Shown: in pieces, positions 1 to 64,000 of the stretch
Layout: every line of letters begins with the position of its first letter
Numbering within the stretch: position 1 is the stretch's first letter
NCBI RefSeq assembly: GCF_019879105.1
Contig: NZ_CP082249.1
Coordinates: 248,001 to 312,000 of the forward strand
Source of the DNA: Natrinema sp. SYSU A 869
GTDB lineage: Archaea; Halobacteriota; Halobacteria; Halobacteriales; Natrialbaceae
DNA: 64,000 bases
Reading direction: 5' to 3'
Notes under the pieces: generated by a model
Seen by the model: the letters and a program-made list of their open reading frames with translations, nothing else
Told to the model about the DNA's origin: nothing
Databases searched by the model: none
Made by a program: the position numbers and the translations under genes

Positions 1-528
1 GTGTCAGGGTTCCTCGAACTCTCGATTCTCGTCCTCCTGATCATCGGCGCGGCCCAGATCATGATCCGGGGCGGCGCGTTCGAAGTCTTACTGGAGTGGT
101 CGCTCGAGAACCTCGCGACGAACGTCCGGAACGCCGAACTCACGATGGTCGGCACCGCGGCGCTGATCAACGCGATCATCACGATCAACACCGCCGCCGA
201 GGTCGCGATCGGCCCCTACATCTCGAAGATCGGCGAGCGGTTCAACCTGAACGGCTACCGCCGGGCGAACATCTTAGACGGCCAGACCGCCGCCATGGGC
301 TACATCTTCCCGTGGTCGGGCGGCGTCCTCGCTGCCTATGGGGCGATGCAGACTCTCCCCGACGATTACGAGTGGTTTACCGAGTCGATGGTTGTCACGC
401 CGATCGACGTCGTCCCGTTCGTCTTCCAAGGCTGGCTACTGGTGGCCGTCTTCGTCATCGCGGCGCTGACCGGCTTCGGTCGCGAGTACCTTACCGACCG
501 CGAGACCGAGGAGGTGGCTCGCGTATGA
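1..528 (+). CDS. Na+/H+ antiporter NhaC family, C-terminal part (5' partial)
   Basis: The window opens inside this gene. The visible 175 residues end an NhaC-type antiporter. They show a hydrophobic segment, a conserved polar stretch around TMVGTAALINAIITINTAAEVAIGPYI, a loop with LDGQTAAMGYIFPWSGG, and a final membrane helix near residues 138-160 followed by a charged tail. NhaC proteins exchange external protons for internal Na+ at the cytoplasmic membrane, a central need in a halophile. The GTG at base 1 is in frame but is probably an internal valine. The stop codon overlaps the ATG of the next gene (ATGA), so the two are likely co-transcribed. Family assignment is from recognisable motifs only. 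Confidence 0.8.
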   Translation: MSGFLELSILVLLIIGAAQIMIRGGAFEVLLEWSLENLATNVRNAELTMVGTAALINAIITINTAAEVAIGPYISKIGERFNLNGYRRANILDGQTAAMGYIFPWSGGVLAAYGAMQTLPDDYEWFTESMVVTPIDVVPFVFQGWLLVAVFVIAALTGFGREYLTDRETEEVARV

Positions 529-797
529 GCTTCCTCGGAAAGTACCTCAAGGGCTGGCGGTTCCGGACGTCTCGCCCGGCCCTCGAGCAGGGAAGCGAGG
601 TCGATGTCTTCATCGCGGAGTCGAACGGCACATCGGGCCGCGCGTACATCGGTGACACTGAACTGGTCGTCGAGGGTGCCGGTCCGGGAACGGTCGAAAA
701 GCAGGTCCGGGTCCGCGTGACCGAGTTCGATGAGACCACTGCGAGCGGTCGCGGTGAACTCCTCGAAATCGTCGGCGAGAGTTCCTACGAAGGCTGA
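525..797 (+). CDS. Small TRAM-like domain protein (DUF7513-type)
   Basis: This 90-residue protein starts MSFLGKYLKGWRF, at an ATG overlapping the stop of the antiporter gene by four bases. Residues 20-85 form a compact beta-rich region, with VDVFIAESNGTSGRAYIGDTELVVEGAG and then VRVRVTEFDETTASGRGELLEIV. This resembles a TRAM/OB-type fold, used in other proteins for RNA binding. I recognise it as a widespread haloarchaeal small protein family (DUF7513). No catalytic residues are evident. Its coupling to the antiporter gene is positional; a shared function is not implied. The RNA-binding idea is inference. Confidence 0.75.
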   Translation: MSFLGKYLKGWRFRTSRPALEQGSEVDVFIAESNGTSGRAYIGDTELVVEGAGPGTVEKQVRVRVTEFDETTASGRGELLEIVGESSYEG

Positions 798-822
798 AGC
801 GGTCTCAGACCGCGATCTTCTC

Positions 823-1281
823 TCACGGCTCGAGTGTAAGCGCGTCGTCGGCCGCGTTCTGGAGGGCGTCCGAGCGGCCGTGCGAGCCCGGCGCGATCGC
901 GATCGTTTCCACACCGACCGTACCCGCGTACTCGAGGACGGGTTTGAAATCAGTGTCCCTCGAGACGATCGCGAGTTGGTCGATAGTGCCGTCGCCTGCG
1001 AGCGCGGTCGCGTCGACGGCGAGTTTCACGTCGACGTCGCCGCTGGTGATGATTACCTCGAAGCCGCGGGCTTCGGCGGCTTGGATGAGGCCGGGCGTGG
1101 CGTGTTCGTCGAGGTAGACTCGAATGACGCCGACACGACCGAGCCTGCGAGCCGTATCGCGGAGATCATCAAGGTCGACGTCGAACTCGTCGCGGAAGAC
1201 GTTCGGCCCGTCGACGAACAACCCTACTGCCGGTTCGGTTACGGTGTCGGGCGAAAGACGTGCGCGAACGCGGTCAAACAT
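823..1281 (-). CDS. NYN-domain (PIN-like) nuclease family protein
   Basis: This 152-residue protein has the NYN fold signature. Residues 18-30 read AVGLFVDGPNVFR with the first metal-binding Asp. An acidic LDDLRD segment follows, then GFEVIITSGDVDVKLAVDATAL carrying the second and third acidic residues, and IDQLAIVSRDTDFKPVLEYA carrying the fourth. NYN proteins are PIN-like, metal-dependent ribonuclease-fold proteins. The archaeal relatives (TIGR00288 type) have no firm substrate. All four acidic positions appear intact, so it is probably active. It is transcribed towards the antiporter genes and stands alone. RNA processing or decay is inferred. Confidence 0.85.
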   Translation of the reverse strand: MFDRVRARLSPDTVTEPAVGLFVDGPNVFRDEFDVDLDDLRDTARRLGRVGVIRVYLDEHATPGLIQAAEARGFEVIITSGDVDVKLAVDATALAGDGTIDQLAIVSRDTDFKPVLEYAGTVGVETIAIAPGSHGRSDALQNAADDALTLEP

Positions 1282-1610
1282 GGTCAGTTACCGGAATTTT
1301 CCCGTGCACGGAAATAGGTGTGACGACTCGGTAGTGTCGTCGATCGTCTCGTTGATAGGTTCGGTCAGCTACACGAATCGTGACTGTGAGAGACTGACTG
1401 GCCATACGAATCCACTACCCAAAGTGTGAAATAAATATTTTCTAAATCTATTTTCATGAAATATTAAGAATCTTACAATACTCGACACTCCAAAACATGG
1501 GTGAGAGAGTGTATACCATCCTGAATTACAAAACTAGTGTCCATATTTTATTGTAATTCATTATGTTTAGGAATTATTTAATATCGGTATCGTATTTCTT
1601 CGGTTGCATT
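1282..1610. other. AT-rich intergenic region upstream of subtilase 1
   Basis: This spacer separates the divergent NYN and subtilase genes. From about 1425 to 1610 it is far richer in A and T than its surroundings, with no convincing ORF. It carries the subtilase promoter (separate entry). Base composition this different may reflect a regulatory region or a foreign insertion boundary. I see no inverted repeats typical of an insertion sequence. Confidence 0.6.
1573..1584 (+). promoter_or_regulatory. TATA-like box of subtilase gene 1
   Basis: The run ATTATTTAATAT is centred about 32 bp before the ATG at 1611. That spacing fits a haloarchaeal TATA box with a start site only a few bases before the start codon. 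An ORF start at 1563 would place the box inside the coding region, so this site supports 1611. Confidence 0.55.
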
Positions 1611-3248
1611 ATGTCCGATAGAAATAACCAACGGGTCGGTCGGCGATCGCTTTTACAATCAATCGGCGCATTCGGCGCGCTAGTCGGTCTCGGTGGCATC
1701 ACGTCCGCGACGCCAGGGCGGGAGCCAGGACCGAAGAAAGACGAACTCATCGTCGGGGTCGATTCCGATGTCTCCAATATTGAAGCAGTTGTGGAGCCGA
1801 AGATTCCGAGCAACGCGAAGATCGTCCACACGAACGAGACGCTCGGCTATGCCGCAGTCGAGATCGCTGACGAGGCTTCAATACAGGCCAAGGAAACCGT
1901 CCTCGATGCTGATGAGGTTACGTACTCCGAAGACAACGTGACCTATGAGGCCATCGGGGCGGACCCACAGGAACTGGAAAGCGATGCTGATACGGCGTCG
2001 ACACTCTACACCCCGAACGACCCGAACCTCGGGAGTCAGTACGCACCACAGCAGGTGAACGCGCCGGAAGCCTGGGAAACGACCCTCGGCGATCCGGATG
2101 TCACGATTTCGATCGTCGATCAGGGGGTCCAGTACGACCACCCAGATCTCTCTGGGAACATGGATAGAAGCGTTTCGAACGGCGGCTCCGACTTCGTCGA
2201 TAATGACGGCGATCCATACCCAGTAAGCGCAAGCGAGAATCACGGGACGCACGTTGCTGGTATCGCAGCCGGTGGCACCGATAACGGGACGGGACACGCC
2301 GGCATCTCGAACTGTTCGCTGCTCTCGGCACGTGCACTCGGTGACGGTCAGGGCGGTTCGCTCTCCGATATCGCCGATGCGATCCAGTGGTCGGCTGATC
2401 AGGGAGCGGACATCATCAACATGTCCCTCGGTGGCGGCGGTGCGACGCAACTGATGCGGGAAGCCTGTCAGTACGCCAAATCGCAGGGGGCATTGCTCGT
2501 CGCGGCAGCCGGTAACGACTACGGCAGTAGCGTCTCGTACCCAGCCGCCCACGACAGTGTCGTGGCCGTCTCCTCACTCGACGAGGGAGAAACACTGTCG
2601 GACTTCTCGAACCTCGGCCCGGAGATCGAACTCGCCGCACCCGGTGACGATGTCCTCTCGAGTGTTCCCTGGGACGACTACGACTACTTCCCGGGGACCT
2701 CGATGGCCTCACCGGTCGTCGCCGGTGTCGCCGGGCTCACGCTTTCGGCGTGGCCGAACCTCTCGAACGAGCAACTGCGTACACACCTCCAGGACACCGC
2801 CGTCGATGTTGGCCTCTCGGGGAACGAACAGGGCAGCGGTCGCGTCGACGCGGGCAACGCCGTCACCACCGAGCCGGGTAGTTCTCCAGATCCGAACCCG
2901 GATCCCGGCGAGTGCGGTGACGAGGTCAACACTGCAAGCGCGGATGGCGAACTCAGTGGTGGCTGGGGCGGTAATCCGAGCGACACCTATACCTACCAGC
3001 TCCAGACGGTCGATCCATGCAGTGCCACTATTACCCTCGAGGGACCGACCAGCGCTGACTTCGACCTCTACCTGACGGTCGACGGACGGACGCCGACGAT
3101 ATCGGACTACGACGAGCGCTCGGCAAGCGAAGACAGTAACGAAACGATCGAGGTTGACCTCACCGGCAGCGAAGCGTTCGGCCTCCTCGTCAGCCGGTAC
3201 ACCGGTAGCGGTTCTTATACCATGACCGTCGACGAAAGTGGTCGCTAA
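1611..3248 (+). CDS. Tat-exported S8 serine protease (halolysin-like) 1
   Basis: This is an extracellular subtilase of 545 residues. The N-terminus carries a Tat signal (RRSLLQ then a hydrophobic stretch, ending near SAT at 32-34). An inhibitor-type propeptide spans about 45-115 and the peptidase domain about 135-430. The catalytic residues lie in ISIVDQG (Asp near 170), HGTHVAG (His near 211), AAAGND (oxyanion Asn near 302) and GTSMASP (Ser near 364). A PPC-like beta domain with [13 protein letters not shown] closes the protein, as in haloarchaeal halolysins. The start at 1611 is preferred because of the promoter and because the Tat motif then sits normally. A paralogue follows directly. It probably degrades external protein. 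Confidence 0.93.
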
Positions 3249-3606
3249 ACCGAGAGACGGATGCTACTACCCTGCTAGGGAATACACGGAATCTCTCGGA
3301 AATCGTCGAATGTGGCGTCCGGGAACCGGTCGCGACCATGGGGCAGTCGGGTCCGGGTGAGCAGCGAGGACCCGTTCCCACGGCAGTCCTGCAGCCAGTT
3401 GTCTGCCGTGCGGTCGCGTTATTCTTGGAAACGCCATACCGGTTCTCGTATCCATTCGGCCGGACATAAAGAACCGACTTCATATGTTCATACCTGATTT
3501 CCAAAGAAGATAGATTCTGACACCAATACGACCATATTTTCCAAAATAAATCCCTCGGTTGTTCGATAAGGGTTTACTAATTTCAGGTATTGATGACTGT
3601 CGTCCC
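3249..3606. promoter_or_regulatory. Spacer between tandem subtilases with promoter of gene 2
   Basis: The 358-bp spacer holds no convincing gene. Its last 130 bp are AT-rich, and the TATA-like run GGTTTACTAATTT at 3571-3583 is centred 30 bp before the ATG at 3607. That predicts a leaderless transcript, so the second protease has its own promoter and is not only read through from the first. Confidence 0.5.
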
Positions 3607-5229
3607 ATGACACAGAACGGTCCCCCGGACGCCGCCACCGATCGCACGTACGACCGCCGATCAATCCTGACCGGTGCCGGTTCGATCGCCGTCGGCGGGC
3701 TGATCGGCTCGAGCGGCGTCGCGACCGCGACCCCGAGCCGCGAACCGGGGCCGAAGAGAGACGAGATCATCGTCGGCATCTCGCCGTCGACCGCGGACGT
3801 GGCCGGTGAGGCGCGTGCCGCCATCCCCGGCGATGCCGACGTCGTCCACGCGAACGAATCGATTCACTACGCCGTCGTTTCCTTCCCCTCTGACGCGCCC
3901 GCTCACGCACGCGACGAATTCATCGACGCCATCACCAGTTCGCCCGCCATCGAGTACGCGGAACCCAACGTGACGATCGAGTCGCTGCTCGAGCCGGACG
4001 ACCCCTACTACGATCATCAGCACGCTCCTCAGCAGATCGACTGCGAGAGCGCCTGGGAGACGACGCGCGGCAGCGAGGACGTGGTCATCTCCGTCGTCGA
4101 CCAGGGGATTCAATACGATCACCCCGCGCTTGAGGCGGTCGTCGACGACCGGATCGGCGAGGACTTCATCGACAATGACGGCGATCCGTATCCCGCCCAC
4201 GGCGCGGAACACGGCACCCATGTCGGCGGAATCGCCGCCGGCGGGACGGACGACGGGACCGGCCACGCCGGCGTCAGCGACTGCTCGCTCCTCTCGGTCC
4301 GCGCACTCAACGAAAACGGCGTGGGATCGCTCTCCGATATTGCCGATGCGATCCAGTGGTCCGCCGACGCGGGGGCCGATATTATCAACCTCTCGCTGGG
4401 CGTCGACGGCTCCTACGACACGCTGACGTCGGCCTGTGAGTACGCGGCCGACCGCGGCGTCCTGCTGGTCGGGGCGGCCGGCAACGACGGGGACAACCGC
4501 GTCTACTCTCCGGCCGCCGAGGACACCGTCGTCGCCGTTTCGGCCGTCGAGAGCGACGATTCGATCGCCTCCTTTTCGAACACCGGCTCGGCGATCGAAC
4601 TCGCCGCACCGGGGAGCCGAATCATCTCGAGCGTGACCGGTGACGACTACTTGCAAATGTCGGGTACGTCAATGGCAGCGCCGGTGGTCTCCGGCGTGGC
4701 AGGCCTCGCGCTCTCGGCCTATCCCGACCTCTCGCGGACGGAACTGCGAGAACACCTCCGGGCGACGGCCGTCGGCGTCGGTCTCGCCGACGACGAGCAG
4801 GGGTACGGACGCGTCGACGCGGGTGCGGCGGTCGAGACGGATCCGTTCTCCGACAGCAGCGACGGCGCGGACAATCAGGAGTCGCCCGGCGAGTGCGGCG
4901 ACGAGACGATCACTGCAAGTGCGAGCGACACGCTCGACGGCAGCGGCTGGTGGGGCGACAGCGATCGGTACAGTTACTCACTACACACCGACGACCCCTG
5001 TTCGATCACGGTCTCGCTCGAGGGGCCGAGCAGTGGCGACTTCGACCTCTACGTGTCCACGGACGGTCGCTCACCGACTAGGTGGGATCACGACGAGGCG
5101 GCGTCGGGGTCGGGCACGAGCGGCTCAATTACGCTCTCGCTGGACGGCGGCGAGGCGTTCGGTCTCCAAGTCCACGCGAACAGCGGGAGCGGCGAGTACA
5201 CGCTCCGGCTCGAGGAACACGGGCGATAG
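3607..5229 (+). CDS. Tat-exported S8 serine protease (halolysin-like) 2
   Basis: This 540-residue paralogue of the preceding gene has the same architecture. A Tat signal (DRRSILTGAG) is followed by a propeptide and a subtilase domain with ISVVDQG (Asp), HGTHVGG (His), AAGNDGD (Asn) and GTSMAAP (Ser). A C-terminal PPC-like domain contains DFDLYVSTDGRSP. Both copies share PREPGPK-type sequence after the signal and the stretch [14 protein letters not shown], so they arose by tandem duplication. This copy is more GC-biased in codon use than the first. The start is set by the Tat signal and the TATA box 30 bp upstream. It is expected to be secreted folded and to self-process. Confidence 0.93.
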   Translation: MTQNGPPDAATDRTYDRRSILTGAGSIAVGGLIGSSGVATATPSREPGPKRDEIIVGISPSTADVAGEARAAIPGDADVVHANESIHYAVVSFPSDAPAHARDEFIDAITSSPAIEYAEPNVTIESLLEPDDPYYDHQHAPQQIDCESAWETTRGSEDVVISVVDQGIQYDHPALEAVVDDRIGEDFIDNDGDPYPAHGAEHGTHVGGIAAGGTDDGTGHAGVSDCSLLSVRALNENGVGSLSDIADAIQWSADAGADIINLSLGVDGSYDTLTSACEYAADRGVLLVGAAGNDGDNRVYSPAAEDTVVAVSAVESDDSIASFSNTGSAIELAAPGSRIISSVTGDDYLQMSGTSMAAPVVSGVAGLALSAYPDLSRTELREHLRATAVGVGLADDEQGYGRVDAGAAVETDPFSDSSDGADNQESPGECGDETITASASDTLDGSGWWGDSDRYSYSLHTDDPCSITVSLEGPSSGDFDLYVSTDGRSPTRWDHDEAASGSGTSGSITLSLDGGEAFGLQVHANSGSGEYTLRLEEHGR

Positions 5230-5323
5230 CGAAGCGAAGCCGGTCCCGCCGGCGGGCCGATTCCGCGAAATCGCACTCGAACCGACAAATCGGCCGCAGC
5301 GCGGGATCCCGCGTTCGGCCGCG

Positions 5324-6805
5324 CTATTCGAAGACAAAGTAGTCCCGTTCCTCACCCTGGACGGAGATCCACTTGGGCTCGGTGAGTTCGCGGGTGATCC
5401 ACTCGCCGTGGTAGCGACCGAGACCGGACTGCTTGACACCGCCGAATGGCGCGTTGTGGTCCTCATTGATCGGCTGGTCGTTGATGTGGACCATGCCGGC
5501 CTCAACCCGATCGGCGAGGTCGCGGGCCCGCTCCTCGTCCTCGCAGAAGACCGACGCCGAGAGGCCGTACTCGGTGTCGTTGGCCAGTTCGATGGCCTCC
5601 TCGTCGTCGGCGAACGGGATCACGGGTGCGACGGGGCCAAAGTGCTCGTTACACGCCGTCGGCATGTCATTGGTACAGTCCGAGAGGACCGTCGGCTCGA
5701 CGAACAGGCCGTCGGCCTCGCCGCCGGTTTCGAGGGTCGCACCCGCCTCGATCGAGTCCCCGATGAACGCGACCAGATCGTCGCGCTGGGTCTCGTTTTG
5801 CACCGGGCCGAACGTGACGTCCTCGTTCTCCGATGGATCACCGATAGTGAGTGACTCTGCATGGTCGACCAGCAGGTCGATGTACTCGTCGTACAGGTCC
5901 TCGTGGACGAGATGCCGATTGATCGAAATGCAGACCTGCCCCTGATGGAAGAACGAGCCGAAGGCACCGGCGCGCGCGGCCCGCTCGAGATCGACCTCGT
6001 CGGTGACGATGAAGGGCGCATTGCCCCCGAGCTCGAGAGCGGGCAGCGCGAGGCTCTGGCCGGCGTTCTCTGCGACGCCCTTGCCGACGGCCGTCGACCC
6101 GGTAAAGGAGATCACCCGCGGCGTCGGATGGCTCGTCATTCGGTCGCCGATGTCCGAGCCGCGGCCGGTGACGACGTTGACGACGCCGTCCGGGACGCCG
6201 GCCGCCTCACAGAGCTTCGCGATGAGCAGCCCGCCCGTGATCGGGGTGTCCGTCGCCGGCTTCAGGACGACGGTGTTCCCCAGCGCGATCGCCGGCGCAA
6301 GGGCTCGCAGGGAGAGGTGCAGCGGGAAGTTCCACGGCGAGATGATGCCGACGACGCCGACCGGTTCGTGGACGATGTGGTTGTCCTTGTCGTCGACCGA
6401 CGGGGACGGGCGGACCTCCTCCTCGGGGGGCTCGAGGTCGAGTGCCATCTCCACGTCGCCGGTCGCGGTGGCGAACTCGCCCATGGCGCGGTAGCCCGGG
6501 GTGCCGGCCTCCGTCGCGAGCAGCCCGGCGATCTCCTCGAAGTGCGCGTTGAGTTCGTCCAGCAGGTTTTCGACGATCTCGTCGCGCTCCTCGCGCGGCA
6601 TCGCTTCCCAGTCGGGCTGGGCCGTCTCGGCCGCGTCGTAGGCGGCGTCGACGTCATCGACCGTCGCCGCCGGCACCTCCGTAAACACTTCCTGTTTCGA
6701 CGGGTTCTCGACGAGGATCGTCTCGTCGCTCGCGGCGTCGCACCACTCACCGTCGATGTATAGCTGGTTCCAGTCGGCCTGTGGCTCGAGTGCTGGCGTG
6801 CTCAT
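5324..6805 (-). CDS. NAD(P)-dependent aldehyde dehydrogenase
   Basis: This 493-residue protein has full family length. The cofactor-binding motifs are GIISPWNFPLHLSLRAL and the ISFTGSTAVGKGVAE turn. The general base lies in ALELGGNAPFIV (Glu) and the catalytic cysteine in FFHQGQVCISINRH. The C-terminal substrate region includes PFGGVKQSGLGRYHG. Enzymes of this type oxidise aldehydes to acids with NAD or NADP in the cytoplasm. The substrate cannot be read from sequence; the family includes benzaldehyde- and succinate-semialdehyde-type enzymes. It is convergent with the second protease and divergent from gcvT, with no obvious operon partner. Confidence 0.92.
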   Translation of the reverse strand: MSTPALEPQADWNQLYIDGEWCDAASDETILVENPSKQEVFTEVPAATVDDVDAAYDAAETAQPDWEAMPREERDEIVENLLDELNAHFEEIAGLLATEAGTPGYRAMGEFATATGDVEMALDLEPPEEEVRPSPSVDDKDNHIVHEPVGVVGIISPWNFPLHLSLRALAPAIALGNTVVLKPATDTPITGGLLIAKLCEAAGVPDGVVNVVTGRGSDIGDRMTSHPTPRVISFTGSTAVGKGVAENAGQSLALPALELGGNAPFIVTDEVDLERAARAGAFGSFFHQGQVCISINRHLVHEDLYDEYIDLLVDHAESLTIGDPSENEDVTFGPVQNETQRDDLVAFIGDSIEAGATLETGGEADGLFVEPTVLSDCTNDMPTACNEHFGPVAPVIPFADDEEAIELANDTEYGLSASVFCEDEERARDLADRVEAGMVHINDQPINEDHNAPFGGVKQSGLGRYHGEWITRELTEPKWISVQGEERDYFVFE

Positions 6806-7003
6806 ACGCCGCTGCGTACGTTATTTTCAGTCTTATGTGTTCGGCAACCGGAGACGATAGGTGAGCCCGTTGTAACCGAAACGAGTTACGGGTCGGCCAT
6901 GGAGATTGGTCCGCTGTCGAGACCGTCACCTTGGTGGCGGGGCGACTGCCGTCGCGATCAGCCGACGAAAAGACATTACTACACCGGGGGTGATATCCCG
7001 ACT

Positions 7004-8143
7004 ATGCCGCTTCAGACGCCGCCGTTACGTGGGATTCACGACGAGCGTGGAGCGAAGTTTACGGAGTTTGGCGGCTGGGACATGCCGGTGGAGTTCGATT
7101 CGATCCGGGCGGAGCACGCGGCCGTGCGGGAGGATGTCGGGGTCTTTGACGTCTCGCATATGGGCCAGATACACGTCACCGGCCCGGACGCGACCGAGTT
7201 GATGCAGCGGCTCACCTCGAACGACGTCTCCCGGCTCAAGGTCGGCGACTCCCAGTACGCCGCGATCACCGACGAGGACGGGATCATCATCGATGATACC
7301 GTCGTCTATCGGCTGCCCGCCGAGGGCGAGACGCTGCCGGAATCCCGCGGAGACGGCGACGCCGCCGACGGCGACCCGACGTACCTATTCGTCCCCAACG
7401 CCGGCACCGACGAGGCGACCCACGAACGATGGATCAGCTACCGCAACGAGTGGGGGCTTGAGGCGACCGTCGACAACCGGACCGACGAGTACGCGATGTT
7501 CGCCGTTCAGGGGCCGAACGCGGTCGGCCTGGTCGAAGATCTCACCGCGGAATCCGTTGACGACCTCGATCGGTTCGAGGCTCGGTACGCGACGATCGAC
7601 GACGTCGACTGCTGGATGGCCCGGACGGGCTACACGGGCGAAGACGGCTTCGAACTGATCGTTCCCTGGGCGGCAGCAACGGATATCTGGACGGCGTTCG
7701 ACTGCCAGCCCTGCGGGCTGGGTGCGCGCGATACGCTCCGGATCGAAGCCGGCTTGCTGCTCGCCGGGCAGGACTTCGACCCCGACTCGAACCCGCGGAC
7801 GCCCTACGAGGCCGGTATCGGCTTTACGGTCGCGCTCGAGACCGATTTCGTGGGCCGGGACGCATTGGCTGGGATCGAGGAGGCGGGCGTCGACGAGCGA
7901 CTCGTCGGCTTCCAGTTGATCGACCGCGGTGTCCCCAGACACGGCTACGACATCACGACCACCGAGAGCCGGGTCGTCGGCACCGTCACCAGCGGGACGA
8001 TGAGCCCGACCCTCGAGAAGCCGATCGGCCTCGGGTACGTGCCGGTTGAGTACGCGGAGCCGGGGACCACCCTGCAGGTAGTCGTCCGTGGCCAATCGAA
8101 GAAAGCGAGAGTCGAAACCACACCCTTCATCGACACAGTATAA
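7004..8143 (+). CDS. gcvT: Aminomethyltransferase, glycine cleavage T protein
   Basis: The T protein transfers the methylene group from the lipoyl arm of GcvH to tetrahydrofolate and releases ammonia. The 379 residues begin [19 protein letters not shown]. They contain the conserved [12 protein letters not shown], the [12 protein letters not shown] folate-site motif, and [12 protein letters not shown]. The C-terminal barrel domain has [10 protein letters not shown] and [19 protein letters not shown]. An upstream in-frame ATG exists, but the family always starts near 7004. The stop overlaps the start of gcvH (TAATG), showing an operon. The gcvP subunit genes do not follow and must lie elsewhere. 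Confidence 0.95.
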
Positions 8144-8526
8144 TGAGCTTCGACGTTCCCGACGATAGACGGTACCTGGAATCGCACGAGTGGGCACTCG
8201 AGACTGACGGCGTCGTCCGCGTGGGTATCTCCGACTTTGCACAGGACGAACTCGGCGACGTGGTCTTCGTCGAACTCCCCGACGAGGGCGACGAGCTCGA
8301 GCAAGAAACGGAGTTCGGCGTCGTGGAGTCGATCAAGGCCGTCTCCGATCTCTATGCGCCCGTCAGCGGCGAGGTCGTCGCGATCAACGACGACCTGTTC
8401 GACGGCCCTGAACTCGTCAACGAGGACCCCTTCGGCGAGGGCTGGATGCTCGAAATTGAGGCCGATGATCTCGACGAACTCGAAGACTTGTTGACCGCTG
8501 ACGAGTACGAAGATCAGATCGCCTGA
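8143..8526 (+). CDS. gcvH: Glycine cleavage system H protein
   Basis: GcvH carries a lipoyl group between the P, T and L proteins. The 127 residues are normal for the family. The lipoylation site is Lys65 in [15 protein letters not shown], preceded by [15 protein letters not shown] and followed by [11 protein letters not shown]. The C-terminus is rich in Asp and Glu, as expected in a halophile. The ATG overlaps the last base of gcvT, so the two are translationally coupled. Confidence 0.96.
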
Positions 8527-8726
8527 ACCACGGTTCCATCTTCGACACCGATTCGATCTCTCTGTTTCGGTAGCGATCGCGCTGTTCGCTCCCTCTCATA
8601 CGTTCGTTACTCACTCACCCCTTCACTCTCTCCTCTTACTCTCGAGGCGCTAGCCCGCTCGAGACGCCGAAACGCTGACGGGCCCATCCGAAACTGTTAG
8701 GATAGTTCACACGTTAGCGGACGATA

Positions 8727-9785
8727 GTGGGTCCTCTTGCAGCGACGGCGATCGGTGCGACCTCGGCATCCGCGATAACCGGTCTCGATCTGGCCGTCTT
8801 GCTGTTGCTCCTGCACGTGTGGGGGTTCGTCGTCGGGGTGGACGTCTATAATGACGATGCGGCGTCCGGACTCGACTGGGCCACTCGCCGAATCCACGTG
8901 GGCACGCGACCGTACGCGGTCCTCATGCTCGTCGCGACGGTCATCGTCTGGTTGCCGTTTGCCGTCGGATCGTATCCGTTCCTCGGAAACGCTCCCATCG
9001 GCAGATCGCGGGGCGTCGTCGTCCCCGTCGCTGTCGGTGGCCTGCTGGTCGGCAGTGGATTCTACTTCCTCGGTGGCCTTCTCACCACGCTTCGCTCGTA
9101 CGCCACGCTTCGTCGGGCAACCAGCACTGCCCCCGGAGCCGCTGACCACGGGCTTGTCGCCGTCTCCGGCCGCGTCGTTCCGCTCCGAGAGCCACTCGTG
9201 GCACCACTCACCGGTCGCGACGCGGTCTGGTACCGGCTCACGGCGACGACGACCTCCTCGAAAGACGCCAAGAAGCCAGGCGGCGGCGCTGACGATTCAC
9301 TGTTTCGGAGCGTACTGACGTACTCGACCGACCCGGCCCGTGTGATCGCGGATCAGCGAACCTCGTTTGCCCTCGAAGCCGACACCGGTCGGGTCGTCGT
9401 CGATCCCACGGACGCGGCGTGCCGGCTCGAGCGGCCGGTGTCGAAACGGGTCGCCGCCGATGAGAGCCTACCGGAACCGCTCGCGACCCGACTCTGGGAG
9501 TCAGCCGACCTCGAGACCAGCGATCGGGATCGACGCTACCGCGAGTCAGTCCTCGAGGTCGGCGAAACGGCGACCGTGCTGGGCATCGCCGAATCCGAGG
9601 GTGGAGGCACTTCGATCGTCGCGACCGACGACTCGATCGCCGACTTCGTCGTCGCTCCCGGTGGTGAACGGCAGGTGGCTCGAGCCCTCCGTGAGACGAT
9701 CGCGGGCTGTGTCTTCGCCACCGTCGTACTGACTGGTGGCGGATTCGCTCTTCTGTGGTGGCTCGCCGGCCACGGCCTCCCGTGA
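8727..9785 (+). CDS. Membrane protein with GIDE-like domain (MUL1-type E3 fold)
   Basis: This 352-residue protein has membrane helices near residues 18-37, 66-85 and 95-120 and a last one near 330-350. In between is a soluble region resembling the GIDE/BAM domain: VSGRVVPLREPLVAPLTGRDAVWYRL, then FALEADTGRVVVDP, then RYRESVLEVGETATVLG. In eukaryotes this fold occurs in mitochondrial E3 ligases such as MUL1, where a RING domain follows. Here no RING cysteines are present, so ligase activity is not supported. The start is an unproven GTG. The gene stands alone, with no partner to suggest function. The name E3 ubiquitin ligase family, often attached to such proteins, should not be taken literally. 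Confidence 0.75.
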   Translation: MGPLAATAIGATSASAITGLDLAVLLLLLHVWGFVVGVDVYNDDAASGLDWATRRIHVGTRPYAVLMLVATVIVWLPFAVGSYPFLGNAPIGRSRGVVVPVAVGGLLVGSGFYFLGGLLTTLRSYATLRRATSTAPGAADHGLVAVSGRVVPLREPLVAPLTGRDAVWYRLTATTTSSKDAKKPGGGADDSLFRSVLTYSTDPARVIADQRTSFALEADTGRVVVDPTDAACRLERPVSKRVAADESLPEPLATRLWESADLETSDRDRRYRESVLEVGETATVLGIAESEGGGTSIVATDDSIADFVVAPGGERQVARALRETIAGCVFATVVLTGGGFALLWWLAGHGLP

Positions 9786-9910
9786 ACTCACCGACAGTGA
9801 CCGACAGAGAGAGGACAAGAGACCAAAGTGTCCGCAGCGAGCGCATACGGATCGATCAGACGCGTTCGACCCACACGAACCGGTAGCGTCTCAGAAAACG
9901 AACCGCTCAC

Positions 9911-10624
9911 CTAGTCGTCGAGCGTCATGAGGTGCTCGAGCACGTCGTCGAGCGGGGCCGAGGTGACGGCGAGCGAGTAGCCGTCGATGCGTGCGAGTTC
10001 CTTCGCGTGATCCCAGAGGTCCTCCTCCTCGAGTCCGTGGAGAATCACGGCGTTCGGCGTCGGATTGATCACTCGCAGCGCGATGCCAACGCCCTCGCCC
10101 TGCGTGACATTGGTGAACACGAGGACGCGGTTCGTGCTCTGCCCGTAGAGGCGAAAGAACTCCTCGCTCGAGAGGCGCGTGATCGCCTCGATGCTGTCGA
10201 TGACCGTGTGGCCGCTGACCTGCTCAGTGCCGCTTGAGGCCACTTCGGTCGCCTCGAGGTCGTCGTACAACCGCGTGAGGGGAAGGGAGGTAGCGTACTC
10301 TCGAAGGTCGTAGACGACGTCGCTCTCGAAGCCCGCCGAGAGGACGCGGCCGTACTGCCTGATTCGTTCCCCGCCGCGGCGTTCGTCGATCACGAGCAAC
10401 CCCTCGACGAGTCGGCCGACGACGCCGATGCCAGGACTCTCCCGGCGGCCGCTCTCGTAATCGGAGATGACCGACGACGAAACGTCTAGTTCGGCCGCGA
10501 GATCGGTCTGCGAGATGTCGAAGTCGGTGCGCCACTTGCGCAGGGTCGCGCCGGGATCCTCACTCAGCGTGATTTCCCCGGCGATCTTCTCCGCGAGTTC
10601 CCGTTTCGGTCCGCGTCCGCTCAT
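9911..10624 (-). CDS. XRE-type HTH transcriptional regulator (COG1709 family)
   Basis: This 237-residue protein has an N-terminal helix-turn-helix (residues 28-65). It reads LRKWRTDFDISQTDLAAELDVSSSVISDYESGRRESPG, a clear Cro/XRE DNA-binding unit. The C-terminal 150 residues form a conserved archaeal domain with VLVFTNVTQGEGVGIALRVINPTPNAVILHGL, possibly a ligand or oligomer domain. Archaeal COG1709 proteins are predicted regulators of unknown targets. The gene points away from the DUF457 hydrolase, and the two may share a short promoter region. Confidence 0.85.
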   Translation of the reverse strand: MSGRGPKRELAEKIAGEITLSEDPGATLRKWRTDFDISQTDLAAELDVSSSVISDYESGRRESPGIGVVGRLVEGLLVIDERRGGERIRQYGRVLSAGFESDVVYDLREYATSLPLTRLYDDLEATEVASSGTEQVSGHTVIDSIEAITRLSSEEFFRLYGQSTNRVLVFTNVTQGEGVGIALRVINPTPNAVILHGLEEEDLWDHAKELARIDGYSLAVTSAPLDDVLEHLMTLDD

Positions 10625-10773
10625 ACCCGACGGTCGGCGGGTCGATCCAAGTAGCTACCGGAGACCGACTGCCCGGCCGAACGGGCGAGTTGGCCATCGA
10701 TCTCGACTCGAGTGGTTGCCGCTTCGTTCAACGATCCAAACAATCAAGCCCTCGCGGTTCGAGTCCGCGGAAT

Positions 10774-11418
10774 GTGCCATCAACCGTCGTCCACGTTGCA
10801 TTCGCAGGCTTACTCGGGGTTGCGTTGCTCGGCGACGAGTTCGATACCCGGGCGATTCTGGTCGTCATGGGCTGTGCCGCCCTCCTCGATCTCGATACGC
10901 TGATCGGCATCGTCGTCCCCGGCACGCATCGCGCGGCGTTACACAACGTCTGGATCGTCCTCGTCCCCGCCGCCGTGTTGCTGTGGGACGGCTCGATCCG
11001 CGAGGAATCGATCCTCCGAGACCGGTGGGGGAGCTACGGCCACCGCGTCGCGTGGGCCAGTTTGGCCGGGGTACTCTTCGCACACGTTCTGTTCGACGCC
11101 TTCTTCAACGGCGTCAACCTCTTCTGGCCGCTCCATGACCGGTTCTACGACCTGTCGGGATCGCTGCTCGTGACCGATCAGCGCGGCCTCGTCCAGACGT
11201 TCGTCCAACTCGATGCCAGGCACCTGGCCGAGTCGACGGCCCGCGGGACCACCGAAAATACCCACTACAGAACCGGGTTCGATCCCACTCGAGACGAACC
11301 GGCGACCGCCGTCGAACGGATCTTCCCCATCGCGGCGACCGGTGAACGGTTCGTGCTCGCCGTCGCCGGGTTCGGAACGGTACTCGTTCGAATCGTCGAA
11401 GACCGGCGGATCGACTGA
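10774..11418 (+). CDS. Membrane-bound metal-dependent hydrolase (DUF457/YdjM-like)
   Basis: The protein has about 214 residues from the GTG at 10774 (VPSTVVHVAFAGLLG), the usual family N-terminus. A longer ORF from 10690 adds unconserved Ser/Arg-rich sequence. Membrane helices lie near residues 5-20, 24-42, 52-70 and 85-105. The putative metal ligands are the His in VHVAFAG, the Asp pair in LLDLDTL, the His pair in HRAALHN, and a later His-Asp in AHVLFDAFFNGVNLFWP. Relatives include bacterial YdjM. The substrate is unknown, and the hydrolase label comes from the conserved His/Asp pattern only. Confidence 0.8.
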   Translation: MPSTVVHVAFAGLLGVALLGDEFDTRAILVVMGCAALLDLDTLIGIVVPGTHRAALHNVWIVLVPAAVLLWDGSIREESILRDRWGSYGHRVAWASLAGVLFAHVLFDAFFNGVNLFWPLHDRFYDLSGSLLVTDQRGLVQTFVQLDARHLAESTARGTTENTHYRTGFDPTRDEPATAVERIFPIAATGERFVLAVAGFGTVLVRIVEDRRID

Positions 11419-11482
11419 GACCAGTGGTCCAACTGAGACCGGTGGTCCGACTGCGCCGCTGTCACGGGCCACAGCGGGACGG

Positions 11483-12244
11483 CTACTCAGTCGGCCCCTT
11501 GCTCGCGGACGGCGGTGCGGTCGTCTCGACGCGCTCGCAGAGCCACGCGATCGCCGCCTCGACCGTTTCCGGATTCGTACTCGAGACGCGGATCCGACCG
11601 GGGCGGTTCTCGCTTCGCGGATAGCTCCCGACCGAAACGTCGAAGCGCTCAGTGACTCCCTCGAGAGCCTCGTGGAGCGACCCCTCGGGTGCTGGCGTGT
11701 ACAGCGTTTCTGCGGTCGAGTCGCCCTGGAACTCGTCTTCGACTGCCTCGAACATCGCCTGCATCTCGTCGGGAATGCCAGCGAAGACGTAGACGTTCTC
11801 GACGATGCAGCCCGGGGCCCACCCCTTGTCGGTGACGATCGGCGTCGCGCCCTCGGGAATCGAGGCCGCCGCATCGATGTCGAGTTGCAGGTCGTACTCC
11901 TCGACCATGTCCGGGTTCTCGTCCCGGAACGCGGCCGCCTTCTCGACGAGTCGCTCTCGGATCTCGCCGTGGACGACGAACTCGCGCTCTAAGCCGTCCG
12001 CGACGGCTTCGACGGTCACGTCGTCGGGGGTGCCGCCGATGCCGCCGGTGACGATCACGGCGTCGAACGCGTCGCTCCAGCGGTCGACGTAGTCCGCGAT
12101 GAGGTCCCGGTCGTCGGGAATCGTCAGGATGCGCCGGACGGTGCTGCCCCGGTCGGTGATCCGCTCGGCCAGCCACGACGCGTTGGTGTTGGTCGTCGAT
12201 CCCGCGAGAATTTCGTCGCCGACGGTGACGATCGCGACGTTCAT
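11483..12244 (-). CDS. CinA/MoaB-like molybdopterin-binding domain protein
   Basis: This 253-residue protein matches the COG1058 family. It starts NVAIVTVGDEILAGSTTNTNASWLAERI and has FDAVIVTGGIGGTPDDVTVEAVADGL, the molybdopterin-binding GGxGxTxDD-type motif. The later stretch is WAPGCIVENVYVFAGIPDEMQAMF. Bacterial CinA joins this domain to a nicotinamide-nucleotide amidase domain; here only the first domain is present, as usual in archaea. Possible roles are NAD-related pyrophosphatase activity or cofactor binding. The gene stands alone between convergent and divergent neighbours. Confidence 0.85.
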   Translation of the reverse strand: MNVAIVTVGDEILAGSTTNTNASWLAERITDRGSTVRRILTIPDDRDLIADYVDRWSDAFDAVIVTGGIGGTPDDVTVEAVADGLEREFVVHGEIRERLVEKAAAFRDENPDMVEEYDLQLDIDAAASIPEGATPIVTDKGWAPGCIVENVYVFAGIPDEMQAMFEAVEDEFQGDSTAETLYTPAPEGSLHEALEGVTERFDVSVGSYPRSENRPGRIRVSSTNPETVEAAIAWLCERVETTAPPSASKGPTE

Positions 12245-12599
12245 AGCCGGGGTTCGACGCCCGGCCAGTTATCGGCTCGGGTTCCGGTCGTCGGTCGATG
12301 GGGGCGGTATCGCGCGACCGTTCGTCGGAACCGCGACCCCGGATCGAAACGCGCTCGAGGCCGTCCGAACCGGTCGCCGTCGTCGGTCGCCAGCGCCACG
12401 ATTTTGTAAGTCCTGTGCCAAGCGGCCGTATGGAAGTCTTCACCGGCGACGAGCGTCCCGCTGCGTCCCCGTCGCCGAGCGATCTCCGTCGACCCACCGG
12501 CGCTGCCGCGGTGGGGGAGCGAATCGGTGATCGAACGCGAGACGGATCGAACGCGATACCGACGACGCGAGATCTCTCGCGGCGACCGGGGTGGGGTCG
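12245..12599. other. Intergenic region between cinA-like and CNNM genes
   Basis: This 355-bp divergent spacer must hold promoters for both flanking genes. A 58-codon open frame at 12430-12606 begins MEVFTGDERP but soon becomes Arg/Pro-rich and overlaps the CNNM start. I do not call it a gene. No repeat or RNA structure stands out. Confidence 0.4.
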
Positions 12600-13967
12600 A
12601 TGGTAGCCGTCGACCTCGCCTTCTCGTTCGGGCGACTCCTCTTCGCCCTCTTCCTTGTCTTCCTGAACGGCTTTTTCGTCGCCGCGGAGTTCGCGTACGT
12701 CCGTATCCGGCCGACGCAGATCGAAGAGCTCGTCGCGGAGGGGCGGTCGTCGGCGAAGCTCGTCCAGGAGGCCGAGGAGAACCTGGACGACTACCTCGCG
12801 ACGACCCAGTTGGGTATCACGATCGCCTCACTGGGGCTGGGGTGGGTCGGCGAACCGGCCATCGCCTCGCTTCTCAGACCCGTGCTGGGACCGGTGCTTT
12901 CCGCTGGAACGCTTCATCTGGTCTCTATCGTGATCGGGTTCAGCGTCATCACCTTCCTGCACGTCGTCTTCGGGGAGCTCGCGCCGAAGACGCTCGCCAT
13001 CGCGGACGCCGAGCGGATCGCGCTATTGGTCGCCGCGCCGATGAAGTTCTTCTACTACATCTTCATTCCCGGGATCATCGTGTTCAACGGGACGGCGAAC
13101 TTCTTTACGCGGCTCATCGGCGTCGCGCCGGCCTCCGAGCGCGACGAGAGCCACAGCGAGGAGGAGATCCTGCGGATCGTCGCCCAGTCCGGCGAACAGG
13201 GAGCCGTCGACATGGACGAAGTCGAGATGATCGAATCCGTCTTCGACCTCGGCGAGACGGTCGCCCGCGAGATCATGGTGCCGCGCCCGGACGTCGTCAC
13301 CGTCCGCGCCGGCATGCCCCTCTCTGAACTCCGCGGCGTCGCCGCCAGCGGGAACTACACGCGGTTCCCCGTCGTCGACGAGGTCGCCGACGAACCGGTC
13401 ATCGGGTTCGTCCACGCGAAGGACGTCCTCCAGGCCATCGAGGCCGCAGACGGGGACGACGCGGGCGACGAACCGGTCGGTGAACCGACCGCTCGCGACC
13501 TCGCTCGAGACGTCCTCATTGTTCCCGAAACCCGACGGATCGACGAGATCCTCGCGGAGTTCCGCAAACAGAACGTCCAGATGGCCGTCGTCATCGACGA
13601 GTGGGGTGCCTTCGAGGGCATCCTGACCATTGAGGACGTCATCGAGGAAGTCGTCGGCGAGATCCAGGACGAGTTCGACGTCGCATCGATGGAACCCTCG
13701 GTCGACGAACTCCCCGACGGCCGCTACGCCATGGACGGCGGCGTTCCGCTCGCGGACGTCAACGAGACGCTCGGAACCGAATTCGAGGGCGACGCGTTCG
13801 ACACCATCGGCGGTCTGGTGTTGAGTCGCCTCGGTCGCGCGCCCGAAGTCGGCGACTCGATCGAGGCCGACGGCTACGAGTTGACCGTCGAGGGCGTGGA
13901 GGGAACTCGCATCTCGCGGGTGACCGTCAGCGAGGCCGTTCCGGAGGCCGAAGGATCGTCCGATTGA
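12600..13967 (+). CDS. CNNM/CorC family membrane protein (DUF21-CBS-CBS-CorC_HlyC)
   Basis: The 455-residue protein begins MVAVDLAFSFGRLLFALFLV. The DUF21 membrane region (about 1-190) contains LNGFFVAAEFAYVRIR and TTQLGITIASLGLGWVGEPA. A CBS pair spans about 205-340 with REIMVPRPDVVTV and VIDEWGAFEGILTIEDVIEEVVGEI. The CorC/HlyC domain (about 355-445) ends LGRAPEVGDSIEADGYELTVEGVEGTRI. Family members export or regulate Mg2+ and related divalent cations, with nucleotide sensing by CBS. A GTG three codons upstream (12591) is possible, but the ATG is preferred. Transport of a specific ion is inferred. Confidence 0.93.
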   Translation: MVAVDLAFSFGRLLFALFLVFLNGFFVAAEFAYVRIRPTQIEELVAEGRSSAKLVQEAEENLDDYLATTQLGITIASLGLGWVGEPAIASLLRPVLGPVLSAGTLHLVSIVIGFSVITFLHVVFGELAPKTLAIADAERIALLVAAPMKFFYYIFIPGIIVFNGTANFFTRLIGVAPASERDESHSEEEILRIVAQSGEQGAVDMDEVEMIESVFDLGETVAREIMVPRPDVVTVRAGMPLSELRGVAASGNYTRFPVVDEVADEPVIGFVHAKDVLQAIEAADGDDAGDEPVGEPTARDLARDVLIVPETRRIDEILAEFRKQNVQMAVVIDEWGAFEGILTIEDVIEEVVGEIQDEFDVASMEPSVDELPDGRYAMDGGVPLADVNETLGTEFEGDAFDTIGGLVLSRLGRAPEVGDSIEADGYELTVEGVEGTRISRVTVSEAVPEAEGSSD

Positions 13968-14217
13968 CCGTCGCCGGGCCCATTCACCGCTCCTCTTTTC
14001 GCTGAGGCGTCGGCTGCCGGGTCGCCCGAATCGAATTCCCCCTCCTCATTTCGTCCCGGAGACATTTTCGAGTCTCAGTCGTAGAGATGCCGCGATCGGT
14101 AGGGACTCAGTCGGCCGGTACCACGCGGAGTCTCGGGTCTCGAGACGACGGTCCGATATTGCGGACGTTCACTCACGAATCGATGACTGTAACCAGACAT
14201 AACACCTCTGCGACATC

Positions 14218-14224
14218 TTTATAT
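14218..14224 (+). promoter_or_regulatory. TATA-like box for the lipoprotein gene
   Basis: TTTATAT is centred 27 bp before the ATG at 14248. This is the spacing expected for a leaderless haloarchaeal transcript, and it fixes the start codon of the lipoprotein. Confidence 0.6.
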
Positions 14225-14247
14225 CGTGAGATATACTTCGACCGGGT

Positions 14248-15213
14248 ATGGAACGTCGGACATTCATCGGTGTCTCCGGTGTCGGACTCGGTCTCGCGGG
14301 ATGTCTCAACATGAATGCTACTGAATCAGACGAGTCGAACGAGTCACGCGGCGAAACCGACCTGGCTGCCGAGAACGCGACGGACGAATCCGCCGAGGAG
14401 ACGGGTACCGAGACCGATTCGTCGACGGATTCCGAGACTGAGACGGATACCGAGACTGAGACGGATACCGAGGAGACCGGCGACGAATCCGTCGACGAGA
14501 GCGAGGGGTCGGAGCGAACCGTGACGTTCCCCTCCTGCACTCGAGCGGAGGTTGCGGGGACGTTCGAAGCCGACGACGTCGCCTTCGCGAGCACGGACTT
14601 CTACGAGGACGGGCTGTACGGGAACACCATGATAGAGGACGGGGTCGTGTTCGGCGAAGACGTGGCCGCACCGTTCTCGGGGACGGTCGTGTTCGAGATC
14701 AGTGACGACGCAGCGGTTCACGAAGGGGCCGACGAGATAACCGTCGAGATACCCGAGTACGGCAGTGACGGGACCGTTATTTCGTCACTCACGACCGATC
14801 GAGAGGATTACCTCACGGGCGGTTCCACGTACGGGAACCCGAACGGGCGCGAGTGTCTGCGCGAAATCGAACCCGACGACGGTGGCGGCGCCACTGCCGA
14901 CGAAGCGAGCGCGACGTTCGAAATAGCGGGTCTCGAGACGAACACGCCGATCGACGCCGGCGAATTCCTCGAGGTGAGCGCGACGATCGAGAACACCGGC
15001 GGGGCCGACGGCACACAGGACCTCGAACTGATCGTCGGTCACAGTTCGGAACGGGTCGAACGGCAGGCAGTGAGCCTCGAGGCCGGCGAGCGGACGACCC
15101 TCACGACGGGATACCAAACGCCGCCCGTCAATACCGATCAGGAGTTTCCCGTCCGCATCGAATCGGACGACGACGCGGCCGAGCGATCCGTGCTCGTCTA
15201 CGGAACGAACTGA
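14248..15213 (+). CDS. Secreted lipoprotein with acidic linker and CARDB-like domain
   Basis: This 321-residue protein starts MERRTFIGVSGVGLGLAGC. The twin Arg suggests Tat export, and LAGC is a lipobox placing the lipidated Cys at 19. Residues 25-90 are a disordered linker of Glu, Asp, Thr and Ser that includes a short DNA repeat (separate entry). A middle domain of about 100 residues has CTRAEVAGTFEADDVAFASTDFYEDGLYGNTM. Residues 225-320 resemble a CARDB/immunoglobulin-like domain with DAGEFLEVSATIENTGGADGTQDLELIVG. It is probably anchored outside the cell by its lipid. Ligand and partners are unknown. Confidence 0.85.
   Translation: MERRTFIGVSGVGLGLAGCLNMNATESDESNESRGETDLAAENATDESAEETGTETDSSTDSETETDTETETDTEETGDESVDESEGSERTVTFPSCTRAEVAGTFEADDVAFASTDFYEDGLYGNTMIEDGVVFGEDVAAPFSGTVVFEISDDAAVHEGADEITVEIPEYGSDGTVISSLTTDREDYLTGGSTYGNPNGRECLREIEPDDGGGATADEASATFEIAGLETNTPIDAGEFLEVSATIENTGGADGTQDLELIVGHSSERVERQAVSLEAGERTTLTTGYQTPPVNTDQEFPVRIESDDDAAERSVLVYGTN
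14434..14469 (+). repeat. Two perfect 18-bp tandem repeats in lipoprotein linker
   Basis: The unit GAGACTGAGACGGATACC occurs twice head to tail, encoding ETETDT each time. Because 18 is a multiple of three, gain or loss of units would change only the linker length and not the frame. Confidence 0.85.
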
Positions 15214-15291
15214 GACCCCCGAACCGCGCCGATCTCCGATTTGCGGTCCGAAACGCGCGACCGATCGGTCGGTGGCCGGTCTGCGCCGGAT

Positions 15292-16809
15292 TCAGGGCCA
15301 CTCGACGATCGGGTCGTCGGTCCCGGCCCGACGGATGTACTCGGTTTGCATCTCGGAGACCGCGTCGTCGAATCGTTCGCCCGCCTCGAGATAGTCGCCG
15401 ACGCGGGCCAACTTCCATCGGCTCGGCGTCGTCCGTTCGGTCCAGCGCGCCTCGAGCGGTGCGAGATAGTCCTCGATGACGTCCGATGAGACGCCCTGCT
15501 CGCGGAGGCCCCGACGGGTGAATTCGAAGAGTTCCTCGTAGATCACGGTCGAGTCGGTCGTTCGAGTGCCGTCGGCGGTGACCCACGCGAGGTCGGCATC
15601 GATTCCGTTCTCGACCGCGGTGTAGAAACTCCGTTCCGCCGCATCTCGCTCGAGAGTCGAGAGCGGATGATCAGCCACACACAGACCCCGGACGAGCCCA
15701 GCGACCAAACACTGGAAGCCGATGGTCTCCGTGATCGTCGGCTGGGTGGGAAGCGGGCGGTATTCGAGACGAATCGACCACCGGTCGCCCTGATCGACCG
15801 GCTGGCCGCCGATGACGGTACGGAGCCACCGCCAGTACGTCCCCCGCTTGTGATCGAGTTCCCAGAACCGGTCTCCGAACGTCTCGCGATCGCCGTCCAC
15901 GAGCCACTCGCGGAGAAATGGCGCACACGTCGGATCAGCCATAAGCTTGTCGACGGTATCGGCCGCGCTCCCAATCTCAGTGGGGAAGCGAACTTTCTCC
16001 CACGCCCGGTTGACTGACTGCTCGAAGACGGGAATTCGGAGTTCGTGATACGTTTCCTCGAGCAAGCGATACGGATCGTCGATATCGTACAGGTCCGGCG
16101 GGAGCAGCGGCGAGTTCGTCGCTAACGCGAGCACCGGACCGAGCGTCCGCAGGGCGGTATTGTAGTAGCGCGGAAACGCGTCGACGTCGGGGACCTGAAC
16201 GTGTGGCTGGATCGAACTCGCCAGCGACTCGAACAGGATCGACGGAAACGCCCGCTCGAGGCCCGGCACCGAGAGGGTAATCGACCCCCCGGTTCGCTGC
16301 AGAACGTCGTTGTCGATCGCACAGTATCGCGGCGACGGCGTCATATTCGCCGCGACGGTCATCCCTTCGTTCTCATTGCCGTCCGTGAAGTAGTCGTCAC
16401 TGCCCTCCGGTGGCGGAATCGTCCACATGGCGTCCAAGACGATCTCGAGCCCCTCCCGCTCGGCGGCTCGTTGCACAGCCCGGAAATCACGGCGGAGCGC
16501 TGCCGCCTGCGCCACGATTCCCTCCCCATCGAACGAGCTCGGATCAGTGTGCAGTTCGACGTTGTGCAACCCGAGTTCCCTCTCACAGGGACTCTCGAAG
16601 ACGGTTTCGGGCACTCGAGCCAGCTGATTGTCCTCGTCGATCGCGTAGGCCTCGAGTTCGATCCCGAGACCGAAGCTGGGATTGTCGAGCCGCCCTGCTC
16701 GGAGGGCATCGGTGAGACGGGTGGCTTGCTCGTCGACGCGACGGTCGAACTCGCTGTGCGTCTCGTCACGGAGTGAACGCTCGACGAGGTCGATGAACGC
16801 CGCCATCAT
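15292..16809 (-). CDS. GCS2-like carboxylate-amine ligase family protein
   Basis: About 505 residues from the ATG at 16809 (MMAAFIDLVERSL); an upstream ATG at 16869 adds unconserved residues. The N-terminal domain has FGLGIELEAYAID, like the Glu-binding strand of the GCS2 (glutamate-cysteine ligase) family. Later segments are TVAANMTPSPRYCAIDND, ASSIQPHVQVPD and LALATNSPLLPP, then a helical region with RWSIRLEYRPLPTQPTITETI. Haloarchaea use gamma-glutamylcysteine as their main thiol, made by GshA of about 360 residues. This protein is longer and divergent, so the true substrate is open. The gene is monocistronic. The fold is a fair call; the reaction is inference. Confidence 0.6.
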   Translation of the reverse strand: MMAAFIDLVERSLRDETHSEFDRRVDEQATRLTDALRAGRLDNPSFGLGIELEAYAIDEDNQLARVPETVFESPCERELGLHNVELHTDPSSFDGEGIVAQAAALRRDFRAVQRAAEREGLEIVLDAMWTIPPPEGSDDYFTDGNENEGMTVAANMTPSPRYCAIDNDVLQRTGGSITLSVPGLERAFPSILFESLASSIQPHVQVPDVDAFPRYYNTALRTLGPVLALATNSPLLPPDLYDIDDPYRLLEETYHELRIPVFEQSVNRAWEKVRFPTEIGSAADTVDKLMADPTCAPFLREWLVDGDRETFGDRFWELDHKRGTYWRWLRTVIGGQPVDQGDRWSIRLEYRPLPTQPTITETIGFQCLVAGLVRGLCVADHPLSTLERDAAERSFYTAVENGIDADLAWVTADGTRTTDSTVIYEELFEFTRRGLREQGVSSDVIEDYLAPLEARWTERTTPSRWKLARVGDYLEAGERFDDAVSEMQTEYIRRAGTDDPIVEWP

Positions 16810-16972
16810 CGGAACAAGGCGGTCCAGTCGCTTAGAGGTGGGGTAGGGACTTCGCTCGAAGTGACACAACCCGCGGACGAGCGCCAGTGCTGCTGGGACA
16901 GGAGAGGAGGAACCGTCGCGGTAGCCGACGGGTCCGCAACCACTAAACGCGACTCACCCCAACGACATACCA

Positions 16973-18478
16973 ATGACCGACTGGACGGAGAAGTACCGCC
17001 CGACGACGCTGTCGGAGGTACGCGGCAACAATAAGGCCCGCGACAAACTCGAGGAGTGGGCCGAGAGCTGGGACGACCACCACAAATCGGTGATCGTCCA
17101 CGGCAGCCCCGGCGTCGGGAAGACGTCGGCTGCCCACGCGCTGGCCACCGATATGGGCTGGCCCGTGATGGAGCTCAACGCCAGCGACAGCCGAGGGGCC
17201 GACGTCATCGAGAAGATCGCCGGCGAGGCCGCGAAGAGCGGGACGCTCACCGCCGGCGAAGCGGGCCGTCGGCTGGTCATCCTCGATGAAGCGGACAACT
17301 TCCACGGCAACGCCGACTACGGCGGCTCTCGAGAGGTAACGCGCGTTGTTAAGGACGCGAACCAGCCGATCATTCTCGTCGCGAACGAGTTCTACGACAT
17401 GAGTCAGTCGCTGCGCAACTCCTGTGAGACGATCGAGTTCCGTGATGTTTCGAAGCGGTCGATCGTCCCCGTGCTACGGGACATCTGCCGACGCGAAGGC
17501 ATCGACTTCGAGGAGGAAGCCTTAGAGAAGATCGCCGAATCGACGAGCGGTGACCTGCGGTCGGCGGTCAACGACCTGCAGGCGGTCGCCGAAGAGGCCG
17601 AGCGATTGACCGTCGACGACGTGGTGACGAGCGAGCGCGATACCACCGAGGGAATTTTCGACTTTCTCGATGAACTCATCAAGGAAAAGACGCTGAGGGT
17701 GCGCTTCGGGCCTCCTACGACGTCGACGAGACGCCGGACGATCTGCTCAACTGGATCGAGGACAACGTCCCGAAGGACTACGAGGGCGCGGAACTGGCCG
17801 ACGCCTACGAGTTCCTCTCGAACGCCGACCGCTGGCTCGGTCGCGTTCGGGCCACCCAGAACTACTCCTACTGGCGGTACGCGACGGACAACATGACCGC
17901 CGGCGTCGCCGCTTCGCGCCGGGGCGACAAAGGTGGCTGGACTCGATACGGGCCGCCGAGCTACTGGTCGAAACTCGGTCGGACCAAGGGGACGCGGAAC
18001 ACCCGCGATTCGATCGCCGAGCGCATCGCCGAGCGAGAGGGTGCGAGCGTCGCTACGGTCCGCCGAGAGATCCTTCCCTTCCTCTCCGCGATGACCCACC
18101 ACTGCAAAACCGCGATCTGACCGTCCGCATGGCCGCGGCCTACGAACTCGACGAGTCCGAAGTCTCGTTCGTCACTGGCAGCGGAAAGGATACCAACAAG
18201 GTCCAGTCGATCGTCGAGGACGCCGAAGAGCTGAAAGCCGAGGAAGCGGTCGAACACTCGGGCAACGCCTTCTTCGAGGCCGAGCGCTCGAGCGGAGACG
18301 GCGAGACGGTCACCGCTGTGAGCGACGAGAGCGGCGACGATACCGACGGCTCGAGCGGGCAGCAGGCACTCACAGCAACGGAGTCGGACGATGAAACGAT
18401 GCTGAGTCCGTGTCGGATGGATCGTCAGCAGCCGACGAATCCGACGACGATCAGTCCGGGTTGAGCGACTTTATGTAA
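16973..18478 (+). CDS. rfcL: Replication factor C large subunit, broken by three 1-base deletions
   Basis: RfcL is the large subunit of the clamp loader that opens PCNA during replication. The N-terminal AAA+ module is intact: MTDWTEKYRPTTLSEVRG, Walker A GSPGVGKT at 44-51, Walker B LVILDEADN near 101-109, and sensor 1 in PIILVANEFYD. The frame then shifts near 17690, 18106 and 18397. Each shift is repaired by adding one base, and after three losses the frame returns to the original one, ending at TAA 18476-18478. The repaired product would have 502 residues, including ADAYEFLSNADRWLGRV and an acidic tail ending SGLSDFM. All parts are otherwise conserved and the gene is essential, so sequencing error is the best explanation. 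Confidence 0.9.
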
Positions 18479-18617
18479 CCGTTTCCTTCCCGGACGCCGA
18501 CTCGAGGGCTCGAGGGAACCGGGTTTGTGTTTTCTTTTGCCAAAATATGTCTATATATTGAATGATCGACACTATTACGTCGATGAACGGTGAGAGTGAC
18601 TCTTGGTGATCCGCTGA

Positions 18618-18815
18618 ATGACAGACCCACATAGCTGCCCGCTCTGTACGAAGACGTACGACGATCGCAACGATCTTCGCGTCCACCTCGAGGTGAAACA
18701 CCGGAAATCCGAAGTCGTCTCCTATCTGGTCGACCTCGATGCAGAGATAACCGATATTTCGTCCGACCACGAGTCGGCGAGCGTCGACAAAGAGCGTCAG
18801 GCACCGTCTGCCTGA
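18618..18815 (+). CDS. Small C2H2 zinc-finger protein
   Basis: The 65-residue protein MTDPHSCPLCTKTYDDRN carries one classical C2H2 finger: Cys7-x2-Cys10, then a His pair in LRVHLEVKH after about 12 residues. A short acidic tail follows. Single-finger micro-proteins of this type are common in haloarchaea and include known regulators of biofilm and lipid genes; the target here is unknown. The gene lies in the same direction as rfcL, with about 140 bp of spacer. Confidence 0.8.
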   Translation: MTDPHSCPLCTKTYDDRNDLRVHLEVKHRKSEVVSYLVDLDAEITDISSDHESASVDKERQAPSA

Positions 18816-18831
18816 TCGATTGCGGACCCGA

Positions 18832-19584
18832 TCAGCGAACTTCTACCGGGAGTCGATCGCGAAACGCCGACGACAGTGCATCGCTGACGCCCGCAGCGAG
18901 GGCACGCGGTTCGGTATCGCCATCACGTTCGGTCCCGCCCAGCGGCGGTACCGTCTCGACGGGATACCCGGTCATCCGCTCGAGTTCGTCGGGATTGGTC
19001 CGCTCCGCGATCGTTTCGCCGGCGTACTCGTTGACGATGAGACCGCAAATGTCGATTCCTCGATCCTCGAGCGCGTCGACCGAGAGCGCGGTGTGATTGA
19101 GCGTGCCCAGTCCTGACCGCGTGACGACGACCGCCGTGGCCGCGAGGTCGGCGATGAGGTCGAGCACCTCCTGATCGCCGGCCAGCGGAACCCGGAGGCC
19201 GCCGATCCCCTCGACGATCGGGACCGGGGTCGTCTCTATCTCGCGCTCGCAAGCTGTGCGGATCGCTTCGTACTCGAGGTCCTCCCCGGCGACCTCGGCC
19301 GCGACGCGCGGCGCGAGCGCCGGCTCGAGATAGCGTGGACAGGTCGCGGCCTCTGGAGTGTCACAGGCCGCGGCGACGAACCCCGCGTCACCGACGAGCG
19401 AAGCTTGCCGAGCCGACGACTGTGAGCCGTCAACGTCGGCGGGCGGATGGCCGGTCTGGGCCGGTTTGATCGCCCGAGCGTCGTGGCCCTCCTCGCGGAG
19501 CAAGCGCGTGAGCCCGGCCGTCACGACCGTCTTCCCGACGTCCGTTCCAGTGCCGACGACGGCAATCGGCCGCTCGGCGCTCAT
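18832..19584 (-). CDS. bioD: Dethiobiotin synthetase
   Basis: BioD closes the ureido ring of dethiobiotin from 7,8-diaminopelargonate, CO2 and ATP. The 250 residues open with the P-loop VVGTGTDVGKTVVTAGL, followed by ARAIKPAQTGH with the substrate-contact Lys. Later come IVEGIGGLRVPLAG and VVTRSGLGTLNHTALSVDAL. It is the last gene of the bioB-bioU-bioF-bioD operon, its ATG overlapping the bioF stop by four bases. Length and motifs are normal. Confidence 0.95.
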   Translation of the reverse strand: MSAERPIAVVGTGTDVGKTVVTAGLTRLLREEGHDARAIKPAQTGHPPADVDGSQSSARQASLVGDAGFVAAACDTPEAATCPRYLEPALAPRVAAEVAGEDLEYEAIRTACEREIETTPVPIVEGIGGLRVPLAGDQEVLDLIADLAATAVVVTRSGLGTLNHTALSVDALEDRGIDICGLIVNEYAGETIAERTNPDELERMTGYPVETVPPLGGTERDGDTEPRALAAGVSDALSSAFRDRLPVEVR

Positions 19585-20828
19585 AGCAGCCCCACTTCCT
19601 TGCCCGCCGCGCGAAACGCCTCGAGGCAGGTGATGATGTCGTTCCGATCGTGCGTCGCCATCGGGACGACGCGGATGCGGCTGGTCCCCTCGGGAACGGT
19701 CGGCGGTCGGATCGCCGGCGCGACGACATCGCGTTCGCGGACCCCGTCAGCGAGAGCGATCGCGTCCCGCCGATTGCCTACGAGCACGGGGAGGATCTGG
19801 GAGTCGCCCAACACCTCGAATCCCATCGACTCGAGGCCGTCGCGGAGGTGGGCGACGTTCTCCCAGAGTTCCTCTCGTGCACCGCCGTAGCGGGCGACGT
19901 GGAGCGCCTCGCTCGCGGCCGCAACCGCCGGTGGCGTGAGTCCGGTCGAGAAGACAAAGGAGCGCGCGTCGTTGAGCAAGCATTCGATCAACGCCGCGCT
20001 GCCAGCGACGTAGCCGCCTTGGCTCGCCAGCGCTTTCGAAAGGGTCCCCATCTGAATGTGGACCCGGTCCTCGAGTCCTTCCGCTTGGACGACGCCACCG
20101 CCGTTCGCATAGAGACCCGTTGCGTGGGCTTCATCGGCCATCACCCACGCGCCGAACGCCTCGGCGGCGTCACAGATCGCCTCGAGCGGGGCAACGGTGC
20201 CGTCCATGCTGAACACCGAATCGGTGACGATCAGCCAGGACTCGTCAGTCGGATCGCGGCCATCCTGCGTCGCTCGTTCGGCTCGGTCCTCGAGCTTCGA
20301 TCGAAGACTCGCAGCATCGCAGTGGTCGTAGACGACGGTTTCGGTGTCCGCGAGCCGACAGCCGTCGATGATGCTCGCGTGGTTTAACTCGTCGGAGAAG
20401 ACCACGTCCGGCTCGAGTCCCGTAATCGTTCCGACGTTCGCGGCGTAGCCCGACGAAAAGGCTAGCGCGCGCTCGGTGCCTTTGACCTCGGCGAGTTGCC
20501 GTTCGAGGTCGCGGTGGACCATCGTATCGCCAGTGACGAGTCGGCTCGCCCCGGCACCCGTCCCGACGGTCGCAGCGGCCTGCCGGGCCGCGTCCTGTAT
20601 CCGCTGGTCGTCGGTCAGTCCGAGATAGTTGTTCGAGGCGAAGACGAGCGCCTCCGCTGTGTCGAGTACGGGTAATTCGCCGCCCGAGGGCTCGGCGAAG
20701 TAGCCGCGCTCGGCGACCCGGTCACCGGGCGATAGCGCGCGTTTCAAGTCGTTTTCCTCGAGGACTTCGAGTCGGTCCTCGAGGTCGAACCCGCGGTCGG
20801 CCATTCGGCTATACGGAGTCAGTGCCAT
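19581..20828 (-). CDS. bioF: 8-amino-7-oxononanoate synthase
   Basis: BioF condenses pimeloyl thioester with L-alanine to give KAPA, using PLP. The 415-residue protein has the glycine-rich ASNNYLGLTDD, ALAFSSGYAANVGTITGL, DELNHASIIDGCRLA and VMADEAHATGLYANGGG, whose Asp binds the PLP ring. The Schiff-base Lys lies in IQMGTLSKALASQGGYVAG. The first ATG (20828) gives MALTPYSRMADRG; a start at the second Met (20804) is equally possible. The gene overlaps bioD and follows bioU after about 150 bp. Confidence 0.93.
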   Translation of the reverse strand: MALTPYSRMADRGFDLEDRLEVLEENDLKRALSPGDRVAERGYFAEPSGGELPVLDTAEALVFASNNYLGLTDDQRIQDAARQAAATVGTGAGASRLVTGDTMVHRDLERQLAEVKGTERALAFSSGYAANVGTITGLEPDVVFSDELNHASIIDGCRLADTETVVYDHCDAASLRSKLEDRAERATQDGRDPTDESWLIVTDSVFSMDGTVAPLEAICDAAEAFGAWVMADEAHATGLYANGGGVVQAEGLEDRVHIQMGTLSKALASQGGYVAGSAALIECLLNDARSFVFSTGLTPPAVAAASEALHVARYGGAREELWENVAHLRDGLESMGFEVLGDSQILPVLVGNRRDAIALADGVRERDVVAPAIRPPTVPEGTSRIRVVPMATHDRNDIITCLEAFRAAGKEVGLL

Positions 20829-20974
20829 GGTTTGATTCTCACGGTTCGGATCGATCGATTGGCACGACTCGAGGCGATCGAGTCGATCGGCTCGAGTCGG
20901 ACGGTACGTGGTGGTATCTGGGGTATCCTGAGCATAGCTTGTCGAAAACGGATCGGAACGGCGATGGGTCGCGG

Positions 20975-22048
20975 TTAGAAGCCGGGCATCAGATCGGCCG
21001 GGCCGAAGACGCCGTACTCGCCCGCACGGTTTCGGCGAACGCCGGCTTTCAGATAGCCCAATGCCGGGCCGTTGACGTTGGCCTCCATGCTCGTCTCGTC
21101 GCCTAACTGAAACGTGTTCGTTGCCGTCTCGCCGTCGAACGTCCGTCCGGTCACGCGAACCGTGGTTGTCGTCGGCTTCTCATCGTTGCGAACGTCGAGG
21201 ATCCCACCGACGGTGACATCCTCGGCATCACAGACGCCGGCGCGCTCGAGTAGGACGTCATCGGCGTGTTCCATGTCCTCGAACTCGATGGCGCCGTCGT
21301 GGTCGTCGATGATCCCCTCGATCTCGGATTCGGAGAGTTCGCGTGCGGTCTCGATGTCGTACTTGGGGAGGTGGGCGATGTCCTCGCGGACGGTGCCGCG
21401 GTTGTCCTCGTAGCCGGACTTCAGCCCGACGCCCCACCAAATGTCGACATCGGTAACCTCGACGAACGACTGGGCGGCGAGTGCGGCCGCGCCGGTCAGC
21501 AGGCCAGGGGTCGCGCCCGCGCCGCAGATGAACGTGATACCGCTCTCCTCGAACGCCTCGCTCCGGTCGTCGAGCATGTCGATCACACGCGAGCGTTTGA
21601 GCACGTCGATCATCACACCCGAGTAGCCGCCCTCGGCGAAGCGGTCGGCGGTCCGCGGGATGAAGTCGTGTTCGTAGTTCGGCAGGGCCAGCAGGACCGC
21701 GTCGATCCGATCGCCGTGGTCGATGACCGCCTGAATGGGATCCTCGCTGGCTCGAGCCTGGCTCGAGGCGACGACACCCTTGTCCTCGCCGTGTTGTTTG
21801 ACGTCGCCATCGGCGGCCGTAGCACCCGGTCCACCGTCCGTCGCAACCTCGTTGTCTCGCGGCTCGCTGTCGATATTGCCCTCCGTCGCCGCGAGCAGTT
21901 CGTCGACGTCGAGGCCGTTGAAGTCGACGGCGATACCGTGGCGGTCACACGCCGCGACGGGCGTCAACGCCTCCTTGTACTGACTCACTTCGAGTGCTCG
22001 TCGGCCGATACCGCCGGTTCCGAGTACCGCAAACGTGATTTCGTTCAT
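20975..22048 (-). CDS. bioU: BioU-like (S)-8-amino-7-oxononanoate-modifying oxidoreductase
   Basis: This 357-residue NAD(P)-binding protein begins MNEITFAVLGTGGIGRRALE, a Rossmann turn. It is of the type annotated as saccharopine-dehydrogenase-like. Cyanobacterial BioU makes diaminopelargonate from KAPA by donating the amine of its own Lys (position 124 in the Synechocystis enzyme) and so works once. Here a conserved-looking GVMIDVLKRSRVIDML puts a Lys at 151. The protein has an acidic, disordered insert of about 30 residues near 56-90, which would bring that Lys to the matching place. It sits between bioB and bioF, and no bioA is present. An ATG at 22093 (ATGACTGA overlap with bioB) is an alternative start. 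Function is inferred from family and context. Confidence 0.75.
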   Translation of the reverse strand: MNEITFAVLGTGGIGRRALEVSQYKEALTPVAACDRHGIAVDFNGLDVDELLAATEGNIDSEPRDNEVATDGGPGATAADGDVKQHGEDKGVVASSQARASEDPIQAVIDHGDRIDAVLLALPNYEHDFIPRTADRFAEGGYSGVMIDVLKRSRVIDMLDDRSEAFEESGITFICGAGATPGLLTGAAALAAQSFVEVTDVDIWWGVGLKSGYEDNRGTVREDIAHLPKYDIETARELSESEIEGIIDDHDGAIEFEDMEHADDVLLERAGVCDAEDVTVGGILDVRNDEKPTTTTVRVTGRTFDGETATNTFQLGDETSMEANVNGPALGYLKAGVRRNRAGEYGVFGPADLMPGF

Positions 22049-22085
22049 GTCTGTCGATGTGTTGGTGGATTCGCGTGGGTAGTCG

Positions 22086-23192
22086 TCAGTCATCGCTCGG
22101 TTCCGCGCCCGTACTCGCCGTCTCTTCAGTCGACGATTCCGCAGCGCCGCTGTGGCGGGCCTTGACCTCCTCCGGATCGAAGTCGTTGGTGTCCGTGTTC
22201 GGTTCCAGCCCCGCGCGCTCGATGATTTCGATGTCGTCGCCGGGCGATTGGCCCTCGGTTGTGAGGTAATCACCGGTGAGGATGCCGTCCGCGCCGGCCT
22301 CGAGCGGCAGGTGCTGCTCGTCGGGCTCGAGATTGACCTCGCGGCCGCCGGTCAGGCGCACCCGCGACTCGGGGTGAAGCAGTTTGTACACCGCGACCGT
22401 CTTGACGATCTCTTCAGTCGTGATGTCGACGCCCTGCTCGGCCAGCGGCGTCCCCGCGACTGGGTTGAGGACGTTGACTGGCAGCGAGGAGACGCCAATG
22501 TCCTGCAGGGCGATGGCGGCCTCGACGCGATCGGTCGGGGTCTCGCCCATGCCGAGGATGACGCCGGCACAGAGGTCCATCCCGGCCTCCTTGGCGACCT
22601 CGAGCGTCTTCACCCGATCCTCGAAACTGTGCGAGTTGACGATCTCGGGGAAGTAGTTCGGCGAGGTCTCGATGTTGTGATTATAGTGATTGATCCCCTC
22701 CTCGGCGAGGATCGCGGCCTCCTCTTCGGTCAGAATGCCGAGGGAGGCGTCGACCTCAAGGTCGCACTCGTCGCGTACGCGGCGGATCGACTCGAGGACC
22801 TCCGCCCACTCTTCGGGGCGATGTTCCTTCGACACGCCCTTTTCGGCCACGACGATGCCGAATCGCTGGGCACCGTCGCGTTCGGCGCGCTTTGCTGCCT
22901 CGAGGATCTTCTCGGGACCGAGGAAGCCGTAGGTGTCGATACCGGTATCGAAGTGGACCGACTGCGCACAGAAGCCGCAGTCCTCGGCGCAGTCGCCTGC
23001 CTTCGCATTGACGATCGAGCAGGCGTCGACCGTGCCGTCACCGAAGCGATCGCGCACGGTTGCGCCGGCCTCGGCGAGCGCCGCGACCGGTTGGGCCATC
23101 AACGCGATCCCGTTGGTCCGATCGAGCACCTCGCCGGCCATCACCCGCTCGAGCGCGTCATCGACCGTCTCGTTTCCAGTCTCGTAAACCAC
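22086..23192 (-). CDS. bioB: Biotin synthase (radical SAM)
   Basis: BioB inserts sulfur into dethiobiotin. The radical-SAM motif CxxxCxxC is in AKAGDCAEDCGFCAQS. Other family motifs are YNHNIETSPNYFPEI and CAGVILGMGETPTDRVEAAI. An ATG at 23219 extends the ORF, but that codon lies in an AT-rich, TATA-like stretch. I prefer the GTG at 23192 (VYETGNETVDDALERV, 368 residues), because homologues start there and the TATA spacing is then 27 bp. A BirA-type operator spans this start. The C-terminal 30 residues are an acidic Ser/Thr/Glu-rich tail. It is the first gene of the biotin operon. Confidence 0.92.
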   Translation of the reverse strand: MVYETGNETVDDALERVMAGEVLDRTNGIALMAQPVAALAEAGATVRDRFGDGTVDACSIVNAKAGDCAEDCGFCAQSVHFDTGIDTYGFLGPEKILEAAKRAERDGAQRFGIVVAEKGVSKEHRPEEWAEVLESIRRVRDECDLEVDASLGILTEEEAAILAEEGINHYNHNIETSPNYFPEIVNSHSFEDRVKTLEVAKEAGMDLCAGVILGMGETPTDRVEAAIALQDIGVSSLPVNVLNPVAGTPLAEQGVDITTEEIVKTVAVYKLLHPESRVRLTGGREVNLEPDEQHLPLEAGADGILTGDYLTTEGQSPGDDIEIIERAGLEPNTDTNDFDPEEVKARHSGAAESSTEETASTGAEPSDD

Positions 23193-23213
23193 ATCTCTAG
23201 ACGTGGTTAACGG
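23182..23213. promoter_or_regulatory. BirA-type biotin operator
   Basis: The left half TCGTAAACC (23182-23190) and the right half GGTTAACGG (23205-23213) are separated by 14 bp. The known bacterial and archaeal BirA operator is TTGTAAACC, 14-16 bp, then GGTTTACAA or GGTTAACAA. The fit is good in the inner halves (AAACC/GGTT). The site overlaps the proposed GTG start of bioB and lies just downstream of the TATA-like box, where a bound BirA would block transcription when biotin is plentiful. Confidence 0.7.
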
Positions 23214-23394
23214 AAACATAATGTTTTTGGATGGTCGTTCCGAGCGGACGGTCCCCGAGAGGCGGTGGTGACCAGCCGTTCTCGGAGCACGTGATCGGAA
23301 CCGGCGTCGCGCGGCCGTCCCGACCTCGGCAAACGAGAGAGGCGTTCACGTCGGTTCCCTAACTTTTGAATAGTGGTATGAGGTATCGCGGGGT

Positions 23395-24294
23395 ATGGTA
23401 GTTAGTATCGCAGAGGGCCGATTCGAGGACGTCCCGGATTTCGACTACGACCCCCAGTACGTCGACGTCGGCGATCTACGGATGGCGTACGTGGAAACCG
23501 GCGGTGATGGAGACGACGGCGAGGCCGACGAGACGTTCCTCTGTCTCCACGGCGAACCGACGTGGTCGTTCCTCTACCGGAAGATGATGCCCGTCCTGGC
23601 TGAGCGCGGCCGCGTGGTCGTCCCCGATCTGATCGGCTGCGGGCGGTCCGACAGGTACGAAGACCGAGACGAGTACACCGTCGAGATGCACTACGACGCA
23701 CTCCGGACATTCGTCGAGGAACTTGACCTAACGAATATCACGCTCATCTGCCAGGACTGGGGCGGCTTGCTCGGACTCTCACTGGCGGCGAATCAGCCCG
23801 AGCGGTTCGCCCGGCTGGTGCCGATGAACACCGGTCTCCCCGACGGGACCCAGGAGATGACCGAGACCTGGCACGCGTTCGCCGAAATGGTCGCTACCGC
23901 CGAGGATCTCGACATCGGTGAGTTAGTCGAAAACGGCTGTTACCACGACCTCTCCGAAGAGGTCGTCGACGCCTATCGCGCACCGTTCCCCGACGAGCGA
24001 TACATGGCCGCCGCACGGACGTTTCCCGGACTCGTACCGCAGTCGCCTGACGATCCCGGTGTTGACCTGTTCACCGACGCCCGGGACCGACTCGCCGAGT
24101 GGGAGAAACCGGCGTTCGTCCTGTTCGCGCGGAACGACCCGATCATGGCCGACAACCGCGATCCGCTGCGGGAGTTCATCCCGACCGCGAGCGAGCAGCC
24201 CGACGTCTGGATCGACGAGGCCGCACACTTCCTGCAAGAAGACGCCGGCGAGGAGATCGCCGCGCACATCGTCGACTTCGTCGATCGAACCTGA
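23395..24294 (+). CDS. Haloalkane dehalogenase-like alpha/beta hydrolase (HLD-I type)
   Basis: This 299-residue protein has the dehalogenase layout. HGEPTWSFLYRKM has the halide-binding Glu and sits beside the oxyanion region. The nucleophile elbow is CQDWGGLLG with Asp121 followed by the halide-stabilising Trp. The acid is probably in LFARNDPIM, and the base His in DEAAHFLQEDAG. These match subfamily I (DhlA-like), in which the family cleaves carbon-halogen bonds with water. The natural substrate is unknown, and such proteins may also be epoxide hydrolases. The gene diverges from the biotin operon and stands alone. Confidence 0.85.
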   Translation: MVVSIAEGRFEDVPDFDYDPQYVDVGDLRMAYVETGGDGDDGEADETFLCLHGEPTWSFLYRKMMPVLAERGRVVVPDLIGCGRSDRYEDRDEYTVEMHYDALRTFVEELDLTNITLICQDWGGLLGLSLAANQPERFARLVPMNTGLPDGTQEMTETWHAFAEMVATAEDLDIGELVENGCYHDLSEEVVDAYRAPFPDERYMAAARTFPGLVPQSPDDPGVDLFTDARDRLAEWEKPAFVLFARNDPIMADNRDPLREFIPTASEQPDVWIDEAAHFLQEDAGEEIAAHIVDFVDRT

Positions 24295-24348
24295 CTCGAG
24301 CGAGACGGATCGAACCGATCCGAGTCGCTATCGCGGCGTTTCGGCACC

Positions 24349-24453
24349 TCACCTCTCGAGGGCCGTCGCCAGTTCCGGATAGTCGTCGGCGTAGGCCTCG
24401 AGGTCCTCGCCCGCCATCGAGGCCTCGACGGACTGCCGGAATGGTGATTTTCT
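24349..24453 (-). pseudogene. Possible C-terminal remnant of a lost gene
   Basis: On the minus strand a frame ends PFRQSVEASMAGEDLEAYADDYPELATALER before a stop at 24349-24351. The acidic, helix-like composition and codon bias look like the end of a real haloarchaeal protein. Reading further upstream gives AT-rich, uncharacteristic sequence with no start. The neighbouring 150 bp is AT-rich. I interpret it as the tail of a truncated gene, with low certainty. Confidence 0.35.
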
Positions 24454-24617
24454 AATCGTATCTGTTCGTGCCCGTATACTGGTCAATTGTCAACTTCCGT
24501 TGCCGTCGATACCCGCCAACGGCCAGTAGACTCATACATCACATCTCACATCTATCGCGTCTGAGTAAATTCCGAAAATTAAAGTCGTGTGATAATCCAC
24601 TAGTAGAGAACGGGTTC

Positions 24618-25553
24618 ATGACAGATAGTACTACAGACAGTCCGGGTGACGGTAAGTTCGACGTGGGCTCGAGCGTCAACGACCTGTTCGGGAAGCTCGA
24701 GGACCCCGAGTCGGGAGACCAGCCCCGGATACAACTGGAAGATGGGGACGAAACCGACGGGGAGGAAACGGACGGTGTCGAGGACAGGACGGCCGCCGAT
24801 GTCTTCGATCAACTCCAGACTGAGGCTGCAAACGAGGGTACTGCCGACGACGTGCTCGCAGACGAAAGTCCGGATGACATCATCGCGAGCGCAGACGAAC
24901 CGGAGCCGGCCCCGGAGACGCCCGTCGACGACGCTCTCGTTGCCGATGGCGATGCACTGACAGAGTTGCTTCTCACTGGCCGTACGAAAGAACGGGAGTT
25001 CCTCTGGGTCGACTCCAACGGCTCCGACGATCCACGGGATGGCGAGCCGACCGACCGAACCAGTACGGACGAGGGGACCGAGGGAGCCGACGAGGAAACA
25101 CCGTCCGTCGATGATACCGTCGACTTGGACGCAGCGACAGCGACCGCTACCGGGACTGTCGACGAGCCATCCGACGGCGAGCCCGTCGTCGAGAACGGGT
25201 CTGCCGACGCCGTCGAGCCTGATGTGGCTGCTGTCACTGATACTGACACGGAGAGCAACACCGACACTGCGGTCGATGCCGATGCCACTCCGGAGACGCC
25301 ATCGAACCCGAGCGACGACACGTTGATCCGGAATGACGACACGGGCTCGAGTCTCGAGGCCGAGTCGGATACACACGCGGTCGATGACGCCGAAACGGCC
25401 GACCACGATGGTGACGGCATGGGGAGTGATACCGACACCGAGGGCACTGAGACCGAGACTGCGTCCGACGATACCGGGAACGCGAGCGCAGCCGACGACG
25501 AACCGTCGGGACTACTCGGCCGGCTGCGCTCGCTGCTCAACGGGTTATTCTGA
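24618..25553 (+). CDS. Highly acidic, largely disordered protein with C-terminal amphipathic helix
   Basis: I do not recognise this 311-residue protein. It is dominated by Asp, Glu, Thr and Ser. Three short ordered-looking islands stand out: VGSSVNDLFGKLEDPES near 15-31, ADVFDQLQTEAANEG near 57-72, and DALTELLLTGRTKEREFLWVDSNG near 115-138. The end, PSGLLGRLRSLLNGLF, is a short amphipathic helix that could bind a membrane or a partner. The start at 24618 is chosen because upstream sequence is basic and AT-rich. The islands suggest repeated interaction motifs on a flexible scaffold; this is inference. Confidence 0.75.
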   Translation: MTDSTTDSPGDGKFDVGSSVNDLFGKLEDPESGDQPRIQLEDGDETDGEETDGVEDRTAADVFDQLQTEAANEGTADDVLADESPDDIIASADEPEPAPETPVDDALVADGDALTELLLTGRTKEREFLWVDSNGSDDPRDGEPTDRTSTDEGTEGADEETPSVDDTVDLDAATATATGTVDEPSDGEPVVENGSADAVEPDVAAVTDTDTESNTDTAVDADATPETPSNPSDDTLIRNDDTGSSLEAESDTHAVDDAETADHDGDGMGSDTDTEGTETETASDDTGNASAADDEPSGLLGRLRSLLNGLF

Positions 25554-25664
25554 GCCAGCCGCCGAACGGACTGCTCGGTCGACTCCGGAGTCACATCGCT
25601 TCGTATCGCGACGGCCTGGAACCGACTTGTTGACCCTGCCTCGGCTCGTTGCTCTCGAGCGCGA

Positions 25665-25820
25665 TTACGTCTCGGGATGCCACATGAGCCCGTTCCGTCG
25701 AACCGTATACGACTTCCCACCGCACTCGGGACACTGCGTCCCGCCCCTTTCCGGATCGTCCGGTCGCTCCGGGATCGTCTGCTCGGAGCCACAGCGATCA
25801 CACTCGAGCCAGACTGGCAT
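25665..25820 (-). CDS. 51-residue zinc-ribbon micro-protein
   Basis: Reading the minus strand from the ATG at 25820 gives MPVWLECDRCGSEQTIPE, then GGTQCPECGGKSYTV, and an end at MWHPET. Two CxxC-type knuckles (CDRC and CPEC) separated by about 20 residues form a likely zinc ribbon of the CPxCG type common in haloarchaea. Such proteins often act as small regulators or adaptors. The gene is isolated between the acidic protein and sucD. Confidence 0.75.
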   Translation of the reverse strand: MPVWLECDRCGSEQTIPERPDDPERGGTQCPECGGKSYTVRRNGLMWHPET

Positions 25821-26007
25821 ACCGAGGGTGACGCGCTGTGGGACTATGATCGTATTGCGGGAAAGCGACGGGGATCCCCGCTAGACAGCCTCTGTAGTGG
25901 GAACTCGAGACCCAGTATCGCTCGAGTCAGCTCGAAAAAAGACGTGATCACACACCGATCGGCCCGCGACTGCGATCACGGGCCGACGCGAGCGCGAGAC
26001 GGCAGCG

Positions 26008-26880
26008 TTACGCGAGGAACTCTTCGATGTGGTTGGCGACTTCTTCGGGGGTGTCGCCAACGGGGACGCCGGCGTCGTTGAGCGCGTTGATCTTGCTCTC
26101 TGCAGTGCCCGTCCCGGAGCCGGAGACGATCGCACCGGCGTGGCCCATCCGCTTGCCCGGCGGTGCGGTACGGCCGGCGATGAAGCCGGCAACCGGCGTG
26201 TCGACGTAGTCGTCGATGAACGCGGCTGCCTCTTCCTCGTCTTCGCCGCCGATTTCGCCGCACATGACGATGGCATCGGTATTGGAGTCGTCCTCGAAGA
26301 GTTCGAGGGCGTCGACGAAGTCGGTGCCGATGATCGGGTCGCCGCCGATACCGATGGCCGTGGTCTGTCCGATACCACGGTTGGTCAGGCTATCGACGAC
26401 CTGGTAGGTGAGTGTCCCCGAGCGGGAGACCAGACCGACGTTCCCCTCGGCGAAGATGTTGCCGGGGAGAATGCCGAGTTTGGCCTCGCCAGGCGTGATG
26501 AGGCCGGGGCAGTTCGGACCGATGAGTCGCGTTTCCGTCTCGGAAAGGCGCTTGTTGACGCGCGCCATGTCCTGAGTCGGAATACCCTCCGTAATCGCGA
26601 CCGCGAGGTCGAGATCCGAGTCGAGCGATTCGAAGACTGCGTCACCGGCGAAGGCCGGCGGGACGAAGATTACGGACGTGTCCGCATTCTCCTCGTCAAC
26701 AGCTTCGTGAACCGTGTCGTAGACCGGTACACCGCTGACCTCCTGGCCACCCTTGCCGGGGACCGCGCCAGCGACGACGTTGGTGCCGTACTCCATCATC
26801 TGTTCGGCGTGGAACTTGCCTTCCCCGCCGGTGATGCCCTGTACCACGACGCGCGTGTCGTCGTCGACTAGTACGCTCAT
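26008..26880 (-). CDS. sucD: Succinyl-CoA synthetase alpha subunit
   Basis: This 290-residue subunit holds the CoA-binding domain and the phosphohistidine. Motifs are [43 protein letters not shown], the glycine-rich [12 protein letters not shown], and [15 protein letters not shown] with the His that carries phosphate. The enzyme interconverts succinyl-CoA and succinate with ATP or GTP formation in the citric acid cycle. The start overlaps the sucC stop by four bases, giving the operon order sucC-sucD. Confidence 0.97.
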
Positions 26881-28028
26881 TGGTCGTTCACCTCCCCAGC
26901 GTACTCAACAGCACGCTGTACCGCGTCCTCGAGGGTCTGTTCGACCGTCACGAGGTCCTCGTTCAGAATCTCCATGCCTTCCTCCCAGTTCGTCCCGGCC
27001 AGTCGAACGACGACCGGCTTGGGGATCTCGTCGAACTGCTCGAGCGCTTCGTTGATCCCGCGGGCGACTTCGTCGCCGCGCGTGATGCCACCGAAGATGT
27101 TGAAAACGACCGAATCGACGTTGTCGTCCGAGAACACCATGTCGAGCGCGTTCGCGATGCGGGCGGCCTTCGCGCCGCCACCGACGTCCAGGAAGTTAGC
27201 GGGCTCGCCGCCGTAATGGTCGACCAGGTCGAGCGTCGTCATCACGAGTCCGGCACCGTTGCCGATGATCCCCGTGTTGCCCTCGAGTCGGACGTAGTCG
27301 AAGCCGTACTCGTCGGCCTTCTGCTCGAGTTCGTCGCCGCCGGCGGCTGCCTCTTCCATCTCGGCGAGTTCGGGCTGGCGGAACAGCGCGTCCTCGTCGA
27401 TGTTCATCACGGCGTCGGCCGCGATGACCTCGTCGTCGGCCGTGACCATCAGCGGGTTGATTTCGGCGTCAGCGCCGTCCTTGTCGTCCCAGAGCTGGTA
27501 GAGCGTAGTGAGAACGCTCGAGACGTCGCGGGCGATCGACTGATCGACGCCGGCATCGTAGACGGCCTTGCGGGCCTGATACGGATGCATTCCGAAGGAG
27601 GGATCGATGTGTTCGCGAGCGATCGCCTCGGGGTCTTCCTCGGCGACTTCCTCGATGTTGACGCCGCCTTTGGTCGAGACCATCGCGACGGGCTTGCCCT
27701 CGCCGCGGTCCATCGTGATCCCGACGTAGAGTTCGTTCGTGAAGTCGACCGCTTCCTCGACGAGGACGCGATCGACGTGATACCCCTTCAGGTCCATTCC
27801 GAGGATCTGGGAGGCCGCGTCCCGAGCCTCGTCTGCGTCCTCGACGAGTTTAATCCCGCCGGCCTTCCCCCGGCCGCCGACCTGTACCTGCGCTTTCACT
27901 GCTACTGGATACCCGATCTCCTCAGCCGCGGATACGACGCCGTCGACGTCGGACGCGAGCTGTGAGTCCGGCGTCGGAATCCCGGCATCGGCGAAGACGT
28001 TCTTCGCCTGATACTCATGTAATTTCAT
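26877..28028 (-). CDS. sucC: Succinyl-CoA synthetase beta subunit
   Basis: This 383-residue beta subunit begins [20 protein letters not shown], the ATP-grasp entry. It carries [18 protein letters not shown] for nucleotide binding, [13 protein letters not shown] for metal binding, and [31 protein letters not shown] for contact with the alpha subunit and succinate. Length is normal. It forms the first gene of the sucCD operon. Confidence 0.97.
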
Positions 28029-28401
28029 GCCATTCGAACGGGCGTGCCGACCTTGCTTAAATCCTGCCAGTTTCCACTCGCCACGGGAGATCCATCGACG
28101 TGTATCGACTACACAGGGTGCGTTACCGCCGTACCGTTTTCTAATCTCCCATATTTGTGTTCATTTTCAACCGAAGGTGGGTGTGACCTTCCCGCACGTC
28201 CGGACTCGGTCCCGAATCCCTGCCACGAGTAGTCGTTTTTCCAGTAGTACGAATCCGAGTTACTTCCAGAGAATCGGTTCGGGACCGACACCATCCCACA
28301 TAATTCATCATGTTTCGCGGAATCGCCCGACCGAACGACGGATCGACGGGATCAACGCGATCGACGCAGCATTCAAACGTCTGCCAGCCGCTACGTCCGA
28401 G
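28029..28401. other. Divergent spacer between sucC and UbiA gene
   Basis: This 373-bp region holds promoters for sucCD and the prenyltransferase. An ORF running through it in the UbiA frame is Arg/Ser/Pro-rich and not haloarchaeal in character, so it is not part of the gene. No further structure was recognised. Confidence 0.4.
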
Positions 28402-29289
28402 ATGAGGCGCACCGTCGTGACGAACCCTACCGCAACGCATCGAACGCCGGGTTGGGTGTCATCGATAACGACCGCCCTTCGGTTTCTGGTCCACAGTAAC
28501 CTCTTCATCTCGCTGGCGACGGTCAGCGTCGCCGTCACGACCGCTCTCCTCGCAGATCTCCCGCTCGAGCCCCTGCCGCTGTTTATCGTCTTCGCAGCGA
28601 CGATGTTCGTCTACACCGTCAATCGGTTCACTGACCTCGAGGAAGACGAACAGAACGTGCCACAGCGCGCGGCGTTTACGAAGCAGTACGGGACGCTCTG
28701 GCTCTCCGCGGGGGTCGGCCTCTACGTTGCCGCGGTCGGAGTCGCAGTCGCGCTCGGCCTCCCCGGCGCGGTATACATGTTCCTTCCGCTCGTAGTCGTG
28801 CTCCTGTACTCCGTCGGCGGGGTCAAGCAGCTCTTCCTCGTGAAGAACCTCGTGGTCGGTTTCGCCTGGGGTGCGATCCCGCTAGGCGTCGGCTACTACT
28901 ACGACCGGCTGCTCTCGCCTGAGATCCTGTTTCTCTTCGCTTACATCACGACCATGATCACCATCGCAGCGGTGATCTTCGACGTGAAAGACATCGAGGG
29001 CGACCGCGCGGAGGGGATTCCGACGGTTCCAAACCTGTTCGGCCCGCGCTGGACCCGGGTTCTATCGCTGCTGGCGACCGTCGCCGTCGCCGCGGCGGTC
29101 ATCGCCCTCGTCGGCGGCGGCGTAGTCTCGCGCGAGTTCCTCGTCGTGCTCGCGATGAACGCCTACGTCTGTGCGTACATCCCCTTTGCAACCACCGACC
29201 GCGGCCCGCTGTATTACGGGTTCGTCGTCGACGGCGAACACGTCTTCCTCGCCGCTATCGTCCTCGTCCTCGAGTGGCTGCTCTGGTAA
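28402..29289 (+). CDS. UbiA-family prenyltransferase (membrane)
   Basis: From the ATG at 28402 the 295-residue protein has about eight membrane helices. The first Asp-rich site is in VYTVNRFTDLEEDEQN and the second in IFDVKDIEGDRAEGIPT, the two metal-diphosphate sites of UbiA proteins. They transfer prenyl groups to aromatic or lipid acceptors. In haloarchaea the family covers archaeal lipid, menaquinone, haem and carotenoid synthesis. Nothing nearby identifies the acceptor. The upstream in-frame ORF from 28027 is rejected because it is basic and lies in the promoter region. Confidence 0.85.
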   Translation: MRRTVVTNPTATHRTPGWVSSITTALRFLVHSNLFISLATVSVAVTTALLADLPLEPLPLFIVFAATMFVYTVNRFTDLEEDEQNVPQRAAFTKQYGTLWLSAGVGLYVAAVGVAVALGLPGAVYMFLPLVVVLLYSVGGVKQLFLVKNLVVGFAWGAIPLGVGYYYDRLLSPEILFLFAYITTMITIAAVIFDVKDIEGDRAEGIPTVPNLFGPRWTRVLSLLATVAVAAAVIALVGGGVVSREFLVVLAMNAYVCAYIPFATTDRGPLYYGFVVDGEHVFLAAIVLVLEWLLW

Positions 29290-29307
29290 CGCCCTCGTGT
29301 AGTAGCG

Positions 29308-29451
29308 GTGTGGAGTGGATGCAGTGGTTCCACTGGCGAATCGGAGACGGCAGCTGATCCGTTCGTCGAGCTGTTAGTGAAGGTGATCGTCTCGATCGTC
29401 GTGTTGGTGCCCCTAACTGCGTTTCTGGGATACGGCGCTAGATCATCCTGA
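29308..29451 (+). CDS. Possible 47-residue single-span membrane peptide
   Basis: Just after the UbiA stop, in the same frame, a GTG-initiated frame reads on. It has an acidic segment TGESETAADPFVELL, then a hydrophobic stretch KVIVSIVVLVPLTAFLGYGA, and a stop at 29449-29451. An acidic head with one membrane helix is typical of small haloarchaeal membrane proteins. The start is uncertain and no ribosome site is evident. It may instead be read-through sequence. Confidence 0.35.
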   Translation: MWSGCSGSTGESETAADPFVELLVKVIVSIVVLVPLTAFLGYGARSS

Positions 29452-29737
29452 CGCCTGGCGAAGATCGGTGGAGACGATCCGAGAACAGAAGACGGCGATC
29501 TTCGTCGAGACCGATTACTAGCGTGGTCCGATCGTAACAGGGAGGACATGTGCACGGACGGACGAGCCGAACTCCCAGTGTAACCCTGATGAATCTCGGC
29601 TCACTGACCCTGCCGTTACAGGAGCCGCTTCGCCGCCTCGAGCAGGCGGTCCCGAACTGCCGTCGGTACGACTGTGCCGATCCCGACTGCACTTCTTCGG
29701 GCAGACGGCGTAACGCGTCCAATTGTAACGTCTTGGT
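29452..29737. other. Spacer before DUF5795 gene, no gene seen
   Basis: This stretch of about 290 bp has open frames on both strands, all with Arg/Ser-rich, non-haloarchaeal composition. I see no supported gene or repeat here. Confidence 0.4.
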
Positions 29738-29965
29738 TCAGTCGCGGTCAGCCTCGCTCCAGTCGCAGTCCTGGCACTTCCAGCCGGTGACAAGTTCGGT
29801 AACTGATGGCATGTAAACGACTTTCAGTACGTTCCCGTCACACTCCGGGCACTCCTCGTCGGCCTCCTCGATCGAATCGACTTCCATCACGGAGTCGCCT
29901 TCGACGAGTTCCGCGAGTTTCTTAGCCGTGACCATTCGCCCCTGAACGACGCGATTCTCGCTCAC
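29738..29965 (-). CDS. DUF5795-type small zinc-binding protein
   Basis: The 75-residue protein begins MSENRVVQGRMVTAKKLAELVEGDSV. It has two zinc knuckles: DEECPECDGNV and GWKCQDCDWSE. I recognise it as a conserved haloarchaeal family (DUF5795) without a known role. Two CxxC pairs suggest one structural zinc. It is transcribed alone. Confidence 0.85.
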   Translation of the reverse strand: MSENRVVQGRMVTAKKLAELVEGDSVMEVDSIEEADEECPECDGNVLKVVYMPSVTELVTGWKCQDCDWSEADRD

Positions 29966-30353
29966 ACTCGAGGTACCGGACGCGACGCCCTAAGCGTTTC
30001 CTGATACGGTCGCCCTCTCGAGACAGACTTGCGGCTGATACACCACCGAGTACGGTCCGGAACGAACGGCCGATTCACCAACGACTACTCGAGAATGAAA
30101 AGCGGTTCCGGTGCGGATCGGAACCGAAAGTCGGCGTCGCAGCATCCGGCCAACCGTCGCCCGTCGATCGACCTCCCCCATCCGTTGCCGTCAGCGGCAC
30201 CCAAGAGCGCGGTCGAGAGTCTCCACCTACCGCATCAGAGTTGCTGGGTCGAAACGCCATCAGTGTATCCCACGCAGCGCGTGCACGACGTGCACATGCT
30301 GCGGTCAGTCGCAGCCCAACTGCTACTCGACTGACACCTATCGCCATCGGCGG
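29966..30353. other. Intergenic region, no gene seen
   Basis: This 388-bp region includes a short Cys-rich plus-strand reading near 30280-30330 (CTTCTCCGQSQPNC). It has no start and runs into other sequence, so it is not called. No repeat was noted. Confidence 0.35.
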
Positions 30354-31151
30354 CTACTCGTTGGGATTCATCTCGACCGCTCGCTCCTCGTGAGTCTCGA
30401 ACCGACTGATCGCCCACTCTCTAACTCGCGTATCGGTCGACTCCAAGAGCGCCGTCGGCAGCCCGCTCCCGTCGTGAACGCCGATCTGGACGGCATCGTC
30501 GACGATCCCCAGATAGAACAGAATCTCCGCGTCGACGACCGAGACGGAAAGCGACTCCTCGTCGGCCATCGCCGCGAACGTGTCCGCGATTGACGGGTCC
30601 GTCCGCAGTGTCTTTGCGACCGACTCCGTAACTAGCAACTCGAAGGCTGCCCCCGATTCGATGGCTTCCCGTGTCCGCTCGAGCTGTTTCGTCCCCGTTG
30701 CCGGTAGCAGCGCTCTGACGTGCGCCGCACCGGACAGGCTCGCCACGTGATGCTCGACCGGAGCGTAGGGGTTCGCCGTGGTGGATTCGACAACCGTCGC
30801 ATCGACCAACTCCTCAAGATCGAACTCGAGTTCGGCCGCCGGAATTCGCTCGAGCACCGGCCGCAAGCGAACCGCCACGCCGATCCGATCCAGAGCCGTC
30901 GTCACTGCCCCCGTCGCGAGTGCGCCGGCCGACGTGAGTCCGTACCGCCGACCTCGTTCGCGGAGCAGCCCTCGCTCCGCCAATCCGTCCAGATTCCGTT
31001 GCAGCGTCGTTCGTACGACATCGACCTCGGCTCGCAACGAGTCCCTCGAGACGGCACCGTCCTCGGACAGCGTCTCGAGGATCCGTACTCGGGTCGGTGA
31101 GCGTGCGACGTACTCGAGCGTCTCGATCGCGTCCCCCGTTTGATCACCCAT
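30354..31151 (-). CDS. HTH regulator with FilR1-like domain
   Basis: From the ATG at 31151 (MGDQTGDAIETLEYVARSPTRVRILETL) the protein has about 265 residues. Residues 10-75 form a winged helix-turn-helix: AVSRDSLRAEVDVVRTTLQRNLDGLAERGLL. The C-terminal half, from about ATVVESTTANPYAPVEHHVASL to the end, resembles the methanogenesis-regulatory FilR1 domain. It contains FELLVTESVAKTLR and VSVVDAEILFYLGIVDDAVQIG. Haloarchaea have many paralogues and targets are rarely known. An ATG six codons upstream is possible. The gene is divergent from the 109-residue protein. Confidence 0.85.
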   Translation of the reverse strand: MGDQTGDAIETLEYVARSPTRVRILETLSEDGAVSRDSLRAEVDVVRTTLQRNLDGLAERGLLRERGRRYGLTSAGALATGAVTTALDRIGVAVRLRPVLERIPAAELEFDLEELVDATVVESTTANPYAPVEHHVASLSGAAHVRALLPATGTKQLERTREAIESGAAFELLVTESVAKTLRTDPSIADTFAAMADEESLSVSVVDAEILFYLGIVDDAVQIGVHDGSGLPTALLESTDTRVREWAISRFETHEERAVEMNPNE

Positions 31152-31327
31152 CACGTCTCGGTTCTGCAACCGAGCCTACTTTATCGCACTGGCCCTGCTG
31201 GTCGTTTCTGTCCCCGTGACGGCAGTCCGAGTAGTCGCCACGAGCGAGGGCTGTTTCGACGGGATGCTGGGACCGGCCTGTGTCTGCGGGCACAATCATA
31301 TAGAGCGTTACGCCCGAACGAACAGAT

Positions 31328-31657
31328 ATGGAGACGCGATGGGCGACCGTCGACGGCGTCACCCTCGAATTACCGGCCGACAGCACCGTCAGTGAACTCC
31401 GAGACGCGCTCTACAAACCCGACGACGCGGCGCTGGTCGCAGTTACCGGTGATCTCGTCTCGGTCGTCCACGACGAGGATCGACCGCTCTCCGAACTGGT
31501 CGCTGGCTGTGCCGAGACCTACTACTTTCGCCGCCCGGACGGCCCCAAGCGAAACAAGGTACTGGCCGCGCCGGAACTCACGGACGCGCTAAACGGTTCG
31601 AGCGACGAACAAGAGGCAGCCGAAACGACGTTCCAGCGGCCTGGAATCGACCACTGA
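31328..31657 (+). CDS. 109-residue protein with possible beta-grasp fold
   Basis: I do not recognise the family. The first 70 residues alternate in a pattern like ubiquitin-like beta-grasp domains. Strands are WATVDGVTLELPADS, a helix TVSELRDALYK, then ALVAVTGDLVSVVHDEDRPLSELV and a last strand AETYYFRRPDG. The C-terminal 40 residues are acidic and look disordered. There is no terminal Gly-Gly. It lies between the FilR1 regulator and the MOSC gene, which is convergent. The fold proposal rests on pattern only. Confidence 0.7.
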   Translation: METRWATVDGVTLELPADSTVSELRDALYKPDDAALVAVTGDLVSVVHDEDRPLSELVAGCAETYYFRRPDGPKRNKVLAAPELTDALNGSSDEQEAAETTFQRPGIDH

Positions 31658-31660
31658 GTG

Positions 31661-32428
31661 CTACACGGTTTCGACTGGGTCGTCGACACAGAGCGTCTTC
31701 CCACGATCGTCCTCGAGAACGCGCGTGAGTATCATCAGTGAGTAGTAGTGATCGAACGCGTCGGCGTCGGCCCACTCGGGAAACGTTACTTCTCGCTTTC
31801 GAACGAACTGCGACTGAAACTCTCCGATCGGCTCCCCGGTATCGGGGTCCCGCTGGGGGACGACGCAGCGCCCACAGGGTGTCACCCCCTCGAATCGAAC
31901 GGTACCGATCTCGAACGCTGGCGCGTCCGCGCCGACGAACCGATCCTCCCAGAACGGGTCGACGCCGGACACCTCGATATTCGCCCGGATCCGTCGTCGC
32001 GCGCCCTCGACGGTCATCTCGTCGAACCAAGATGCGACCGCCTCGAGCGTCGCCGTACTGACCACTGACGGTCCCATTTCGCGCCGATCGACGAACCCGA
32101 GCGAGGTGTCCCGTTCGAGCGACAGGTCGGCGTCGAAAAACTCGCTGAACCAGGACTCAGCGGTCTCGCGGTCGGCCGTGAGATCGAACTGTCGGCCCTC
32201 GCCGTCGGGTGTCTCGACCGTGAGCACACCGGCCGTTGGGTCGTACTCGGTATCGAGCGTGTGTACTCGGACGGACCGTTTGCCGTTGAAAACGTCGGCG
32301 TCGGCGTCGAATAGCGCGAACTCCCTGTCGTGAGCGACCGTCCCACCCTCGAGAACGTCGGCCACCTCGAGATCGATACCGTTGAGTCCTTTCACCGGAT
32401 AGACCCTGAGCCGGTTGAGTCGTGCCAT
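31661..32428 (-). CDS. MOSC-domain protein
   Basis: This 255-residue protein has the MOSC N-terminal domain (LNRLRVYPVKGLNGIDLEVADVLEGGTVAHDREFALFD) and the MOSC core. The core includes RANIEVSGVDPFWEDRFVG and GVTPCGRCVVPQRDPDTGE, with the conserved Cys that can bind the molybdenum cofactor. Relatives are YcbX and mARC, which reduce N-hydroxylated compounds with electrons from a ferredoxin or cytochrome. No ferredoxin domain is fused here. The redox partner and substrate are unknown. Confidence 0.88.
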   Translation of the reverse strand: MARLNRLRVYPVKGLNGIDLEVADVLEGGTVAHDREFALFDADADVFNGKRSVRVHTLDTEYDPTAGVLTVETPDGEGRQFDLTADRETAESWFSEFFDADLSLERDTSLGFVDRREMGPSVVSTATLEAVASWFDEMTVEGARRRIRANIEVSGVDPFWEDRFVGADAPAFEIGTVRFEGVTPCGRCVVPQRDPDTGEPIGEFQSQFVRKREVTFPEWADADAFDHYYSLMILTRVLEDDRGKTLCVDDPVETV

Positions 32429-32593
32429 TGGCGGATTGTACCGGCCGGCGCTTCATTAGTCTTCTTTCGAACAGAATCGGATCGGAACTCGGGCTCGCCG
32501 AGACTCGAGCGTCACGCTGTCAGGCCGGGAGTTCGAACCGCGCGACGGACGGTGGAGAACGGAAGTCCGTAATTTCGGAGACCGTATCCCGGA

Positions 32594-32848
32594 TCAATCG
32601 ATCGTCACGACGGGTTCTTCGGTCTCGTCGAATTCAACTCGCACCTGATGATTGGCGTACGTGAACCCGATGTGGCCGGAGCGACGGTCACCGGACTCCG
32701 TCGTTGCAAAGATTGCTGCGAGTGCATCGGGGTCAACCGCATCGAACAGTGGCGGTAATTCCATTGGATCAGCTCCTTCGAGTGCTGCTACCCCGGTGAC
32801 GATCCGCTCGTGCACCTCGTCGGTGCCGACCGCGAGGGTTTGTCCCAT
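32594..32848 (-). CDS. HalOD1-type output domain protein
   Basis: This 84-residue protein matches the HalOD1 pattern: an N-terminal VHERIVTGVAALEGADPMELPPLFDAVDPDALAAIF, then SGHIGFTYANHQVRVEFDE. HalOD1 domains occur alone or at the ends of haloarchaeal signal proteins and are thought to be output modules. The standalone form has no known target. The gene is isolated. Confidence 0.82.
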   Translation of the reverse strand: MGQTLAVGTDEVHERIVTGVAALEGADPMELPPLFDAVDPDALAAIFATTESGDRRSGHIGFTYANHQVRVEFDETEEPVVTID

Positions 32849-33152
32849 TGGAATCTACGGCCACACCGCTCCATTAATAGGTTTCGAAATATTGATTGTC
32901 ATACGGAATTTCCATTGGGTATTGATTTGCTGTTGCGTCCGTTCGGATCGATGACTGTCGGACGGATCTGGACAGAAAAACGTGGAGTCGTCGTGAGAGC
33001 AATCCCATGCCAGGGCGCGGATCGGACAGTAGTGTAGTGGTGTACAACAGGGCCCGTGTAAAGATTTCCAACGGATTTCGTGGAGAGAGTTCCAATGAAC
33101 TGTCCTCCCCGGCCTGATAGCTATATGGCACTGGTTCGCATGCGGATCCTAC
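32849..33152. promoter_or_regulatory. Spacer with promoter of the first CaCA exchanger
   Basis: This 304-bp spacer contains no supported gene. The TATA-like stretch GCTATATGG near 33118-33126 is centred about 30 bp before the ATG at 33153, predicting a leaderless exchanger transcript. Confidence 0.45.
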
Positions 33153-34499
33153 ATGCTCGATGCCCTCGTCGAGAACACTATCACTTCGCAGCAGCCGTGG
33201 CTCGTGTATACGGTGCTTTTGTTCGGTGCGATACTCCTGCTGGGCAGTGAAACGCCCCACGGATGGGGTATCTTAGCACCCTCACTCCGCCCATCTCGGC
33301 GATCGATCCGACGGCTCCTCACGGGTCTCTTGGTGATCACAGCGCTCGTCGCAGTCCCGGTCACGCCGGTGGTCGCTCAGGGTGACGATGAAAGTACAGG
33401 GGAGGACGGCGACGCGACGGAACGTGAGGGCGGTATCGAGGGAGCAATCGACGGGTTCGTCGAAGCACAGGGGGTGATGGGGGCACTACTCGTCCTCATT
33501 GCCGGTGGTGTCTTGCTGACGGTCTGTGTCGAAAAGCTAATCAGCTATCTCACTCGAGCGGCGCTGAGATTGAAGATATCGCTGTTCGCGCTCGCAATAC
33601 TCTTCACCGGGTTCGAGTTCGACGACACGATTCTTGCACTCGTTCTGTCGGCCGGCGACCTAGAGAGTGCTGCCCTCGGAACGGCGCTCGGGACCGGACT
33701 GGCGATTATCGGCGTAACACTCGCGCTCGCGGCAATCATTCGTCCATTCCCGGTTGATCTTCCGCCTGACTACGTCGCCCTCTTCGCGCTGGCACCGCTG
33801 TTGTTGATCCCGTTCGTGCTCCTCGGGACGCTGACGTTCGTTCACGGACTCCTGCTCCTCGGCGCATTCGTCCTCATGTTCGGCTACATCATCGCTCGAG
33901 AGTATCAGCGTGACACGCCGGTCTTCCGGAACACCGAACTCGGCGAAGAGATACAGGCCGACGGCGGCATCGCTTTGCCGGCGGAGTTCTCGGAAATTTC
34001 CGAGGATCGACTCGTCGGCGATCGTTCCGCGTCCGGGTGGATATGGCTCTCCCTCGCCGTCCTCGCACTGATCGGCATCGTGTTCGCGTCGATGCTGCTG
34101 GAGGCGGGGTCGGAAGTCGTCGTCGACGGGCTCGGCCTCGAGGAAACCGTCTTCGGGGCGACCGTCCTGACGGTGATCCTCACGTTCGAAGACGTCATGC
34201 TTACGATCGAGCCGGTCCGACGGGGAGTCCCCGAGATCGGCGTCGGAAACGTCATCGGGAGCGTTCTCTTCTCGGTGACCGGAAACGTCGGCGTCATCAT
34301 GCTCCTCAGCGACCTCGAGATCTCTCGGTCAGTGCTCACTTTCCATCTCCCGACGGTGATCCTCGTGACTGCCCTCGCCGCGTACTTCCTCTATGAGGGG
34401 GAACTGAAGCGATGGCACGGCTTCCTCCTTGGTGGGCTCTACATCGCCTACTGGCTGATCGCGATCGTCGTGTTCGGCGGCGTTCCGATCGGTGGCTGA
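33153..34499 (+). CDS. CaCA-family sodium/calcium exchanger-like membrane protein 1
   Basis: This 448-residue protein has an N-terminal hydrophobic segment, then an acidic extracellular-like loop (about 78-100, GDDESTGEDGDATEREGG). Two membrane halves follow. The second half has the exchanger-like repeat FGATVLTVILTFEDVMLTIEPVRRGVPEIGVGNVIGSVLFSVTGNVGVIM, close to the alpha-repeat G-N-x-I-G-S/T. In the first repeat the same positions read LFTGFEFDDTILALVLSAGDLESAALGTALGTGLAI. The canonical ion-binding GNxxGS is only partly kept. It could transport Na+/Ca2+ or a related cation. A paralogue follows about 170 bp downstream. Confidence 0.82.
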   Translation: MLDALVENTITSQQPWLVYTVLLFGAILLLGSETPHGWGILAPSLRPSRRSIRRLLTGLLVITALVAVPVTPVVAQGDDESTGEDGDATEREGGIEGAIDGFVEAQGVMGALLVLIAGGVLLTVCVEKLISYLTRAALRLKISLFALAILFTGFEFDDTILALVLSAGDLESAALGTALGTGLAIIGVTLALAAIIRPFPVDLPPDYVALFALAPLLLIPFVLLGTLTFVHGLLLLGAFVLMFGYIIAREYQRDTPVFRNTELGEEIQADGGIALPAEFSEISEDRLVGDRSASGWIWLSLAVLALIGIVFASMLLEAGSEVVVDGLGLEETVFGATVLTVILTFEDVMLTIEPVRRGVPEIGVGNVIGSVLFSVTGNVGVIMLLSDLEISRSVLTFHLPTVILVTALAAYFLYEGELKRWHGFLLGGLYIAYWLIAIVVFGGVPIGG

Positions 34500-34666
34500 T
34501 CCGTGGTGAGTGCTGGGAACTGGTCTCGCCGGCAGATCTGCGACACAGCGACGACGATCGGATCCGGGACACCGGCGATGGCGACCGATCCCCACGGAGA
34601 CCGCGTTCCGACGAGCCGTCGTGTTCCAGCGTGACCACACTCGAATACTAAGTACGGCCGTGGTAT

Positions 34667-35764
34667 ATGCTCACAGGCATGGTCGTTCCGAGTTCGACAG
34701 TGGCCCTCGTTGCCCTCTTTCTCGTCGGCGTCGTGCTGGTAATCTGGTGCGTCGAGGTCTTCATCGAGGCCGTCGCCCAGAGCGCGGTCTCGCTCGGGAT
34801 TTCCGGCTTCTTTCTGGCGGTCGTACTGGCCGGCGTCGACCTCGAGAATGCCGTCCTCGGCCTGACTGCGGCGTTCGTCGACCTCCCAGATCTCGCGCTC
34901 GGGACGGTTTTCGGGGAGTCGCTGTTCGTCCTCGCCGTCGCCGTCGGACTCGCGGGGATCCTCGTCCCATTTCGAATGGATGTCCCTCGAGCATATCTGC
35001 TCATACTCGTTCTCGTGCCCGTCCCCGCGTTCGCGCTGTCGATCGGCGGGACGATCGATCCGCTCGAGGGCGCGGCCCTCCTCGGGCTATTCGTTCCGCT
35101 GCTCACGTACATCTTCTGGCATGAGCGCCGCTCCGAAACGACGTATCTCCTCTCCGAAGAGATTCAGGAAGTCGTCAGTCTCGAGGCCAAACCGGGTTCG
35201 AGTACAGAGGTGGGACCGGAAGCACCGGACGGCGGCGACGACTTGGGCAGCCGATCGGAGCAGGAGCACGACCTGGATTTCGATCTCGATCTCGACGAGT
35301 TCGTGCCGTCGTTCGAGCATCGCAGCGGTCTCTTCAATCTCGGTGTCGCCGTCCTCGCGGTAGTCGGGATGACGATCGGATCCGGAATTACGGTGGTCAG
35401 TGCCGAGGGGATCTTCGTCGCGTTCGGTATCTCGGGGCTGGCGTTCGGCGCGACAGTATTGAGCTTCATCGCCTCGATCGAGGAACTGGCGCTCACCGTC
35501 GAACCGGTTCGACAGGACCGACCGGAGCTCGCCGTCGGGAACGTCGTCGGCAGCACGGTCTTCTACATGACGGCGAACGTCGGGATCATCGCGTTGCTTC
35601 ACCCGGTCAGTACGGGCGGGGACGTCCTGACGGTCCACTGGCCGTTCCTCGCCGGCTGCTTGCTCGTCGTGACGGCCATGCTCGCACGGGGACGCGTCAC
35701 CCGCGTCGGCGGCGTCGTCCTGTTCGGGCTCTACATCGCCTACTGGATCGCGAACTATCTGTAG
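34667..35764 (+). CDS. CaCA-family sodium/calcium exchanger-like membrane protein 2
   Basis: This 365-residue paralogue of the preceding protein lacks its N-terminal extension. The first half has SLGISGFFLAVVLAGVDLENAVLGL. A long acidic loop (about 160-210, rich in Asp-Leu repeats such as LDFDLDLDEF) separates the halves, and the second half carries SGLAFGATVLSFIASIEELALTVEPVRQDRPELAVGNVVGSTVFYMTANVGIIALL. The same EEL/EPVR/GNVVGS signature appears as in the first gene, so the pair arose by duplication. Start is 34667 or the Met at 34679. The two proteins may form a heterodimer; this is inference. Confidence 0.82.
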   Translation: MLTGMVVPSSTVALVALFLVGVVLVIWCVEVFIEAVAQSAVSLGISGFFLAVVLAGVDLENAVLGLTAAFVDLPDLALGTVFGESLFVLAVAVGLAGILVPFRMDVPRAYLLILVLVPVPAFALSIGGTIDPLEGAALLGLFVPLLTYIFWHERRSETTYLLSEEIQEVVSLEAKPGSSTEVGPEAPDGGDDLGSRSEQEHDLDFDLDLDEFVPSFEHRSGLFNLGVAVLAVVGMTIGSGITVVSAEGIFVAFGISGLAFGATVLSFIASIEELALTVEPVRQDRPELAVGNVVGSTVFYMTANVGIIALLHPVSTGGDVLTVHWPFLAGCLLVVTAMLARGRVTRVGGVVLFGLYIAYWIANYL

Positions 35765-35768
35765 CCGG

Positions 35769-35872
35769 TGAGAGTCAACTCGCCGAAGGGGTCGAAGCGT
35801 CGCACCGGTGATACCGCCGCCCGCGATGACGCCGAGTGTCTTGAGGAAATTGCGCCGATCCGCGTCACTCAC
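35769..35872 (-). pseudogene. Truncated gene: Tat signal peptide stub
   Basis: On the minus strand a frame from GTG 35872 reads MSDADRRNFLKTLGVIAGGGITGATL, a textbook Tat signal (RRNFLK, hydrophobic run). After about 26 residues it turns into sequence antisense to the calcium exchanger and loses haloarchaeal character. The upstream DNA has GGGGAGGTGA just before the start and a TATATGG-type box at 35903-35915. Expression signals and signal peptide survive, but the mature protein is gone. Confidence 0.55.
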
Positions 35873-36087
35873 CTCCCCGTAGCTGTACCTGTCTTCTTGA
35901 TTGGTACCATATACCGTGATGCTTGTTGAGAGACCTCGCCGGTAGCAGTAGACGTTTCCACAGTCGTTGGTATTGAATATCTTTCTTCAGGAACGCCGAT
36001 TCACTGCATTTGTCTCGTCACTTCCCGTTAGTTGATCGTTATCAGCAATCGGTAGTTAGCGCGGGCTCCGAAGGGACAATAAATAGT

Positions 36088-36107
36088 CTTCATTCTTGAG
36101 AATGAAG
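36088..36107. repeat. Inverted repeat, possible IS200/IS605 end
   Basis: CTTCATTC, a TTGA loop, then GAATGAAG form a perfect 8-bp stem. Short hairpins of this kind occur at ends of archaeal IS200/IS605 elements. No transposase gene is present here, so at most it is a relic. It could equally be a transcription-related hairpin. Confidence 0.4.
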
Positions 36108-36220
36108 GAAGCCGAGCGCCCGTTCGAGTAGTCACGGCCGAGCTTCCGCTACGCAGCAGGCGGAGGCGGTACGTCCACAGTTGATTTCAGCCCCCTCGAC
36201 AGTTCGATGATGGAGTTCGA

Positions 36221-36676
36221 CTACTCCGTCTCGAGTTCGAACTGTTCGTTTTCGGAGACGGCGTTGAGCACAATGCTCGTATTCGACTGATTGATATCGG
36301 GGTCTGTGATCAGCGTCTTGATCTGATCGTTCATGTCGTCCGTGTCCTGGAACTTCCCGATGGCGATCACGTCGTAATCGCCAGTGACCTCGTAGACGGA
36401 AATCATCTGGTGGTGATCCTTCAGCGTTTCCGTAATCTCGGGGAGTGCGTTCCCTTCGGCTTTGAGTTGCATGACGGCGGTCACGTCGTAGCCGACCGCG
36501 TCGTAGTCGATTTTCGGTGTGTATCCCTCGATCACGCCCTCATCCTCGAGATCGGAGAGGTGGTTCGAGACGGTAGTGACGGAGACGTCGAGTTCTTCGG
36601 CGAGGCTTCGCAGACTCGCACGGCCGTCATTGAGCAGTTCGTTTACCAGATCCGAGTCCAAGTGTTCGTAGGTCAT
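36221..36676 (-). CDS. Lrp/AsnC family transcriptional regulator
   Basis: From the ATG at 36676 the protein has 151 residues. The HTH is [53 protein letters not shown]. The C-terminal RAM domain is [21 protein letters not shown] and [18 protein letters not shown], then a short acidic end. Lrp-type regulators sense amino acids and form octamers. Haloarchaeal members act on amino acid and glutamine metabolism; the target here is unknown. An ORF start eight codons upstream is less likely. Confidence 0.92.
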
Positions 36677-36700
36677 TGTCCAGTATGAAGCACTCCTCAT

Positions 36701-37180
36701 ACTAGGGGTTTACGAATATCCAGTTCTATCCGCTTCTATTGAGGTGGTGTTGTGATGTGTACGGACAAGTCGTGCAGAGCTGTGAATTAGTGAAAGAACA
36801 CTGACCCGCTCGCAGATGGCTGCCGGAGACGAACTCCTACGGAGTCACCGAAAAGAGAGTAACGAGGGAGAAATCCGGTCTTTCAATCCATGAAAGAAAA
36901 CGCCCCAAGCGGTGTCAGATGACGGATATTCCTTCATCGCGAACGCATCACACCCTTCTACACCCGTCGCGACCGAGTTCACGGAGACTGACCGTGATGA
37001 GACGGCGTTCTCTCGAGTTCGGAAGACACTCGAGAGTCGTCTGGCTGCGAATCCGTTGAAATATCTGGTGTTTGAATCACATGAAACGCCCGCTATCGCT
37101 TGCGTCTCTCTATTTCAAATCTCAGAACGTGCGCGCTTTTCTCCGCTCCACTCTGCGTTGCTACGTTTCGCTCGAAAAAT
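36701..37180. other. Spacer between Lrp gene and tRNA-Glu, no gene seen
   Basis: About 480 bp without a convincing gene. A plus-strand frame from 36912 runs into the tRNA and is not haloarchaeal in composition. The region next to a tRNA gene would suit an integration site, but I find no integrase or duplicated tRNA end. Confidence 0.45.
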
Positions 37181-37254
37181 GCTCCGTCTGGGATTTGAAC
37201 CCAGGTCATCGGCTCGAAAGGCCGAAATGATTGGCCGGACTACACCAACGGAGC
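37181..37254 (-). tRNA. tRNA-Glu (anticodon TTC)
   Basis: Read on the minus strand, the acceptor stem GCTCCGT pairs with ACGGAGC. The anticodon arm TCGGC-CTTTCGA-GCCGA gives loop CTTTCGA and anticodon TTC (Glu). The T arm is CTGGG-TTCAAAT-CCCAG. There is no intron and the CCA end is not encoded, as usual in haloarchaea. The tRNA also supports glutamyl-tRNA-dependent pathways. Confidence 0.95.
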
Positions 37255-37446
37255 GATCTTAGCTCGCACCGGGACTCGCGTCACCGCGTTCAGCGAACCG
37301 TCGGGGCGTGCTTCGCAACTGGTTGTTGCCGAGGCCTAATGAAAACGTTCCGTTCCGAACCAGCAGTGGCACGATATCACGTACGCTGACCGGTTATTTC
37401 TCCGACACCAAACGGTGTCTCCCTCGAGAATATCGACCGATCTCCC

Positions 37447-38859
37447 TCATTCTCGGTCTCTCCGAAGCGACGAACCGGCAAAGTTCATCGCGAGCTTCCC
37501 TTCGAGTCCGAGCAGATCCACGATCGTCGGCGTTACGTCGGTGGCGTCGACCGATTCCTCGCCCTCGAATGCGGGCGCAGCCGGTCCGCCGAGGCCGAAC
37601 GCCCCGAACGCCGACTCGTCGACGCGGCCGTGGGAGCCGCTGATCTGCGACGCGTCCAGCGAGACGAGCCCCTCGTCGCCGAAGAACAGTTCACAGGGAT
37701 CGAAGCCAGGTTTGGCGTGGATGTCCATCTCGGTCGCGTACGGCGGAGCGTTCGCGCGGTCCGTCCACCAGTAGTACTGGAACCAGCTATCGGGCTCGGC
37801 CACGAGGACAAGTTCGCCCGCGTTCGGGTGGTCGATCCCGCGGTCGGCCTTGGCCGACTCGTCGAGTACGGCGTCGATCCCTTCGAGTCCTGCGAGCGCC
37901 TCCCGAGCGGCGTCGGTCGACCCGTCGATGTAGACGTGTGCGATCTGGTGGTCGACCATAGCGAACGCGTCCGAGGCGGGGAGATTGACGTCGCCGTCGT
38001 CATCCGTCTCGAGGAGGCCGGCCTCGCGGAATGCGCGGTTCGGGAACACCGGGTGGTCGACCTCGTGAAACCCGTACTCGCTGACGAGCGTGAGAACGGT
38101 CTCGTCCCAGCGCTCGGTTTCGGACAGGAAATCGAGAAACGCTGCGAGCAGATCGTCGACGACGGCGAGTTCTTCGTCGAAGGCGTCGCTTTCAGGGCCG
38201 TCGCTCTGGCCAACGTAGTCCAGATGCGGGACATAGATCCACAGCAAATCGGGATCGAACCGGTCGATCGCCTCGCTCGCGGCCGCGAGAATCCAGCGGC
38301 TCCCCGCTTCGTTTGCGCCGGGCCCCCAGTAGTTGTGCAGCGGGAAGTGGTTCAGTTCCTCGCGGAGGTCGTCGTAGAAGCCGTCGGGATTCGTCCAACA
38401 GTTCATCTCGAGGATGTCGTTGTTCTCGTCCTCGATCGGGGACGGCGTGACTGCGACGTCGGCACTCGTGCCGATCAGGTGCTGGAAGTTCAGGACGCCG
38501 GTGGTCAGTCCCGCCTCGTCGCTCGCGGTCTCCCAGAGCCGGTCGCGGCCGTCGCGGTCGCGCTCCCAGAACTCGGCGGCGTCGCGCTCGCGGTCGTACT
38601 CGCCGCTCGAGACATCGCCGTGCTCGCCGGGACTTTGCCCGGTTGCAAGCGTCGTCTGGGCGGGCACCGTGACGGCGGGAAACGGGGGTCGGAGGTTGGT
38701 CACTGACTCGGACGGGAAGAACGACTCGAGGGTCGGCGTTCGCTTGGCGTCGATATGGTGGGGCTGGAGGCCGACGACGTCGAGGACGATCACGCGGTCG
38801 GCAGTGGCAGCCGTCTCGATGGCAGTGGCAGTCGTCTCGGAATTTGTTGAGTCAGTCAT
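37447..38859 (-). CDS. Alkaline-phosphatase superfamily phosphodiesterase (EboF-like)
   Basis: This 470-residue protein has the type I phosphodiesterase/nucleotide pyrophosphatase fold. The first metal and nucleophile region is VIVLDVVGLQPHHID and FPAVTVPAQTTLATGQSPGEHG, where the Thr after VPAQ is the likely nucleophile. Further metal ligands lie in YVPHLDYVGQ (Asp, His), VSEYGFHEVD (Glu, His) and SGSHGRVDES (His). It would hydrolyse a phosphodiester or phosphomonoester. A protein of this family is EboF in bacterial Ebo clusters, and it stands next to inositol-3-phosphate synthase and the EboB/C/E-like genes here. No signal peptide is seen, so it may be cytoplasmic. Confidence 0.82.
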   Translation of the reverse strand: MTDSTNSETTATAIETAATADRVIVLDVVGLQPHHIDAKRTPTLESFFPSESVTNLRPPFPAVTVPAQTTLATGQSPGEHGDVSSGEYDRERDAAEFWERDRDGRDRLWETASDEAGLTTGVLNFQHLIGTSADVAVTPSPIEDENNDILEMNCWTNPDGFYDDLREELNHFPLHNYWGPGANEAGSRWILAAASEAIDRFDPDLLWIYVPHLDYVGQSDGPESDAFDEELAVVDDLLAAFLDFLSETERWDETVLTLVSEYGFHEVDHPVFPNRAFREAGLLETDDDGDVNLPASDAFAMVDHQIAHVYIDGSTDAAREALAGLEGIDAVLDESAKADRGIDHPNAGELVLVAEPDSWFQYYWWTDRANAPPYATEMDIHAKPGFDPCELFFGDEGLVSLDASQISGSHGRVDESAFGAFGLGGPAAPAFEGEESVDATDVTPTIVDLLGLEGKLAMNFAGSSLRRDRE

Positions 38860-38937
38860 CGGTCTCGGTATCGGCGGTGGGGGTGGTGATCATGGTATTT
38901 GGGTGCAATGCGGGAACGGGAAGGCGGACGGTCGTCG

Positions 38938-40152
38938 TCAGCGATACTGCTCGGCGTAGTCGGAGAGCCGATCCAGCTGTCGGGAGAGGTCGTGCTCGTC
39001 CACGCCGATCGGGGCCTTGAAGAACGACGCGAGCTGGGGCTGGAGCCCGCCGTCATCGTGCTTATCGGCGTGGGCGACCAGCCGCACCAGATCGAGGACG
39101 AGCGGCGCGGCCAGCGCGGAATCGGACCCCTCCCAGGTGAACTGCATCTTCATCTCCGTCTCGAGGAACCCCTCGAAGTGGATGTAGTCCCAGGCGGTCT
39201 TCCAGTCGGCCAGCGAGGGCGTGTAGTCGATCCGCACGCGATTGTGGCCGATGTCGGGCAGGATCGAATCGAGCACGTCGCCCTTACTCGCGAGCTTCCC
39301 CGCGGCGTTCGCCTCGTCCTCGAGGACGAGGCCGTCCTTGTTGCCGAGGATGTTGTGGCCTTCCCAGCTCATGACGTGTAGATTTCGGCCAGCGAACATG
39401 GGTGCGAGCGCGGACTTGACGAGCGTCTCGCCGGTCTTCGCGTCGCGTCCCATATGCGGGACTCCGTTTTCGGCTGCGAGTTCGCGGACGCCGCCGAGTG
39501 CGTTGCCCGTGCTCGGCGTGAAATTGACGAACGGGTGGCCGTCGACGATCGCGGCGTAGGCGTAGCAGACGCTCGCCGGGAGATCGCTGTCATCCTCGTC
39601 GATCGCCCGCTCGAGGGCGTCGCGAGTGTCATAGCGCTCCGAATCCGCCAGTTCGGGTTCCGTCGAGGCGACGTTGACAACGACCAGTCGCTCGAGGTCG
39701 TGCGTATCGCGGAAGGTCTCGTAGTCGTCCCGGATCTGGTCGACGACATCTCGGATCGACAGAGCCTCGTCTAATTGTTCGCTCTCCTCGGAGACGGCAG
39801 CACCGCAGTTGACCGCCGTCCCGACTTCGATCCGCTCGTCGATGGCGGCCAGATCGTCGCGGACTGCCTCGAGCGTCTCAGCGTCGGGAACGCCGTTCCG
39901 GTCGCACTGGCGCTCGGCCTGTGCGACCAGCGACTCGGGTTCGATATCGTGGCCGCCGAAGACGAGCCCCTCGACCGGCGGGAGGTCGAGACTCGAGACC
40001 GGTTCGCGTTCCGTGACCATTCCGGTCGTATCGGTCAGTCCCCGGGCGATGGCACGGGCACCGACGATCGACATCGTCGCGACGTTCCCGCGCGCGCCCA
40101 CTAGCCAGACGCCGGTTCGGTCGTCGTCTGTCGGGTCCGTCCCCTGGCTCAT
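38938..40152 (-). CDS. Inositol-3-phosphate synthase
   Basis: From the ATG at 40152 (MSQGTDPTDDDRTGVWLVGARGNVATM) the enzyme has 404 residues. NAD binding is shown by VGARGNVAT and VVVNVASTEPE, and the catalytic lysine region by MGRDAKTGETLVKSALAPMF. A later motif is HNILGNKDGLVLED. It converts glucose-6-phosphate to inositol-3-phosphate, giving cyclitols or inositol lipids. The gene is co-directional with the phosphatase gene and divergent from the TatD-UbiA genes. Its position where Ebo clusters have the EboD cyclase is notable; both enzymes cyclise sugar phosphates. Confidence 0.92.
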   Translation of the reverse strand: MSQGTDPTDDDRTGVWLVGARGNVATMSIVGARAIARGLTDTTGMVTEREPVSSLDLPPVEGLVFGGHDIEPESLVAQAERQCDRNGVPDAETLEAVRDDLAAIDERIEVGTAVNCGAAVSEESEQLDEALSIRDVVDQIRDDYETFRDTHDLERLVVVNVASTEPELADSERYDTRDALERAIDEDDSDLPASVCYAYAAIVDGHPFVNFTPSTGNALGGVRELAAENGVPHMGRDAKTGETLVKSALAPMFAGRNLHVMSWEGHNILGNKDGLVLEDEANAAGKLASKGDVLDSILPDIGHNRVRIDYTPSLADWKTAWDYIHFEGFLETEMKMQFTWEGSDSALAAPLVLDLVRLVAHADKHDDGGLQPQLASFFKAPIGVDEHDLSRQLDRLSDYAEQYR

Positions 40153-40445
40153 CGGGAATCGTCCCGTCTCGACGGCTGGTTGCGCTCGAATTCCGACGTG
40201 CGTCGGTCCCCAGAACCGGTCACACGCCACCGTCCCGCAGCCATCGCTGGTTCGATTGGGAGCATTCCCACGGGAGTGGTAGCCGGACGACTTTCGTTAT
40301 GACTCCCGTAGCGGAAGTAACTCGGTTTTGCCCGGTCGTAACACCGTATTCCGCCGGCGGGTCCAGTTACTGTGCGATCATCAACCTCGAGTTTGTCGGT
40401 CGAACGACCGGCAGCACCAAACCGTCCGCTCGTGGCACGGCCTGT

Positions 40446-41246
40446 ATGCGGATTATCGATCCTCACATGCATATGGTCTCGCGCTCGGCCGACGACTACC
40501 GGCGAGCGCGGCGAGCGGGTATCGAGTGCTGTATTGAGCCCGCGTTCTGGAGCGGTCAGGACAAACACAACGCCGGCTCCTTCTTCGATTACTTCGAGCA
40601 GATCATCGAGCACGAGACTGATCGCGCCGAGCGAGCCGCGGGCATGGACCACTACGTAACGATCGGCCTCGAGCCGAAGGAAGCCAACTACCGCGACATG
40701 GCCGAGGAGGTCGTCGACCGGATTCCGGAGTACCTCGACCGCGACCCCGTCGTCGGCGTCGGCGAGATCGGCTTCGATCAGGTCACCGATGACGAGGAGT
40801 GGGCGTTCCGCCGGCAACTCGAGATTGCCGAAGACCGCGAACTCCCCGTCATTATCCACACACCTCACACGGACAAGCCGTCGGGCACCGAACGCATCGT
40901 CGAGATCATTGAGGAGATGGGCGTCACGCAGGAGCGGATTATCATCGATCATAACACCGAAAACACGATCGATATCTCGACGCGGACGGACTGCTGGATC
41001 GGCTTCACGCTCTACCCCGGGAAGATCGAGACCGAGTCGGCGATCGACCTGCTTGAGGAGCACGGAACCGATAACATGATCTTCAACAGCGCCGCGGACT
41101 GGGACCCCTCGGACCCGCTGGCGGTGCCCAAAGCTCGTGATACGATGCTCGATCGGGGCTGGGACCGCGAGGACGTTCGAAAAGTCGTCTTCGAGAACCC
41201 CTACGAGTTCTTCGACCAGTCGCCGAACTTCGACTACGAGGCCTGA
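40446..41246 (+). CDS. TatD-family metal-dependent hydrolase (EboB-like)
   Basis: This 266-residue protein starts at ATG 40446 with MRIIDPHMHMVSRSADDYRRA, the first metal-binding HxH. The barrel continues with VGEIGFDQVTDDEEW (a Glu ligand), VIIHTPHTDKPSGTERI (His) and RIIIDHNTENTID (a His). TatD proteins are metal-dependent hydrolases; EboB is a TatD member of Ebo clusters. The substrate is unknown. The stop is two bases from the next start, so it begins a tight operon with the TIM-barrel and UbiA genes. Confidence 0.85.
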   Translation: MRIIDPHMHMVSRSADDYRRARRAGIECCIEPAFWSGQDKHNAGSFFDYFEQIIEHETDRAERAAGMDHYVTIGLEPKEANYRDMAEEVVDRIPEYLDRDPVVGVGEIGFDQVTDDEEWAFRRQLEIAEDRELPVIIHTPHTDKPSGTERIVEIIEEMGVTQERIIIDHNTENTIDISTRTDCWIGFTLYPGKIETESAIDLLEEHGTDNMIFNSAADWDPSDPLAVPKARDTMLDRGWDREDVRKVVFENPYEFFDQSPNFDYEA

Positions 41247-41248
41247 CG

Positions 41249-42079
41249 ATGCAGTTTGGCTTCTCCACCAACGCCTTCCGAGAGTACCAACTCGAGGACG
41301 CCATCGAGGCCATCGCCGACGCGGGCTACGACGGTGTCGAACTGCTGCTCGACGAACCCCACCTCTATCCGCCTGACTGCACCGACGGGGAACGCGAGCG
41401 CGTCGAGGAGGTCCTCGACCGGCACGACATCGCCGTCAGCAACGGCAACGCATTCATGCTGACCGCGATCGAAGGCTTTCACCACCCCTCCTATATCGAA
41501 CCCGACGAAGAGTACCGACAGCAGCGGATCGATTACACCCTCGCGGCGCTCGAGACCGCGGCCGACCTCGATCTGCCATACATCTCGATCGAACCCGGCG
41601 GGCCGATTCCCGACAGTAAATCCCGCGAGTGGGCGATGGACACCTTCGTGGATAGTCTCGAAGACATCATCCCGAAAGCCGAGGATCTCGGCGTCGACCT
41701 GCTCGTCGAGCCCGAACCCGACCTACTGATCGAGACCGCAGACGAGTTCCTCGCACTCCTCGACCGGGTCGGCTCCGAGCGCGTGCGGTGTAACTTCGAC
41801 GCGGGCCACTTCTACTGCGTCGGCGAGGACCCGGCCGAACTGGTCGAGACTCTCTGGGACCACACGAGTCACTACCACCTCGAGGACATCCCGGCCGACC
41901 GGACGCACGAGCACACCCAGCTCGGCGACGGTGAGATGGACATCGACGCGTTCCTCGGCGAACTCGAGAACCGGGGCTACGACGGCTTCGTCACCGTTGA
42001 GCTCTACCCCTACGAGGAGACGCCGATCGAAACCGCGCGGGAAGCGATGGCCTACCTTGAGGAACGCGGGTGGGCGTAG
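41249..42079 (+). CDS. Sugar-phosphate isomerase/epimerase 1 (EboE-like TIM barrel)
   Basis: This 276-residue AP-endonuclease-2-type TIM barrel begins MQFGFSTNAFREYQLEDAIEAIADAGYDGVELLLDEPH. Metal-site residues include Glu in LLVEPEPDLLIE, RVRCNFDAGHFYCV (Asp, His), HYHLEDIPADR and a final FVTVELYPYEETP. Such proteins isomerise or epimerise sugars and cyclitols. EboE has this fold. It starts two bases after the TatD gene and is followed after one base by the UbiA gene, an operon with strong coupling. A second paralogue lies at 43591. Confidence 0.88.
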   Translation: MQFGFSTNAFREYQLEDAIEAIADAGYDGVELLLDEPHLYPPDCTDGERERVEEVLDRHDIAVSNGNAFMLTAIEGFHHPSYIEPDEEYRQQRIDYTLAALETAADLDLPYISIEPGGPIPDSKSREWAMDTFVDSLEDIIPKAEDLGVDLLVEPEPDLLIETADEFLALLDRVGSERVRCNFDAGHFYCVGEDPAELVETLWDHTSHYHLEDIPADRTHEHTQLGDGEMDIDAFLGELENRGYDGFVTVELYPYEETPIETAREAMAYLEERGWA

Positions 42080-42080
42080 G

Positions 42081-43064
42081 GTGGCCGGCGGCGTGTCGTC
42101 GGATCGAACCGAGAACGCGGATACGGTCGATACCGTGAGCGAACCCGGGATGGAGAACGATCGCGGGCCGACCCTCGGTGCGTTCGCAGAACTGGTCCGC
42201 GCGCCGAACCTCTTTACTGCGCCACCGGACGTGATCCTCGGGGCCGCGTTGGTGACTATCACCGGTGCTGATCCGGTTCCGAGCACTGTTGCCGGGCTCG
42301 CGACCGCCTCCGTCTGCCTCTATGCTGGGGGAACGACACTCAACGACGCCTTCGATGCTCCGATCGATGCTCGAGAGCGGCCCGAGCGTCCGATTCCGTC
42401 CGGTCGCGTCTCTCGGCGCGGCGCGTTCGGGTTCGGATTCGCGCTCTTGTTCGCCGCCGTGGGAATCGCGTTCGCCGTTGCGGGCGGACCGGCCGCCGTC
42501 GCCGCCGGGCTGGTCGCCGTCGCGATCGTCGTCTACGACGGCCTCCTGAAAGGGACCGCCGCCGGCTTCCTCGCGATGGGGACGACGCGCGGGCTGAACG
42601 TCGTCCTGGGCACGACCGCGGCCGGGGGTGTGATACTCGAGTCGCCGATTCAGTTGCTCGCCGTTCCCGCCGTCATCACCGGCTATATCGCTGCCGTCAC
42701 GGCCATGGCGGCTCGAGAAACCGAGGGCAGCAATCGGGGTGCCGTCGCGGTCGCCACCGCAGGTGCGATCGCGGCGGTGCTCGCCGTCGGCTGGTTCCTC
42801 GCGAGCGTCGATCCGGCCACGCTCGAAACGATAGTCGCGATCATGTTCGCCGCCGCGTTCTGCTGGTGGGTTGAGCGTCCCCTGCGAGCCACGTACGCCG
42901 ATCCGGTGCCGGGTACCATCGGTCCAGCGGTCGGCGCATGCGTCCTCGGGCTCGTCTTGCTCGATGCGACCTTTGCCGCCGCCGTCGGTGTTCGCTGGGG
43001 GCTCGCTGCTGGCGTCTTCTTCGTACCGGCGGTCGGCCTCGCTCGCATCTTCGACGTGACATGA
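42081..43064 (+). CDS. eboC: UbiA-like prenyltransferase, EboC type
   Basis: About 327 residues from the GTG at 42081, one base after the previous stop; the ATG at 42150 (MENDRGPTLG) is an alternative. The N-terminal helices follow ELVRAPNLFTAPPDVILGAAL. The first Asp site is GGTTLNDAFDAPIDARERPERPIPSGRVSRR, with the characteristic NDxxD and RPIPSG of EboC-like UbiA proteins. Eight or nine helices follow. The second site VAIVVYDGLLKGTAAGFLAMGTTRGLNVVLG has a less typical Asp pattern. EboC is predicted to prenylate or transfer a cyclitol-type precursor at the membrane. The product is unknown. Confidence 0.82.
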   Translation: MAGGVSSDRTENADTVDTVSEPGMENDRGPTLGAFAELVRAPNLFTAPPDVILGAALVTITGADPVPSTVAGLATASVCLYAGGTTLNDAFDAPIDARERPERPIPSGRVSRRGAFGFGFALLFAAVGIAFAVAGGPAAVAAGLVAVAIVVYDGLLKGTAAGFLAMGTTRGLNVVLGTTAAGGVILESPIQLLAVPAVITGYIAAVTAMAARETEGSNRGAVAVATAGAIAAVLAVGWFLASVDPATLETIVAIMFAAAFCWWVERPLRATYADPVPGTIGPAVGACVLGLVLLDATFAAAVGVRWGLAAGVFFVPAVGLARIFDVT

Positions 43065-43590
43065 CTCCCAAGAGGGGTGGCGCGCTGGCAGCCGACCGAG
43101 TGACAGCAAGGGTGGCCGACAGTCTCGTGCGAGGCCTTCGCGAACATGTGTGCGAAGGCGCGTGGAAGACGCGACGCGTCTTCCCGTGGATGAGCGAGCG
43201 CCGTTAGGCGTGAGCGTTAGCGCGGAACCAGGGTTCTGCGAGCAGTCGAACGGATGCGACGCACCCGTGAGACGACGGTTTCACCGTCCCACAGCGCCCG
43301 TGAGGAGAAATCGGGTGGAGAGGGTCTGGTGTCCTAGTTGCCGCGTAAGCGGGACAGCTCTGTTCGCATTCTAATCATGCAATACCAGAGAAAACGAGAA
43401 AACTCCCTACTCTGGGTTCGGTCATCGACTCACCGCAGCCCAGCGCGCGCCACCGCACGGAGGGCACGTAGGTACCCATGGTATCGTCCGATGCTCTCAC
43501 CGACTCGACGATTTCGAGCAGTTTCTGCCCCTCGTTCGAGAGTGACGGGCCAATGAATTAGTGGCACTTCGGTGTACGAGGTCCAGATCG
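43065..43590. other. Spacer inside the Ebo-like cluster with two hairpins
   Basis: This 526-bp stretch has no supported gene. It contains tandem inverted repeats: GCCTTCGC / GCGAAGGC at 43134-43159 and GGAAGACGCG / CGCGTCTTCC at 43164-43184. Part is purine-rich and low in coding bias. It may be an insertion scar, a small RNA or both. It separates the EboB-E-C operon from the second TIM-barrel gene, which probably has its own promoter. Confidence 0.5.
43134..43184. repeat. Two adjacent inverted repeats
   Basis: The first has an 8-bp stem with a 10-base loop. The second is a perfect 10-bp inverted repeat around one base (43164-43184). Both could fold in RNA or mark a mobile-element end. No matching transposase is present. 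Confidence 0.55.
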
Positions 43591-44451
43591 ATGGTCGAAC
43601 TCGCCTTCTCGACGAACGCGTACACGCAATATGATCTCCCTGACGCAATTCGCCGGATCGCCGACCACGGCTATGCCGGCGTCGAACTTCTCGGTGATGA
43701 GCCCCACGCCTACTTCCCCGAATTCGACGACGACGACCGCGACGCCGTCCTCAAGGCCCTCGAGGAGACCGGTCTCGCCGTCTCGAATATCAATGCGAAT
43801 ACGGCGATGGGGTACTACGACGACGCGCCGCCGTCGGCCTTCTTCGAACCGAGCGTGATCCGTGCCGACGACGAGGCCCGCGAGTGGCGCGTCGAGTACA
43901 CGAAGCGGGCGATCGACCTCGCGGAGGCGGTCGACTCGCCGGCAGTCTGCCTGGCGACCGGCCGCCCGCTACCGGGAACGATGCCCGAGGAAGCCCACGA
44001 CTATCTTCGCGGGTCGCTCCACGAAATCCTCGACTACGCCGAGGCGCGCGATATCGAGGTCGGCATCGAGTTCGAACCCGAACTGCTGATCGAGAACACT
44101 GAGGAGGTACTCGAGTTGATCGATGAAATCGGTCGGGACTCGCTCGGCATCAATCTCGATGTCGGACATGCCGCCGTCTACGGCGAGGACGTCGCGGAGA
44201 GCATCCGCGCCAGCGCCGGCTCCATCACGGGCGTCCACCTCGAGGACATCGTCGGCGGCCGCCGGGGGAAACACTACCACCGGATCCCCGGCGAGGGCGA
44301 CCTCGAGTTTCGTGAAATCTTCAACGCGCTCGCGGACATCGGCTACGACGGCTTCGCCACGCTGGAACTCTACACCTATCCCGACGAACCCGACTGGGCG
44401 GCACGGGAGGCCTACGAGGCACTCGAGGCGTACGTTTCTAGTAGCCACTGA
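43591..44451 (+). CDS. Sugar-phosphate isomerase/epimerase 2 (TIM barrel)
   Basis: From the ATG at 43591 the protein has 286 residues: MVELAFSTNAYTQYDLPDAIRRIADHGYAGVELLGDEPH. It is clearly related to the gene at 41249 (shared FSTNA, GYxGVELL, EPH). Metal-site residues appear in VGIEFEPELLIE, LGINLDVGHAAVYG (Asp, His), GVHLEDIVGG and FATLELYTYPDEP. It differs in loops, and GRPLPGTMPEEAH replaces the other's IPDSKSREW, so the substrate may differ. It probably belongs to the Ebo-like cluster. Confidence 0.87.
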   Translation: MVELAFSTNAYTQYDLPDAIRRIADHGYAGVELLGDEPHAYFPEFDDDDRDAVLKALEETGLAVSNINANTAMGYYDDAPPSAFFEPSVIRADDEAREWRVEYTKRAIDLAEAVDSPAVCLATGRPLPGTMPEEAHDYLRGSLHEILDYAEARDIEVGIEFEPELLIENTEEVLELIDEIGRDSLGINLDVGHAAVYGEDVAESIRASAGSITGVHLEDIVGGRRGKHYHRIPGEGDLEFREIFNALADIGYDGFATLELYTYPDEPDWAAREAYEALEAYVSSSH

Positions 44452-44652
44452 AAGCCATTGCACACCTGATCGCACGATAGCCGTGCGATCAGCGTGTAAA
44501 TCGTTTCAGTGGGTGCTAGAGGTCACCGATCGACGTTGTCCTGCGCCCCGTCCACCGCGCTGGCCACTGTCCTGCGGTCACTGACGTTTCGAACACCCCT
44601 GAACTAACCGCCTTCTCAATCCTTTTTACCCCCTGCGACCATTCCACCGAGC

Positions 44653-45390
44653 ATGAAATACGTCCGCTTTCGCGACCCGGCCGGTGCAGCCCGCCGCGGC
44701 GAGTACGAGAACGAGATGGTTCACTTCGCGAACGAGAGCTACGCGCTCGAGGATGACGATATCGACGTCCTCCCGCCCTCGGAACCCTCGAAGATCGTCT
44801 GTATCGGACGCAACTACGCCGACCACGCCGACGAGATGGGGTCGGACCTGCCCGACCGACCGCTGCTCTTCCTGAAGCCGCCGAACGCGCTCGCGGGTCA
44901 CGGCGACACCGTCACCGCGCCGGCCGGGAAAGATCGGATCGACTACGAGGCCGAACTCGGCGTCGTCATCGGCGAGCAGTGTCGCCACGTCCCCGAAGCC
45001 GACGCGATGGACGTCGTCGAGGGCTTTACCTGCCTCAACGACGTGTCGAATCGCGAGGACCAGAATCAGGAACAGAACTGGATTCGCGGCAAGGCGTTCG
45101 ACGGGGCCGCGCCGGTGGGACCGGTGCTTGCGACCCCCGACGAGGTACCCGACGACGCGTTCGTCCGATCGCGGGTCAACGGCGAACTCAAGCAGGACGG
45201 CTCTCGCGAGCAACTCATCTTCTCGATCCCCGAACTGATCGCCGAGATCACGACCTACCTCACCTTAGAACCTGGCGACGTGATCGCGACCGGAACGCCC
45301 GAGGGCGTCGGCCCACTTTCCGACGGCGACGAGATCGAAATCGAAGTCGAAGGCGTCGGCACGCTCGAGCACTCGATCCGACTCCCCTAA
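44653..45390 (+). CDS. Fumarylacetoacetate hydrolase family protein
   Basis: This 245-residue protein has the FAH catalytic domain. KIVCIGRNYADHADEMG opens it. DYEAELGVVIGEQCRHV gives the metal-binding Glu pair, followed by FTCLNDVSNREDQ (Asp) and GKAFDGAAPVGPVL. The end has PGDVIATGTPEGVGPLSDGDEIEIEVEGVG. FAH-family enzymes are hydrolases, decarboxylases or hydratases of acylpyruvates and related compounds in aromatic breakdown. Substrate cannot be set by sequence. It precedes the MBL gene by about 40 bp. Confidence 0.92.
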   Translation: MKYVRFRDPAGAARRGEYENEMVHFANESYALEDDDIDVLPPSEPSKIVCIGRNYADHADEMGSDLPDRPLLFLKPPNALAGHGDTVTAPAGKDRIDYEAELGVVIGEQCRHVPEADAMDVVEGFTCLNDVSNREDQNQEQNWIRGKAFDGAAPVGPVLATPDEVPDDAFVRSRVNGELKQDGSREQLIFSIPELIAEITTYLTLEPGDVIATGTPEGVGPLSDGDEIEIEVEGVGTLEHSIRLP

Positions 45391-45430
45391 GGTCGAATCC
45401 TTTTCAGCCCGCTCGAGAAACGAGACACCA

Positions 45431-46134
45431 ATGACTGTCCGATTCGACGCGGTGACCCTCGACTGGTTCGGTCTCGCGACGATCCGACTCGAGGGCCAAA
45501 CCGGCGCTGTCATTTATATGGACCCCGGTCCCGAGGAGTACGGCATATTGGATGGTCGCGAACCTCGAGATGGGGATCTGATTCTCGTCAGTCACGGCCA
45601 TCACTACGACCCCGAGTCGATTCGACGGGTCGCTCGCGAGGATGCGCTGGTCGTCGTCCACGAGGCGGTCGACGCAAGCGAGATCGACGGCGTCGACGAA
45701 CGACCAGTAGACCTGCCGTTCGAGGTCGAACGCGTCCGCGCGGACGAATCGTTCGTCCTCGGGCCGCTCGATCTGTTCACGACGCCGGCGTACAACGATC
45801 CCGACGGACCCCATACGGACGACAACGGAACACCCTATCACCTCGAGGGACGGGGTGTGGCTTCGGCGTCACGATCGACGGCATCACCGCGTTCTGGCCC
45901 GGCGATACCGACGTCCTCCCGGTTCATGACGCCACGAATGCCGATTGCTTTCTCCCGCCGATCGGGGGGACATGTACGATGGATCGTCGCGAGGCCGCAT
46001 CGCTGGCCGAGCGAATCGAACCCGACCTCGTGGTCCCGGTTCACTACGATACCGTCCCCGAGATCGAAACTGACGAGGACGCGTTCGTCGTCGACGTCGC
46101 GAGACGCGGTATTCCGGTCGCTCTCGACGGGTAA
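45431..46134 (+). CDS. MBL-fold metallo-hydrolase (YcbX/UlaG-like), one-base frameshift
   Basis: The gene is broken once. Residues 1-141 read MTVRFDAVTLDWFGLATIRLEGQTG, DLILVSHGHHYDPES (HxHxD-type site) and PYHLEGRG. The frame then changes near 45852-45855 in a GGGG run. Adding one G restores GFGVTIDGITAFWPGDTDV, a late PPIGGTCTMDRREAASLAERI, and LVVPVHYDTVPEI to the stop at 46132-46134. The repaired product has 234 residues, normal for UlaG/YcbX-type MBL hydrolases that act on small phosphate or lactone substrates. The shift looks like a sequencing error rather than decay. Confidence 0.8.
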
Positions 46135-46241
46135 ACAAGGAGACGGACGCGCCGAACGTGGTGTGGCTCTTGAGGACGGACTTGATCGCCGCGGCGATCA
46201 CAGGTATGTGCCGGAGTCCTGGATACCGCCTCGAGTCGGAA

Positions 46242-46547
46242 TCAAACGCCCATTCGCGACCAGGCGAATACCGCAAGACCGATGAGTACCAGTACTGCGA
46301 ACGCCGCCCACTGTCCGAGCCCGGTGTCCGCGATTGGCGCAAAGAGGTCGACGAGACCCGTCCATTGCAGGAGGCCTAGGCCAAGTATCACCATGGCACC
46401 GATGGCGATGAGGCCGATTGTGATACCCTCTTTCATCATCCACGCGGCCTCGTCGGCCTCCTGTGCGTTGGTGGTCGTCGGCTGGTCTATCGCCTCCTCG
46501 TCCGGATCACTGTGCAACGGCCGTTCGCTGTCGTTGTCGTTCGCCAT
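46242..46547 (-). CDS. Small two-span membrane protein (101 aa)
   Basis: I do not recognise the family. Residues 1-35 are acidic and disordered (ERPLHSDPDEEAIDQPTTTNAQEADE). Two hydrophobic helices follow, near 43-62 (ITIGLIAIGAMVILGLGLL) and 79-98 (QWAAFAVLVLIGLAVFAW). The protein lies alone between the MBL and zinc-ribbon genes. Function unknown. Confidence 0.7.
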   Translation of the reverse strand: MANDNDSERPLHSDPDEEAIDQPTTTNAQEADEAAWMMKEGITIGLIAIGAMVILGLGLLQWTGLVDLFAPIADTGLGQWAAFAVLVLIGLAVFAWSRMGV

Positions 46548-46786
46548 ATCACCAGTCTAGCGGATAGAACCCGCCACAGACGGGAACAGGTTGTACCTGC
46601 AGTCACAGGGCACGTCGGTCTGCAGTCCCTGATTCGACGGCAGTGAATGTGGCAATGTTCGGTCCCTCGGTATCTCGAGACGGTCGACGCGGAGCGTGAC
46701 AGGTAACTGGCTCCGTGACTCCCGCCACTGGAGTTAGAATCCCGACATCTCCAAAGAGTTAGTGTCGCAGTCGACGACGGTCGAGT

Positions 46787-47785
46787 ATGCGCGGTGACCG
46801 TCCTCGACGTCGGGGTCACGGCCGAACCGGGCCGCTGTACTGCACTGACTGCGGTGAGCCACTCGAGCCGTCGGTGAACTACTGTCCGAACTGTGGCGCG
46901 ACGGCCGTCCGCTCGAGCGGGCGGTCGCGTTCAGCGTCGACGTCGCGGTCGGGTTCCGAAAGCCGACCGCGAACGGACACGAGCCGCGACACAGAAAGGA
47001 CGACCGACCGCACCGCGACCGGAACGACGGACCGCAACCGACTCGAATATCGAATCGCCGCCGCCTCCCGAGAGGGCTGGCAACTCGAGCACGACTTCGG
47101 CGATCACGCCGTGATGATCCGACGGACGTTCGGTGGCGTGGACGATCACCTGTTGGTCGCACTGATCACCGTCTGGTGGACGATGGGGATGGGGAACGTC
47201 CTCTACGGCGCGTACCGATATTTCGACGATGCCGAGCGGATGGTCGTGCGAGCGGAGCAGGTCCACAGCAATGAATCCGACGACGCCACCGCTGCGTCGA
47301 AACTCCGTCCGCGGGCGACCGCAGTCGTCGGGTGGCTGCTGGCGACGATGACCATCGCGCTCGGCGTCCAACTGGGACTATCGGCGGTGAGTCTCATCTT
47401 GGTGGCGCTCGGACTCATCCTCGCAGTCGCAGGAACGAGCGTTCTCCCATCGGTCAGTCGCCGCCTCGAGGCCCGCCACTCGGTGCTGACGAACGGGCGG
47501 ACACACACGGTGGACGAACGAACAGTCGTTGCCCCCGAAACCCCGTGTGCCGCGTGTGCCGGCCCCATCGACCGTGGACTCGAGCGGACCTACCGCGCAG
47601 AGTTTTGCGTGCTCGGCGTGCCGGTGACCGCCACCGACGGACGAAACTATTACTGCCGACAGTGTGCGAACGCGGAGTCTGCCGCGACCGGTGCGACCGA
47701 TCGCACGGCGATCATGGAACCGACGGTCGACGAGTCATCGACGGGGTCGAGGCCGGACCAGGAGCCGGAATCGGAACAGCCCTAA
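46787..47785 (+). CDS. Membrane protein with terminal zinc ribbons
   Basis: This 332-residue protein has an N-terminal zinc ribbon: CTDCGEPLEPSVNYCPNCG at about 19-37. A low-complexity Ser/Arg/Thr segment and a conserved soluble region (RLEYRIAAASREGWQLEHDFGDHAVMIRR) follow. Two to three helices span residues 130-150 and 185-225, then a second ribbon reads CAACAGPIDRG and YYCRQCAN. Such proteins are often membrane scaffolds or regulators. The family is not named here. It stands alone. Confidence 0.75.
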   Translation: MRGDRPRRRGHGRTGPLYCTDCGEPLEPSVNYCPNCGATAVRSSGRSRSASTSRSGSESRPRTDTSRDTERTTDRTATGTTDRNRLEYRIAAASREGWQLEHDFGDHAVMIRRTFGGVDDHLLVALITVWWTMGMGNVLYGAYRYFDDAERMVVRAEQVHSNESDDATAASKLRPRATAVVGWLLATMTIALGVQLGLSAVSLILVALGLILAVAGTSVLPSVSRRLEARHSVLTNGRTHTVDERTVVAPETPCAACAGPIDRGLERTYRAEFCVLGVPVTATDGRNYYCRQCANAESAATGATDRTAIMEPTVDESSTGSRPDQEPESEQP

Positions 47786-48169
47786 TAGCGTCTTACTTAC
47801 AAGCTATACGCCACTGTTCTTATGCAGAGTCGAGTAGGAAACGGCGGATTCGGGAAACCGTTGACGAACTCGAGAACGACGAGGCGATCTCCACCCAACT
47901 CGGCATCGGCTACTAACAACGTACCTGACGACGGGGAAGAGGTGGTTCTATCGACGGTCGATGGATTCCACTTTTCTTTCTACACCGAGAAATCGCCGCT
48001 ATCCGATCCGATCCGATCCGCGTCTGCCTGTACGTATCGCGAATACGTATCGCGATGACAGTTCGCCACTGACCAGCAAACCCGACGAGGGTGCATGGGT
48101 TCGCTACAGTACGCCCATGTCGTCCAATCGCTCCGGCATCATCTTCCCAAACGGCGGCTCGGTGGGTGT
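47786..48169. other. Intergenic region, possible short gene tail
   Basis: This 384-bp spacer has no intact gene. A plus-strand frame near 47835-47916 ends RKRRIRETVDELENDEAISTQLGIGY, which looks like a real helical C-terminus. It has no usable start, so it may be a remnant or a frameshifted mini-gene. The rest is uninformative. Confidence 0.35.
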
Positions 48170-49261
48170 CTAGAGGACACCCATCTCACTGAGACGTTCG
48201 GGGAGATAGGTGTCCGTCACGAAGTCTAGACCGTGAGACGCCAGTGACTGCTGTTCGGATTTCTTCCCGAGATCGAGTTGCAGTTCGATCTGTTCCTCCC
48301 AGTAGTCGGTCTGGAAGCGCGGATCCTCGAGTTCGCTCTCGAGGGCGTTGATATCCGAGTCCGCGAGCGGGTCGGTCGGCAGTTCGTACTCGACGATATC
48401 GGCGGGCTGGATGCCGATGAAGTCCGCCTCGGGGGTCGCGAGGTACTCCGAGAGATGGGCGGACTTGATCGAGCCGTAGGCGACGGAGCCGTAGATTCGA
48501 TACGACCACGGGTCACCGTCTGTAAAGACAGTAACGGGAAGATCGAGTTCGTCGTGAAGCCGCTTGGTAATCCGGCGAGTCGCGCGTGCGGGCTGACCCT
48601 TGAGGTGCACGATCAGGGCGTTGTACTCGTCGTCGAACCCGTTCTCGACCAGCCGGTCGCGCATCCCACCAGTCTCCACTGCGAGGATGAAGTCGGCATC
48701 GCTGCCGAGGAACTCGATCGTATCGGGGTTGTTCGGAATCTGGTAGCCACCTTCACCGACATCCTCCTGACAGTGGATCTCGCGCTCGCCGCGGCGGGTC
48801 TGTTCGCGGAGGTGGAGCGGTCCCATGATCGTCGCACCCGACTCCTCGGGGCGCATGTGGAAGTCCTCGCGGGTGATCCCCGAGACGATTTCTAAGTCCT
48901 CGACCATGCTGTTCGACTCGTCCTGATCGTTGAACTGGGCCTCGTCATTGTCCCAGCTCTCCGAGAGGTAGTAGAGTTCACGCAGGGTCGACGAGCGGTC
49001 CTCCTCGAGCTGGTCCGACAGGAACTCGATGGTGTAGATCGCCTTCAGAAGCTTGCGTGCGCCGCGGACGGAGTTGGCCGACCGGGTAGATTCGCGGTCG
49101 CCGTAGACCCAGACGTCCATCTCTTCGTCGTACTCGATGTTGTTCTTCGTCCGCGTCGGCACGGACATGTGGGGGATCTCGCCCAGTTCGAACTGGTCGT
49201 AGAACTGTGCCGCGAGATCGATCAACTGCTCTTGTGCCTGCTGGGTGTCGTCCGTGCTCAT
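48170..49261 (-). CDS. top6A: DNA topoisomerase VI subunit A
   Basis: Top6A is the DNA-cleaving subunit of topoisomerase VI and resembles Spo11. The 363 residues from ATG 49261 begin [30 protein letters not shown]. The catalytic Tyr lies in [13 protein letters not shown], and the TOPRIM region in [16 protein letters not shown] with [19 protein letters not shown] (DxD). Both are intact. The ORF start at 49390 is too early; Met49261 fits the family. It overlaps the top6B stop by four bases, in order top6B-top6A. Confidence 0.97.
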
Positions 49262-51810
49262 TGTTTCACCGTTAATTTCTCGCTTTCGACGCCTTTGACG
49301 TCCAAATCGAGCGTTGCGTCGTCCGGCACCTCGTACTCGAGGGCTGCCTCGTCGTCGCTCGAGACCTCTGGTTCCCACTTGACGAACCACTCACCGTCCA
49401 TTTCGACGACGGTCGCGCTGTCGGAGAGGTCGGTAGGCTCGGCCGAGACGATGTCGGTGATCTCGAGCGATTCGTTCGTGCTCGAGTTGTTCTCGACGAC
49501 GACGGAGACGGCTGTTCCGTCGCCGTTTTGCTCCGTGTGGCGCTCGACCAGGACGTTGTTCATGATTCGCGCGATCGCATCGTCGATGTCGGGCTCCTCG
49601 CGGTCGGTGACTTCGGCGACCTTCGTGGCCATCTCCGGGAGAATCTTCCCGAGGACGTTCTGTTTCTTCCGGCGCTTTTGCATCGACCGGCGCTTGTTGA
49701 GGTAGCTCTTGAGGTCGCGGGCCGCCTCCCGAATGGCGAGTTCGATCTCGTCTTCGATTTCGGGAACGTTTGCGACGGCGTCTTTCGATTCGCTGGTGAA
49801 TGGGACGTTGGTCGAGGCAACGTGAACCATGATCACGACCGGCCCGTTCGGCAGGCCGGAGCCGCCGGGCTGGTCGAGGCCGTAGTTACGCCATCCGATC
49901 GACTTGACCACGTCCGTCGTCGCACAGGCACCGCGCTGGTAGACCAGCGGCACCCGGTTCGCGAATCGCATGACTTCACCGGTTCCCTCGGCGGGAAGGT
50001 CGCCGCCGTAGGCGATCCCGGCCTCGACGATGAACGGATCGCCGCCGGAGACGCCGGCGTCCCGCGTCGCGGACGAATAGAAGTCGGCATCGAACTCCTT
50101 CTCGAGGCCGGCGGTGATGAGGTCCTCGGTGATGGGCGCGAGACACCGCGTCGGCGGTGCCATGATGTCAGTCGCACGCATCGCATCGACGAGGTTGCTG
50201 GTCGCGTCGCGGTTGCCGTCGAGCTCCCGAACGAGCGGCGGCTCGTCCGGTACGGTGGCCATTATGTCCCAGATCGCCTCGGTGACGTTCTCACGAGCCG
50301 TCTCACCGAAAGAGACGTCGTCGTACTCCTCAGTCAGATCGGCGGCCCGGTTAACGTATGTCCGAAGTTCCTTGTGGGTGAGCCGGTGACGGACGTTCTC
50401 GTCCGCATGTTCGTCCTCGAACTTGGCCGCGAGTCGGTCGGCGAAGGCGTGAATGACCTCGTCGTCCTTGCGGGTGCTCGTCGCCTCGTCCGTAAGGGCA
50501 TAGAGGTCGGTGACCAGCCGCGAGTCGCCCTCAACCACCGGTTCGGTCTCTGCCTCGTCTTCGCTGCCGACTGTGTCAGCCGCGGCATCGCCCGCTGCCT
50601 CGACAGCGTCGATCAGCTCGAGCCAGACCGCTTCGACAGCGTTTTCGCGGACGGTGTCGCCGAACGTCGTTCCGTGGTCGTCCTCGACCGCGTCGGCGGC
50701 CGATTCGACGGCCTCGAGCAGCTCGGAGTGTGCAACGCGGTCGTAGTCGGTGACTGTGTCGGCGATGGCCTCGGCAAACGCCGCCGTCGCATCGGGGCCT
50801 TTGTTCGCCGTCGCGTTCTCGACTGCGGCGTGGAGGTCGATATCCTCTCGCGGGCGTCGCCCGCTCGAGTTAGCCGCGGAGCGTGGCTCCGCGCTCTCCT
50901 CGTGGTTCGCCGGCGGTCGCCAGCGCATCTCGCGGCCGTAGTAACGGTCGCGGAACTCGTTGATGATTGAGTCAGCGGTCTTCTTCCCGACGCGGGTGAA
51001 CTCCTCCTGGACGAATCCCGAGACCGTCTGGGAGTCCGTCGCCGTCAGCATCTTCATCACGGTGCCGAGTTCGACGCCGTGGGGATGGGGCCGGATCTCC
51101 TCAGTCTCCTCGGGGAGCTGGTCGGTCGCGCGCTCGAACTTGAAGTGTTCCTGTGGCTCGCGCAACTCGAGGCGAGCGTGGGGGTTGACGACCGCCGTGT
51201 GTTTGATATAGTCGTGGAGCTGCTGACGTGCGCGCATGTTGGCTTCCATCTCGAGTTCGATGCGCGTCCCGTGGGGGCGGTCCCACGTAGTCTTCTCCTC
51301 GACGCTAATCTCGGGCTCGTTACTGTCGGTGTCGACGATGAGCTCGAAGTACTCGGCCTCGCTCGAGCCTTGGGTTCGACTGGTAATCTTGGCGGGTTTC
51401 CCGCTGGTCAACTGGGCATAGAGAACCGCAGCAGAGATTCCGATCCCCTGTTGCCCGCGAGATTGTTCGCGTGCGTGAAAGCGAGAGCCGTAGAGGAGTT
51501 TCCCGAAAACCTTCGGGAGTGTTTCTTTCGTGAGTCCCGGACCGTTGTCCTCGACGATCAGGCGGTAGTAGTCGCCGGCTTCCTGAATCTCGACATAAAT
51601 GTCCGGGAGAATACCCGACTCCTCGGCGGCGTCTAAGGCGTTGTCAACGGCCTCCTTGACGGCCGTGACAAGGCCTCGAGCGCCGCTGTCGAAGCCGAGC
51701 ATGTGCTTGTTCTTCTCGAAGAACTCGGCGATGGAGATCGACTGCTGGCTTTCTGCCAGCTCCTCGGCGATCCCCGCTTCGTCACCGAGTGTCGACTGGA
51801 ACGACGTCAT
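49258..51810 (-). CDS. top6B: DNA topoisomerase VI subunit B
   Basis: Top6B supplies ATP-driven strand capture. The 850 residues include the Bergerat ATP fold: [41 protein letters not shown], and [24 protein letters not shown]. An H2TH-like helical region follows, then a transducer with [21 protein letters not shown] and a C-terminal Ig-like domain ending [17 protein letters not shown]. The acidic linker of about 150 residues (about 310-480) is larger than in most archaea. Order and overlap with top6A form one operon. Confidence 0.97.
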
Positions 51811-51933
51811 CGTCTTCCCTTACTAACGGGGAGGCTAAAAGGTGTGTGCTACCGGAGTGAAAGTGATTCCGCACCCCGTTCCGTGACGGTTCGATGTGCA
51901 TGTGACTGGCAGCCAGCGGGTTCTAACCCCCGA

Positions 51934-52107
51934 TTAGAAGCTAATAATCCGGTTGTCGACGTCAGCCAGCGAGCGGACGCTTGGGTGGCTGTCGTTGTCG
52001 TCGATGGCAACGACGCTGACGTCGTCGATCGTTTCCTTGACGCCGAACGCGCCGGCACAGTAGTCGCAGGCGGCGGCCTCGTCGCTGGCGGACTGATAGC
52101 GGTCGTG
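51934..52107 (-). pseudogene. C-terminal fragment of a DsrE-like protein gene
   Basis: On the minus strand a frame from the edge of the MITE to a stop at 51934 reads HDRYQSASDEAAACDYC, AGAFGVKETIDDVSVVAI and SHPSVRSLADVDNRIISF. This matches the C-terminal half of haloarchaeal DsrE-family proteins (small sulfur-relay-type proteins), with Cys residues in ACDYC. The upstream half is not visible beyond the MITE, so the gene is not functional here. Confidence 0.65.
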
Positions 52108-52212
52108 TACTGTCAGACAGAACTTGTTGAATCAATCAGTGAATTCGTCCGTCTCCACAGTCGACGGACGATCTTTCGCGATCGAATCTGCAGTGACTTC
52201 TGTCCGACAGTA
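52108..52212. mobile_element. 105-bp MITE-like element
   Basis: The ends are TACTGTCAGACAGAA (52108-52122) and TTCTGTCCGACAGTA (52198-52212), inverted repeats matching at 14 of 15 positions. No transposase frame lies inside, so it would need an element supplied in trans. No clear target duplication is seen. It abuts the truncated DsrE fragment exactly at the HDRY codons, which suggests it helped to disrupt that gene. Confidence 0.65.
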
Positions 52213-52294
52213 TGGTAGTTGTGGTCTCGTCTTCCAGTTTCGGGATCCACTGCGTCCCGGCACCGTCACCGGAACGCTATGCGTTCTGGGTCCC

Positions 52295-52317
52295 TCGAAA
52301 ATCGCGGTGATTTTCGA
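52295..52317. repeat. Short hairpin in scarred region
   Basis: TCGAAAATC and GATTTTCGA form a perfect 9-bp stem with a 5-base loop. It may be part of a mobile-element end or an RNA hairpin. Function unknown. Confidence 0.5.
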
Positions 52318-52504
52318 CCGTCGAAGATGTGTTCCAGCTCGTCGTTGGTTCTCGGCGAACTTCCTGGCTGCCTCAAGGCCGTTGACGAGGCGGCCGGTAT
52401 CGCTGTGCAACGGGCTCAAACCGCCGCCTGCTGCGAGATTTCGGTAAGCCGAACGATCGTGAAAGCGGCCCAAAAGTGAGTCCCCGACCCGCTCGAGTCC
52501 GCGT

Positions 52505-53953
52505 TCAGTGGCTGTGCTCGTGATCGTGGCCATGCCCATGACCACCGCCGCGAGTGAACTGTCCGGAGAACGCGCGCTGGACAACTTCGGAGAGCGCGGG
52601 ATGGATATGGACCGACTGCCGGATGTCCTGGACCGTCCCGGAGCCGGCCGTCATCGCGACGACGACCTCCTGGATCAGGTCCGAGGCCTCGGGACCGATG
52701 ATATGACAGCCCAGAATTTCGCCCTCGAGGTCGATAATCGGTTTGACGAATCCCTCGGCGTGCATCGCGCTGCCGCGGGCCGTCTCCTCGTAGCGGTAGG
52801 TTCGTTTGGCGTACTCGCGGTCGGTGGCGCGCAGTTCCTGCTCGGTGAGGCCGACGCCGGCGACCTCTGGCGAGGCGAAGACCGCGAAGGGCATCGCGGA
52901 GTAGTCGACCGGCTCGGGGTTGTCGCCGAACAGGTTCCGCGCGACGGCTCGCGCTTCGTGATTCGCGTTGTGTTTGAGCAGGTACTCGCCGACGATATCG
53001 CCGAGCGCCCAGACGCCCTCGGCGGTCGTCCGCAGGTACTCGTCGGTCTCAACGAATCCGGCCGCGTCAGTTCCGATACCGGTGGCCTCGACGTTCAGCG
53101 TGTCCGTATTCGGGACCCTGCCGGCCGCGACGAGCAGTTCGTCGCCGGTCACGGAGACGGTGTCGACGCCGCTCGCCGCGTCATCGTCCGGTTCCGGGAA
53201 GGGGCGCGCCTCGACGGTGATCGAATCTCCGGACTGCATGGCTGCGGTGGCCTCGTAGCCGGTATACACGTCGAACCGGTCAGCGTAGCGTTCCGTGAAC
53301 GCGGCGGCCAATTCCTCGTCGGTATCGGGGAGTAGATTCGGTCGCCGACCGACGATCGACACGTCGCTTCCGAACGTCCCGAAGAACTGCCCCAGTTCGG
53401 CGGCGATGTAGCCGCCGCCGACGATGACGAGGTGGTCCGGCGGAGCCTGCAACTGGAGGGCCTCCCTGCTGGTGAGATAGTCGACGGTCTCGATGCCGTC
53501 AATGGGCGGGATCGCCGGGCGCGTCCCCGCCGCGACAAGGATGGTGTCCGCAGCGAGGCGCTCACCATCCCGTTCCCCGCCGGAGAACTCGAGCATCCGG
53601 TCGTCGACGAATCGGCCTTCCGCCCGATACAGGTCGATCCGGTCCGACGACGCGAGTCCGCGTTCGATCGAGTCCGAACTGCCGTGGACGTCCTCGGTGA
53701 CCTCCTGAACGATGTCGGCGAACCGAACGTCGTTCACCGTCGTGCCGATCCCGAACTCGTCGGCACGCTGGATCGTCTCCATCACGTCGGCGTGGTACAG
53801 CAGCTTCTTCGAGGGAATACACCCGCGGTTGAGACAGGTGCCGCCGAGCCGTCCCTTCTCGACGACCGCGACCGACTGGCCCTGATTCGCCGCCGCGTTC
53901 GCCACGTCGAGCCCGGAGCCGGAACCGATGACGAGAAAGTCGTACTCCTCCAT
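52505..53953 (-). CDS. NAD(P)-dependent disulfide reductase, His-rich tail
   Basis: This 482-residue flavoprotein has the disulfide-reductase layout. FAD binding is MEEYDFLVIGSGSGLDVANAA. The redox-active pair is GGTCLNRGCIPSKK, NAD binding is LVIVGGGYIAAELGQFFG, and a dimer end reads HIHPALSEVVQRAF. The family includes dihydrolipoamide, mercuric and mycothione reductases and the haloarchaeal bis-gamma-glutamylcystine reductase, and I cannot choose firmly. The last 14 residues, GGGHGHGHDHEHSH, form a likely metal-binding tail. A GCS2-like gene elsewhere in the window suggests thiol metabolism but is not adjacent. Confidence 0.85.
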   Translation of the reverse strand: MEEYDFLVIGSGSGLDVANAAANQGQSVAVVEKGRLGGTCLNRGCIPSKKLLYHADVMETIQRADEFGIGTTVNDVRFADIVQEVTEDVHGSSDSIERGLASSDRIDLYRAEGRFVDDRMLEFSGGERDGERLAADTILVAAGTRPAIPPIDGIETVDYLTSREALQLQAPPDHLVIVGGGYIAAELGQFFGTFGSDVSIVGRRPNLLPDTDEELAAAFTERYADRFDVYTGYEATAAMQSGDSITVEARPFPEPDDDAASGVDTVSVTGDELLVAAGRVPNTDTLNVEATGIGTDAAGFVETDEYLRTTAEGVWALGDIVGEYLLKHNANHEARAVARNLFGDNPEPVDYSAMPFAVFASPEVAGVGLTEQELRATDREYAKRTYRYEETARGSAMHAEGFVKPIIDLEGEILGCHIIGPEASDLIQEVVVAMTAGSGTVQDIRQSVHIHPALSEVVQRAFSGQFTRGGGHGHGHDHEHSH

Positions 53954-54064
53954 AGATAGTACTGGTTCCGGAGCGCAATGAATGCCGTTCTGCGTTTCCT
54001 TAGAAACTGAACTGAATACTCCCGGGATGTAGTCGAAAACTGATTCAGGGAGCGGACGATCGGT

Positions 54065-55063
54065 TCACTCCTCGGCCGGCGGCCACTCCCACGCGTCACC
54101 TCGGACGATACCGAGCAGGTGCTGGCGGCGCTCGGTCAGGTCCTCGAGCGCGTCTTCGAACTCGTCGTCGGAGACGGTCGGAATGTCGTCCTCGCGGAGT
54201 CGAGCGAGGTCCGGCGACGGTGGCACCTCGTCGGCCGGCTCGATGAACGCGGCGTCGAGCGTCTCGAGGTAGCTCTGGGCGCTCGAGCGGCCGTTCTCGA
54301 TGATCGCGGGATCGGGACTGTAGTCGTCCGGAACGCCGTACTGAAAGAGCGCGAGCGATTCGTCGAAGATGGGAACGGCCACGGCGGAGGCTCGATCGGC
54401 CCGCTCACTGTGGTAGTAGTGCAGAATCGGATAGGACTTGTGCTGCTCGGCCAGCAGGCTCAGATCCGACGCGAGCGACTCGAGGGCCAGATCGAGGCCC
54501 TGAAAGTCATCACCGGTCCAGCCCGTTCGGACGAACGCTTCGCTTCGCTCTCCCAGTCCCGTGACAGTACTGGCGAAGGAGCGTTTATCGGAGACGGCTC
54601 CGAGAACGGTGAGAATGTAGGAGACGCCGAGCGTGACGAAGGCCATTCCGGAGGCCGTCGTGAACGCGCTGGCGATCTCCCAGACGTCGCCCAGCGGCGT
54701 GTAATCGCCGTTGCCGTCCGTGAACATCGTGTAGGCGACGTAGTAGAACCGCCCCGACCAGTCGGCGACTGCGCCAGTGCGCGTACTGATAAGGGAAGAC
54801 GGGTAGCTGGCGAAGATTAGCGTCCACCCGAGCCAGATGAGGCCGATCCACATCGCGAGTGTGAGGACGAGAATGAGCGGACCGGTGATACTGAGCGCTT
54901 TGTTGTGCTCCCCGCTTGCGGTCCGAAGACTGTGCCAGACAGCAGTCGTGAGCCGACCAGAAACGGGACCGGAGCCGCCGTCGACCCAGAGGGTCGTCCA
55001 GAGGATGTCCACGACCGCAGCGACGAGAATGACGATCCCGGCGACGAGATAAAACGGATTCAT
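54065..55063 (-). CDS. Two-pore-type ion channel with unusual GNG filter
   Basis: This 332-residue protein has three hydrophobic helices and a pore loop. The filter-like motif is TMFTDGNGDYTPLGD, aligned where K+ channels have T-V-G-Y-G-D; here the tyrosine is replaced by asparagine (GNG). A helix LGVSYILTVLGAV follows. The C-terminal 170 residues are acidic, with no recognisable domain. It may conduct K+ or another cation less selectively. The ATG overlaps the stop of the SGNH gene by four bases, forming one operon. Confidence 0.75.
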   Translation of the reverse strand: MNPFYLVAGIVILVAAVVDILWTTLWVDGGSGPVSGRLTTAVWHSLRTASGEHNKALSITGPLILVLTLAMWIGLIWLGWTLIFASYPSSLISTRTGAVADWSGRFYYVAYTMFTDGNGDYTPLGDVWEIASAFTTASGMAFVTLGVSYILTVLGAVSDKRSFASTVTGLGERSEAFVRTGWTGDDFQGLDLALESLASDLSLLAEQHKSYPILHYYHSERADRASAVAVPIFDESLALFQYGVPDDYSPDPAIIENGRSSAQSYLETLDAAFIEPADEVPPSPDLARLREDDIPTVSDDEFEDALEDLTERRQHLLGIVRGDAWEWPPAEE

Positions 55064-56318
55064 TCGACGACTGCCCGCTCTTCGATGACGTCCGCCAGCA
55101 CCTGCGCGATTTCCGCGTTGGTCTCGGGGCTGTAGTGGCCGCCCTCCCCGCGTTCGACGTACAGCGATTCGACATCGCCGTCGTCGGGCGAGAGATGCGT
55201 AGCCATATCGATCGTCGTCAGCTCGTCGTATCGGTCGTCGAGTCGCTCCATCAGGTCACCGTAGATCGGCCCGTGTTCGGATTCGTACGTCGCGTACCGG
55301 AGCTGTTGGACCATCACGAAGGTCGGCTCGAAGTCCTGCTCGTTCGCGTAGTCGACGAACTCCTGAATGAGCGCGTCGAAAAGGTACTCATGGGTCTCGA
55401 ACAACCGCTCGTGGTATCGGACACGAGGCTGTTCTAACCGCAGCGCCGACTGGGTCTGTTCTAGGTCGAAGTCGATCCCTGGAATCGGCCGTCCGAGACG
55501 GCGCTCGAGTTCCTTCCCGGCCGTATACGCCGCGTACCGGACGTGTTCATCCTTCTCGAGAAATCAGTGGTGTAGGGTCGCGACGCGAAGTGCGGCTTGA
55601 ACCAGTGCTCGTAATGGAAGTCGTACTCCCGCAGGAAGTCGGCCTTCGACTTGAGGTCGAGCAACTCCTCCTTCTCGTCGACGGGGCTCTCGACGCGCTC
55701 GAGATCGCCGTCTTCCAGCACGTACCGGGGTTTGACGGCGAGGATGTTGCCGAACTCCTGGTAGTGTTTCCAGACGCTCAAGATGCGGGCGATCGAGGAG
55801 GCGGTGACGACCATGAAGACGTGGTCAGTCGGGTCCTCGGGGTACTGTCGTTTGAGTCGCATGAGCGCCTGATCGAGCCCGTAGTTGCCGCCACCGTAGT
55901 TTGCGACGTGGGTATCGAGCTCCTGGGCGAGGTAGTTCTGGAAGGTCTCGTCGTTGTTGACCTCCCGGCAAAAGCAGTAGGAGTCGCCGTAGGTCGAGAC
56001 GGTGATATCGGCGTCGGAGTCACGCTCCCTCGCGGGACAGACCCGACTCGCGTACTCGTCCGTCGAGTACGTGACGACGCTGCGGAGTTCCTCCCCGGGG
56101 AGGTGATCGCCCGTATCCTTCTGTTTCTCCCGGTTCGGTTGGGGGCACCAGCCCAGTTCGGGATCGAAGCTGCTGAACTTCCCCAATAGCTCCCGGTCGA
56201 TTTCGGGGAATTCCTCGGTCGCGACCGAGGGGATCCGTTCGAGCGCCCGATACGACACGACCTCGAGAACCACCACGCCACCGACGAGAGCGAGCACTAG
56301 CGCGACGAGCGGAAGCAT
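55060..56318 (-). CDS. Membrane-anchored SGNH-type hydrolase, one-base frameshift
   Basis: The gene starts at 56318 with MLPLVALVLALVGGVVVLEVV, a membrane anchor. SGNH-like features include VSTYGDSYCFCREVNNDETFQNYLAQ (GDS with the catalytic Ser) and HVANYGGGNYGLDQAL. The frame shifts near 55560; adding one base joins PYTTDF to LEKDEHVRYAAYTAGKELERR and then to FETHEYLFDALIQEF. A late GGHYSPETNAEIA supplies the His that completes an SGNH site. The repaired protein has 419 residues. The loss of one base resembles those in rfcL and the MBL gene, so an error is likely. Confidence 0.78.
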
Positions 56319-56425
56319 CGGACCACTGTACCAGAACACAGGATAAGTGGATTGTGCCGGAGTATGCCACTTTCAGGACCGCAGAGACGACCGCCGCGCT
56401 CTGGCTGTCGGACGGGAGTGGCGAA

Positions 56426-56953
56426 TTAGGTCGCCGTGCGTCGAACATCTACCTGCCGACGTCGGGTACGGATCGTGTAGGCGCTGTAGGAACCGAGCCC
56501 GAACGCGACCAGGCCGACGACGATATCGATCCAGACACCGATATCGCTCGTCGTCTCCGTGACGCCCAATCCGGTACCGAGCAGGAACGGGGTAGCGGCG
56601 AGCCACAGTCCGAGGAGGGCGACGAGCGAGGCGACGCCGAGACTTCCGAACTCGCGGTTCGACCGGCGGAAGTAATTGTATGCACCGGCGAGGAGCAGCG
56701 TCGCTCCGACGAGGACGTCGTTCCAGAACTGACTCGCGGCGAGCTCGAGGACGACAGCCTCGGCGAGCAGAACAAGTCCGAGCAGGCCCACGACCGCGGC
56801 GATCCACGTCCCCCGTTCGGCCGAATTGGGTTCGTGTGGCGTTCTGTCGCGGCCGGTCAGTTCCTCGTCCCCGCGACCGTCGTGCTCTGATGCGCCGTCT
56901 TCGTCGCCACGCCAGGGTGTCTCGGGGTTCTCGGTGCCGTCGTAATCGCTCAT
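56426..56953 (-). CDS. SPW-repeat membrane protein
   Basis: From ATG 56953 the protein has 175 residues. The first 47 are an acidic head (MSDYDGTENPETPWRGDEDG). About four helices follow (near 49-68, 75-90, 102-120, 133-152), with LLGLWLAATPFLL in the style of SPW-repeat proteins. A short basic tail ends RTRRRQVDVRRTAT. SPW proteins are membrane proteins of unknown role. It lies between the SGNH gene and the stress protein. Confidence 0.75.
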   Translation of the reverse strand: MSDYDGTENPETPWRGDEDGASEHDGRGDEELTGRDRTPHEPNSAERGTWIAAVVGLLGLVLLAEAVVLELAASQFWNDVLVGATLLLAGAYNYFRRSNREFGSLGVASLVALLGLWLAATPFLLGTGLGVTETTSDIGVWIDIVVGLVAFGLGSYSAYTIRTRRRQVDVRRTAT

Positions 56954-57056
56954 CGTGACTCTCAACTCGAGGTCAGCCCCTCGGCGGGAAGAGTCCGCTG
57001 CCCGTGATTGCAGGGCAACGAGGAGGAATCGGGGCGGCCCCGTCACGACAGCGCCA

Positions 57057-57485
57057 TCACCGAACGACCGTGACCGGCACCGATGAGTGTCTGACGACGA
57101 CTTCCGCGACACTGCCGAGCAGGATCCGCGTGATACCCGACCGGCCGTGGCTGCCGATGACGACGTGGTCGATCGATTCCGACTCGGTGTACTCGAGGAT
57201 TTCCTGGGCCGGGGTTCCCATTTGGGTACGCGTTTCGACGGCGATTCCGCGCTCGTCGCCGATGGCTTCGGCCGTTGACAGCACCTCCTCGGCCTCGGCC
57301 AGGAGTTCCCGCGTCTCGTCGCTGGGTTCGGTGTCGTCGGCGGTGTTCGGGATGTACGGCAGCGACGTGGTATCGACGACGACCAGGACGACGAACTCGC
57401 CGTCGGGAAACAGGTCGAACGCGTACTCGAGGGCGTCGTTGGCGGGCTCGGAGTCGTCGAATGGAATTAGGATCCGCGGTGGCAT
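57057..57485 (-). CDS. Universal stress protein UspA family
   Basis: From ATG 57485 (MPPRILIPFDDSEPANDALEYAF) the protein has 142 residues. UspA features include the N-terminal strand VLIPxDDS with Asp contacting ATP, VVVDTTSL, and the ATP-binding GSHGRSGITRILLGSVAEVVVRHSSVPVTVVR, with G-2x-G-9x-G. UspA proteins bind ATP and act in stress responses. Haloarchaea carry many copies. It lies near transporters but stands alone. Confidence 0.93.
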   Translation of the reverse strand: MPPRILIPFDDSEPANDALEYAFDLFPDGEFVVLVVVDTTSLPYIPNTADDTEPSDETRELLAEAEEVLSTAEAIGDERGIAVETRTQMGTPAQEILEYTESESIDHVVIGSHGRSGITRILLGSVAEVVVRHSSVPVTVVR

Positions 57486-57539
57486 GGGATATCTGGAAGT
57501 CAACACCCGTGACCTTCAGTCTGGTTCCAATCAGGACTG

Positions 57540-58319
57540 TCAGAGGGCGAGATAGGGACCGACGCCTAGCAGAACGACCCCCAACATGGCCTTCAGCTTC
57601 TCGGGATCGATGGCGTGAGCGACTCGCCAACCGACGACGACGCCGAACAAGAGCGGCGTCCCAATGACGACCGCGAGCGGAATCAGGACGTTCCCCTGGA
57701 GGAAGTAGCCCGAGGCCGCGAACGTCGCGATGAAGATTGACTGGACCTGCGCGACGGCGATAGCGAGCAACATTGGGACACCGACGAGCACCAGCGCGGG
57801 AACGGCCAGTACGGGGCCGCCAATCCCCAGCAGGCCGCTGCAGATTCCGAGGACGAACCCGAGCGTCGCCAATACGATTCGGCCGGATCGAGTCAAGGGC
57901 TCGAGGTCGTAGACCGGGCTAAAGCCCCGGCGTTCCCGGTAGAGGATAATCCCGCCGACGGCCATCGAGACGCCGCCGAGCAGGAATCCGAACACGGAGC
58001 GCGGAACGACGGTGTTCACGTATGCGCCAACGAGGGCACCGATGACGCTCGAGCCGCTGAGGATGATCGCGATTGCACGGCTCTCGCCGGTGTTCATCTC
58101 CCCGGAGTGGAGGTAGGCGGCGCTGCCGACGAGTCCGGTAACCACGAACGTCGCGTGGGCAGTGCCGGCAACCTCATTCGAGGCCAGCGGCGTCAGCGAG
58201 TAAAGCGCGATCGTCACGAAGATGCCGCCCGGGCCGATGGTGGTGATACCGATCCCCGAGAAGAAGGCGATCGAGACGAGCAACAGGACTAGCGAAGGTT
58301 CGAAGGGCAGCTCAAGCAT
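57540..58319 (-). CDS. TauE/SafE-family anion permease
   Basis: This 259-residue protein has about eight membrane helices. Two repeated halves each hold a GxGG-type loop: FFSGIGITTIGPGGIFVTIALYSLTPLASNEVAGTAHATFV and GICSGLLGIGGPVLAVPALVLVGVPMLLAIAVAQVQSIF. TauE/SafE proteins move sulfite, sulfonates or related anions across the membrane. The substrate is unknown. It lies between UspA and the NRAMP gene, without clear coupling. Confidence 0.9.
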   Translation of the reverse strand: MLELPFEPSLVLLLVSIAFFSGIGITTIGPGGIFVTIALYSLTPLASNEVAGTAHATFVVTGLVGSAAYLHSGEMNTGESRAIAIILSGSSVIGALVGAYVNTVVPRSVFGFLLGGVSMAVGGIILYRERRGFSPVYDLEPLTRSGRIVLATLGFVLGICSGLLGIGGPVLAVPALVLVGVPMLLAIAVAQVQSIFIATFAASGYFLQGNVLIPLAVVIGTPLLFGVVVGWRVAHAIDPEKLKAMLGVVLLGVGPYLAL

Positions 58320-58587
58320 TCATATTAGACGAGTTATTCAGTAGTCCGTTGCGCTCGAACTAACTCTTCTGATTTCGAACCTCTCCGGTCAGCTATCAAT
58401 CAGATCCTGAATCACTGTCATCCGGAATCGAAAACGCAGTCCGGACGGTCACGATCTCGGCCACCGACCGAGTTCAGTTCCTGTGTAGTGGACAGGGACG
58501 GCGTTCAGCCAACGCTGATCACTGTTGGTTCGGACAGCCAAAATGTGGAATCATGCGTTCGGGAGCCAGATACCGCGTCCGGCCCGA

Positions 58588-59856
58588 TTAGAGGATAGTA
58601 ACGATCGTCTCGTAGAGCGACTGGACCGTCATGAGACTCCCGACCAGCAGGACGAGTCCAGCGGCCAAGAACCCGACGTTCTCGTACCAATCGATGTCGT
58701 AGTACTTGTTCACAGCTCCGATGAGCGCGAAGACGGTTACCGGGAGCCCGATCGCGCCGTTGACGGCGGGCATGATGATGGCCATCTCGACGGGACCGAA
58801 GCCCGTGTAGAGCAGCATCGGGAGCGCAGTCGCCGCCGAAAGGACAATCAGTGCGATGACTGTTCGCCGGAATGCGGTGTCGCCGAAGACCGTGTGTCGT
58901 CCGAGCGACTGCGGAACGATGAACCCGGCACCGAACAGCGTCCCGGTCGCCGATGTGATCGTCGCACAGAGCACCGCGATCATGAACAGGACGAGTGCGC
59001 TTTGGCCGATAATCTCTGCGAGCGGGACACCAGGTCCCGTCAGCGTCATGGTTCCCTCGGAGAGGGTGATCGCCGAGACGATCATCACGAAGCTTCCGAT
59101 GGTGAGCGTCGTCGCAATTCCGGCGGCGTTGTCCCGGCGGTAATCCCAGATGTCCGTCCACTCTTTCGTCGGCTGGATGCTCGACTGGATGAAGAAGTTC
59201 GGCCAGTAGACCGTCGTCCCCAGCAGGGCGATGACTGCAGTGAGGTAGCCGATATCGGTCGCCAGTGCCGGTTTGAGCCCGGCTGCAACCGACTGCCACG
59301 GAACATCGAGCCCCGCGAGGAGCAGGCCGTACGAACCGAATACGGAGAACACCATCACGGCGATCACCGCTTCGATCCGATCGTAGACCTTCATCTGCAC
59401 GATGGCGATGCCGAACCCGGCCGCGAGTACGATGCCGACGAGCACGTTGTCGAAGAACGGAACGAGCCAGGCGAGCGCCGCTCCGGCGACGGCGTAATTC
59501 GACACGGCCCATAGCGCAGACATTAGTGAAACCCCGACGAGGAGCGTCCGCCCTCCGATTGGCAGGACATCAACGATATAGTCGGCGAGGGGTTCGTCGG
59601 CGACGGCGAGTCGCGCACTCATGTCGTGCAGTGCGATATCGATGAGGAACGCGAGCGGGAGCACCCACAGCAGAGAGAATGCGAAGTTCGCACCCGTGTC
59701 GGCGAGGATGTACACCGACCCAGCACCGAACACGTTGGCAGCGAACATAATACCCAACCCGTACCTGTAGAGCGCTCCGTGTATCGTTTGGCCGCCGGGA
59801 ATAGCGTCGACGAACGTCGAAGTGGATGTCGACGCCGACGCTGATTGTTCGCTCAT
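58588..59856 (-). CDS. NRAMP-family transporter lacking canonical metal-site motifs
   Basis: This 422-residue protein has about eleven helices and the NRAMP fold. In canonical members TM1 has DPGN and TM6 has MPH for metal binding. Here TM1 reads FAANVFGAGSVYILADTGANFAFS and TM6 has VYWPNFFIQSSIQP, so both ligand motifs are changed. It may carry another substrate or bind metal differently. The start overlaps the stop of the preceding mini-ORF by four bases, suggesting coupling. Confidence 0.82.
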   Translation of the reverse strand: MSEQSASASTSTSTFVDAIPGGQTIHGALYRYGLGIMFAANVFGAGSVYILADTGANFAFSLLWVLPLAFLIDIALHDMSARLAVADEPLADYIVDVLPIGGRTLLVGVSLMSALWAVSNYAVAGAALAWLVPFFDNVLVGIVLAAGFGIAIVQMKVYDRIEAVIAVMVFSVFGSYGLLLAGLDVPWQSVAAGLKPALATDIGYLTAVIALLGTTVYWPNFFIQSSIQPTKEWTDIWDYRRDNAAGIATTLTIGSFVMIVSAITLSEGTMTLTGPGVPLAEIIGQSALVLFMIAVLCATITSATGTLFGAGFIVPQSLGRHTVFGDTAFRRTVIALIVLSAATALPMLLYTGFGPVEMAIIMPAVNGAIGLPVTVFALIGAVNKYYDIDWYENVGFLAAGLVLLVGSLMTVQSLYETIVTIL

Positions 59857-60026
59857 GCACGATCACCCCGATCCGCGAATTCGGAGGTGACACCCGATTG
59901 CGTCAGAATGTAGACTGGCTCGGCTCCGAAAATAGTCACCGCAAAGGGGGGCCCGAGCCCGTATTGATGAATGGTTTCTTTCGCCTTTTCGACAGGAACG
60001 GCCAATGCGGTACTGTGTTCTTCCAT
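59853..60026 (-). CDS. Mini NRAMP N-terminal paralogue (57 aa)
   Basis: From ATG 60026 the protein reads MEEHSTALAVPVEKAKETIHQYGLGPPFAVTIFGAEPVYILTQSGVTSEFADRGDRA. It resembles the start of the following NRAMP (TIH, YGLG, FGAxxVYIL) but ends after about the first helix. An earlier ATG at 60050 is also possible. Its stop codon overlaps the NRAMP start (ATGA). It could be a truncated duplicate or a small partner or leader peptide. Composition and the overlap argue that it is translated. Confidence 0.6.
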   Translation of the reverse strand: MEEHSTALAVPVEKAKETIHQYGLGPPFAVTIFGAEPVYILTQSGVTSEFADRGDRA

Positions 60027-60050
60027 GTGAGGTAGTTTCCCGAAAAGCAT

Positions 60051-60516
60051 AGGTGTCTCGGCCCTTCGAGCCCGCAGACGTGTGGGTCTCGAGGCAGTTC
60101 AGCTGGGATGCTGTCACCTGTTTACTCTTGTACGGAATTCTGTACCAGATGCAAGGACTGGGACTCGTTTGAGCAGAAAGCTTGAGATGGCAGACAGCCC
60201 TTTAGATAGCTGGTTCGAGTAATACAGTGTTTACCGGACCGCAATACGCGAACTGCAAGCGAGGGCCCCGTTGCCGGGTATGCGCGAACGAACAACAAGA
60301 GCCTACACGGGGTGAATCAACATCACTCGAGCGACTCCGCTCCCCGAACGACGACTCTCTGCCGACTCCGAACGCCTGCTCCGTGATTCCGCGCTTTCGA
60401 ACGTGCCGGCACCACATTCTTGGAGGTTCGAACCGAACGAACCGCTGCAGACGAAGTTGCCTTCAGAAGAAGGCCTATATATTTCTATCCCTTACCAGAG
60501 GTGAAGACCGAAATAT
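60051..60516. promoter_or_regulatory. psmA: Spacer with psmA promoter and ribosome site
   Basis: This 466-bp divergent spacer has no supported gene. Close to psmA it contains the TATA-like CCTATATATTTCT (60473-60486) about 38 bp before the ATG. GAGGTGA at 60498-60504 fits a ribosome site. The psmA transcript therefore probably has a short leader with Shine-Dalgarno, unlike the leaderless genes nearby. Confidence 0.65.
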
Positions 60517-61266
60517 ATGCAAGGACAATCCAATCAGCAGGCATACGACCGGGGGATCACCATTTTCTCCCCGGACGGACGCCTCTATCAGGTCGAGTAC
60601 GCCCGCGAGGCTGTCAAGCGAGGAACCGCAAGCGTCGGTCTCCGCACGCCCGACGGCGTCGTCCTCGCTGCCAATCGGCAGGTCAACTCGCCGCTCATGG
60701 AACGCGAGAGCGTCGAGAAGATCCACAAGGCTGACGACCACGTCGGCGTTGCGAGCGCCGGCCACGTCGCCGACGCCCGCCAGCTCGTCGATCTCGCCCG
60801 TCGCCGCGCACAGGGCGAACAGCTCCGCTACGGCCAGCAGATCGGCGTCGAGACACTGACGCGAGCGGTCACTGACCACATCCAAGAGTACACCCAGACT
60901 GGCGGTGCCCGCCCGTTCGGCGTCGCCCTCCTCGTCGGCGGCATCGACGACGGCGAGCCGAAACTGTTCGAGACCGACCCCTCGGGAACGGACTACGAGT
61001 GGAAGGCGGCCGCCATCGGCGGCGACCGCGACACTATCCAGGGCTACCTCGAGGAGCACTACCGCGAAGATCTCGACGTCGACGGCGGTATCGAAGTCGC
61101 GCTGAGTGCACTCAGCGCCGCTGAGGACGAGGTCGTCGACGCCGGGGATGTCGATGTCGCGACGGTCACGACCGACGACGAATCGTTCCGATCGGTCAAG
61201 ACCGACCGTCTCGAGTCGATCGTCGCGGAGATCGATCACCCGGAAGCGGAGGAGACCGATGAATAA
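60517..61266 (+). CDS. psmA: Proteasome alpha subunit
   Basis: PsmA forms the outer rings of the 20S proteasome and gates substrate entry. The 249 residues begin MQGQSNQQAYDRGITIFSPDGRLYQVEYAREAVKRG, the archaeal alpha signature with the gate YDRG and the LYQVEYA helix. GVVLAANRQVNSPL is followed by GHVADARQLVDLARRRAQ, and PFGVALLVGGIDDGEPKLFETDPSG. The stop overlaps the psmB start by eight bases, forming the psmA-psmB operon. Length and motifs are normal. Confidence 0.97.
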   Translation: MQGQSNQQAYDRGITIFSPDGRLYQVEYAREAVKRGTASVGLRTPDGVVLAANRQVNSPLMERESVEKIHKADDHVGVASAGHVADARQLVDLARRRAQGEQLRYGQQIGVETLTRAVTDHIQEYTQTGGARPFGVALLVGGIDDGEPKLFETDPSGTDYEWKAAAIGGDRDTIQGYLEEHYREDLDVDGGIEVALSALSAAEDEVVDAGDVDVATVTTDDESFRSVKTDRLESIVAEIDHPEAEETDE

Positions 61267-61975
61267 CTGGAATCAGGGGACGACCCCGCAGGGGAACGAC
61301 GACCCGTCGCCGTACGAACCCGAACTGGGTTCGCTCCCCAACGGCAGTCAAGGCGACGACCACGGAGACACCGTCAACAAGACCGGGACGACGACCATCG
61401 GCATCACGACCGACGAGGGCGTCGTCATCGCGACGGACATGCGCGCCAGCCTCGGCGGGCGATTCGTTTCGAACAAGGACGTCCAGAAGGTCGAGCAAAT
61501 CCACCCCACGGGAGCGCTCACGCTCGTCGGCTCGGTCGGCGGCGCACAGTCGTTCATCCGAACGCTACGCTCCGAGGTCAACCTCTATGAGTCGCGTCGT
61601 GGCGAGCCGATGCCCATCGAAGCACTGGCGACGCTCGCAGGCAACTTTGCCCGCGGCGGCCCGTTCCGGGCCATCAACCCCATCCTCGGCGGTGTCGATA
61701 GCGATGGCAGCCACGTCTACAGTATCGACCCCGCCGGCGGTGTGATGGCTGACGACTACACCGTCACCGGCAGCGGGATGCAACTCGCCTACGGCCTCCT
61801 CGAGAACGAGTACGAAGACGACCTTTCGCTCGAGGAAGCCCAGTCGGTCGCGGCTCGTGCCATCAAGAGCGCCGTCGAGCGCGACACCGGCTCCGGGAAC
61901 GGCGTCTTCCTCGCCGAGATTACGGACGAGGGCGTCGACATCCAGGGCCACAACGACTTCGACGCGGTCATCTAA
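61259..61975 (+). CDS. psmB: Proteasome beta subunit
   Basis: PsmB is the catalytic subunit. The 238 residues from ATG 61259 carry an acidic propeptide of 43 residues. Cleavage between Gly43 and Thr44 in NKTGTTTIGIT exposes the catalytic N-terminal Thr. The active-site Asp and Lys lie in IATDMRASLGGRFVSNKDVQKV, and the substrate pocket GGVDSDGSHVYSIDPAGG follows. The overlap with psmA suggests coupled translation. The beta subunit may be assembled as a precursor that self-cleaves. Confidence 0.97.
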   Translation: MNNWNQGTTPQGNDDPSPYEPELGSLPNGSQGDDHGDTVNKTGTTTIGITTDEGVVIATDMRASLGGRFVSNKDVQKVEQIHPTGALTLVGSVGGAQSFIRTLRSEVNLYESRRGEPMPIEALATLAGNFARGGPFRAINPILGGVDSDGSHVYSIDPAGGVMADDYTVTGSGMQLAYGLLENEYEDDLSLEEAQSVAARAIKSAVERDTGSGNGVFLAEITDEGVDIQGHNDFDAVI

Positions 61976-62045
61976 GCCGTTTCGACGAGTATTCCGTTCG
62001 CTCTGTCGACCTTCGGCTGCTCGCGCTCGCGCGCGTACACGTGAC

Positions 62046-62053
62046 TTTTATTA
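62046..62053 (+). promoter_or_regulatory. gyrB: TATA-like box of gyrB
   Basis: TTTTATTA lies about 36 bp before the ATG at 62086. This is a little further than for leaderless genes and would leave a short leader. There is no strong ribosome site; the start is set by the conserved N-terminus. Confidence 0.45.
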
Positions 62054-62085
62054 GTGCCGGACCACTATCCGAAAACAGGTTTTAC

Positions 62086-64000
62086 ATGTCCCAGGAAAGC
62101 GATTACGGAGCCGGGCAGATTCAGGTCTTAGAGGGCCTGGAGGCTGTACGAAAGCGACCGGCAATGTACATCGGCTCTACCGATTCTCGAGGACTCCACC
62201 ATCTGGTCTATGAAGTGGTGGACAACTCGATCGACGAGGCACTGGCCGGCCACTGTGACGATATCACCGTCTCCATCCACGAGGACGGATCGGTGAGCGT
62301 CGCGGACGACGGCCGAGGTATCCCCGTCGACACACACGAGGAGTACGACCGCCCTGCACTCGAGGTCATTCTGACTGTCCTCCACGCTGGCGGCAAGTTC
62401 GACAACAAGTCCTATCAGGTCTCCGGGGGCCTCCACGGCGTCGGGGTGAGCGTGGTGAACGCTCTTTCCGAACGGCTGGAGGCCGAGGTCAAACGCAACG
62501 ATGGAATCTTCCGCCACGCCTTCGAAGGCGGCGAACCCGTCGGCGACATGGAGCACGTTCGCGACATGGAGCCGGACGAGGAGACGGGAACCCAGATCCG
62601 GTTCTGGCCCGATACTGGCATCTTCGAGACGGGCGACGTCTCGTTCTCGACGCTGTCGAACCGGCTTCGGGAACTCGCCTTCCTCAACTCCGGCGTCCGC
62701 ATCACGCTCCGCGACGAGCGCAAGGACGACGACGAGGGCGAGCCCGTCGCCGAGACCTACGAGTACGACGGTGGCATCCGCGAGTTCGTCGACTATCTGA
62801 ACGAGACGCGCTCGGCGATGCACGACGACATCATCTACTTCGAGGACGAAGAACAGAACATCCAGATCGAAGTCGCGATGCAAGCCACTCAGGAGCTGCA
62901 GGGCTCGATCCACGCCTTCGCAAACAATATCAACACTCGCGAGGGCGGCACCCACCTCACCGGGTTCAAGACTGCGTTGACACGAACGGTCAACGATTAC
63001 GCCAACGAAAACGACCTGCTCTCGGACCTCGATAACAACCTCTCGGGCGAGGACATCCGCGAGGGACTCACTGCGGTCATCTCGATCAAACACCCCGATC
63101 CCCAGTTCGAGGGCCAGACGAAGACCAAACTCGGCAACTCGGAAGTCCGGGGGATCGTCGAGAGCGCGATGCACGAAGGGCTCGGCACCTACTTCGAGGA
63201 ACACCCCGACACCGCCGAGGCCATCGTCGCCAAGGCCGTCGAGGCTGCGAAGGCCCGCATGGCCGCCCAGAAGGCCGAGGAGTTGACCCGCCGGAAGTCC
63301 GCCCTTGATTCCACCTCCCTGCCCGGCAAACTGGCGGACTGCCAGACCAAAAATCCCGACGAGGCCGAACTGTTCATCGCGGAGGGTGACTCCGCAGGTG
63401 GCAGCGCGAAACAGGCCCGGAACCCGGATTTCCAGGCCATTCTTCCCATCAAGGGGAAGATTCTGAACGTCGAGAAACACCGACTCGATCGCATCCTCGA
63501 GAACGACGAGATACGGAACATGATCACCGCGATCGGTGCGGGGATCGGCGATGAGTTCGACGTCGAGGACGTCCGCTACAAGAAGATCATCATGGCGACC
63601 GACGCCGACGTTGACGGGGCACACATCCGGACGCTCCTGTTGACGTTCTTCTACCGACACATGCGGCCACTGCTCGAGGGCGGCTACGTCTACGCAACCC
63701 AGCCGCCGCTGTACCGCATCCGGTATCGTGGCGAGACCTACGACGCGATGACGGAAGCCGAACGCGACGAGATCGTTGCGGAGAAGTGCGACGGCAACCC
63801 CTCGCAGGTCCAGCGGTTCAAGGGACTCGGCGAGATGAACCCCGAACAACTCTGGGAGACGACGATGAACCCCGACAACCGCATCCTCAAACAGATAACG
63901 ATCGAGGACGCGGCCGCGGCGGACAAGATGTTCTCCGTCCTGATGGGCGACGCCGTCGAACCCCGCAAGCAGTTCATCAAGGACCACGCGCCGGAAGCCG
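62086..64000 (+). CDS. gyrB: DNA gyrase subunit B (3' partial)
   Basis: GyrB gives gyrase its ATPase. The window ends inside the gene after 638 residues. The GHKL fold is visible in VLEGLEAVRKRPAMYIGST, EVVDNSIDEALAGHC, VADDGRGIPVD and GGLHGVGVSVVNALS. The TOPRIM domain follows, with LFIAEGDSAGGSAKQARNPDFQAILPIKGKILNVEK and IIMATDADVDGAHIRTLLLTFF. The C-terminal part QVQRFKGLGEMNPEQLWETTMNP is present. Gyrase supercoils DNA and is the target of novobiocin. Many haloarchaea keep gyrB near top6; here they lie about 10 kb apart. gyrA is expected beyond the edge. Confidence 0.97.
   Translation, partial: MSQESDYGAGQIQVLEGLEAVRKRPAMYIGSTDSRGLHHLVYEVVDNSIDEALAGHCDDITVSIHEDGSVSVADDGRGIPVDTHEEYDRPALEVILTVLHAGGKFDNKSYQVSGGLHGVGVSVVNALSERLEAEVKRNDGIFRHAFEGGEPVGDMEHVRDMEPDEETGTQIRFWPDTGIFETGDVSFSTLSNRLRELAFLNSGVRITLRDERKDDDEGEPVAETYEYDGGIREFVDYLNETRSAMHDDIIYFEDEEQNIQIEVAMQATQELQGSIHAFANNINTREGGTHLTGFKTALTRTVNDYANENDLLSDLDNNLSGEDIREGLTAVISIKHPDPQFEGQTKTKLGNSEVRGIVESAMHEGLGTYFEEHPDTAEAIVAKAVEAAKARMAAQKAEELTRRKSALDSTSLPGKLADCQTKNPDEAELFIAEGDSAGGSAKQARNPDFQAILPIKGKILNVEKHRLDRILENDEIRNMITAIGAGIGDEFDVEDVRYKKIIMATDADVDGAHIRTLLLTFFYRHMRPLLEGGYVYATQPPLYRIRYRGETYDAMTEAERDEIVAEKCDGNPSQVQRFKGLGEMNPEQLWETTMNPDNRILKQITIEDAAAADKMFSVLMGDAVEPRKQFIKDHAPEA

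Follow-up and report, generated by a model that had tools for sequence, protein, structure and literature searches.

A haloarchaeal Ebo-like gene block with inositol-3-phosphate synthase in the place of EboD, and its proposed prenyl-cyclitol product

We asked what a block of six genes in the haloarchaeon Natrinema sp. SYSU A 869, similar to the bacterial Ebo clusters but with another cyclase, might make. Ebo genes occur in many bacterial phyla and in some algal plastids, and they are needed for scytonemin export. The standard eboABCDEF cluster of Cyanobacteria, Bacteroidota and others has homologues of EboB, EboC and EboF in common with the haloarchaeal block. It also has EboA, EboE and the DHQ-synthase-like cyclase EboD, whereas the haloarchaeal block has inositol-3-phosphate synthase (MIPS) for EboD, no EboA that we could find, and two TIM barrels shorter than EboE. 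The reading that we favour, by a modest lean, is that the haloarchaeal cluster is a MIPS-type Ebo that makes a membrane prenyl-cyclitol (inositol-type), a carrier or cofactor. In the window (the whole 64,000-nt stretch of DNA that was analysed) the six genes lie at 37447-44451, two on the minus and four on the plus strand. All six were found where the sequence-only reading had placed them, and domain profiles matched their families. They are listed here with one neighbour from outside the core:

37447..38859, minus strand: EboF-type protein with a PF01663 fold and a degenerate zinc site (PF01663, 166 bits)
38938..40152, minus strand: MIPS, in EboD's place (PF07994, 172 bits; PF01658, 112 bits)
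40446..41246, plus strand: EboB-type TatD/amidohydrolase (EboB alignment, 432 bits)
41249..42079, plus strand: TIM1, xylose-isomerase-like TIM barrel (PF01261, 160 bits)
42081..43064, plus strand: UbiA-superfamily prenyltransferase of the Ebo group, EboC/SCO3242 type (NF035940, 198.5 bits; NF045897, 168.9 bits)
43591..44451, plus strand: TIM2, second xylose-isomerase-like TIM barrel (PF01261, 150 bits)
44653..45390, plus strand: fumarylacetoacetate-hydrolase-family (FAA) neighbour, outside the core (PF01557, 237 bits)

The tight packing described for the TatD, TIM1 and UbiA genes was confirmed, with gaps of 2 bases (TatD-TIM1) and 1 base (TIM1-UbiA). The start codon of UbiA is uncertain (GTG at 42081; later candidates at 42093, 42135 and 42150). 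The end of UbiA and the start of TIM2 are 526 bases apart, thus a common transcript is not required in this genome. The haloarchaeal character of the window is apparent from a halobacterial Lrp regulator at 36221-36700. A tRNA-Glu gene (37180-37254) adjoins EboF; we rejected a tRNA-linked integrated island, as no second copy of the tRNA-Glu end was present within the window.

Is this gene order kept in other haloarchaea? A search with the EboC model gave 18 strong UbiA loci (175-198 bits) in 17 of the 145 genomes of the order. None of the eight further sampled genomes of the window's own genus had this UbiA, therefore its distribution is patchy. Several copies are plasmid-borne, and the block is present on four haloarchaeal plasmids. 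TatD, TIM1 and UbiA were contiguous in all 18 loci, and TIM2 lay directly 3' of UbiA in 13 of them and nearby in four, the copy of genome G024 being on another contig. MIPS and EboF adjoined TatD in 13 of the 18 loci (11 with the divergent pair in place; two more, in G046, with the pair at the ends of other contigs beside the TatD start), so in related haloarchaea these two genes are not usually elsewhere. Carriers of the cluster include the culturable Halocatena salina and Natronococcus sp. CG52. The exceptions to this arrangement were G142, with the MIPS-EboF pair ∼8 kb from the TatD operon, G062 and G075, with the pair elsewhere in the genome, G024, with MIPS alone and away from the TatD operon, and G063, in which EboF but no MIPS was detected. 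The separation of MIPS from the TatD operon in 4 of 17 genomes and the lack of a detected MIPS in G063 count against the MIPS-type Ebo reading. Nevertheless, the association of the genes in the haloarchaeal block is far beyond chance. To a chance neighbourhood of unrelated genes, which would fit MIPS and EboF running divergently and sharing no operon with the others, we give practically no credence: the block is conserved in several haloarchaeal families and has counterparts in bacteria, and these neighbourhoods already refute it.

Only the six core families are widely kept in the flanks across genera. A relative of the FAA hydrolase, for example, lies beside the cluster or the MIPS-EboF pair only in L025, L032, L083 and L084. 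This bears on the idea that the locus is an island for sugar or cyclitol breakdown, in which epimerase-type TIM barrels would act alongside hydrolases and exported PQQ sugar dehydrogenases while UbiA had an unrelated role. PQQ glucose/sorbosone dehydrogenases, FAA hydrolases, Gfo/Idh/MocA oxidoreductases and sugar ABC transporters do occur near some copies, and the PQQ glucose/sorbosone dehydrogenases are more numerous in cluster genomes (mean 5.8 versus 1.6). However, these neighbours differ between loci while the six genes are constant, and neither MIPS, which makes cyclitols, nor UbiA, which prenylates, is catabolic. We therefore regard a breakdown island as very improbable.

MIPS converts glucose 6-phosphate to inositol phosphate. 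The window protein has the NAD-binding and cyclase domains and the catalytic Lys/Asn set of this class, and in an alignment it keeps the equivalents of A. fulgidus N255, K274, K278, K306 and K367. The closest solved structure is A. fulgidus mIPS (1u1i, 1.6e-85). In a tree that took in few bacterial non-Ebo MIPS, the haloarchaeal proteins grouped with actinobacterial Ebo and planctomycete MIPS, apart from the A. fulgidus type (98/96). The MIPS of Gemmatirosa formed a long branch of uncertain place outside the haloarchaea-actinobacteria clade, which counts against our preferred reading. Among haloarchaea MIPS (PF01658) is a rarity, present in 19 of the 145 genomes: 16 of the 17 with the UbiA versus 3 of the 128 others (Fisher p ∼2e-17, kinship between genomes being ignored). 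Two of these three (L078 and L079) have a distant type with ∼30% identity over 200 residues, and in the third (L080) the MIPS is a related one, without EboF. Glycosyltransferases adjoin a similar MIPS that is carried on a Halomarina plasmid.

Could MIPS simply supply ordinary inositol head groups, such as that of archaetidylinositol, and merely lie near Ebo-like genes? MIPS is common in other archaea, myo-inositol-derived polar-lipid head groups are known in haloarchaea, and the H. volcanii MIPS homologue HVO_B0213 has been discussed in that connection (PMC8305020). The inositol phospholipid synthesis of A. fulgidus shares with our system the MIPS family and its catalytic residues, but A. fulgidus mIPS falls outside the haloarchaeal MIPS clade, and the cluster and MIPS loci, 634 kb in all, showed no CDP-alcohol phosphatidyltransferase motif (a search run without a positive control). 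Moreover, the rare haloarchaeal MIPS tracks the cluster, is closer to the MIPS of actinobacterial Ebo clusters than to that of Archaeoglobus, and stays paired with EboF even when relocated (G142, G062 and G075). A head-group role is therefore improbable, and genome distribution together with the tree excludes a housekeeping MIPS as the main reading.

The exchange of EboD for MIPS, seen as archaeal in the sequence-only reading, proved to be wider: MIPS-type Ebo clusters are also present in Actinomycetota and Gemmatimonadota. On Streptomyces plasmids a single run comprises MIPS, an SCO3242-family prenyltransferase, a TIM barrel, EboA, TatD, EboE and EboF, and a check of these families confirmed them. 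The set also occurs in Nonomuraea and a further Streptomyces, where a TIM-barrel ORF of ∼500 residues appears to be fused to EboA; such a fusion has been noted for Actinobacteria (PMC5133447). SCO3242 and the myo-inositol phosphate synthase SCO3243 of S. coelicolor have been listed with the CDA cluster (PMC3610822). Actinobacterial Ebo clusters (for example that of Streptomyces sp. NBC_01563, L041) share with the haloarchaeal ones MIPS, UbiA, an extra TIM barrel, EboB, EboF and the lack of EboD. Unlike the haloarchaeal clusters, they form one continuous single-strand run and add EboA (sometimes apparently TIM-barrel-fused) and a true EboE. Gemmatirosa has EboE, EboG, TatD, EboF, UbiA, MIPS and a TIM barrel. 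The Pirellulales planctomycete L112 has the TIM barrel-UbiA-TIM barrel-EboF run in common with the haloarchaea (L137 has TIM barrel-UbiA-EboF), and its first TIM barrel is 43% identical to TIM1; it differs in that an EboG-type TatD is nearby on the opposite strand and that its MIPS, 44% identical to that of the window, lies outside the cluster.

In bacteria, MIPS and EboD excluded each other. The Ebo clusters of Streptomyces, Nonomuraea, Embleya and Gemmatirosa had MIPS without EboD, while those of Aureibacter, Mycetohabitans, Ketogulonicigenium, Deinococcus and Azospirillum had EboD without MIPS. When the accession lists for EboB, EboD and MIPS were compared, the 50 EboB plasmid records listed comprised 16 with EboD, 32 with MIPS, two with neither and none with both. 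A scan of EboB on genome contigs (EboD at 26 loci, MIPS at none, and neither cyclase within 9 kb at 54) supports exclusivity weakly, because planctomycete EboG-type relatives dominate it. Thus the claim that MIPS holds the cyclase slot is upheld by a swap seen repeatedly, both in haloarchaea and in the Ebo clusters of bacteria.

The assignment of UbiA to the EboC type was likewise borne out. The tree placed the haloarchaeal UbiAs with SCO3242-type, planctomycete and Aureibacter/Acidobacteria EboC proteins (97/96), as a clade of their own near the SCO3242 family, and put the eight other UbiAs of the window's genome outside the Ebo group. A single clade of all Ebo-cluster UbiAs was not firmly supported (74/15). 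The window UbiA scored 198.5 bits with NF035940, below the cut-off of 250; the EboC proteins of the EboD-bearing Mycetohabitans, Ketogulonicigenium, Deinococcus and Azospirillum clusters scored only 80-110 bits with the same model. With the SCO3242-family model (NF045897) it also stayed under the cut-off (168.9 versus 260 bits), in contrast to the actinobacterial UbiA, which exceeded it (349 bits). The NDxxDxxxD motif, Tyr52 and Arg141 were invariant across the group. The structural model of the window UbiA (pLDDT 93.5) had DGGGP synthase as its nearest fold (6m31, Foldseek E 2.6e-7), an enzyme that prenylates a hydroxyl.

The main rival to our reading concerns the acceptor of this enzyme. In such a two-branch pathway, UbiA would prenylate an acceptor, aromatic or otherwise, that has no connection with MIPS, and MIPS would provide a separate inositol part or a side branch. 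According to the available part of the paper describing it, Ubi-297, the one homologue of EboC for which we found in-vitro work, farnesylates quinoline acids, including 8-hydroxyquinoline-2-carboxylic acid, and cyclitols are unmentioned in that part (PMC9235831). The invariant Tyr and Arg of the window UbiA appear to match the residues discussed there, and by analogy the quinoline-acid activity would count against a cyclitol acceptor. However, no aromatic biosynthesis gene is kept beside the haloarchaeal clusters, and the strict either-EboD-or-MIPS pattern argues for a central cyclitol. On balance we consider a two-branch pathway unlikely, though the most serious competitor.

The protein called an EboF-like phosphatase in the sequence-only reading kept the first half of its name and lost the second. 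In a tree built with a quick method it joined the bacterial EboFs, apart from seven PF01663 paralogues of its own genome, and its AlphaFold model (pLDDT 83.5) has an NPP/ENPP fold. An NPP-type site comprises two zincs held by three Asp and three His, plus a Thr nucleophile. We set the EboF ligand sites by alignment to Xanthomonas NPP and the genomic paralogues, with what we take to be the NPP zinc-ligand numbering. In the window protein D54 is replaced by V, H214 by Q, D257 by E and H258 by Y, while T90, D210 and H363 are kept. Four of the six ligands were replaced in all 37 aligned EboFs (14 haloarchaeal and 23 bacterial, so that the loss is common to standard Ebo as well), all of which keep the Thr, one Asp and one His; in the PF01663 paralogues of the window's genome the ligands were mostly retained. 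With its two-zinc site incomplete, EboF falls outside the NPP/alkaline phosphatase-type phosphodiesterases and, judged by these residues, does not look like an ordinary phosphatase, which counts against the MIPS-type Ebo reading. In the 2016 Ebo paper EboF figures as a putative hydrolase, and the words zinc, active site and catalytic residues are not used there (PMC5133447).

The remaining core proteins retain their active sites. The window TatD is 44-46% identical to Streptomyces and Aureibacter EboB and scored 432 bits in the EboB alignment, versus at most 180 for archaeal TatDs outside the cluster-bearing haloarchaea; its metal-site residues are invariant. TIM1 keeps the metal-site pattern E156, D184, H210 and E251, and TIM2 also keeps the Glu-Asp-His-Glu pattern. 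TIM1 was sister to a planctomycete TIM barrel adjoining a similar UbiA, in a tree that includes paralogue ORFs of doubtful frame and was used for this link only. Score (23.9 bits for TIM1) and length ruled out either barrel as EboE. In profile searches of the 17 cluster genomes, EboE (NF035939) never scored above 31 bits (cut-off 250), no EboA exceeded the NF035938 cut-off (best 14 bits) and no match to the DHQ-synthase family of EboD (PF01761) was seen; the absence of eboA and eboD noted for the window thus extends to the whole genomes. As haloarchaea lack EboA and EboE, part of the Ebo set is missing or replaced in them, a further point against the MIPS-type Ebo reading.

What would the MIPS-type Ebo make? 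We infer the order of the enzymes, the acceptor, the product and its role in transport as follows. UbiA enzymes transfer prenyl chains, and the known reactions of xylose-isomerase-like barrels are the isomerisation, epimerisation or dehydration of sugars and cyclitols. MIPS would turn glucose 6-phosphate into a myo-inositol phosphate, which would stand in for the presumed cyclitol of EboD. Remodelling of the cyclitol by isomerisation, epimerisation or dehydration, and hydrolysis would probably fall to the two TIM barrels together with the TatD-like amidohydrolase. For EboF, binding or transfer of a phosphorylated group is probable, in contrast to a normal two-zinc phosphatase. The cyclitol, or a derivative of it, would then be prenylated by the EboC-type UbiA, probably with a geranylgeranyl chain. 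Held in the membrane, the prenyl-cyclitol could serve as carrier or cofactor, in line with what has been proposed for the part of Ebo in scytonemin export. Taken together with the known chemistry, the either-EboD-or-MIPS rule is most simply read to mean that every Ebo cluster needs one cyclitol, whichever cyclase supplies it, and that this cyclitol or a derivative is prenylated. A cyclitol-plus-prenyl product is thus plausible, and other lines of reasoning had already led to the proposal of such a product or carrier for Ebo (PMC5133447, PMC6282210). A prenylated cyclitol also fits the lipid-carrier model put forward for Nostoc (PMC6282210). Only tentatively, as a possibility we hold doubtful, would we extend this to Ebo in general as a modular prenyl-cyclitol lipid route with EboD and MIPS interchangeable, in which haloarchaea with the cluster make an undescribed prenyl-inositol ether that serves in the membrane as carrier or cofactor, possibly in exported halocyanin-PQQ sugar oxidation.

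Neither an archaeal Ebo cluster nor the MIPS swap is described in the Ebo, Streptomyces and haloarchaeal literature that we found (subscription papers lay outside the search). MIPS-type Ebo is a variant common to haloarchaea, Actinomycetota and Gemmatimonadota, and the EboF residue pattern suggests that this protein is not the phosphatase it was formerly named. That MIPS, with its known reaction, takes the place of the uncharacterised EboD in these groups supports the view that the pathway centres on a cyclitol, and it points to a likely one. MIPS-type Ebo organisms thereby permit feeding with labelled inositol, an approach that the standard Ebo organisms do not offer.

In several of the compared loci (L numbers), PQQ glucose/sorbosone dehydrogenases recurred in the flanks of the cluster, and several of these cluster-adjacent enzymes carried a cupredoxin/halocyanin domain together with a Tat signal.

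PQQ glucose/sorbosone dehydrogenase genes adjoining the cluster
L026, 10012-12087
L031, 9979-12048
L029, 6674-8488
L038-L040
L085, 3324-5516
L044, 18642-20789
L045, 19921-20786

When kinship was ignored, the mean number of copies of this dehydrogenase family per genome was 5.8 in cluster-bearing genomes versus 1.6 in the others. In the window, no PQQ glucose/sorbosone dehydrogenase was found close to the cluster. Two other features of the window were recorded:

37180-37254, tRNA-Glu (TTC) gene, directly adjoining the cluster
28027-29289, second UbiA-family gene, adjoining a pair that resembles succinyl-CoA synthetase genes

No repeated copy of the tRNA-Glu end was found within the window, and the second UbiA fell outside the Ebo group in the UbiA tree.

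We also observed inositol-3-phosphate synthase (MIPS) genes apart from the other cluster genes. In a planctomycete, the gene order at L112 (11103-15130) was TIM barrel-UbiA-TIM barrel-EboF and MIPS was present at a separate place in that genome (L178); the two loci together are a possible further MIPS-type variant. For H. volcanii HVO_B0213, row 7b of the table in PMC8305020 gives inositol-1-phosphate synthase references and the comment 'adenylate kinase', which is apparently a table slip. Among haloarchaea, Ebo-clade MIPS without an adjoining EboF or UbiA occurred at L080 (genome G083), L087 (genome G098) and L089, a Halomarina sp. BND7 plasmid. On this plasmid MIPS was flanked by glycosyltransferases and an oxidoreductase, neighbours which suggest a second inositol-related role in haloarchaea.
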